Source of the DNA: a virus
Strand: one strand, 5' to 3'
Length of the DNA: 29,517 nucleotides
IMG/VR virus record: IMGVR_UViG_3300020164_000234
Span: 1 to 29,517 of that record
Shown: piece after piece, positions 1-29,517 of the stretch
Position numbering within the stretch: position 1 is the first letter of the stretch
Layout: each line of letters begins with the position of its first letter
Notes under the pieces: generated by a model
What the model was told of the DNA's origin: nothing
What the model saw: only the letters and a program-made list of their open reading frames with translations
Databases searched by the model: none
Program-made: the position numbers and the translations under genes

Positions 1-1614
1 ATGTTTAAGAATAATATTCCTTCAGAGAGCAACCAGGCCGATGATACGGTTTCCGCATTGCTTGAATCCCTTCCTGAAGAAGCCTTTCTCATGGATTCGA
101 CCGGCATAATACTCAATGCCAACAAATTATTTGCATCACATCACGGCAAGCATCCTCAAGATTGCATCGGTGTCAATGTCTATGAATTAATTTCAACTGT
201 ACTGAAAAGGCCAGAGATGGCTGCTCATCGAAAAAAAACGGTTGAAGAAGTTCTTCGAACCGGAAAGCAAGCTGTTTTTGAAAATTCTGGAGACAATCAC
301 AAACGAAGGTTCACCATTCATCCTGTCAGATCTTCTGAAGGAGAGATTACCAAACTGTTTATCACCATAAAGAAAATTTCATTTCAAAACCGTTTAACAA
401 AAGAATCCAGGCAAGAACGTCTTATTAATAAAGCTTTTTTTGACGTTATACCAGGTTCCGCAATAATTATGGATTCTGATGGGCATGTTATGAGGTCGAA
501 CCAATATACGCGTGATCTCTTTTTTGGTAAAACTGCAAATGAAACTCAAGCTATTAATTTCTTTGAATTTGTCTCGACTGATGACATTGTTTCTTTAAGA
601 GAATTATTCCAGAATATTCTGAATTTTGGTTTCGAAGAAAGTACTGAAATAAGAATCCATCCTCAAGGAGAGATTCATGATATATGGATGCTGATCCATG
701 CAAAAAGGTTACTCATTAACGGTAAATACTGCATTGTGAGCATCGGTATTAATATCACCGAACGCAAACGGATAACGGCTGACCTCAATAATTACATTGC
801 AAGGTTCAATTTCGCTTTGAATGCCGCTCATGCCGGTGTCTGGGAATGGAACTTGCAAACCAATGATCTGAACTGCTCAAAGGAAATATGCTCTTTGTAT
901 GGGTTGAAGCAGAGTGATGAAAAACCAAGGTTAACTCTTTTGGCAAATAACATTCATCCTGATGATCGCGAAATGGTACTCCAGACCGTTTCCCAAGCTA
1001 TTCAGAACAAAGTAGCACTGGATATGGATTATCGTGTCTGTTACCCCGATGGCTCCACTCACTGGCTCATGTCCCGCGGGAAACCTGTATATAACAAAAA
1101 CAGCTTTCCAACTCATTATATCGGAACGATAATCGATATCACTGAGCGCAAACAATTGGAGCTTGAGCTCAGTGAGAGCAAGATAAAATACAATTATGCG
1201 CTGGATGCTGCGAGTTCCGGTATCTGGGAATGGAATGTACAAACCGATGAACTGAGCTGGTCGGAACATGTATGGAAATTATACGGCTTGAACGTGAACA
1301 GTGTACCATTGAACAACCAGCTCTGTGTAGATACCATTCACCCCGATGACCGCGAAATGGCGTCATGGATCATACGTAACGCTGTAAGCAATAAAACTTC
1401 GGCATCTCTCGAATATCGCATCTGTCACCCGGATGGCTCCATTCGATGGCTCACATCCCGAGGCATGCCACTGCATGATGCCGAAGGGAAAGTAACCAGT
1501 TATATTGGAACGATACTCGACATTACCGAACGCAAACAGATAGAGATAGAACTCATTATAACCGAGCAAACAGTTTTAAGAAAGTTTGCAAACAGTTTTA
1601 AGAAAGTGGTGTAA
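1..1614 (+). CDS. Host multi-PAS sensor protein, truncated by prophage insertion
   Basis: Cytoplasmic-looking sensor of 537 residues with four PAS domains and no membrane segment. PAS1 is about residues 17-125, PAS2 142-258, PAS3 267-388 and PAS4 394-518. PAS2 to PAS4 each end in the PAC signature ITERK, and PAS3 and PAS4 are close copies of each other with the AxxAGVWEWN / AxxSGIWEWN start. In the known family such arrays feed a histidine kinase, GGDEF or similar output domain, but here the protein stops about 19 residues after the last PAC. The codons after residue 518 read into the prophage end repeats and give the chimeric tail VLRKFANSFKKVV. The missing output domain is therefore best explained by prophage insertion. 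The gene starts at the first base of the window, so an upstream extension cannot be excluded. Confidence 0.85.
   Translation: MFKNNIPSESNQADDTVSALLESLPEEAFLMDSTGIILNANKLFASHHGKHPQDCIGVNVYELISTVLKRPEMAAHRKKTVEEVLRTGKQAVFENSGDNHKRRFTIHPVRSSEGEITKLFITIKKISFQNRLTKESRQERLINKAFFDVIPGSAIIMDSDGHVMRSNQYTRDLFFGKTANETQAINFFEFVSTDDIVSLRELFQNILNFGFEESTEIRIHPQGEIHDIWMLIHAKRLLINGKYCIVSIGINITERKRITADLNNYIARFNFALNAAHAGVWEWNLQTNDLNCSKEICSLYGLKQSDEKPRLTLLANNIHPDDREMVLQTVSQAIQNKVALDMDYRVCYPDGSTHWLMSRGKPVYNKNSFPTHYIGTIIDITERKQLELELSESKIKYNYALDAASSGIWEWNVQTDELSWSEHVWKLYGLNVNSVPLNNQLCVDTIHPDDREMASWIIRNAVSNKTSASLEYRICHPDGSIRWLTSRGMPLHDAEGKVTSYIGTILDITERKQIEIELIITEQTVLRKFANSFKKVV
1566..1607 (+). repeat. Two direct repeats at the prophage right end, probable transposase-binding sites
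   Basis: The 20-bp motif GCAAACAGTTTTAAGAAAGT occurs at 1566-1585 and again, identical, at 1588-1607, a spacing of 22 bp. A weaker relative (AAACGGCTTTTTAAGAGAG) follows at about 1630-1648. In Mu the ends carry 22-bp MuA-binding sites (R1, R2, R3), so two adjacent 22-bp-spaced sites at the point where the host gene is broken fit R1 and R2. The matching left-end sites are not in the window. Confidence 0.7.
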
Positions 1615-1685
1615 ATTTAAAGGGCATTTAAACGGCTTTTTAAGAGAGAATTTAAGGGTGGAAATTACGTCATCAACGTTTAACT
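1611..1685. other. Non-coding right-end segment with phased TTTAA boxes
   Basis: This gap lies between the PAS stop codon and the stop of the tape measure gene. TTTAA occurs at 1616, 1627, 1639 and 1651, steps of 11, 12 and 12 bp, close to one helical turn. This may be bent DNA or extra weak transposase/IHF-type sites near the phage end. No gene and no clear terminator hairpin was found here. Confidence 0.4.
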
Positions 1686-3755
1686 TTACTGGCCTGTTAA
1701 CCTTCTGATTTGGGCTTCTTTTGCTTTTGTCGCCTTTGCAATTTGGCTCATTCCATTCATCGTTATTTCATAGTTCAGCCGGTCGTCGATAAGGGATTTT
1801 GTTTGCTTGTTCAGGGCGGAAATTATGCCCTGTGTATCGAATATTTGGTTAGCCATCTGGGCTGATGCGCCGGCTTGGTAGAGGGCATTCAATCTCTGGT
1901 TTACCTGGTTGTATGGAACGATTTCTTCCCCCCCTTTCATCCTCACTAATTCAGGGCCTTTTTCACCTACCCATGCGTAGCCGGGAGGAGCGAACGGGGA
2001 GCCTTCAGCAAACCCGCCGAGTCCGATGAAGTTTAAAATACTGGTTGCCGCCGCTTCCGCTGCGAGCCGGAGCATATACTCAAGCATCATTTGTTCGAAC
2101 GATTTTGCAACGGAACTCAGCACATCACCAAGACTCTGGCCACCCTGGATTATTGCGCTTGCAAGGGAAGCAGAAAAGAGGTCAACGGAACCGTCGAAAG
2201 CGTTTGTCAATGTCTTGTTGAATCCCTCTGCAAACTGGTCTAAGTCTTTCTGGTAGTCTTTTGAAAGATCAGTGAGCGTTTCAGGGTTATTCCTATGTTT
2301 AATACCATCACCCTTAACTTTCCCTGCTTTATACTCAGCATTCTGAAGTGTCTGCGGGACTTTTGAGAACTCCAACAAGTTGGAAGCTTCACCTTTTGTA
2401 AAACCGGCGTTTTCAAGGAATTTAGCGTTCTCATTGGAGAGCGCTTTGCCTTCCATGAGCTTCTTTTTGATGGCTTCAAGCTGGGATTTTACTTGATCGG
2501 TCAACGAGGTCTGTATAGATTCATCAATCTGTTTAACCAGTGCATCGTAACGCTCGCCAAGAGCACCAGAGTGGAGTTTTGTGATTGCTGCGGTGAAGTC
2601 GTCTTTGGTTTTGACAACCATTCCCTCAACATCGGAGATCATTGAAGAGTAGAGAGTACTTGTTTGTTCATCAATGTTTTTTTCATCTTCAACATACTGC
2701 TTCATCAAAGCTTTCTGCTCTTCTTCCAGTTTCTTTTCTAATGCAGTTCTTTCGGAAGCAAGTCGTTTTGACTCGGCCGCAGATTTCTTTGTGTTCTTTA
2801 TTTCTTCTTTCTTCTGGTCAGAAAGATTGTACTGCATCTTGAGTGCTATATCATTTTTTTCCTGCTGATTTTTGGCATCAAACTCACTCATTTTGAGGTA
2901 TTCGGTCATAAAACGAATATCCTCTTCAGCCCCAAGCGTCAACTTCCCTGCATAAATTTTCTTCGCGGTTAAAATATCCGCTTTTCTGTACTTCGCTTCG
3001 AGAGCGTTCAGGTTTTCATATGCTCCAGCAGTACCAAGATCGCTACTCAATCCCGCTTTGACCACGTCACCAAAATTCGGTGTCGCCTTTTTCCTTTCAT
3101 CTGATCGTGTTTTTTCACCGTTCAGATAATTCATTTTTGCGATCAACTGATCCATCTCATATTTCAGCTTTTCAAGCCCAGAAGACCCATGTATTTTTAT
3201 AGCAATATCAATGGAGGTGTAGTCTTTAACCGCTTCGAGACGCTTTTTCAAATTATCAACACTTTCCCCGCCGGCACTCATTGCTGAAACAATCTTTGGG
3301 CCAAACGCAATCCATAATGCTGTGGCGGCTGAGATAGCCATCATAATACCTGAAGGGCCAGTAAAGGCGGCAGTCAGTGCCTGTACTGCCGCTTTCGCTC
3401 CGCCTTCTTTCTGGGCCAGCCTGGTCCAGCTTTCCGCGAACACGTCGACGTTGTTGGCGACGCCCATGATGCCGTAGGGCATATCCTGAATGACTCTGTT
3501 GAGGTTCAGTGCGGTGTTCTGGGCTGCCTTGTTTGAACCGCTGAGCCTTTGCACCGGCTGTTCCAGCTCATTGATGGCGCGGCCGTAGAGTTTTGCTTTG
3601 GTTGTTGTTTCCTCGAAGGCTTTGCTGCCGACATCCATTCCGGAGAGCTGGGAGTCGAGCTCTGCTGCTTTGGCTTTCAGGGCTTCGAGGTCTCCTTGTG
3701 CGATCGAGGTGTCTCCCGTGATTTTTACAAGGAGTTCAAAAAGTTCGTTGGCCAT
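1686..3755 (-). CDS. Tail tape measure protein
   Basis: This 689-residue protein would set tail length and sit inside the tail tube. It has the usual pattern: an alanine-rich helical N-terminus, a hydrophobic stretch at about residues 123-160 (AAVQALTAAF ... SAATALWIAF), a charged coiled coil near 320-365 (AESKRLASERTALEKKLEEE), and a C-terminal end with the typical GFAEGSPF...WVGEKGPELV...GGEEIVP motif. It is short for the family; by the known rule of about 0.15 nm per residue the tail would be near 100 nm. It is the last gene before the phage right end, directly after the tail chaperones and separated from them by a repeat module. The start at 3755 has no Shine-Dalgarno-like sequence; the upstream bases are AT-rich repeat. 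Confidence 0.8.
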   Translation of the reverse strand: MANELFELLVKITGDTSIAQGDLEALKAKAAELDSQLSGMDVGSKAFEETTTKAKLYGRAINELEQPVQRLSGSNKAAQNTALNLNRVIQDMPYGIMGVANNVDVFAESWTRLAQKEGGAKAAVQALTAAFTGPSGIMMAISAATALWIAFGPKIVSAMSAGGESVDNLKKRLEAVKDYTSIDIAIKIHGSSGLEKLKYEMDQLIAKMNYLNGEKTRSDERKKATPNFGDVVKAGLSSDLGTAGAYENLNALEAKYRKADILTAKKIYAGKLTLGAEEDIRFMTEYLKMSEFDAKNQQEKNDIALKMQYNLSDQKKEEIKNTKKSAAESKRLASERTALEKKLEEEQKALMKQYVEDEKNIDEQTSTLYSSMISDVEGMVVKTKDDFTAAITKLHSGALGERYDALVKQIDESIQTSLTDQVKSQLEAIKKKLMEGKALSNENAKFLENAGFTKGEASNLLEFSKVPQTLQNAEYKAGKVKGDGIKHRNNPETLTDLSKDYQKDLDQFAEGFNKTLTNAFDGSVDLFSASLASAIIQGGQSLGDVLSSVAKSFEQMMLEYMLRLAAEAAATSILNFIGLGGFAEGSPFAPPGYAWVGEKGPELVRMKGGEEIVPYNQVNQRLNALYQAGASAQMANQIFDTQGIISALNKQTKSLIDDRLNYEITMNGMSQIAKATKAKEAQIRRLTGQ

Positions 3756-3855
3756 AAATTTAATTGATAATTGATAATTGATAATGGATAATGAACAATG
3801 GTTGCCGAGTAGCGCAACGCGCGTATCGAGGCAAGAGAGGTAACGAGTTCATAGC
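3756..3855. repeat. Composite intercistronic module B-A (chaperone to tape measure)
   Basis: The gap is filled by two repeat types. Element B at 3800-3840 contains the small palindrome GCGC-AAC-GCGC inside the GTTGCCGAGTAGC...GTATCGAGG frame. Repeat A at about 3759-3800 is tandem TTGATAATTGATAATGG-like sequence. Read on the transcribed minus strand the order is stop, B, A, start codon of the tape measure. Confidence 0.8.
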
Positions 3856-4457
3856 TTATTTTCCGCTGATAATGTTTTGCAAAATGGAGAGTGAGCGCCA
3901 CTCTTCGACTTGTTGTAAATTGGTGTTTAAAAGCTCTTTGAAAGTGCCGAATCCTTGCTGGGCGAGGCCGGCACAGAAGACTTTGTATTTTTCTGTAATG
4001 GTCAGCATTCGGAAGGTTTGTTCTTTGACCGAGCTGTACTCTTTCTGGATTTCGGAGGCGTGACGGTCGGAAACCCTTGCTGCTCCATCGGCTGCTGCGT
4101 AAGCTTTTGCGTTACATCGATCGTGCCGGCCAGCACATGAAAGTAGATAAAAAAACCCTGGAGGAGCGCTCCAAGCTCCACGCCTGTTATGGTGCTGAAT
4201 ATCCTCGCCGGATAAGGAACCTCCCGCAACACTTCGCGGCAGAAATGTTCAATCTTTGCTTTGTCGCCGTCGAAGCGCATAAGAAGCAAGTGCCTTACCC
4301 GTTTATCCGTCGACGGGTTACCTTCCCACATATCGAACCCGACAAGGTCGTTGAGCGCTTCCATACGGGAAACGGTCGGCTCGGCGAGATAGACTTCAGT
4401 GCCGGCGATGGTGAGCGGCCGCTGGATGAGGTTGAGGTAGTCGGTATGGGTTGGCAT
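3856..4457 (-). CDS. Tail assembly chaperone, long form by predicted -1 frameshift
   Basis: If ribosomes slip -1 at the T7 run (4155-4149), the first 103 codons of the short form join 97 codons of the overlapping frame, giving 200 residues. The second frame reads YLLSCAGRH...RHASEIQKEYSSVKEQTFRMLTITEKYKVF...LQNIISGK and ends at 3856. It would be analogous to lambda gpGT, whose frameshift between tail tube and tape measure is conserved in many tailed phages. The heptamer T-TTT-TTT is in the correct frame for tandem slippage. The fallback is that the second frame is translated separately as a 50-residue protein from the ATG at 4006, which overlaps the short-form stop as ATGCTGA. Confidence 0.5.
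4002..4457 (-). CDS. Tail assembly chaperone, short form (lambda G-like role)
   Basis: A 151-residue protein with mixed helical sequence (LAEPTVSRMEALNDLVGFDMWEG...). I do not recognise a named family by motif. Its place directly upstream of the tape measure, its size, and the overlapping second frame with a slippery run match the G/GT tail chaperone arrangement. Such proteins coat the tape measure during tail assembly and are not in the virion. The C-terminal 45 residues after the slip site turn basic and low in complexity (PPKSRKSTARSKNK). The start at 4457 sits at the edge of repeat A with no purine-rich ribosome site. Confidence 0.6.
   Translation of the reverse strand: MPTHTDYLNLIQRPLTIAGTEVYLAEPTVSRMEALNDLVGFDMWEGNPSTDKRVRHLLLMRFDGDKAKIEHFCREVLREVPYPARIFSTITGVELGALLQGFFIYFHVLAGTIDVTQKLTQQPMEQQGFPTVTPPKSRKSTARSKNKPSEC
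4149..4155 (-). promoter_or_regulatory. Candidate -1 frameshift slippery site T7
   Basis: On the minus strand the zero frame reads GGT TTT TTT ATC, so the seven T residues form T-TTT-TTT, an X-XXY-YYZ heptamer in the correct register. Slipping back one base continues as TAT CTA CTT and stays open to 3856. No strong downstream pseudoknot was worked out by eye. Confidence 0.45.
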
Positions 4458-4566
4458 AATGGGTAATGGATAGTTGATAATTGATAATTGATAATGGGCA
4501 ATGGATAATGGATAATGAACAACGGTTGCCGAGTAGTGCGGAGCACGTACCGAGGCAAGAGAGGCA
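4458..4566. repeat. Composite intercistronic module B-A
   Basis: Element B (4524-4574, running through the stop codon of the neighbouring gene) contains GTGC-TCC-GCAC on the minus strand. Repeat A (4458-4523) is tandem GATAATTGATAATGG-type sequence. Bases 4524-4574 are identical over 51 bp to 7099-7149. The transcript order is stop, B, A, start. Confidence 0.8.
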
Positions 4567-6627
4567 TCAGGTTGGCGTGTCGCCGTTTTTGGTTAAGTAA
4601 ATCGTGTAGATACGGACATAGGGTTCAAGGCAGTAAAGTTTTAACGTGTGAGATCCTGTGCCAAGTGTTTTATCCGGCAACTGCACCCACTCGATCACTC
4701 TTCGGTTGTAGGTAAAGAATCTCGCCGCGGTGTCGGTATCAAATGCGTATGCAAATTCAGTATCCGCAGCTGATCGAATCTTGATGAATACTCTATACAG
4801 ACCCGGGGATGTAATAAGAAACTCATAGGTGGCATAACCAGCATACGTTATGCCGAATTCATCATACCGCGCAGTTGTGCCGGAATTACCAAACCCAAGG
4901 TAATCGCCGACGACAACCCAGAACGTCGACCAGTATTCGACGCCGGCGGCTTTGCTCAGCACTCCGGTAATGGCAACAAGAGTCAGGTACCCTGTACCAC
5001 CTGAACCGCCGCTGCTGTCCGGCTTGATCAGCGTGTTTTCAGTCAAGGCGATGCCGGTAATCGTTGTCCGACCCTGCGAAAGGTTTATCCGCATCGATGA
5101 GGGACGGAATGAGAGGCCATCGCCATAAGCGTCCGGCAACCGGTAAGCCTGATAAATCTGGTAATCAATACCGGCAACCTCAAGGGTCACCTGTTCACGG
5201 TCAGTCCGGAACAGAGAAAAATACCACGCTGCCTGGCTTACAATTGCAGAGCAATCGTTATTGAGATACCACGTTGTCCCCGTGGTGTACCACTGCTCTT
5301 CGGTACCGATATATTTTACACACTTAAGGTCTGAACCGTTGTGGGAGATGCCCGTCGACGGGGAGTAACCGAACCCTTCAACCCCGACACCGGCGGGAAT
5401 CCTGCCCATAATCGGATTGTGCATGAACCGGACAATCTTTACCGGAGCAGTCTCTTCCTGCAGGGTATCCTGCCAGAGGCTGAACTCACTGTAATAGGAG
5501 GTGTAATGCGTTCCGGCGATGTCGTAACGGACAGTCCCGAAGGTGGTCACTCCCGGAACAAAAGCCATACCGGGCTGCACCGTATAACTTGTTTGCGGGT
5601 AGACACTTCCGCAGGCAACAAGGGAATTCGAGCGGTCAAGGTAGCCGGAAAAATCGACGCTGATAATATCCTGCTCATCGACGGCCGCCACATCCGTACC
5701 GCCATAACTGGGGATGACAAAACCCTCTCCGGTCGGAGCGATGCCCATAACGGCGCCAATCTCCCTGCAGAGGTTTGAGAGCACATCCACTAAAGAGTTG
5801 GCTCCTACTCCGCTGTAACTGCCGGTCTGGCACAGGATAGGTTTGTAGATCAAGAGCCGGTCAAAAACGATATTCGGAGCAGCCGAAGCAAGCCACGTGT
5901 CGAACGAGGTCGAGCCGTCGAACCCGTAAGCGCCCGACGTGGCATAACTGCCAAGAGCGAGGCCGGTATTTGCAAGAACGACACAGGAAAAGAGCCGGTT
6001 GAAATTACCGAAGCGCACCGACGTTGCACCAAAAAAAGTAAGCAGCTGCGTGATCACGTAGTTGAGGCGCAACCAGTCCGCCGCCGCCGTACCGGTATCA
6101 CCACCAACGACATCACGAAAAATCAACTGGAAGAGTTCCGGATCCACAATACCTTCATTGGTTTTAAAACTCCTGTCCGGGCGAAGGAAAGGAGCGAAAT
6201 CGGCGTAGAGGAGTTTCTCGGCAAAACTGTACCGGACAGACTTCCGGTCAATCTTGCCATTGAAATAGTCTTGAGCATCAACAATGATCCGGACACTCAA
6301 CACCGCGTCGCGAAAATATTGCATTGCAAGCGTATCGTCACCAAGAACAGCAAAACAGATGGTTGTTTTTGACGGCATGAAGTAGCCGTAATCGCCATCG
6401 GCATACTCTTTTTCAATTCCTGCCTCAATAACGATATCCTCTTGAGAGGCAATATCGAAGCGGTTCAGAAAGACAGACGAGTCAAGGTCACCATAAACGG
6501 CCAGCTCATCCAGCTCCAGCCGGATTTCAGCAAGAGCTGAACCGTTGTCGAGGTAAAAGGAGTACCCCTCTACCAGCTCTCCGGAGAGAGCGCCAAACCC
6601 TGCTGCAATTCCGGAGATATCAATCAT
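4567..6627 (-). CDS. Large virion structural protein, probable tail-tip or baseplate component
   Basis: 686 residues, not assigned to a named family. It is rich in aromatic residues, glycine and beta-type sequence without signal peptide or membrane segment. The C-terminal 130 residues (from about VVVGDYLGFGNSGTT to the end) look like a separate beta-sandwich module with an LYRVFIKI...TGSHTLKLYCLEPYVRIYTIYL pattern, similar in style to carbohydrate-binding modules; this is an impression, not a match. It lies in a tail block between a tail-fibre-like protein and the tail chaperones, so a receptor-contacting or baseplate role is plausible. The start ATG overlaps the previous stop by 8 nt (ATGATTGA), suggesting coupling. 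The stop codon lies inside repeat element B. Confidence 0.6.
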   Translation of the reverse strand: MIDISGIAAGFGALSGELVEGYSFYLDNGSALAEIRLELDELAVYGDLDSSVFLNRFDIASQEDIVIEAGIEKEYADGDYGYFMPSKTTICFAVLGDDTLAMQYFRDAVLSVRIIVDAQDYFNGKIDRKSVRYSFAEKLLYADFAPFLRPDRSFKTNEGIVDPELFQLIFRDVVGGDTGTAAADWLRLNYVITQLLTFFGATSVRFGNFNRLFSCVVLANTGLALGSYATSGAYGFDGSTSFDTWLASAAPNIVFDRLLIYKPILCQTGSYSGVGANSLVDVLSNLCREIGAVMGIAPTGEGFVIPSYGGTDVAAVDEQDIISVDFSGYLDRSNSLVACGSVYPQTSYTVQPGMAFVPGVTTFGTVRYDIAGTHYTSYYSEFSLWQDTLQEETAPVKIVRFMHNPIMGRIPAGVGVEGFGYSPSTGISHNGSDLKCVKYIGTEEQWYTTGTTWYLNNDCSAIVSQAAWYFSLFRTDREQVTLEVAGIDYQIYQAYRLPDAYGDGLSFRPSSMRINLSQGRTTITGIALTENTLIKPDSSGGSGGTGYLTLVAITGVLSKAAGVEYWSTFWVVVGDYLGFGNSGTTARYDEFGITYAGYATYEFLITSPGLYRVFIKIRSAADTEFAYAFDTDTAARFFTYNRRVIEWVQLPDKTLGTGSHTLKLYCLEPYVRIYTIYLTKNGDTPT

Positions 6628-7003
6628 TGATTCTCATTTTAAGCGCTCCGGCAATAAATCGCGGGATTATCCCGACAGCGTAGGAAAAAGGGGCTAACAG
6701 TTCCGCACTGCCGATAAAGTTGCCGCCTGAAGAGGCATCCCATACCGAGAAATAGGTTACCGTTCCAAGTGCCGCCGTAGCAGCACCGAACGTAATCGCC
6801 GAAGTATTCTGGGCATCATCGCCCGAAAGGGTGAATGTCCCTGATACAGGTAGATAGCCGCTGCCCGATGCGATCGCGTTCGCTGTGCCGGCTGGACCCG
6901 GGTTACCGGTATGGAGCTTCACCCAGTAAGTGGTCGCCGGTGTATATGCCGCACCGCAGAGGAACCAGCCGAGGAGCTTTTGTTTGGTGAAGGAGGAGAA
7001 CAT
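6620..7003 (-). CDS. Small tail-associated structural protein
   Basis: 127 residues starting MFSSFTKQKLLGWFLCGAAYTP. The pattern TKQKLL...PATTYWVKLHTG...SGSGYLPVSGTFT...NTSAITFGAATAALGTVTYFSVWDASSGGNFIGSAEL resembles a small minor tail/fibre-associated family found in many tailed phages, where the ITF..A..AWGTVTHFGIFDA motif is typical. An upstream in-frame extension to 7069 exists but its residues (SSAKRVSKHQLSIIHCPLSI) are translated repeat, so the ATG at 7003 at the repeat edge is preferred. It overlaps the next gene by 8 nt. Confidence 0.6.
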   Translation of the reverse strand: MFSSFTKQKLLGWFLCGAAYTPATTYWVKLHTGNPGPAGTANAIASGSGYLPVSGTFTLSGDDAQNTSAITFGAATAALGTVTYFSVWDASSGGNFIGSAELLAPFSYAVGIIPRFIAGALKMRIND

Positions 7004-7141
7004 AATGGACAATGGACAATGGATAATGGATAATTGATGCTTCGATACGCGCTTTGCGCTACTCAGCAACCATGTTTTTTTGTGGCCACATCAGCTTCGG
7101 TTGCCGAGTAGTGCGGAGCACGTACCGAGGCAAGAGAGGCA
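7004..7141. repeat. Composite intercistronic module with an inverted pair of B elements plus repeat A
   Basis: Element B occurs at 7099-7149 and, in opposite orientation, at 7039-7071 (GCGC-TTT-GCGC hairpin), so the pair can fold back on each other around a 27-base spacer. Repeat A (7004-7038) separates this from the next start at 7003. Many differences between the two B copies are transitions that would leave G-U pairs in RNA. Confidence 0.8.
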
Positions 7142-7954
7142 TCAGGTTGCCCAGACGCTTTGTTTATATTTATCGACAACTTCAAGCACAATATTCCTGC
7201 CCTGTAAGAGGCTGTCGATACGTTCTTCCATCAGATCAGCGCTGTTCGTACAGGTCACCTGCCTGTATGAGCCGTAACCGCCGGCATCGTCATAAAAATT
7301 ATAGGCACTGACATACTTGTACTCATTGGTCAGCCAACCTTCGAACAAGATCCCGAATCCATCACGCAGCTGGAGTTCGGTCGGGGCAATGGTAATGGTT
7401 GCTTTGCGCTTGAAACCGTGAACCCGCTCGACGTCGGTATATAAACCGTTTCGGTACGGGAGCTTGAGAACCTGAAAACCGACACGGCATTCAACAATAG
7501 TTGCATCAAACCGGTAAGTATTGCCGTCGTTACAACCAAAACTGACAACCGTTTCCGGTATCACATTTCCTGTGGAAGTCTTGAACTGCTGTACAGTAAG
7601 CTTCAACTTCTGCACGCCCTCGGTCACATTGTAACTGAGCTGCAGGCGGGTGTTGAGGAAGGTTAGTATTGAGGCGCTCTCACCCGGTAAACCAAAGGTA
7701 AACTCAACATCGACAGCTGAAAAAGCATAGAGCGCAGCCATTTGCACAAAGGTGAACCGGACAAGATCGGCAATAACCTCCTCACGCTCGCCATAGGGCA
7801 CAACATGCCCGCTCTGATGGGTATAGGTGAGCTGTGAATCGGTATAGGTTGCCGGCTCAAACTGGTACGACTCAAAGGTCTGCAAATCCGATGAGGAAAA
7901 ACTCAACCCTGCAGTATCAATCCGTATTTTCCGGATAGGCATAAGTGTAATCAT
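7142..7954 (-). CDS. Structural protein of unknown function (tail block)
   Basis: 270 residues, soluble, beta-rich, no signal or membrane segment, no family recognised. The first ATG (MITLMPIRK) overlaps the previous stop by 4 nt (ATGA), which supports it over the internal ATG at codon 5. The gene ends ...VWAT with the stop codon inside element B. Its position between fibre-associated genes suggests a baseplate or distal-tail part, by context only. Confidence 0.6.
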   Translation of the reverse strand: MITLMPIRKIRIDTAGLSFSSSDLQTFESYQFEPATYTDSQLTYTHQSGHVVPYGEREEVIADLVRFTFVQMAALYAFSAVDVEFTFGLPGESASILTFLNTRLQLSYNVTEGVQKLKLTVQQFKTSTGNVIPETVVSFGCNDGNTYRFDATIVECRVGFQVLKLPYRNGLYTDVERVHGFKRKATITIAPTELQLRDGFGILFEGWLTNEYKYVSAYNFYDDAGGYGSYRQVTCTNSADLMEERIDSLLQGRNIVLEVVDKYKQSVWAT

Positions 7955-8391
7955 ACAATCACCATCCTTGCCTGCATCTGTGCAACGCTCAGCTGTTTTT
8001 CGAGGATAATCTTTATTTTTCCGGCTCCAAACCCGGGAAGCAGCTGCATATAATAAGCAAGGTACGTGCGCTCTTCGGTGCCGCTCCCTTCATCCGCTGC
8101 AAGTGTGCGGGAAATCTTGATATCGTGCTCGCCGTCCTGAAGTGTGGTGAGTGCCGCCAGCTCATACGTTGAGGTCTGCAGCCAGCTTATTTCAATCCGG
8201 TCATTGTACCCGATCACCATCCGGCCACCGATCGCATTTTTTACCGTGATAGCCGCCGGCTCATCGCTCTCGATGCGGCAGTATCCGATATCGACGTAGC
8301 TCCCTGATCCAGCTGCACGGAGCGAAACCTTTCCCTCCCGCTGGGGGATGATGCGGCTTGAGCGGCGGAGCAGGTTATCGTAAATGGACAT
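7951..8391 (-). CDS. Structural protein of unknown function (tail block)
   Basis: 146 residues, no recognised family. It contains beta-rich sequence (YVDIGYCRIESDEPAAITVKNAIGGRMVIGYNDRIEISW) followed by a more helical end. It is joined to the next gene by a 4-nt ATGA overlap and preceded by repeat A. No signal peptide or membrane segment is visible. Co-transcription with the tail genes points to a virion role. Confidence 0.6.
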   Translation of the reverse strand: MSIYDNLLRRSSRIIPQREGKVSLRAAGSGSYVDIGYCRIESDEPAAITVKNAIGGRMVIGYNDRIEISWLQTSTYELAALTTLQDGEHDIKISRTLAADEGSGTEERTYLAYYMQLLPGFGAGKIKIILEKQLSVAQMQARMVIV

Positions 8392-8428
8392 GGGTTAAGG
8401 GATAATGGATAATGGATAATTAATAATT
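8392..8428. repeat. Repeat A
   Basis: AT-rich tandem GATAATGGATAATGG-type repeat filling the gap between two tail-block genes, without a B element. Confidence 0.7.
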
Positions 8429-8785
8429 TCACGCTTGCGGTTCCTGCTGTTGTCGCTCCTCTTGCGCTGCACGTTCAAGAGCTTCCTGATAGTAGAGGCT
8501 CGCTGTCATTGCGTAGTAATCCATCGCAGTGAACCTGCCGACGACGTTACCATTTGCATCAAGCAATTGATAGACTTTATCCGGTACAAACGGGACATCA
8601 AGAGTACTTACCCCATCTTGCAGCGTTTTCGTATCATCAGGAAATCTTGTAACCAGCCCCTCATTAAAAAACATCCTTGGATTAGAGTCGTCATTGTAAC
8701 CGCCGAAACTGGTTACTTTTTTCCAGCTTTCGATACTACCAGAAACCTCTCTGGAACGGTGACCTACAAGCGGTATCCTTGCCAT
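8429..8785 (-). CDS. Hypothetical phage protein (tail block)
   Basis: 118 residues, family not recognised. It begins MARIPLVGHRSREVSGSIESWKKV and ends in a charged helix (YYQEALERAAQEERQQQEPQA). It has a central segment FVPDKVYQLLDANGNVVGRFTAMDYYAM. The start overlaps the upstream stop as TAATG, which fixes the start. It lies between a small ORF and the structural unknown at 7951-8391, downstream of the fibre. A fibre-associated or assembly role is possible but unproven. Confidence 0.6.
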   Translation of the reverse strand: MARIPLVGHRSREVSGSIESWKKVTSFGGYNDDSNPRMFFNEGLVTRFPDDTKTLQDGVSTLDVPFVPDKVYQLLDANGNVVGRFTAMDYYAMTASLYYQEALERAAQEERQQQEPQA

Positions 8786-8973
8786 TACTCACCCTCCTTA
8801 AGCAACGCCGTAACCGGCGGAACTTGCATTTCGGGCGCTTTTTGCAAAGCTGTCCACGCATCGAAAACCTCACTACATGGTTGCTTTGACAGGTATTGTA
8901 TTAATCCGATTAAAAGTCGGCCATCAATGACATACTGCTTGTCAGTACTGATAATTCTTTGATTGTTATCCAT
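8785..8973 (-). CDS. Small hypothetical protein downstream of tail fibre
   Basis: 62 residues, probably soluble, mostly helical (YVIDGRLLIGLIQYLSKQPCSEVFDAWTALQKAP). No family is recognised. It begins 19 nt after the fibre stop and overlaps the next gene as TAATG. Small ORFs in this position often assist fibre folding, which is inference from context only. Confidence 0.55.
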   Translation of the reverse strand: MDNNQRIISTDKQYVIDGRLLIGLIQYLSKQPCSEVFDAWTALQKAPEMQVPPVTALLKEGE

Positions 8974-8992
8974 AACTGTATTTTTAATGTTG

Positions 8993-10555
8993 TTACCAAG
9001 TTGCTATTGCTGCACGTTTCCATGTGTTCGTGGCCGTGCATATGTACAAGTAATTTGCGTCCCAGCAAATTTCACCCTGCTCGCCTGTATCTGTAGCGTT
9101 TATAGGTGTTTTTGCTGTGCTGAGTTGTAACCTGTTTGCCGCTGAAACAATTTTCCCGTCGTGGTCAACGCTGAATTTACTGACAGTATTGACCTGCGCA
9201 TCAATAAGTAATTGTTTACCTGTGTTGATTAAGGTCTCTGTCCGGCTTATCAAAAAATCGGTGTTGCTACCAGAGCCGCTTGCCTGATTGTATGTGACTG
9301 CCAGATTGCATGGTATTGCGTTACCTGTTATGTTGGTAAAGTTCACGCCAAAAAGCTTCACACCTATGCCTCCAACTGCCCAGCTTACATTACCAAGCGC
9401 CAATGTTGTTCCTGTGCCGTAAGGAGCCACGCCGCCATTACCAATTCCTATCCCTCCAGACTGATTTATCGAGAATTTTGTTGATCCATTCAGTTGCAAC
9501 TTGAACGCATCACCAGCATATCCCGTTGGAATGTTAATGATCGTGGCTCCTTGATCGGTGACGCTGAAGTGTGTCGCGCCAGCACTATCGTCCCCCTTGA
9601 AAACGTAGCTTGAACCATCAGCGGAGGCGGCTTTTACGTGGACTCGTGCGGTTGGTATCGTATGTGTAAATCCAACGTTGCCAGTGCTTCCTATAAGAAT
9701 TGCATTGTTGTTACCATCTCCAATAATACCGTTCGTCTGATCGTGTTTCAGCCTGATAAATTTTCCAGTCGCTTGAGTTGCATCACCGGAAAAAACGACA
9801 AACTGCGGGTTTATGGAATCCGTACTCAAACTTGAATAAGCCACATCGACATTCGCAAGACTGGTAACAATAACTGCTAACTTCTGCACCCCTTGAGTGC
9901 CAACACTCAGATTTATAGCGTAGCCAAGCTGATTCTGGCTACCAGACGAAATCCGGCCTGTCTCATAGCCTTCCTCGCTGTAAGTGTTGTAAAAACTTAT
10001 GAAATGATTATTAGTGTTGTTATTTGATGTTTCCGGACTAAATGTCAGTTGTGACGACGTGTTTGCACCAATAAGGGAAATTCTCCCACCATATAGTCGT
10101 AACCGATTTGTTGTTGCGGCATAAGTGAAATCAGTATCTTGAGCAAGCACACCGCCTGAGCCGACGAAAAGCATTCGGGAAACTAACGGACTGTTGCCGA
10201 TTGTACCACCAATGCTCATGCCCGTTATGGCAATATCGCCACTGCCAAGCAGTGATGTGCTGTTGATAGTCTTGATGTTCGTCCCGCTGACCAAAGCAAC
10301 CTGCAAACCGCTTAAATCCTGATCGCCGGTATTACTGCCTGAAAGAGTTGTAATTCCAAGCTTTGCTCTTATCGTGCTACCGGTTTCTGGATCAACTTCA
10401 GCCAACACGCCGCCAGTTCCAACAACAAGGATTTTGCCCGCTGTTGATCCGGCAATAATACCGCCGATCGACATGCCACCCGTAAATGCCGTCCCCGGTA
10501 TACCGACTTTAAGCGGAGTGTCGCCTCTAAACGTGACTTTGATATTACTGGCCAT
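8993..10555 (-). CDS. Tail fibre protein
   Basis: 520 residues, rich in Gly, Ser, Thr and Asn. The N-terminal third has repeated fibre-like units (TLSGSNTGDQDLSGLQVAL, SLLGSGDIAITGMSIGGTIG). The middle contains beta-strand segments with VDVAYSSLSTDS and GNVGFTHTIPTARVHVKA. The C-terminus carries the NRLQLSTAKTPINATDTGEQGEICWDANYLYICTA end seen in many tail fibre and tailspike proteins. Fibres bind the host surface. It overlaps the BppU-like gene by 11 nt. No intramolecular chaperone domain or catalytic triad was seen. Confidence 0.75.
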   Translation of the reverse strand: MASNIKVTFRGDTPLKVGIPGTAFTGGMSIGGIIAGSTAGKILVVGTGGVLAEVDPETGSTIRAKLGITTLSGSNTGDQDLSGLQVALVSGTNIKTINSTSLLGSGDIAITGMSIGGTIGNSPLVSRMLFVGSGGVLAQDTDFTYAATTNRLRLYGGRISLIGANTSSQLTFSPETSNNNTNNHFISFYNTYSEEGYETGRISSGSQNQLGYAINLSVGTQGVQKLAVIVTSLANVDVAYSSLSTDSINPQFVVFSGDATQATGKFIRLKHDQTNGIIGDGNNNAILIGSTGNVGFTHTIPTARVHVKAASADGSSYVFKGDDSAGATHFSVTDQGATIINIPTGYAGDAFKLQLNGSTKFSINQSGGIGIGNGGVAPYGTGTTLALGNVSWAVGGIGVKLFGVNFTNITGNAIPCNLAVTYNQASGSGSNTDFLISRTETLINTGKQLLIDAQVNTVSKFSVDHDGKIVSAANRLQLSTAKTPINATDTGEQGEICWDANYLYICTATNTWKRAAIATW

Positions 10556-10880
10556 CGCGCACCCCGACTCTTTTGGTTATGATGAAATTACCCGAATCGG
10601 AATTGCGCTCAAGTCCCGGGCCGACAATCTTCAGGTCATAGCGGTACGTACCGGGCTCAATATCGGTATCCGTTGTGGTGAGCACTGTTGAGTTTGTAAA
10701 ATCCTTTTTGATGAGCGCATTATCATCGTTATCCGAATCATCATCCAGCTCCTTGACGGTAAAAAGAAGTACAGCACCAACAGGCAACGTATAGGCTGTG
10801 CCATCCTCATAAGCGAGGTCGGGAGGTGTCGCACTTCCCCAGGTGTTGCCTCTTGGTATGGTGATTGTTCCTGATGCCAT
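10545..10880 (-). CDS. BppU-like baseplate upper protein domain, small
   Basis: 111 residues forming a single predicted Ig-like beta-sandwich: IPRGNTWG...LLFTVKELDDDSDNDDNALIKKDFTNS...TDTDIEPGTYRYDLKIV...NFIITKRVGV. The order TVK-DD-A-I-K and PGTYRYDL is typical of the BppU N-terminal domain family, which attaches receptor-binding proteins to the baseplate. Only that domain is present. It precedes and overlaps the fibre gene, consistent with a fibre adaptor. It follows a repeat module and has AAG-rich bases just before the ATG. Confidence 0.6.
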   Translation of the reverse strand: MASGTITIPRGNTWGSATPPDLAYEDGTAYTLPVGAVLLFTVKELDDDSDNDDNALIKKDFTNSTVLTTTDTDIEPGTYRYDLKIVGPGLERNSDSGNFIITKRVGVRDGQ

Positions 10881-11073
10881 TTCTTACTTATCAATTATCA
10901 ATTGTCAATTATCATCTTCATTGTCGTTTCGATACGCGCTTTGCGCTACTCAACGACCGAAGCAGCTACTCAACGACCATATTTTTAACTCTTTCGGTTG
11001 CTGAGTAGCCAAAGGCGTACCGAAGCACCGAAGCTGCACGGTCACTGAGTAGGCTGCAAGGCCGATCGAAGTG
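10881..11073. repeat. Composite intercistronic module with four B elements plus repeat A
   Basis: Repeat A occupies 10881-10925. B elements follow at about 10926-10958 (GCGC-TTT-GCGC), a truncated copy 10959-10978, an opposite copy 10996-11027 with hairpin GCC-TTT-GGC on its minus strand, and a degenerate opposite copy 11037-11073 that touches the stop codon of the tail-tube gene. This is the densest cluster of the family in the window and can form long fold-back structures. Confidence 0.8.
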
Positions 11074-11814
11074 TCAGACTGCCTGTATCACAAAGTTACC
11101 AGTAACAAACCCTGTACGCTTACTGATCGCCACCGTCACTGCTGCGTTATCAGCTGCGGCAACATAAGTCGGTACACCGGTCGATACGGCCAAGTCGGCA
11201 AGTTTAACGCTGCTGCCGAACTCCGGCTGCCAGTACAGTTTTTGCGATGCATTGACCGAGGTGAAGTAACTCTGTGCGTAAATGTCGCAGATGGTACGAT
11301 AGGTGACAGTAAAAGCCACACTGTTCTCTTCAACCTGCGCAGTTACCGGATAAGTCGCATAATCGCCGCCGGCAGGAATCTTGACGTCTCCCGGGCTGAA
11401 AATGACTTTCGGGAAGACACGGTATTTGACCATTCCGTCATCACGCACGCTTTCACGATAGATCAAGAAGAACCGCTGTGTAAGGTTGTTGAGCAGGAAG
11501 GCTTCCGGATCCTGATTGAAAATCAAATCCACCGTTCCATCAAGCAGTAACGTTTTCTTTTTGAGGATTGAGTCGAGTTCGTCCTTTGCCGTCACGATTT
11601 TGAAAACCGGCTTGTAGGATTTTTCACCTGTTGAGCTTCCCAGCTTGTAGGCGCTTGTGGCGGCGAAGACTGCACCCGAGTTGTATGGATCGTACCCGCC
11701 GGCAGTGAAGGCGAGAGTATCCTGATTGACGGGCACAATTGCAGCATCGCTTTTCAGCGAGCTCATGAACCTTCCCGGCAGATCACCCCAGTTACTTGCT
11801 AATGTCAAAGCCAT
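11074..11814 (-). CDS. Major tail (tube) protein candidate
   Basis: 246 residues beginning MALTLASNWGDLPGRFMSS. It has the size and mixed beta character of a siphovirus tail tube protein, with FKIVTAKDELDSILKKKTLLLDGTVDLIFNQDPEAFLLNNL and VEENSVAFTVTYRTICDIYAQSYF. It follows gp37-like and precedes fibre and chaperone genes, as expected for the tube. The call is by context and size; no named motif was matched. A contractile tail would need a sheath gene, which is not seen. The start codon is preceded by phased TTTAA boxes and lacks a Shine-Dalgarno sequence. Confidence 0.6.
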   Translation of the reverse strand: MALTLASNWGDLPGRFMSSLKSDAAIVPVNQDTLAFTAGGYDPYNSGAVFAATSAYKLGSSTGEKSYKPVFKIVTAKDELDSILKKKTLLLDGTVDLIFNQDPEAFLLNNLTQRFFLIYRESVRDDGMVKYRVFPKVIFSPGDVKIPAGGDYATYPVTAQVEENSVAFTVTYRTICDIYAQSYFTSVNASQKLYWQPEFGSSVKLADLAVSTGVPTYVAAADNAAVTVAISKRTGFVTGNFVIQAV

Positions 11815-11850
11815 TTTAAAAGGTGTTTAAGTTGTTTTTAAATCTCTATG
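11815..11850. promoter_or_regulatory. Three TTTAA boxes at exact 11-bp spacing before the tail-tube gene
   Basis: TTTAA starts at 11815, 11826 and 11837. This phased AT block is the whole gap before the tail-tube start and resembles the right-end segment at 1616-1655. It could be a bent promoter-type region or a low-structure leader. No clear -35/-10 pair was assigned. Confidence 0.3.
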
Positions 11851-12255
11851 TTACGCTTGTTTCGCCCGTTGCTGTACGGCAAAGGTCTGCCCATACCACC
11901 AGACTCCGTTTTCGCGGGCGAGCAGCTGCTCACTCACGGCAAAAAACTGTTTGTTCCGATACTCAAGGCCAAGGACATGGTCACGGATGGTATCCATCAA
12001 GGCATACGCTCCGGTATGTGTGCGCAGATCGCGCGAAACTGTGACAACCTGAAACGACGCCCCAAGCATCTGGCGGACATATTCCGATCCATCCGGAGGC
12101 GTGAACTCTGCCCCTGCATAATGCACCAGAACGGCGGCCGTACCCTTGAGGACATAGTTGTCAACCTTGTCCGGATACGCTTCAACAAGCACGCCCGGCC
12201 CGGTGATGGCTGCCTGCAGTGCGGCAAGGAGCAGATTTTCAAGTTCAAGTATCAT
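11851..12255 (-). CDS. Mu gp37-like protein (DUF1834 type)
   Basis: 134 residues, resembling the Mu gp37/DUF1834 family, a head-tail region protein found just before the tail sheath or tube gene in Mu-like phages. Visible features are the start MILELENLLLAALQAA, the centre AAVLVHYAGAEF, and the later VVTVSRDLRTHTGAYALMDTIRDHVLG. The ATG at 12255 is preferred over one five codons upstream because the extra residues come from repeat A. The order gp36, gp37, tail protein matches Mu-like genomes. Confidence 0.65.
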   Translation of the reverse strand: MILELENLLLAALQAAITGPGVLVEAYPDKVDNYVLKGTAAVLVHYAGAEFTPPDGSEYVRQMLGASFQVVTVSRDLRTHTGAYALMDTIRDHVLGLEYRNKQFFAVSEQLLARENGVWWYGQTFAVQQRAKQA

Positions 12256-12288
12256 TGTGTCAATTATCAATTATCAATTGTCCTTTAC
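12256..12288. repeat. Repeat A
   Basis: TTATCAATTATCAATTGTCC-type repeat between two minus-strand genes. It supplies the last codons (QLIIDN) and stop of the upstream gene, so the gene end lies in the repeat. Confidence 0.7.
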
Positions 12289-12478
12289 CCTTTATCGCTT
12301 CCTGCAGCCTTTCCCTTGCCGCATCGTCAAACGACTCGATCAACGCAACTTCCTGATCGGTCAAATCACGGCCTGCGCTTTGCGCTTTTCCGATGATGTT
12401 CGAGACCGTCACCATCTGCCCGATCACCACACCGGAAAACTTTATCAGGTTGGCGAGAATTTCAAGTGCCCGTGTCAT
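12260..12478 (-). CDS. Small hypothetical protein next to the lipoprotein
   Basis: 72 residues, family unknown. A moderately hydrophobic N-terminal helix (LEILANLIKFSGVVIGQMVTVSNIIG) is followed by a charged helix (DQEVALIESFDDAARERLQEAIKGKG). The end GQLIIDN is encoded by repeat A. Its start overlaps the lipoprotein stop by 4 nt (ATGA). A holin or spanin-partner role could be imagined from the neighbouring lipoprotein, but the hydrophobic segment is weak for a membrane span. Confidence 0.5.
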   Translation of the reverse strand: MTRALEILANLIKFSGVVIGQMVTVSNIIGKAQSAGRDLTDQEVALIESFDDAARERLQEAIKGKGQLIIDN

Positions 12479-12816
12479 TGTATGGTTACTCCTTGTTTTT
12501 GCAGCATTACTTTAAGTTTATCGATCAGGTCAAGCGCCTGCGCCAGTTTGCCCTCGCCGAGGGAACCCGTGATTTTGCTGAGCAGCCGTGCATCCTTGAG
12601 GAGTGTCCGGATCTGGTCAGTCGTTGCGAGTACGTATTTTGCATCGTCGACCGAAATTATATCACTCACCAGTGCCGTTGTTGCCGCTTCGCGGAGTGCC
12701 GCATTTGCGGTCAAGGCATAAGCGTACTGCTGATCGAATGTTTTCGGTTTGGTTATTGTCAGCGATCCACACCCTGCGAGGGCGAGAATCCAGAAAAGCA
12801 TGAATTTTTTTGCCAT
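12475..12816 (-). CDS. Phage lipoprotein
   Basis: 113 residues with a lipoprotein signal: MAKK, then hydrophobic FMLFWILALA, then a lipobox LAGC with the cysteine at residue 16. The mature part is a soluble helical domain of about 97 residues (TFDQQYAYALTANAALREAATTALVSDIISVDDAKYVLATTDQIRTLL). It would be anchored to the outer or inner membrane facing the periplasm. A lysis role (outer-membrane spanin) or a superinfection-exclusion role is possible; nothing distinguishes these here, and no inner-membrane spanin partner is evident. Confidence 0.65.
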   Translation of the reverse strand: MAKKFMLFWILALAGCGSLTITKPKTFDQQYAYALTANAALREAATTALVSDIISVDDAKYVLATTDQIRTLLKDARLLSKITGSLGEGKLAQALDLIDKLKVMLQKQGVTIQ

Positions 12817-12946
12817 TATCGATTGTCCGTTATCAATTATTGATTTTTTGCCCTTTTAAACTGCCCACCAAAAGCCCAATTCCCTGTTAGAAACCCATTT
12901 AAAACCGTTTAACTTTTACAGAGCCATATCATTTTACCTTCCAGCC
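12817..12946. other. Gap with repeat A and TTTAA boxes
   Basis: Repeat A lies at about 12817-12842. TTTAA boxes occur at 12855, 12898 and 12908, and the minus-strand stretch TTAAACGGTTTTAAA resembles bases near the phage right end (TTTAAACGGCTTTTTAA). No gene was found. It may hold a promoter for the lipoprotein and tail genes, but no confident consensus was seen. Confidence 0.35.
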
Positions 12947-13432
12947 CTAAAAACCGCCGCCAAGGCGATTTCTTGCACTCGTAAAGTTTGCCGGAAACTT
13001 TGCCGGAGGGCTGATAAACTGAAATGTTTGAGGCCGGTCATTATCCACCACATCCTTTGCTGCATCGAGCACAATTTCACGACGCTGCATTGCCTGCATT
13101 CTTTTTACGGTACCTTTATACAGCTCAAGAATCTTGTCGGGAAGGTTTGCTCCGTCGCGCTGTTTGTAGAGCTGATAGTGCATCAACTCGGCAATGGTCT
13201 GCCGCAGAAGCGGTTCTACCGGATCTGCAAGCGGAACGCTGTAGATGCCCCTGAGGTATCCATGCAGCTCACCAAGAGCGGTTTCCTCGATGGAGTCAAC
13301 AAGAGTATTGCTTACCAGTTTGGTTGCATACTCCCCGCTCGCTTCATCCTGCCCGCTTACCCAGGGGGCAAGCTGCTGCAGGATCGGAAGCGAGGTTTCG
13401 GCCACCAGATTGTTGAGTGTCAGGTACTGCAT
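12947..13432 (-). CDS. Mu gp36-like protein (DUF1320 type)
   Basis: 161 residues, matching the DUF1320 pattern of Mu gp36, a head-completion/connector candidate located just after the major capsid gene. Recognisable parts are VDSIEETALGELHGYLRGIYSVPLADPVEPLLRQTIAELMHYQLYKQR and the later ILELYKGTVKRMQAM. The C-terminal tail (PPAKFPANFTSARNRLGGGF) is Phe/Gly-rich and resembles the end of this family. It starts only 3 nt after the capsid stop. Confidence 0.7.
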   Translation of the reverse strand: MQYLTLNNLVAETSLPILQQLAPWVSGQDEASGEYATKLVSNTLVDSIEETALGELHGYLRGIYSVPLADPVEPLLRQTIAELMHYQLYKQRDGANLPDKILELYKGTVKRMQAMQRREIVLDAAKDVVDNDRPQTFQFISPPAKFPANFTSARNRLGGGF

Positions 13433-13435
13433 GGG

Positions 13436-14383
13436 TTATGCCAGTTTCGTACCGATGAGCGCCGAAATGCACTTGTTGTGGAACAGCGTAGGCACAAAAT
13501 CACCCTCAAACGTCACTCTGTACTTTTCCGCTACTTTGCTCATGTAGGCATTGTAGCCGGTATTGGTACCAACGCTCACCTGATCGGCTTCGCCAAGACT
13601 GATGATGTAGACGCTGGAACACGTCGTGCTCGCGCCTTGGGTTTCAGTCCATGGAAGAATTTCCGTTCCCGATGCGTTACGACCCATAGGGATAATCGGA
13701 ATGCCGTTATAGAACGGGATTTTGACGCCTACCTGCTTCTGGTCTTCCGGTACGGTGAACGCCTCTTTGTAGACGTTGGTAATACGTGAGACCAGTTTCG
13801 AGTTCATCAGGATCACCTGCGGCCCACCAAGGCAATAGGAGATGGCTACATCAAGCGCCTCGAAAAATGCTTGCTGCAAGGCTCTGTTCGCATCACTGTT
13901 CCCGGGAGGCATAGCTTGACCTGCTGCGGCAAGGGTTACTTTCTGCCCTGCCTGGCAGAGTGTTGCGATACCGTCCCACATGGATGTCGATACTGCTCCG
14001 GAAACAAACTTTTCAGCAAAGTTCCATGCCTGGTAACGGGCAAGGCTTTTGAGTGACCGCATGGCGAAATCATTCAAATCTTTTCCTCTGCGCTGTTCTG
14101 CCTGGTCAAGAGTTTTGCTGTCGCCGAAGATCTTCAGCGCCGGTGTTCCCCAATCCCCAGCCTCATTGCCCGCTGAAAAATCAGTACCCTTCACACGGCC
14201 GACACCTCCGGAAGCGTCCGAACCGCGCTGAACATAAGTTGCGTCACCAACCATATCGTAAAATTCAAGAAACTGGATCAAGGGGTGGCTCTGCATGAAG
14301 ACCTCCACACCAACCCGCGTCATTTCCGGCATATAGGTATCTGATCCCGCCGGTACCCGTCCCGATATTGCATTAAGTTTCAT
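13436..14383 (-). CDS. Major capsid protein
   Basis: 315 residues, typical size for an HK97-fold capsid subunit. It follows the protease/scaffold gene and precedes gp36, the standard Mu-like order. Visible features include YMPEMTRVGVEVFMQSHPLIQFLEF, the central SLARYQAWNFAEKFVSGAVS, a P-domain-like segment GGPQVILMNSKLVSRITNVYKEAF, and a C-terminal KYRVTFEGDFVPTLFHNKCISALIG. The start is preceded by AGAGGAAAGAACAG, a good ribosome site outside the repeat. Capsid identity rests mostly on order and size. Confidence 0.75.
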   Translation of the reverse strand: MKLNAISGRVPAGSDTYMPEMTRVGVEVFMQSHPLIQFLEFYDMVGDATYVQRGSDASGGVGRVKGTDFSAGNEAGDWGTPALKIFGDSKTLDQAEQRRGKDLNDFAMRSLKSLARYQAWNFAEKFVSGAVSTSMWDGIATLCQAGQKVTLAAAGQAMPPGNSDANRALQQAFFEALDVAISYCLGGPQVILMNSKLVSRITNVYKEAFTVPEDQKQVGVKIPFYNGIPIIPMGRNASGTEILPWTETQGASTTCSSVYIISLGEADQVSVGTNTGYNAYMSKVAEKYRVTFEGDFVPTLFHNKCISALIGTKLA

Positions 14384-14549
14384 CTGTTCTTTCCTCTTTG
14401 ATTAATTATCAATTACCCATTATCAATTTTTCTTTCAGCCTTTTGCTTCGGTACGGCTTTCAGCCTACTCAGCAACCGGCATGTTTTGTTTGCTCCATCG
14501 GTTGCCTGCTCCATCGGTTGCCGAGTAGTGCGAAGCACGTATCGAGGCA
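14384..14549. repeat. Composite intercistronic module with inverted B pair, repeat A and a 16-bp tandem duplication
   Basis: Repeat A lies at about 14399-14430. B elements in opposite orientation lie at 14445-14477 (hairpin GGCT-TTC-AGCC) and 14516-14549 (minus-strand hairpin GTGC-TTC-GCAC), the latter directly after the stop codon of the protease gene. Between them TGCTCCATCGGTTGCC occurs twice in tandem (14491-14506, 14507-14522). Confidence 0.8.
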
Positions 14550-15572
14550 TTACCCTCCGGTCACCCTCGAAATCTCAGCCTTGAGCTTTTTATCCGCTGC
14601 AGTCACCTCGTCACCTTTCCCGGCACTGCCGAATGTTGCTACCGAACCATCGCCCGGCATCACAACAGGCATGGTGGCCAGCAAATCTTTTACCGGCTTC
14701 AATGGATCGACATCTGCACTGAACACGGCATCTTTCGGTACGAGACCCGCCGCGATTACTCGCAGGGTATCCCTGTTTTTATCGGTAATCTTTCCCTTAT
14801 GCTCGGGAGCTGCAAAGAGTGCATCAATTTTTGCTGTTCTCCTGGCTTCAGCATCAGATGACACCAATCCCGCCAGCCGAGCGTTTTCAGCTTTAAGCTG
14901 TTCCATTTCCTGTTTTTCTGCGTCAGTCATAGCACCTGTATTTGTCGTTGTTGAAAAGCTTGCTGTTGTTTTATCAGTACAGTCATCTTCGGCCGGCGGT
15001 TTGAGGGCATCGACCGAGTACGTCGGCAAAGCCTTGTCTGCTGCATCAAGGCCGAACTTCTCGATCATCCAGTCCCGCAACCCGCGAAACAGCCCGCCGA
15101 CAAGCGGCATACGCCATTCATCCGTACCAAAGAGCGCATCAGCTTCAAAGATTGCGTACTCCCATCCGGCTTCACCTTCGGCGGCAAAGCTTGCCGCATT
15201 GAGTTCCTCGACGGCGGCTTCGGTAACGAGCCCGACGTGGCGGATAATCATTTCAGGCATCTTGATTTTTACCGAGACTTTGTTGTATCCATCCTGCCTG
15301 TACCTGCTGAGAGCCTCAGTGCTGAACACTGCGGCTTGATCGTCGATTAAAATAGCCCGCCTGTCGCCCTCGCCCTGTCGGACGAGAGCGGAGCGAGCAA
15401 GGAGCCCCACCACGGGCAAATCGTTTTCCGGATGACCAATCACCAGCGGAATCTGTTCCGGACTGTTCTCCACGGAAGCCGTAAAGACCGCGTCGACATC
15501 CTCAGCAGTCCAGACCTTTTTCGGGTGCGGTGTCCGGTGTGTTCCGGATGCAAAGAGTTTCTTGAGTGCCAT
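14550..15572 (-). CDS. Mu I-type prohead protease with scaffold domain
   Basis: 340 residues. The N-terminal half resembles the Mu gpI protease family, including IPLVIGHPENDLPVVGLL and YNKVSVKIKMPEMIIRHVGLV. The C-terminal half is scaffold-like: a coiled coil DAEKQEMEQLKAENARLAGLV and a helical tail ending KKLKAEISRVTGG. In Mu, gene Z starts inside I and makes the scaffold alone; here an internal ATG opens MTDAEKQEMEQLKAEN and could do the same. The ATG at 15572 is preferred to one four codons upstream because those codons lie in repeat A. The repeat supplies AAGGGATAATT upstream, a possible distant ribosome site. The stop codon directly abuts element B. Confidence 0.75.
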   Translation of the reverse strand: MALKKLFASGTHRTPHPKKVWTAEDVDAVFTASVENSPEQIPLVIGHPENDLPVVGLLARSALVRQGEGDRRAILIDDQAAVFSTEALSRYRQDGYNKVSVKIKMPEMIIRHVGLVTEAAVEELNAASFAAEGEAGWEYAIFEADALFGTDEWRMPLVGGLFRGLRDWMIEKFGLDAADKALPTYSVDALKPPAEDDCTDKTTASFSTTTNTGAMTDAEKQEMEQLKAENARLAGLVSSDAEARRTAKIDALFAAPEHKGKITDKNRDTLRVIAAGLVPKDAVFSADVDPLKPVKDLLATMPVVMPGDGSVATFGSAGKGDEVTAADKKLKAEISRVTGG

Positions 15573-15628
15573 ATCAACTGTCAATTATCAATTATCCCTT
15601 GTCCATTATTCAATTATCAATTGACAAT
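15573..15628. repeat. Repeat A at divergent gene border
   Basis: Tandem TCAATTATCAATTATCCC-type repeats upstream of the protease start, forming the left half of the divergent region between minus- and plus-strand late genes. Confidence 0.7.
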
Positions 15629-15652
15629 GTTACCACTCTTACAGCCTCTTAC

Positions 15653-15673
15653 TTTCCCCACAGGTTTGGGAAA
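15653..15673. promoter_or_regulatory. Dyad symmetry in divergent late promoter region
   Basis: TTTCCC (15653-15658) and GGGAAA (15668-15673) form an inverted repeat separated by 9 bases. It is centred in the only divergent intergenic region of the prophage, between repeats. A dimeric activator such as Mor, or a late activator, could bind here to drive both late blocks. No clear -10/-35 elements were assigned. Confidence 0.35.
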
Positions 15674-15709
15674 ATTGCGCGGGATGGTGATCTGTATATT
15701 CGTTCAGTG

Positions 15710-15755
15710 TGATAATTGATAATGGATAATTGACAGTTGACAATGGATAATTTTG
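15710..15755. repeat. Repeat A that supplies the start codon of the gp25-like gene
   Basis: GATAATTGATAATGG / TTGACAGTTGACAATGG-type repeat. The ATG of the downstream gene (15743) is the ATGGATAAT of the last repeat unit. Confidence 0.65.
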
Positions 15756-16156
15756 GCTTCGGAAGCGCAAATGAGTTAGCCGCGCAATTGGGTATTGCAG
15801 TACTTCTCTTCTTCTCGCTGGTCGCCTTGGCTTTAATTATGCTGAAGAACATGAAGACTGAAGCTTTAAAGTGGGAGCAGCGGGAGAAAAACACTACCGC
15901 GGTCTACCAATCCATCATCAGTGAGATATCAAAAACAAGGGATAAAGACTTTGACCTGCTCAAGGGAGCCCTTGACGATAACCGAGATCAGATAAGCATT
16001 CTCCGCGGAGTGGTTGAACGGCTGAAGGCGATGCAGCATGAAAGCAATAACCACCGGAACACAAGCGAGCAGGCTTTTCGCGACCTCTTTACCAAAGTAT
16101 CTGTAATCCTTGAAAACCGGTGCATCAACCACCTTAAACATCCAGCTGAAAAATGA
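15743..16156 (+). CDS. Mu gp25-like membrane-anchored coiled-coil protein (DUF2730 type)
   Basis: 137 residues. It has an N-terminal membrane helix at about residues 14-36 (QLGIAVLLFFSLVALALIML), followed by a long charged coiled coil (KNMKTEALKWEQREKNTT...LRGVVERLKAM). This matches Mu gp25 in plan and in position, directly before gp26 and the terminase genes. Its function in Mu is poorly known. The ATG at 15743 is chosen over the in-frame TTG at 15737. The start codon lies in repeat A and has no Shine-Dalgarno sequence. It overlaps the next gene by 4 nt. Confidence 0.65.
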   Translation: MDNFGFGSANELAAQLGIAVLLFFSLVALALIMLKNMKTEALKWEQREKNTTAVYQSIISEISKTRDKDFDLLKGALDDNRDQISILRGVVERLKAMQHESNNHRNTSEQAFRDLFTKVSVILENRCINHLKHPAEK

Positions 16157-16401
16157 GCTTTGATCTACGCATGAAACGAAAGGGTCAACTGCACACCATG
16201 CAGGAGAACCGAAGAAAAATAGTTACCGAGGCCGGTAATGCGCTTACCATTCTGCAGATGAAAGCAGACCCTTATGCAGAGCTGGAAAGCCTTGACACCA
16301 AAGCAATCAGGCAGGCGGCCGATGACCTTGACCTTGCAGTGGTAGAGATCCGCAAACTGACCGCGTCCATCAACGAGATTAACATCGAGCTTTATGGCTA
16401 A
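16153..16401 (+). CDS. Mu gp26-like small protein
   Basis: 82 residues, soluble and strongly helical, with a basic N-terminus (MKRKGQLHTMQENRRK) and a heptad-like end (AADDLDLAVVEIRKLTASINEINIEL). It sits between the gp25-like gene and the small terminase, as gp26 does in Mu. The start overlaps the previous stop as ATGA, and its stop overlaps the next start by 8 nt, so the three genes are translationally coupled. Confidence 0.55.
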   Translation: MSFDLRMKRKGQLHTMQENRRKIVTEAGNALTILQMKADPYAELESLDTKAIRQAADDLDLAVVEIRKLTASINEINIELYG

Positions 16402-16813
16402 GAAAGCGGCACTCTATGCCGATGCCGAGCGGCTCTATGTGAATGACCAGCTCACGCTCGAAGCGATTGCCTCAAAGCTTGGGTGCGGTGTGCGAACGCT
16501 CACAAACTGGAAAGCCGAGGGTAACTGGGACAGCAAGCGGCAGGGGTTTATTGAGCTTGAGACCAGTCTGCATGGAGACCTTTACCGGCTGGCCCAGCTG
16601 CTCACCCGTAAGAACCTTTCATCCATCGAGGCAGGTGAGGCCGTCGATGCCCGCGCGATGAGTGTAGCTTTTCGAGCGATTGCCGTGGTGAAGAATACCG
16701 TAGAGTATGAGGATTCGGAGGTAACGCAAAAGCAGAAAGAGCCGAAGCGGGGACTCAGTGAAGAGACCATCCGGCAGATTGAAGAAGAAGTCCTTGGACT
16801 CCGCCGCCAATGA
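16394..16813 (+). CDS. Small terminase subunit (DUF1804/DUF3486-like)
   Basis: 139 residues. An N-terminal helix-turn-helix (LTLEAIASKLGCGVRTLTNWKAEGNWDSKRQ, about residues 20-51) is followed by an oligomerisation-like helical part and a charged tail (QKQKEPKRGLSEETIRQIEEEVLGLRRQ). The W-K...W-D-x-x-R motif after the HTH is typical of small terminases of Mu-like phages. It would recognise phage DNA and stimulate the large subunit. It overlaps the large terminase gene by 4 nt (ATGA). Confidence 0.75.
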   Translation: MAKKAALYADAERLYVNDQLTLEAIASKLGCGVRTLTNWKAEGNWDSKRQGFIELETSLHGDLYRLAQLLTRKNLSSIEAGEAVDARAMSVAFRAIAVVKNTVEYEDSEVTQKQKEPKRGLSEETIRQIEEEVLGLRRQ

Positions 16814-18213
16814 GCACACCGTCACTCAGCAAATACTTTCTGCCGTATCAGATTGCATGGCTTCTTGATGACAGCCCGTTCAAGATATGGGAGAAAACCC
16901 GCCGTGGAGGTATGACCTACGTCCAGAGCTATGAAGATGTGCGCGATGCCGTTGCCGGCCGTTGGGATGTTTGGTTTTCGTCAGCTGATGAAACTGCCGC
17001 CCGTGAGTATATCCTCTACTGTGAAAAGTGGGCGAAGCTGTTCAAAATGGCCGCAGAGCAGTTCAATGAGTCGGTGTTTGATGATACCGGGAAGCCGATT
17101 GCGGTGTTCAGTATCCGGTTCACGAACGGAAAGCGCATCACGGCACTGAGTTCTTCACCTTCACAGTTCCGGTCAAAAGGCGGCAAAGTTGTCCTGGACG
17201 AATTCGCCTGGCATAAAGATCAAGCCGGAATGTGGGCAGCTGCTGAACCGGTTACTACTTGGGGATTCCCTTTGCGTATCATTTCAACGCATAACGGCAA
17301 AGGGTGTGTGTTTTTCAAGCTTATCGACAAGGCTGCTGAAATCGGCGGTGTTGTGCACAAAACCAGCATTTACGATGCCGTCGAGCAGGGTCTTGTTGAC
17401 AAGATCGTACAGCACAAAACGACCGAGTCCGAACGGACTGCATGGCTGGAAAGCAAACGGAAAAAGGTAGGGCCGACCGTCTGGGCACAGGAATATTGCT
17501 GTGAACCGATCGACGAGAGCACAGCATTCCTTTCGTACAATCTGATTGAGAGCTGCACGGAAAACGGCTTGCTGAAAGGGCTGCATGAGCTTCTGTATCC
17601 TTTTGTGCTGGGAATGGATATTGGCCGGTACCGGAACCTTTCTGTTATCTGGATCGCTGAGCTGATCGAGCGGCGACGGTATACCCGCATCATTGAGCCG
17701 ATGGAGAAGACAGCGTTCCGGACGCAGTATAAAACGCTCTCGACCTTTCTTTCTCATCCGCTTTGTTACCGTGCCTGCATTGATAAAAAAGGGATGGGTG
17801 AACAGATGGCCGAGGATGCCCAGCAGGATTATGGTTCGTACCGTGTCGAGGCTGTCGAGTTCACCAACGCGAGCAAAAACGCGATGGCTGAAGGCATCAA
17901 AACCCAGATGGAAGACCGTGAATTTCTTATCCCGGGTGATGGAAAGCTGGCCGATACCATACGGGAGGATCTGCACAGTGTGCAGCAGGAAGTTTCGCCC
18001 GCCGGCAATATGCGCTTCAACGTCAATGAAAATGAGGAAAACCCGAACAGCCACGCAGATTACTTCTGGGCGGCGGCGCTCTGCAACAATGCAGCTGGGA
18101 ACGACACTCTTGGAGTCCCGCAGGTGACAACGCTTTCCGAAGAGGCAAAACGGCAACGGGCAAGATACTCAGCACACATACGCAAACTTTTATCCGGATA
18201 CAGGAGATCATAA
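16810..18213 (+). CDS. Large terminase subunit (Mu gp28 type)
   Basis: 467 residues, the DNA-packaging motor and headful nuclease. The Walker A-like motif EKTRRGGMT is at about residues 28-36 and the Walker B motif KVVLDE at 126-131, followed by the coupling segment IISTHNGKG near 157-165. The nuclease domain begins VLGMDIGRYRNLSVIWI with the first acidic residue at D270; later acidic motifs include IDKKGMGEQMAED and the terminal HADYFWAAALC. The deviant Walker A is normal for Mu gp28-type terminases. The order small terminase, large terminase, portal is canonical. Confidence 0.85.
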   Translation: MSTPSLSKYFLPYQIAWLLDDSPFKIWEKTRRGGMTYVQSYEDVRDAVAGRWDVWFSSADETAAREYILYCEKWAKLFKMAAEQFNESVFDDTGKPIAVFSIRFTNGKRITALSSSPSQFRSKGGKVVLDEFAWHKDQAGMWAAAEPVTTWGFPLRIISTHNGKGCVFFKLIDKAAEIGGVVHKTSIYDAVEQGLVDKIVQHKTTESERTAWLESKRKKVGPTVWAQEYCCEPIDESTAFLSYNLIESCTENGLLKGLHELLYPFVLGMDIGRYRNLSVIWIAELIERRRYTRIIEPMEKTAFRTQYKTLSTFLSHPLCYRACIDKKGMGEQMAEDAQQDYGSYRVEAVEFTNASKNAMAEGIKTQMEDREFLIPGDGKLADTIREDLHSVQQEVSPAGNMRFNVNENEENPNSHADYFWAAALCNNAAGNDTLGVPQVTTLSEEAKRQRARYSAHIRKLLSGYRRS

Positions 18214-19595
18214 TGCTACTCGATGCAAAGGGACGCAAAATAACCAGCAAGGCGCAGCGCTTTATTGAGGTGGCCACTCGCCAGACGGCGAACGGTGAAT
18301 TCATTGGTTCCATCAACCGGCTGCCGAATCCAAGTGTGATTCTTGCCTCACAGTTCGATACGCTCAACGTGTTCGACAAGGTGGCGGAGCAGATCGACAT
18401 TGCCGCCGCCATCAACGATTACCGCGCAGGTGTGGCCAGCATGGAGTTCAACGTGCAGAGCAACCTCGACAAAAGCAAACGCGCTCAATTCTTCCTGGAC
18501 TACCTCGACAGCATTGACCTGCCCGACATTATCGAGCAGGCGCTTGAAGCCCGTGATTACGGCTATGCGGTGCTGGAAATTACCCGATGGAAAGTGTTTC
18601 AGGGGAAAACGGTACCGGCTGTGCTTGAAAGCAAGCCGCAGCGGTGGTTTGGGTATGATCTGCTTGGGAATCTCCGGTTCTATACCAAGGAGCAGCCGGG
18701 CGAAGGTGCGGACGTGCAAGCCACATGGCCGAACAAGTTCGTCAATCCTCGCCACCGGGCGAGGTATGCCAATCCATACGGGAAAGGGCTTCTCGACCTG
18801 GCTTACTGGCATGCGGTCGGGCTGAATGGTAATTTCGAGTTCATGATGACCTTCCTTGAAGAGGATGGCCGCGACAAGTGGGTCGTCCGCCATCCGCGCA
18901 ATGCCACCAGTGAGGAGATCAATAACGCGCTCAATATGGCTTTTGAGTTGCGCAATAACGGTGTTGCTGCTATTCCGGAGGGCAATGAGTTCGATAAAAA
19001 GGACGTGACCGGCCGGGCAAGCAGCAGTGATGCGTATACCAAGGCCGATGAGCTGCTCAGCCGTAAAATTCTCAAGCTTTGGTACGGTACTGACCTGATG
19101 ATGCAGGTTGAGGGAAAAGGAGGCTATTCGAGCAGCCAGAGCGGGATCCAGCTGCGGGGAGAAGCGCTCAGCAGCGGCAAGCGGATTGTGCAGCAGGTTA
19201 TTCATGAGTTGTTCCGTATCGTCGAGGAGCTGAACAGCCTGCCCGGAAGTGACGAGGAGACCATTACCTTTACCCTCAAGCACGAGGAAGAGATCAGCAA
19301 GGAAGAGGCGGAAAGGGATAATGTGTACGCCTCGATGCCCGGGTTTGTGCCGACACAGAAGTTCTTCCTGAACCGTGGCTTTCAGGAGGATGAGTTTGTG
19401 TTTACTGATCCGGCTTCCCTCGTTCCCTCGGTACAGCCTTCGGCTTACTCGGGAACCAAAATGCCTGGTGAGCAGGGGCAGGCGGCAAACTCGGGAACCA
19501 AACAGGCTGGGGAGCAGATGCAGCAAGCAACCTTCGGCGCTGATCCGCCGGTTGACTTGCTCAAAGCGTACGATCTGTTAAAAAAAAAGCCCTGA
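18213..19595 (+). CDS. Portal protein (DUF935, Mu gp29 type), zero-frame product
   Basis: 460 residues. DUF935 features include the N-terminal SVILASQFDTLNVFDKVAEQIDIAAAINDYRAGV, the ALEARDYGYAVLEITRW segment, and KADELLSRKILKLWYGTDLMMQVEGKGGYSSSQ. The portal ring is the DNA channel and head-tail joint. Residues 405-440 (VQPSAYSGTKMPGEQGQAANSGTKQAGEQMQQ) are a low-complexity linker containing a translated repeat element B. The protein ends ...LLKAYDLLKKKP right after a nine-A run. It is shorter than Mu gp29 because the last part of the domain seems to continue in the -1 frame. The start overlaps the terminase stop as TAATG. Confidence 0.8.
   Translation: MLLDAKGRKITSKAQRFIEVATRQTANGEFIGSINRLPNPSVILASQFDTLNVFDKVAEQIDIAAAINDYRAGVASMEFNVQSNLDKSKRAQFFLDYLDSIDLPDIIEQALEARDYGYAVLEITRWKVFQGKTVPAVLESKPQRWFGYDLLGNLRFYTKEQPGEGADVQATWPNKFVNPRHRARYANPYGKGLLDLAYWHAVGLNGNFEFMMTFLEEDGRDKWVVRHPRNATSEEINNALNMAFELRNNGVAAIPEGNEFDKKDVTGRASSSDAYTKADELLSRKILKLWYGTDLMMQVEGKGGYSSSQSGIQLRGEALSSGKRIVQQVIHELFRIVEELNSLPGSDEETITFTLKHEEEISKEEAERDNVYASMPGFVPTQKFFLNRGFQEDEFVFTDPASLVPSVQPSAYSGTKMPGEQGQAANSGTKQAGEQMQQATFGADPPVDLLKAYDLLKKKP
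19425..19457 (+). repeat. Element B inside the portal coding sequence
   Basis: CTCGGTACAGCCTTCGGC... matches the B frame TCGGTAC-stem-loop-stem-TACTCAGCAACC with stem AGCC-TTC-GGCT. It is in frame and encodes PSVQPSAYSGT. A partial second copy of its end (ACTCGGGAACCAAA) occurs about 42 bp further on. Confidence 0.6.
19580..19589 (+). promoter_or_regulatory. Candidate -1 frameshift slippery site A9-G between portal and head protein
   Basis: Nine A residues followed by G. In the portal frame the codons are TTA AAA AAA AAG CCC TGA, which contains A-AAA-AAG, the dnaX-type heptamer, in register. The -1 frame has a TGA at 19553-19555, so any shift must occur between 19556 and the portal stop at 19595, exactly where this run lies. 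A homopolymer sequencing error is the alternative. Confidence 0.6.
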
Positions 19596-20428
19596 CCGGC
19601 ACTGCTGATGCTATTCTTGACCCTCAGCCTGATGATGAGTTTATCAATGCTTTTTCACAAGCTTTAACCTTTGAACTGAACAATGCCTGGAGTGATGGAC
19701 GCGCAGATACTGACCGGCTTGCAAAGGAGGCTGATCCGGAGTTCGATGCGGCAACATTTGCCACAGAGATCACTATTCCGACAATCGGCGCAGGCGACCA
19801 GAGCGCTGCGGCTTTCCATGCGTTCAAGGGCTTTGCGGCCGCGCTTATTGAAGACCAGCGGGTCAGTGATGCGCTCAAGCAAAGCCTTACCGAGGCGTTG
19901 GCAAACGGCAGCGGCTTTGATGAGTGGAAAGGGTCAATCAATGAGGTGTTCGATAAACTTGGCGTCACACAGCTCTCTTCGTACCGGCTTGAAACGATCT
20001 ACCGTACTGAAACCTCTCTCTCTTTTGCCGGTGCTCAGTTTGCGCGATTGCAGGAAGTCAAGACGAATTTTCCGTTCTGGGAGTACTCGGCAATCCTTGA
20101 CCAGCGCACGCGGCCAAGCCACAGAGCGCTTGACGGGAGTATCTTTTTATCAACCGACAATCAGTTCTGGCCGCCTCTCGGGTTCCGGTGCCGATGCACG
20201 GTTATTCTTATCAGCAGGGCGCAGGCTTTGCGGAGAGGGATTACCAAGCCGGACACCATTACGCCGGAGATGCGCGGCAACCTGCAGAATGCCGAGTTCA
20301 TCGGCGACAAGATTGTCACCTACAATAACTGGCTTAAAGAGCAGCAGAGAGGCATGAATGCCGCTGCACTGCAGCTTCTTCAACAGGCCTTTGAAAACCT
20401 TTTAAATGACCTTCAAAATGCAGAGTGA
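19589..20428 (+). CDS. Mu F / SPP1 gp7-type head morphogenesis domain, probably a -1 frameshift extension of the portal
   Basis: An open frame of 279 codons running from the slippery site. The first part (ALTGTADAILDPQ...FSQALTFELNNAWSDGRAD) looks like the end of DUF935. The rest is the Mu F/SPP1 gp7 minor head domain with YRTETSLSFAGAQFARL and the cysteine-containing end LDGSIF...FWPPLGFRCRCTV. No ATG, GTG or TTG occurs in frame for the first 103 codons; the first is a TTG at 19898 inside the conserved domain. Expression through frameshifting would give a portal-head fusion of about 738 residues. Such proteins enter the prohead near the portal. Confidence 0.65.
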   Translation, partial: ALTGTADAILDPQPDDEFINAFSQALTFELNNAWSDGRADTDRLAKEADPEFDAATFATEITIPTIGAGDQSAAAFHAFKGFAAALIEDQRVSDALKQSLTEALANGSGFDEWKGSINEVFDKLGVTQLSSYRLETIYRTETSLSFAGAQFARLQEVKTNFPFWEYSAILDQRTRPSHRALDGSIFLSTDNQFWPPLGFRCRCTVILISRAQALRRGITKPDTITPEMRGNLQNAEFIGDKIVTYNNWLKEQQRGMNAAALQLLQQAFENLLNDLQNAE

Positions 20429-21152
20429 AAGCTGGGAAGTAATATGGAACAGACTGGTGAAACAGCTGAGCGTTGAGGAGCAGCGGGAATCGTGCATTGC
20501 GGATATCGGCGGCATTACTGATGCGGAGATTGCCAAAAACGCACAGGCTTTGCTCAACAAGGCTCCGGATGATATGGTTATTGCTGCCCTGAGGAAAATT
20601 GAGGGTATGAAGGGGAAGTGTTATGCGGCCGTCGTCGTTTCGGGAGTGAAGCCGCCGGCTTTTGTGGGCATACCGGAAACCTTGCTGTCGCAGGGTGCTA
20701 CGGTTGAGGAGGTTGCGGTGTGGTACGATCAGATCATTAAAAACAGTTTTGCAAACGGTACCAAGTTTCAGCCGCTGCCAAGCCACGATGAGGCGTGGCA
20801 GACTTTTTACAGAGTGAGGACTGAGCTGACGCATAAGCAGCGTGCGGCCGAAAAGTGGCTGTACACGCTGAGCAAAGTTCCGTTGATGAATGATGCCGAT
20901 ATTGTTTTTGCGGCGCAAAACGGGTTCTGGTGCGACTTGACACTGACTATCAAACGGAGGCTGTTCAAGCTGCTTCCGGCGCTTACCCGCCTCGCCATCA
21001 GCAGCGCCAACCTCAGCACAACGCAGGCGATGCAGGCCGTGCAGGATTGTTATTATAAACCGGGCATTGATGCCTCGATTTGCGCAGAGCGCTACTCGGC
21101 AATCGATTCCGACGGCGTGGATCAGCGAGCAGCAAGGCAACCAAAGAGATAA
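20406..21152 (+). CDS. Hypothetical protein between head morphogenesis and gpG genes
   Basis: 248 residues, no recognised family. It is probably soluble, with helical N-terminal and central parts (SWEVIWNRLVKQLSVEEQRESC; SHDEAWQTFYRVRTELTHKQRAAEKWLYTLSK) and a later basic stretch (TIKRRLFKLLPALTRLAI). The region PDDMVIAALRKIEGMKGKCYAAVVVSGVKPPAFVGIP is notable but not diagnostic. It overlaps the previous gene by 23 nt from the first ATG, or 11 nt from the ATG at 20418; neither has a clear ribosome site. The stop codon falls at the border of repeat A. Confidence 0.55.
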   Translation: MTFKMQSESWEVIWNRLVKQLSVEEQRESCIADIGGITDAEIAKNAQALLNKAPDDMVIAALRKIEGMKGKCYAAVVVSGVKPPAFVGIPETLLSQGATVEEVAVWYDQIIKNSFANGTKFQPLPSHDEAWQTFYRVRTELTHKQRAAEKWLYTLSKVPLMNDADIVFAAQNGFWCDLTLTIKRRLFKLLPALTRLAISSANLSTTQAMQAVQDCYYKPGIDASICAERYSAIDSDGVDQRAARQPKR

Positions 21153-21196
21153 TTATCCCTTATTCATTGTCAATTATCCATTGTCAATTATCCCTT
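21149..21196. repeat. Repeat A before gpG gene
   Basis: TAATTATCCCTTATTCATTG and TCAATTATCC units fill the gap and supply or touch the stop codon of the upstream gene. The gpG ATG at 21197 follows directly. Confidence 0.75.
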
Positions 21197-21760
21197 ATGA
21201 GCGACAAACTTACCATCTCCCTTGAAGGGTTGCAGGCTTTTGAGGCTTCAATCAGTAACTTTGAAGAAAAGCTGCTCACTGTTGTTGAGAGTAAAACAAC
21301 CAAAACGACCATCGGAGAGCTGTTGATTGCCCGTGCAAGGCGGACCATCAAGGAGGGTGGCATGGGACTTTCGCCCGCATGGAAGCCGATCAAGCAGCCG
21401 ACCATTGACAAGCGATGGGAGCTTGAGCAGAAGAAAAAGCCGGCAAACAGGGTGAACAAGCAGGGGATTGTGAGTAATGCGCCTCTCCAGCGAACGGGAT
21501 CAGGGTTGCAGAGCCTGAACTTTGCCATCACACCGCAGGGCCTTACTTTGAGCGCAATCAAGTACATGGGATGGCAACAGACCGGCACAAAGCCTTATAC
21601 CATCTACCCGAAAACCAAACGGGCTCTCGTTGTTCCCGGACTTGGTGTGTTCAAGTTTGTGAACCATCCGGGCATTCCGGCAAGGCCGTTTTTTGTTGTG
21701 CTGCCTGAGGATGTTGAGGAGATCAAGGGGATTGTGCTTGAGGCGGTGCGGAAGGCATAA
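21197..21760 (+). CDS. Mu gpG-like virion morphogenesis protein (Phage_tail_S type)
   Basis: 187 residues. Features of the gpG family are the early helical part (LEGLQAFEASISNFEEKLLTVV), LLIARARRTIKEGGMGLSPAWKPI, PLQRTGSGLQSLNFAITPQGLTL, the YMGWQQTGTKPYTI segment, and the NHPGIPARPFFVVLPED end. The family is needed for head-tail joining or tail completion. A longer in-frame start at 21080 would add translated repeat and overlap the upstream gene, so the ATG at 21197 is chosen. It is the last gene of the plus-strand block and is followed at once by a terminator hairpin. Confidence 0.75.
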   Translation: MSDKLTISLEGLQAFEASISNFEEKLLTVVESKTTKTTIGELLIARARRTIKEGGMGLSPAWKPIKQPTIDKRWELEQKKKPANRVNKQGIVSNAPLQRTGSGLQSLNFAITPQGLTLSAIKYMGWQQTGTKPYTIYPKTKRALVVPGLGVFKFVNHPGIPARPFFVVLPEDVEEIKGIVLEAVRKA

Positions 21761-21783
21761 AAAAGCCCCGATTTCTCGGGGCT
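21761..21783. terminator. Rho-independent terminator between convergent operons
   Basis: Stem AGCCCCGA / TCGGGGCT (21764-21771 and 21776-21783) with loop TTTC. On the minus strand it is followed by a run of six T, so it best terminates the early/middle minus-strand operon. On the plus strand the hairpin follows the gpG stop directly but has no good T run. Confidence 0.8.
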
Positions 21784-21821
21784 GTTGTGGTTACGTGAGC
21801 TGCTTGAGGGATTGGCCAAGT

Positions 21822-22511
21822 TCAAAGAAACAAAAACCCTCGCAAGAGCCATTTACCTTCTTTACTCCGCTGAACAACACCGAAATATTTCTCTCTTATC
21901 ATTGCGCCGTATCCATTCTGAGCATCGACATAAGAGATGACACTATAAATATTTCCATTTTTCCCGACCGTCGTGTTCTCATCAGAGTATGATGCGAAGG
22001 TTGCTGTACTTGGCGTTTTTAACTTGCTTAAAGCATAAGCTTTAACGTTATCAAAAGCATCAGCTCTCTCTCCATTGAAAGGGAAAAACTTTCTCAACGA
22101 CAAGAAAAATGGAGAGTTGTTCTGCGTTTTTTTGAAAACGACTCTCATTGAATCCCTATCATGTTGATAAATCTTAATCAACGGTTCAATCAAACTGGAA
22201 CTTTTTTCCATAAACGCCTTCTGTTTTTTAAGCATTCTTAACTCAATTTTCAAGCGCTCCAGTTCACTATCTGCCCTATGTAAAGCAATTACATCTGCTG
22301 TTTCCTTGTATTGTGAGGAAGCATTAACCGACTGCATCAACTCCGAGTTGTATCGTTCGCATTGGAGGGAATCACTTAAGATTATGACCTTTATTTGCTG
22401 CCTTTTGTCAAACAATGCAGTTTCAGTATCAGTAAATTTCCACACAGGGTATAATGCTCCAATCAAAAAAAATACCGCTAATACTGCGAATAAGACCCAT
22501 TTTCTCTTCAT
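21822..22511 (-). CDS. Membrane-anchored hypothetical protein, possible moron
   Basis: 229 residues. One N-terminal membrane helix at about residues 5-24 (WVLFAVLAVFFLIGALYPVW) is followed by a helical, coiled-coil-like region (RADSELERLKIELRMLKKQKAFMEKSS). A C-terminal globular domain reads LKTPSTATFASYSDENT...YSVISYVDAQNGYGAMIREKYFGVV, a pattern I associate with secreted or membrane-tethered domains of unknown function. It has a good ribosome site (AAGGAGAATCACC). It is the last gene of the minus-strand operon, after Mor, where accessory genes often sit. A lysogen-conversion or exclusion role is inference only. Confidence 0.6.
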   Translation of the reverse strand: MKRKWVLFAVLAVFFLIGALYPVWKFTDTETALFDKRQQIKVIILSDSLQCERYNSELMQSVNASSQYKETADVIALHRADSELERLKIELRMLKKQKAFMEKSSSLIEPLIKIYQHDRDSMRVVFKKTQNNSPFFLSLRKFFPFNGERADAFDNVKAYALSKLKTPSTATFASYSDENTTVGKNGNIYSVISYVDAQNGYGAMIREKYFGVVQRSKEGKWLLRGFLFL

Positions 22512-22532
22512 GGTGATTCTCCTTTTTGTTTT

Positions 22533-22838
22533 TCACCCGAACAGCGATTGCTGAAACCGCTCTTCGGACTTTGGTTTGTTGTACATCGCCTTCACATAAT
22601 TATTGATGGTACTGGTTGACACGCCAAGTTCAAGGGCAAGATCGTTGTGGTTGTTGCCGGTGAAGTAGGTTTCCACATGCCATTTCCGGTACGCTGTCGA
22701 TTTTGGAATATAGAGTTTCAGCCCGCCAAGTTTGAGCATCATTTTGCGGGCAACTTCCGGCCCAAGCTCATACGCTACAAGCTGCATGTCGCCTTTTGGG
22801 ATGCCTGCATACTGGTTTTGTGGCTTTCGTGGTTTCAC
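22533..22838 (-). CDS. mor: Mor-family middle operon regulator
   Basis: 101 residues. It matches the Mor/C activator family: ELGPEVARKMMLKLGGLKLYIPKSTAYRKWHVETYFTGNNHNDLALELGVSTSTINNYVKAMYNK, with the GG-x-x-x-YIP turn in the dimerisation part and a C-terminal helix-turn-helix (about residues 66-84). These activators bind dyad sites and recruit RNA polymerase to middle or late promoters. It overlaps the gemA stop by 4 nt. A possible target is the dyad at 15653-15673. Confidence 0.8.
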   Translation of the reverse strand: MKPRKPQNQYAGIPKGDMQLVAYELGPEVARKMMLKLGGLKLYIPKSTAYRKWHVETYFTGNNHNDLALELGVSTSTINNYVKAMYNKPKSEERFQQSLFG

Positions 22839-23293
22839 GGTTTTTGTGTTTGCATTGCCTGCAAGACCTTGACTATTCGCCCTACCATTTCGCGCTCGAT
22901 GTGCTCGACCGAGATCCTGTTAAACTTCTTTTTCAGAAAGACCAAAAAGGCTGCATCACGCTTTGCCCGTGTCGGCTGCACGGATACCTCTGCCCACATG
23001 GCGGCAAGCATGTTGAGCTGCTTTTGTGTTGCCATCCCGAGCCGGTATTTCGGTTCTGGTGGGTGCTTCGATACGCGCTTTGCGCTACTCAGCAACCCAT
23101 TATTGTTCACGAGTTTTTGCAGGAATGATATAACCTTGTGTGCATCGGTAATGGTCAACTCTTTGCAGCTGCTTGCACCATATCCGGAGAGCAAAGCCCG
23201 GTAATTACCGTCATCCATGCCAGCAAGCCGCTGCAGTGTCTTTATCCGTTGCACCATCATCGGCGGCAGTGTTATTTTTTTCAGTTCAGGCAT
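22835..23293 (-). CDS. gemA: GemA/gp16 family protein carrying an in-frame repeat insertion
   Basis: 152 residues, matching the Mu GemA (gp16, DUF1018) family: an N-terminal helical part (MMVQRIKTLQRLAGMDDGNYRALLSGYGASSCKELTITDAHKVI) and the C-terminal part (MATQKQLNMLAAMWAEVSVQ...LVFLKKKFNRISVEHIEREMVGRIVKVLQAM). GemA in Mu is an early gene linked to host DNA topology and gene-expression changes. Residues 66-77 (GLLSSAKRVSKH) are the exact translation of repeat element B and separate the two conserved parts. It is coupled to mor by a 4-nt overlap. Confidence 0.8.
   Translation of the reverse strand: MPELKKITLPPMMVQRIKTLQRLAGMDDGNYRALLSGYGASSCKELTITDAHKVISFLQKLVNNNGLLSSAKRVSKHPPEPKYRLGMATQKQLNMLAAMWAEVSVQPTRAKRDAAFLVFLKKKFNRISVEHIEREMVGRIVKVLQAMQTQKP
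23064..23097. repeat. Element B inside gemA
   Basis: TTCGATACGCGCTTTGCGCT followed by ACTCAGCAACC, matching the copies at 7039-7071 and 10926-10958. It lies within the coding sequence, keeps the reading frame and encodes residues 66-77. Confidence 0.85.
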
Positions 23294-23295
23294 CG

Positions 23296-23535
23296 TTAAA
23301 ACAGATCAAGTTGTTTCTTGTTCTTATACTCGTTAAGCCGCCTTTCTGCTGCTGCTAAGCATTGCTTTACATAGGACAGCTCTTTTCTGGAATAATCGTC
23401 AAGAGTAGAAACCCATAACCTTGAGTAAAACACATACCTGCGCTCGTACCCGTCAATCACAGCCGTAGCGATGAAGTTTCTTACTGCATCATCCCCAATC
23501 GGGCAGGTCTGGATATATTCCAAGGAATAGTTCAT
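23296..23535 (-). CDS. Small early hypothetical protein
   Basis: 79 residues, soluble, no recognised family. A beta-like first half (IGDDAVRNFIATAVIDGYERRYVFYSRLW) is followed by a charged helix (YSRKELSYVKQCLAAAERRLNEYKNKKQ). The end QLDLF looks like a short linear motif of the QL-x-LF type used by sliding-clamp (DnaN) binders, but at an extreme C-terminus this may be chance. The start overlaps the previous stop by 4 nt. Confidence 0.55.
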   Translation of the reverse strand: MNYSLEYIQTCPIGDDAVRNFIATAVIDGYERRYVFYSRLWVSTLDDYSRKELSYVKQCLAAAERRLNEYKNKKQLDLF

Positions 23536-23840
23536 GACGTTTGCTCTTTTTTAGGCGGATACATTAATGCTGAAAGTTTGTCTTGCTGCTTCCAGAGTTT
23601 TGTTATTTCGTTTTGCAACGCCCACCATGTCCTTCGATAATCCGGCTTCGTCCGATCAAGAGCTTTTATTTCGGATAGGCAATTATCAACCTTTTTAGTG
23701 AGCTGTGTATTAAGGCTGTGATAAGCATGAATTTCGAGATCTCGGATATATGCTTTCCATGGATAGCTTTGACACAAGATGTCAATCAACTCATCTTTAT
23801 GGAGCAGACTCAGCAATTTTTTTGTATTTGTATCAGACAT
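23532..23840 (-). CDS. Small early hypothetical protein
   Basis: 102 residues from the ATG at 23840, helical and charged (KKLLSLLHKDELIDILCQSYPWKAYIRDLEIHAYHSLNTQLTKKVDNCLSEIKALDRTKPDYRRTWWALQNEITKLWKQQDKL). No family is recognised. A longer in-frame start at 23954 would translate the tRNA-like gene and is rejected. The chosen start has a ribosome site GGAGAG eight bases upstream, and that sequence lies inside repeat A. It is coupled to the next gene by ATGA. Confidence 0.55.
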   Translation of the reverse strand: MSDTNTKKLLSLLHKDELIDILCQSYPWKAYIRDLEIHAYHSLNTQLTKKVDNCLSEIKALDRTKPDYRRTWWALQNEITKLWKQQDKLSALMYPPKKEQTS

Positions 23841-23863
23841 TATCAACTCTCCATTATCAATTA
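23841..23863. repeat. Repeat A supplying a ribosome binding site
   Basis: On the minus strand GATAATGGAGAGTTGATA precedes the ATG at 23840. The GGAGAG is a Shine-Dalgarno-like variant of the repeat unit. Confidence 0.6.
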
Positions 23864-23869
23864 CTTTTG

Positions 23870-23995
23870 TGCTCCCGGCAGGACTCGAACCTGCATCCCG
23901 ATTAACCGTCTTTGTGTTGTCAGTCAGACTTTGCCCGGAGTCATGTAGGGACAACCTTCCGGCCTACACCGCGTCTACCTTTCCGCCACGGGAGC
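23870..23995 (-). tRNA. Aberrant tRNA-Leu-like gene, 126 nt
   Basis: The acceptor stem is perfect (GCTCCCG with CGGGAGC, 7 bp) and the discriminator is A, as in leucine tRNAs. The D arm TGGCGGAAAGGTAGACGC has the GCG/CGC stem and leucine-type loop. The T arm is perfect (GCAGG-TTCGAGT-CCTGC). The 76 nt between D and T stems are far longer than the roughly 32 nt of a normal class II tRNA, and no 5-bp stem with 7-base anticodon loop is found. The nearest is GTGTAG/CTACAT with a 15-base loop. CCA is not encoded. It may be a degenerate tRNA, an intron-bearing tRNA or a tRNA mimic. It lies in the early operon between repeats. Confidence 0.55.
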
Positions 23996-23996
23996 C

Positions 23997-24031
23997 ATTA
24001 ATTGTCAATTGTCCATTATCAATTGTCAACT
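23997..24031. repeat. Repeat A upstream of the tRNA-like gene
   Basis: AATTGTCAATTGTCCATTATC and related units lie between the stop of the AP2-like gene and the 5' end of the tRNA-like gene. Repeat A thus flanks the tRNA-like gene on both sides. Confidence 0.7.
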
Positions 24032-24590
24032 AATAATTACTCTTCAACTTCTCAACCTTCTCCTTCATTCCATTCTCAATATCAGTGACCCGCACATCTC
24101 CGGCCATAACAAGCAAATCCACAACAGTAAACAGCTTGCCGATGTGCCTGCCAATGCGTTCCTGATTGGTGACTGCAAGTGGGTCTCTTTTGCCTTTCAA
24201 GCCAGTCCGGATGATTTCACCAGATACGGTGATAACGCCCGAAGCATCTTCAAGCAAGTGAGCCAAAGTACGATCGGTGTCGCGATACTTCGGCGGTTTG
24301 ACTGTCCGCTTGAAGGCCGGATATCCTTTTTCCTGCATGCTGCCCGGAGCGGAAAATACTGCCTCCGCCTGCTGGCGGCGGGATATTGCCATCCCTTTTG
24401 ATTCGCACCACTGATGAAATACCTGCTTTTTCCCTCTGTGGAGGTATGCCCGCCACATCCTCCGCTTCGGGCAGAACGAAACCCCTGCCACGTGCTCTTT
24501 ATCGCTGAGGTCAATGGTTACAGCCTCGCCCACCGAGAGCGATAAAGGCGCCACCTTTGTGGTCGCCTCCGGTAACTTCTTCTTACTCAT
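24030..24590 (-). CDS. Early protein with AP2-like DNA-binding segment
   Basis: 186 residues. Residues 33-79 (HVAGVSFCPKRRMWRAYLHR... SRRQQAEAVF) follow the AP2/integrase-N style pattern: GV.F....W.A.....GK......... .A...A. This fold binds DNA in phage homing-type and regulator proteins. The C-terminal half is helical (ASGVITVSGEIIRTGLKGKRD...ERIGRHIGKLFTVVDLLVMAGDV). No nuclease motif was seen. The start has AAGGGAG from repeat A about eight bases upstream. It precedes the tRNA-like gene in the operon. The role is unknown; regulation or DNA binding is inference. Confidence 0.5.
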   Translation of the reverse strand: MSKKKLPEATTKVAPLSLSVGEAVTIDLSDKEHVAGVSFCPKRRMWRAYLHRGKKQVFHQWCESKGMAISRRQQAEAVFSAPGSMQEKGYPAFKRTVKPPKYRDTDRTLAHLLEDASGVITVSGEIIRTGLKGKRDPLAVTNQERIGRHIGKLFTVVDLLVMAGDVRVTDIENGMKEKVEKLKSNY

Positions 24591-24874
24591 ATCAACTCTC
24601 CCTTATCCATTGTCAACTGTCCATTATCCATTGTCAATTCTCCCTTATCCATTGTCAATTGTCCCTTATCAATTAATCGACCACCTGACTTCACGAAAAA
24701 CACGCCGAAAAATAGTACTGCGACGCTGATCCACGCCCGAACAGCCATCACCAACGGCACAAGCAGCTCCAGATACATGCGCACAAAGTGCCGTGCGTTC
24801 CAGAGCAATACGCTAAGCCCGCACAGAATCGCCAGCCGAATGAGGTTGACGACAATCAGTTCAACGTTATTCAT
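24587..24874 (-). CDS. Small two-helix membrane protein with a repeat-encoded tail
   Basis: 95 residues from the ATG at 24874. It has two membrane segments, about residues 5-25 (ELIVVNLIRLAILCGLSVLLW) and 33-62 (YLELLVPLVMAVRAWISVAV... FFGVFFV). The C-terminal 28 residues are four copies of a seven-residue unit, D(K/N)G(Q/E)LTM, encoded by tandem repeat A. The in-frame extension to 25003 covers the zinc-ribbon gene in another frame and is rejected. The ATG overlaps the previous stop by 8 nt (ATGAATAA) and has GAGG upstream. The size and topology would suit a holin, but its place in the early operon argues against that. Confidence 0.6.
   Translation of the reverse strand: MNNVELIVVNLIRLAILCGLSVLLWNARHFVRMYLELLVPLVMAVRAWISVAVLFFGVFFVKSGGRLIDKGQLTMDKGELTMDNGQLTMDKGELI
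24591..24676. repeat. Repeat A tandem array, 21-bp period
   Basis: Four units of about 21 bp with the form GACAATGGATAAGGGA(G/C)A(A/G)TT on the minus strand. It encodes the tail of the membrane protein, holds its stop codon, and provides the ribosome site (AAGGGAGAGTTGAT) of the AP2-like gene. Confidence 0.8.
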
Positions 24875-25085
24875 GTTGTGCTGCCTCCTCAAATTTCTGG
24901 CCGAAATTCTTCTCCATTTCCCGCTTTTGATACGTATTGAAATATTTAATGGTGATGTCCACGTAAAACGATTTTCTGCATTTATGGCAGTTGTTCCAGC
25001 CAAACCAATCCATTTGGTTCGTTTCTTCCTCTGTGTGCCTGTACCCGCAAACAGGGCAGACTACCGTGTTCTTATCTTGTGTCAT
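24867..25085 (-). CDS. Small zinc-ribbon protein
   Basis: 72 residues. Two cysteine pairs, CPVC (about residues 10-13) and CHKC (33-36), separated by about 20 residues, form a probable zinc ribbon; the rest is a charged helix (YFNTYQKREMEKNFGQKFEEAAQHE). Its function is unknown; such proteins bind nucleic acid or act as adaptors. The start overlaps the MuB stop by 4 nt, so it is coupled to MuB translation. Confidence 0.6.
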   Translation of the reverse strand: MTQDKNTVVCPVCGYRHTEEETNQMDWFGWNNCHKCRKSFYVDITIKYFNTYQKREMEKNFGQKFEEAAQHE

Positions 25086-26014
25086 TGTGATCCTCCTCGT
25101 TTTAGTTCAAGCTCTTTGGCTATGGTGATGATGGTCTTTTCGTTGAGAGTCTCTCCGGTCTGTGCTGCGGCATACGTGGCAAAAAAGAGGTCTTCAGCCT
25201 GCCTGATGTCTCCTCCGCAGAACTCTGCAATAACTTGCGCTATCGGTTGAGGCTCTTCAACCATCTCGCCAATCAAGAGCGCTAAATCCGATACAATGTC
25301 TTTTCTTGTGCGCACTACTTCACGCTTCACTCGGCATCGGTTCCAGATGTACTGGAACTCTCCGCGCAGACCGCGCATTGTTGCCGCAAAGCGGGGAAGA
25401 CCGACATAAACAATCCCGATGTTTGCAAAGTCGTAGATCCTGCGCACCACATCGAGCACGGCTGGTTTCAGGTGTTCGGCCTCATCCAGAATGATTACTT
25501 TTCCTGTTCCTTGCAGTTTTTCACAGATGGCCATCAGCACTTCGTGCACATTCCCTCGTGCTTCAATGTTACTTTGCCTGGCAATTTCCTGCAGTACCGA
25601 ACGCATTGGAAATGTCGGGTGGCATTCAATGGCGATGGAGCCTGGGTTATGCTCTACATAGTCCTTGATCGCTCTTGTTTTTCCTGTTCCTGACAGGGAG
25701 GTTACCAGACCTATCTTTCCCTTCAGGTGGCAGTGCCGTATGGTTTCGGTTACGTGCCTGTACACGGTTGTTTTTGCTGTTTTCTCGAATCTTTCAAGGC
25801 CCTGCAATGGGAGTGCGTCAACTTCTTTTCTCCTCTGCAGCCACGCCGATATTTTCTTTTCGATCTGTTCAGGGTTTGCGGGATAAATCCCGCTTAACCA
25901 TTGACTGAGAGAGGCTCCTGATATCCCGCAAAGCTTTGAGAGGGCATTGCCGGATATTTCCTCGGCTGCCATCAAGGCTTTGATTTCTTCTACCAGTTGT
26001 GTATTGTTGCTCAT
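25082..26014 (-). CDS. muB: MuB-type transposition target ATPase
   Basis: 310 residues. The N-terminal helix-turn-helix (NALSKLCGISGASLSQWLSGI, about residues 23-43) precedes an AAA+ ATPase with Walker A SLSGTGKT (106-113) and Walker B VIILDEAE (173-180). The C-terminal helical region (DLALLIGEMVEEPQPIAQVIAEFCGGDIRQAEDLFFATYAAA) resembles the MuB C-terminal domain. MuB binds target DNA and delivers it to the MuA transpososome, and gives target immunity. The gene lies downstream of the transposase with several small ORFs between them, unlike Mu where B follows A directly. Confidence 0.88.
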   Translation of the reverse strand: MSNNTQLVEEIKALMAAEEISGNALSKLCGISGASLSQWLSGIYPANPEQIEKKISAWLQRRKEVDALPLQGLERFEKTAKTTVYRHVTETIRHCHLKGKIGLVTSLSGTGKTRAIKDYVEHNPGSIAIECHPTFPMRSVLQEIARQSNIEARGNVHEVLMAICEKLQGTGKVIILDEAEHLKPAVLDVVRRIYDFANIGIVYVGLPRFAATMRGLRGEFQYIWNRCRVKREVVRTRKDIVSDLALLIGEMVEEPQPIAQVIAEFCGGDIRQAEDLFFATYAAAQTGETLNEKTIITIAKELELKRGGSQ

Positions 26015-26035
26015 GGTGTTTTGCTCGTTTATTGT

Positions 26036-26263
26036 TTACTGGCAAGCGCTTTTTTTGACGCCGCTGCAGTTTGCTCCTGCGGCGGTTGTTATTTCATTCC
26101 CGAGCAGGACAAAATAGAGTATCCTTCCCTTTATCCCCGGTTCCTGTAGCGCGTTGACAACCTCTTTCATTGCCTTGTCTTTCGATAACCCGACCTTATA
26201 AATCAGGTAATCAACCAGACCGTCAACCGTGTGGTCTAATGCTTGTTTCGAGTTTTTCCGCAT
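26036..26263 (-). CDS. Small early hypothetical protein
   Basis: 75 residues, soluble, no recognised family. It begins MRKNSKQALDHTVDGLVDYLIYKVGLSKDKAMKEVVNALQEPGIKGRILYFVL and ends in a short Ala/Cys-rich tail. Its leader AAGGAGCACCACACC matches those of neighbouring early genes. Confidence 0.55.
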   Translation of the reverse strand: MRKNSKQALDHTVDGLVDYLIYKVGLSKDKAMKEVVNALQEPGIKGRILYFVLLGNEITTAAGANCSGVKKSACQ

Positions 26264-26281
26264 GGTGTGGTGCTCCTTGTT

Positions 26282-26542
26282 TTATCGTTTACAAAATCCC
26301 CAGTGTGGCTGATAGCCGAAAACGTCACTCCCTGCCTTGCATACCGTTCTCCCCGAGTGGGTGACCAGTGTCTTTTTGCCGTCGCCACATTCCAGATCGA
26401 GCTGGCAGGGCATCTGTTTGCCTGCCGTCGTCCGTACAAAGTGTATCTGCGAGCTGCATACCGGGCACAGCACGTGAGGCCCGTTTCCTATCCGCGCTTG
26501 ATACGCTGTAATGTTCCGCTGTCCCTCCGCTATGTCGTGCAT
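26282..26542 (-). CDS. Small cysteine-rich (zinc-binding) early protein
   Basis: 86 residues from the ATG at 26542, which has the strong ribosome site AAAAGGAGCACCACC. Cysteines in CPVC (about residues 25-28), C46, C52, C68 and C84 suggest zinc binding. The longer in-frame start at 26746 would run through the upstream gene in another frame and is rejected. Its function is unknown. Confidence 0.6.
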   Translation of the reverse strand: MHDIAEGQRNITAYQARIGNGPHVLCPVCSSQIHFVRTTAGKQMPCQLDLECGDGKKTLVTHSGRTVCKAGSDVFGYQPHWGFCKR

Positions 26543-26559
26543 GGTGGTGCTCCTTTTGG

Positions 26560-26784
26560 TTAGTTCAGTTGACCTGTTCTCAATGCAAGTTTTCCTTTCC
26601 GGGTCACCAGCGTGAGGATATAGACCTCGTTTGTCTGGGTGAAAATCTGCACTTTGTGAAACTCGTGGCATAACGGGCAGGTGACGCCGAAATCCTCGAC
26701 TTTTTTCTCGCTGCTTTTGGCTGTAACGTTTTCTTTTGAGCCGCATTTCGGGCAGTAGAATTCAAAGTAGTGGTCAATGTTCAT
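26560..26784 (-). CDS. Small two-CxxC zinc-ribbon early protein
   Basis: 74 residues. CPKC at residues 11-14 and CPLC at 36-39 make a classic zinc ribbon, followed by a beta-like end (KVQIFTQTNEVYILTLVTRKGKLAL). The leader AAGGAGCATAACCACC gives a clear start. It lies between the unknown at 26790 and another cysteine-rich ORF. Its role is unknown. Confidence 0.6.
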   Translation of the reverse strand: MNIDHYFEFYCPKCGSKENVTAKSSEKKVEDFGVTCPLCHEFHKVQIFTQTNEVYILTLVTRKGKLALRTGQLN

Positions 26785-26789
26785 GGTGG

Positions 26790-27116
26790 TTATGCTCCTT
26801 CTTCGGGTTTGTCGATATTCCCTAAAACCCCAAAGATCACAGCCCTAATCATACCTATGGTATCAAAAGCATCATCCATTGAGTCTGCTTGAATGGCAAA
26901 TACTCGATAGTTTCGTGATTCGATCGTGACAAAAAAATCAGAATCTTCCTCAGCGATATCGAATCGGTTAGTAAGGAACTCTTTTCCATAATTGATGGAG
27001 AAAATGGAGATATGCGCATCATATTGATCGCGGATTACAGTTTCTACCTTAAGCCAACCAGAGCTTGCGAACTCGATTAAGCTTATGTCCTTTAAATTGG
27101 CAATGATATTTTCCAT
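26790..27116 (-). CDS. Small early hypothetical protein
   Basis: 108 residues, soluble alpha/beta, acidic (MENIIANLKDISLIEFASSGWLKVETVIRDQYDAHISIFSINYGKEFLTNRF...). The C-terminal part (SRNYRVFAIQADSMDDAFDTIGMIRAVIFGVLGN) has an alternating pattern like small immunity or anti-defence proteins, but I cannot name a family. It is the first gene downstream of the transposase, and its leader ends ACCACCACA before the ATG. Confidence 0.55.
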   Translation of the reverse strand: MENIIANLKDISLIEFASSGWLKVETVIRDQYDAHISIFSINYGKEFLTNRFDIAEEDSDFFVTIESRNYRVFAIQADSMDDAFDTIGMIRAVIFGVLGNIDKPEEGA

Positions 27117-27142
27117 TGTGGTGGTATCCCTTTGTTTTAGTG

Positions 27143-29308
27143 TTATTTGCGTAGTCCAAGTCTCTCTCTGTACTGCTCCTCTGCCTCTCTCTGCTTCAAT
27201 ACCTGCTCCTCTTGATATTTACGAGCCCTGCTGAGGAGGCTGTTTTCGCAGTCCTCCTGCGGATCCTCATCACAGCCGACAGCTTTTTTAGCTGGCTTTA
27301 ACTGCTTCGGAGCGACAACGGCAGGGAGCGCTCTCTGCTCTTCTGCATCCCTCGCGGCATAGAACTCTTTCGCCTGGCGAATTGCTACTTGTTTTATCGC
27401 TCCTTTAATTCCTAATACTTCACGAAGTCTTTTCCGGTCTTCATCCGTGCCGAGAGTGTCGGCCATCGGGTGAATCCCTGCAAAACCATTAGCATTAGCC
27501 GCAAAGAGGAAGTTTTCACCGGATTCATCGTACACATATACCGTTTCAAGTGCTGCAAAGTCAAACCGGACAATGAATTCTTTGGCGTTTGAACAACCAC
27601 CAAGCTCTTCGTGCCAGTAGTATCGGCCAAACATTCTGATTCCGTTGTTCCCGCTCTTTTTCTTGGTTTGTGCAAGCATCAGAAACCGAAGTTCGTCGGG
27701 AGTAATGATCCTTTTTTCAAAGTCTGCTTTCGACCTGACAGCCTCGATCGACTCCATATAAACCTCTTTCGGTGTCCGGCCTTTAAGGGATGAATCTTTT
27801 GCTTTTGGTGTTACGGCATATTTGTTGATGAGCCAGTCAACCAGTGCCATATTGACGTCGTTGATGGTATCAACTGCTCCTTTGTGCCTGTTGTTATGCT
27901 GTGAGTCTTGTAGTTTTTCATCGCGATTCAGGCGAGGGACTTTGTTCTCGATAGAGTTCCCTCTGTACCCGGGACGTCGCTGTTCAAAGTCGCTCAATGT
28001 CCCGAAAAATCTTTCAATCGGCTTGCTCTGTCCGTGGTATGGGAGGGCGTGTTTTGTTCCTATAAACCCGTAAGGTTTAAGCCTTTCGAACAATCCCGGC
28101 AGAGCTTTCCATCCTTTTGCTCTTGTGAAATACTTTGCTTTGAATGCTCTGCCATTGTCGAGGTAAAAGTGACGAGGGACAAAGCCGAGCGTTACAATCG
28201 CCCGATAATAGGCCATCGCGATGATCTGCGTATTCTCTGACGTTCCAATTTCCCAACCGAGCGGCATTCCTGATTTGAAGTCTGTTACAACAACAATGGT
28301 TGGGCGGAATGGTTTTCCTGTGTAAGGGTTGATAACATCAAAATTGCAGGTGTGGCCATCGGCAACAAGGATGTCGCCGACTTCAATACGGCTGTAGTCT
28401 CGACTGATATACGGGAGGCATTTGTCGTTGTATGCTTTTTCCCCTTCTCTGGTTATAGTTGCCATATCGAAATTATCACGAACAAAATCATCGAGGTAGC
28501 GCATGTATGTTGAATAACTTGCATTCGGTTCAAGCCCAATCCGTTTCAGCTCGTTTTCCATGTCGATGTATGCCTGCTGTTTTGTCTTTCTGGAGTCAAA
28601 GTAAGCCCTCTCGAGGATCTCCGATTCCGTCCGAGTAACACTCCGCTTCCCTCTGCTTTTTCCGTACCCGGGAGCCAGTGCAAACGTGTCTCCTTCTGCC
28701 TCATCAAGCTTCTTTTTCCAGTTGTCCAGAGTTTGGTAGGTGAGGTGCTTGATTTCATCCCGCACATCGTCAAACTCAAGCATCAATCCTTCATTGTACC
28801 GGCGGCAGAATTCTTCCTTTTGATCGACTAAACAGCCATATCTTTTTCCGGAAATAAAGCGCAGATATTCACTCAAAACTTGGTACCTGCGAAGCGCCTT
28901 GTCACGGTTCAAAAAACTTATTGCACCACGCTTCCGAAACGCCTCGTCACGGGCTGCCAACTCCATCGCTGTTTTCGGTTTTTCACCGGTAATCAGCTTC
29001 CGATATTGTTCGATGCCATCCGGAGGCAACTCGGTAAAATGTATCTGGTAAGGACGCCTTCCGTCCTGGTCAATCTGACGGCAGTTTGTGACGTATTTTC
29101 CGTTCAGGCAGTAACGTTTTACCTTCCTTTCATGTTGTCCCGATATTTGGGCAAACTGTTTTACTGATAACCATCCACTTTGATCTCGTAACTCATTTAT
29201 TTCATTATCACTTAGGCTGATCGGGACAATATTTATTTCTTGTCCCGACTTTTGTCCCGATCTTGTCCCGACTTTTTCAGTTTGGGAGATGGTGAAAATT
29301 TTACTCAT
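27143..29308 (-). CDS. muA: MuA-type DDE transposase
   Basis: 721 residues. It has an N-terminal Mu-type helix-turn-helix (WLSVKQFAQISGQHERKVKRYC, about residues 46-67), further DNA-binding segments, then the catalytic core. The probable DDE triad is D317 (VADGH), D384 (FYLDNG) and E432 (PIERFFG); the first spacing of 67 residues equals that of MuA D269/D336. The C-terminal Mu-transposase domain contains RMFGRYYWHEELGG and the final charged helix (SRARKYQEEQVLKQREAEEQYRERLGLRK) may correspond to the MuB/ClpX-interacting tail. It binds the phage ends and carries out strand transfer. Its start overlaps the previous stop by 4 nt (ATGA). Residues 14-25 are encoded by the TTGTCCCGA boxes. Confidence 0.95.
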   Translation of the reverse strand: MSKIFTISQTEKVGTRSGQKSGQEINIVPISLSDNEINELRDQSGWLSVKQFAQISGQHERKVKRYCLNGKYVTNCRQIDQDGRRPYQIHFTELPPDGIEQYRKLITGEKPKTAMELAARDEAFRKRGAISFLNRDKALRRYQVLSEYLRFISGKRYGCLVDQKEEFCRRYNEGLMLEFDDVRDEIKHLTYQTLDNWKKKLDEAEGDTFALAPGYGKSRGKRSVTRTESEILERAYFDSRKTKQQAYIDMENELKRIGLEPNASYSTYMRYLDDFVRDNFDMATITREGEKAYNDKCLPYISRDYSRIEVGDILVADGHTCNFDVINPYTGKPFRPTIVVVTDFKSGMPLGWEIGTSENTQIIAMAYYRAIVTLGFVPRHFYLDNGRAFKAKYFTRAKGWKALPGLFERLKPYGFIGTKHALPYHGQSKPIERFFGTLSDFEQRRPGYRGNSIENKVPRLNRDEKLQDSQHNNRHKGAVDTINDVNMALVDWLINKYAVTPKAKDSSLKGRTPKEVYMESIEAVRSKADFEKRIITPDELRFLMLAQTKKKSGNNGIRMFGRYYWHEELGGCSNAKEFIVRFDFAALETVYVYDESGENFLFAANANGFAGIHPMADTLGTDEDRKRLREVLGIKGAIKQVAIRQAKEFYAARDAEEQRALPAVVAPKQLKPAKKAVGCDEDPQEDCENSLLSRARKYQEEQVLKQREAEEQYRERLGLRK
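29135..29271. promoter_or_regulatory. Cluster of TTGTCCCGA boxes in the 5' end of the transposase gene
   Basis: Nine-base box TTGTCCCGA occurs at 29135-29143, 29240-29248, 29252-29260 and 29263-29271, with an inverted copy at 29221-29229. The three right-hand copies are 12 and 11 bp apart. It could be an operator or a transposition enhancer like Mu's internal activating sequence, or a coding-repeat effect. Confidence 0.45.
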
Positions 29309-29517
29309 ACCACTTTCTTGAGGTTCTTTCTGAAGCTCTTTACAATGGCCTGCCGTTCTTGAAGCTTACGGTCAAATATCTCTGCAAGCTTTATATTGGG
29401 TACTTTCGACAAGAAAAGGCCCTTGTGTATCTGATCGGTCGGCATACCAAGCTCTTCACCCATCTCTTTCAGAATTCCGCGATACGGGTAGCATCTCAGG
29501 TTCACATTCTTCTTCAT
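29305..29517 (-). CDS. Small early protein upstream of transposase, possible Ner-like regulator
   Basis: 70 residues starting at the last base of the window and coupled to the transposase by ATGA. It is basic and helical (YRGILKEMGEELGMPTDQIHKGLFLSKVPNIKLAEIFDRKLQERQAIVKSFRKNLKK). EMGEELGMPTDQIHKGLF could be a short helix-turn-helix, and ner occupies this slot in Mu, but the match is weak. The ATG sits at the window edge, so its upstream signals cannot be seen. Confidence 0.5.
   Translation of the reverse strand: MKKNVNLRCYPYRGILKEMGEELGMPTDQIHKGLFLSKVPNIKLAEIFDRKLQERQAIVKSFRKNLKKVV

Follow-up and report, generated by a model that had tools for sequence, protein, structure and literature searches.

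A conserved poly-A run as a candidate -1 recoding site between portal and MuF head frames in Mu-like viruses of green sulfur bacteria

Introduction

Runs of A are known as recoding sites from the dnaX genes of bacteria: transcriptional slippage takes place on nine A's in Thermus thermophilus, and ribosomal frameshifting on A_AAA_AAG in Escherichia coli. For the dnaX of Chlorobi, transcriptional realignment on poly-A has been proposed (PMC3711429). Among the structural genes of phages, frameshifts have been described in lambda G/GT, T3 10A/10B, SPP1 gp17.1/gp17.1* and Listeria phage PSA (PMC5009743, PMC6316719). SPP1 gp7, a member of the MuF family, binds the portal in 1-2 copies (PMC5576092, PMC6316719), and simple binding does not readily explain how just one or a few MuF/gp7 molecules come to sit on a ring of many portal subunits. 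Single-gene fusions of portal and MuF are found in Microbacterium phage clusters EA3, EA5, EA8 and EB (PMC7302621), and our phrog matches include a family of such one-chain fusions, phrog_2662. No report of frameshifting or slippage in a portal gene was found in the open-access literature, which is weak evidence of absence.

Here we analyse a stretch of 29,517 nucleotides, the full length of IMG/VR virus record IMGVR_UViG_3300020164_000234 (the window), in which a portal gene and a head gene lacking its own start meet at a run of nine A's. We consider this run very probably a programmed -1 recoding site, from which both a plain portal protein and a portal-MuF fusion are predicted.

The portal-head junction

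The window is a Mu-like prophage: near its right end (27143-29308) a Mu-type transposase is encoded on the minus strand, and its left end (1-1614) holds a multi-PAS-domain gene that is probably host flank. The features that bear on the junction are as follows.

16810-18213, plus strand: terminase large subunit (PF17289/PF03237), directly upstream of the portal gene and used as the query for finding relatives.
18213-19595, plus strand: Mu-type (gp29-like) portal, 460 aa, frame 0 (PF06074 Portal_Mu, E 2e-49; phrog_113, E 9e-48).
19580-19589, plus strand: candidate A9-G recoding site, with A_AAA_AAG in the portal register (TTA AAA AAA AAG).
19593-19595, plus strand: 0-frame stop TGA ending the unshifted portal, the second codon past the last Lys codon of the run.
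19580-20428, plus strand: head frame, -1, without its own start; a helical segment of about 50 residues, then a MuF/gp7/gp30 minor head domain (PF04233, phrog_220).

The PF06074 match of the profile search covers the portal core (residues 52-385), and the protein ends in LLKKKP just past the run. The run has nine A's, no more and no fewer, at 19580-19588, and the next base, 19589, is G. The junction reads GAT CTG TTA AAA AAA AAG CCC TGA in the portal frame, with 3 nt between the A_AAA_AAG heptamer and the stop, and GTT AAA AAA AAA GCC CTG ACC in the head frame. The latter is open from 19556 to 20428 (290 codons); numbered from 19556, its residues 107-217 match PF04233 Phage_Mu_F (E 1.3e-20), and it also matches phrog_220, a minor head protein. 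The MuF gene directly adjoins the portal gene, as expected of the MuF/SPP1 gp7 family; the Portal_Mu and Phage_Mu_F domains lie in different frames, with the stop at 19593, rather than in a single ORF. In the head frame no ATG, GTG or TTG after the run precedes TTG 19898, which lies 103 codons past it, and the virtual -1 fusion of portal and head amounts to 738 residues. A preliminary description of the locus had anticipated this geometry correctly: the portal end at 19595, the head frame at 19556-20428, the run at 19580-19589 with A-AAA-AAG in register, the 103 codons past the run devoid of ATG, GTG and TTG, and a fusion of about 738 residues alongside the 460-residue portal.

By count alone the A-run is just mildly unusual and makes no strong statistic: TAAAAAAAAAG has one copy in the window, against an average of 0.08 in shuffled sequences, 8 of 100 of which contained one. 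What gives the run weight is where it lies and how well it is conserved.

Conservation among related phages

The relatives that share this arrangement number 12 (L011/L001, L009, L010, L020, L022, L023, L057 and L066-L070) and come from viral contigs and Chlorobia genomes, several of the loci being metagenome-assembled; together with the window they make up a family of Mu-like viruses whose hosts are green sulfur bacteria (Chlorobia). An initial scan of genome contigs with the head protein gave no match, and terminase alignment then succeeded, while phage records gave no blastn match to the packaging region. L009 and L010 were located by terminase search, two more terminase scans yielded L020 and L022 (Chlorobiaceae genomes) as well as L023 and L057 (viral contigs), with nine A's each, and a portal-alignment search of 98 Chlorobia genomes added L066, L067, L068, L069 and L070. 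The first relative, L001/L011, is identical to the window in run, stop and frame relation, its head gene sharing 82% amino acid identity and its portal (in L011) 87%; the portals of most other members are 32-38% identical to that of the window. Terminase identity to the window is 70-83% in L001, L009 and L010, and the portals of the latter two are 34-36% identical to the window portal, their junctions reading GCG CTA AAA AAA AAG CCC TGA (L009) and ACG CTA AAA AAA AAG CCC TGA (L010). The L070/L071 portal (G033) is split by an in-frame TAG, attributable to decay or assembly error, with the A9 junction and the MuF frame intact.

A DNA-pattern search of 198 Bacteroidota gave five matches, namely three known members and two within the chance level of the reversed control. 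One of these two, in L108 (G117:C66 around 20144), a Bacteroidota genome that did not belong to the Chlorobia set searched, is a 30-nt CRISPR-array spacer, AAAAAAAAAGCACTGACATCAACGCCGAGT, which encodes KKKALTSTPS and resembles the phage junction; the likeness may be coincidence.

Nine A's are present in 12 of the 13 phages, the window counted, and ten in the remaining one (L069). All 13 have the head frame at -1 and the 0-frame stop at the second codon past the run's last Lys codon, and 12 share the string T/C-TA-AAA-AAA-AAG. In a DNA alignment of eight phages the longest invariant block is T-A9-G, and the head-frame codon between the run and CTGAC varies among GCC, GCA, GCG and GTA. With its ten A's, L069 reads ACA AAA AAA AAA GCC TGA in the portal frame and AAA AAA AAA AGC CTG in the head frame; its heptamer is A_AAA_AAA instead of A_AAA_AAG, and the -1 relation is retained. 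In the portal tree those A-run members whose portals are complete, 12 in number, group as a single clade with 100/100 support; all members belong to one clade, and the 13 are hence not 13 independent events. Conservation of the run in related prophages had been suggested in advance as a check, and the run proves to be kept, together with the -1 relation, down to the lowest portal identity within the clade, 32%.

The sequence itself establishes the two ORFs, the missing start and the switch of frame at the run, and it shows run, stop and frame relation to be kept in 13 phages. Overlapping ORFs with a slippery site in the overlap, all of them conserved, are the general marks of a recoding site, and this candidate junction bears them in 13 of 13 members. 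Outside relatives, drawn from 394 Bacteroidota genomes as well as from viral contigs and phage records, with a part of the junctions viewed by eye, show no run of at least eight A's at the junction, and in most of them the head gene starts at or near the portal stop. In one outside locus, L039:4109-6334, portal and MuF are encoded by one uninterrupted ORF of 741 aa with both Pfam domains.

A homopolymer at a change of frame is also the classic signature of a sequencing error, and the loss or gain of one base in the run had been named early on as the alternative; the locus would then hold one continuous ORF in truth, or else a gene broken in a decaying prophage. Against this, the run and the frame relation are alike in 13 separate assemblies spanning 32-92% portal identity, selection at the amino acid level acts on both frames, and the 0-frame stop is kept in every member, which is unexpected for one continuous gene. 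An error or decay of this kind is, in our judgement, scarcely credible.

The beginning of the head coding sequence

From the first codons past the run, codon position 3 is the most variable, as it is in the remaining head gene (the window against L011, and five close pairs), and KKK(A/V/S)LT is conserved across the join without a conserved start codon. The AlphaFold model of the head frame has an ordered helix at residues 19-51 (pLDDT about 75-80, against 69 for the whole model), and this modelled helix makes it unlikely that the segment after the run is an untranslated leader. A Foldseek comparison of the head-frame model with the PDB yielded no match below E 0.6. Profile comparison places separate portals against residues 13-472 of the virtual fusion, and separate heads against residues 509-688. 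The roughly 50 residues past the run were also compared with the usual portal C-terminal domain; the two are similar by eye, but the hhalign probability is 0.3%, and we make no such identification.

Could the head protein be made on its own, either by termination-reinitiation at a CTG that shares bases with the portal stop (CTGA) or from an internal start further downstream? Twelve of the 13 members, the window among them, have CTGA, and in L009, L010, L023 and L057 the head frame offers an ATG 32-43 codons past the run. However, TAA replaces TGA in L066, where the same place reads CTAA and the head frame has CTA, not CTG; a CTG start is therefore not general, and with it CTGA reinitiation fails as the start for the family. 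No Shine-Dalgarno sequence precedes the CTG. The earliest ATG, GTG or TTG shifts between members, from 32 to 230 codons past the run, and in some lies inside or beyond the MuF domain, whereas in-frame conservation begins at the run itself, ahead of any start codon. A separate start would also leave A9 unexplained, and we regard it as improbable. Homologues with a normal start for the head gene had been named beforehand as the finding that would speak against frameshifting; the 13 members have no conserved start, and separate genes are found only in outgroup phages.

Five members (L020, L023, L057, L066 and L068) have head frames of 445-450 aa, with a C-terminal extension of about 150 aa and a layout like that of MuF polymorphic toxins. 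The extension has no Pfam match in the three members scanned, and that of L023 has no PDB sequence match. The head frame of the window ends soon after MuF, without the C-terminal toxin domain by which MuF polymorphic toxins are recognized.

The slipping machinery

What could be the mechanism by which the two frames are joined? In the programmed recoding that we propose, most portal mRNA or translation would stay in frame 0 and end at the TGA at 19593, yielding the 460-residue portal. In a fraction, a slipping RNA polymerase would add one A to the A9 run, which we hold to be the probable course, or the ribosome would slip -1 on A_AAA_AAG, to which we assign somewhat less than an even chance. 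Translation would then continue in the head frame and give the portal-MuF fusion of about 738 residues, which might take its place in the portal ring among unfused subunits, the slip rate setting the number of MuF domains on the ring. A covalent link would thus achieve what SPP1 and similar phages achieve when a few copies of gp7 bind their portal. We infer the slippage itself, the ratio of the products, the co-assembly of the fusion and the identity of the slipping machine. As to the join LLKKKALTG, trypsin cuts inside it, and the predicted Asp-N peptide across it is DLLKKKALTGTA.

A ribosomal -1 site requires just A_AAA_AAG, and base 3 of the preceding codon falls outside it. In all 13 members this base, in the codon preceding Lys-Lys-Lys, is A; the codon is a Leu codon in the 12 A9 members and ACA in L069. 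Usage of Leu codons ending in A is 2-15% in these genes, and the probability of finding them here by chance is about 10^-15.6 when multiplied as independent, a value overstated because the phages are related. Since the codon before the three lysines ends in A throughout despite its rarity, the length of the run beyond the heptamer seems to be under selection. Poly-A slippage sites are homopolymers of about nine or more whose length is kept, and the run, A9 in 12 members and A10 in one, corresponds to this description. No upstream Shine-Dalgarno site is shared by the 13 members, pairing with the anti-Shine-Dalgarno being weaker than the gene average in the window, and no consensus RNA structure indicative of a conserved stem-loop emerged from single folds, scans of the 13 members or RNAalifold. 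The conserved A outside the heptamer, the missing Shine-Dalgarno and the lack of shared structure incline us towards RNA polymerase, whose slippage appears at least as likely as that of the ribosome. The early characterization of the run as dnaX-like needs to be refined: 12 of the 13 members have A_AAA_AAG in register, but the site departs from the E. coli type in that neither a conserved Shine-Dalgarno nor a shared stem-loop was found.

A purely ribosomal process would follow the model of E. coli dnaX, tandem tRNA-Lys slipping -1 on A_AAA_AAG and the extra A's being incidental. The heptamer stands in register in every member, as A_AAA_AAG in 12 and as A_AAA_AAA in L069, and the 0-frame stop only 3 nt past it is consistent with such slippage, as are the downstream hairpins of L009 and L069. 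The absence of an upstream Shine-Dalgarno and of a consensus structure across members argues against it, as does the A at base 3 of the Leu codon, rare and outside the heptamer, in 12 of 12 A9 members. We entertain it only tentatively. Hairpins 5-50 nt past the run are strong in L009 and L069 (z -3.7 and -5.2), weak in a few other members and missing from most, so that a ribosomal contribution to the slippage may exist.

Host dnaX offers a parallel to the proposed polymerase slippage. All seven Chlorobia genomes checked (L094-L100) carry CAA AAA AAA AAG in dnaX, in the same phase as the phage run, within an A10-G run near the end of frame 0. The -1 frame of dnaX is open for about 190-250 codons in six of the seven, the count for L100 having started upstream of a stop and being uninformative. 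By analogy, we lean towards viewing the host signal as a precedent for poly-A slippage in the hosts of these phages.

Comparison with known systems

Portal-MuF fusions are known, and so is poly-A recoding; for their combination no report was found in the open-access literature. We would give an even chance to the broader proposition that these phages employ the poly-A signal by which their host makes its two forms of dnaX, via RNA polymerase slippage, to dose MuF domains covalently in the portal ring. Such a device, set at the vertex where DNA enters, would govern stoichiometry in a Gag-Pol-like way; in some members the dosed MuF would bear a C-terminal extension, perhaps as cargo. A mixture of portal and portal-MuF fixed by frameshifting would be a directly testable answer to the question of how so few MuF molecules are placed on the ring, and would lend itself naturally to the labelling of individual portal subunits. 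With the A-run signal shared between the portal genes of the phages and the dnaX of their hosts, Chlorobia in general would seem able to use poly-A slippage for gene expression. In practical terms, gene finders will overlook or truncate the MuF gene in all A-run phages.

The phage junction resembles the dnaX recoding sites in its nine or ten A's followed by G, in the phase of the Lys codons and in the -1 outcome, and differs from them in the gene and the purpose, which here is virion structure; the E. coli site has a Shine-Dalgarno and a stem-loop, whereas no conserved ones were found at the phage junction. With phrog_2662, the Microbacterium phages and L039 it shares the joining of MuF to the portal C-terminus in one chain, but these encode the fusion only, in one ORF, while here frame 0 stops first and both products are predicted. 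Portal and MuF genes are likewise neighbours in SPP1 (gp6, the portal, and gp7) and in Mu (gp29 and gp30, or F), where they are separate genes with their own starts and the proteins bind non-covalently, in contrast to the covalent fusion predicted here. The frameshifts of lambda, T3, SPP1 gp17.1 and PSA similarly set the ratio of short to C-terminally extended virion or assembly proteins; they concern tail chaperones, the capsid or the tail tube, whereas the candidate site in these viruses of green sulfur bacteria lies in the portal.
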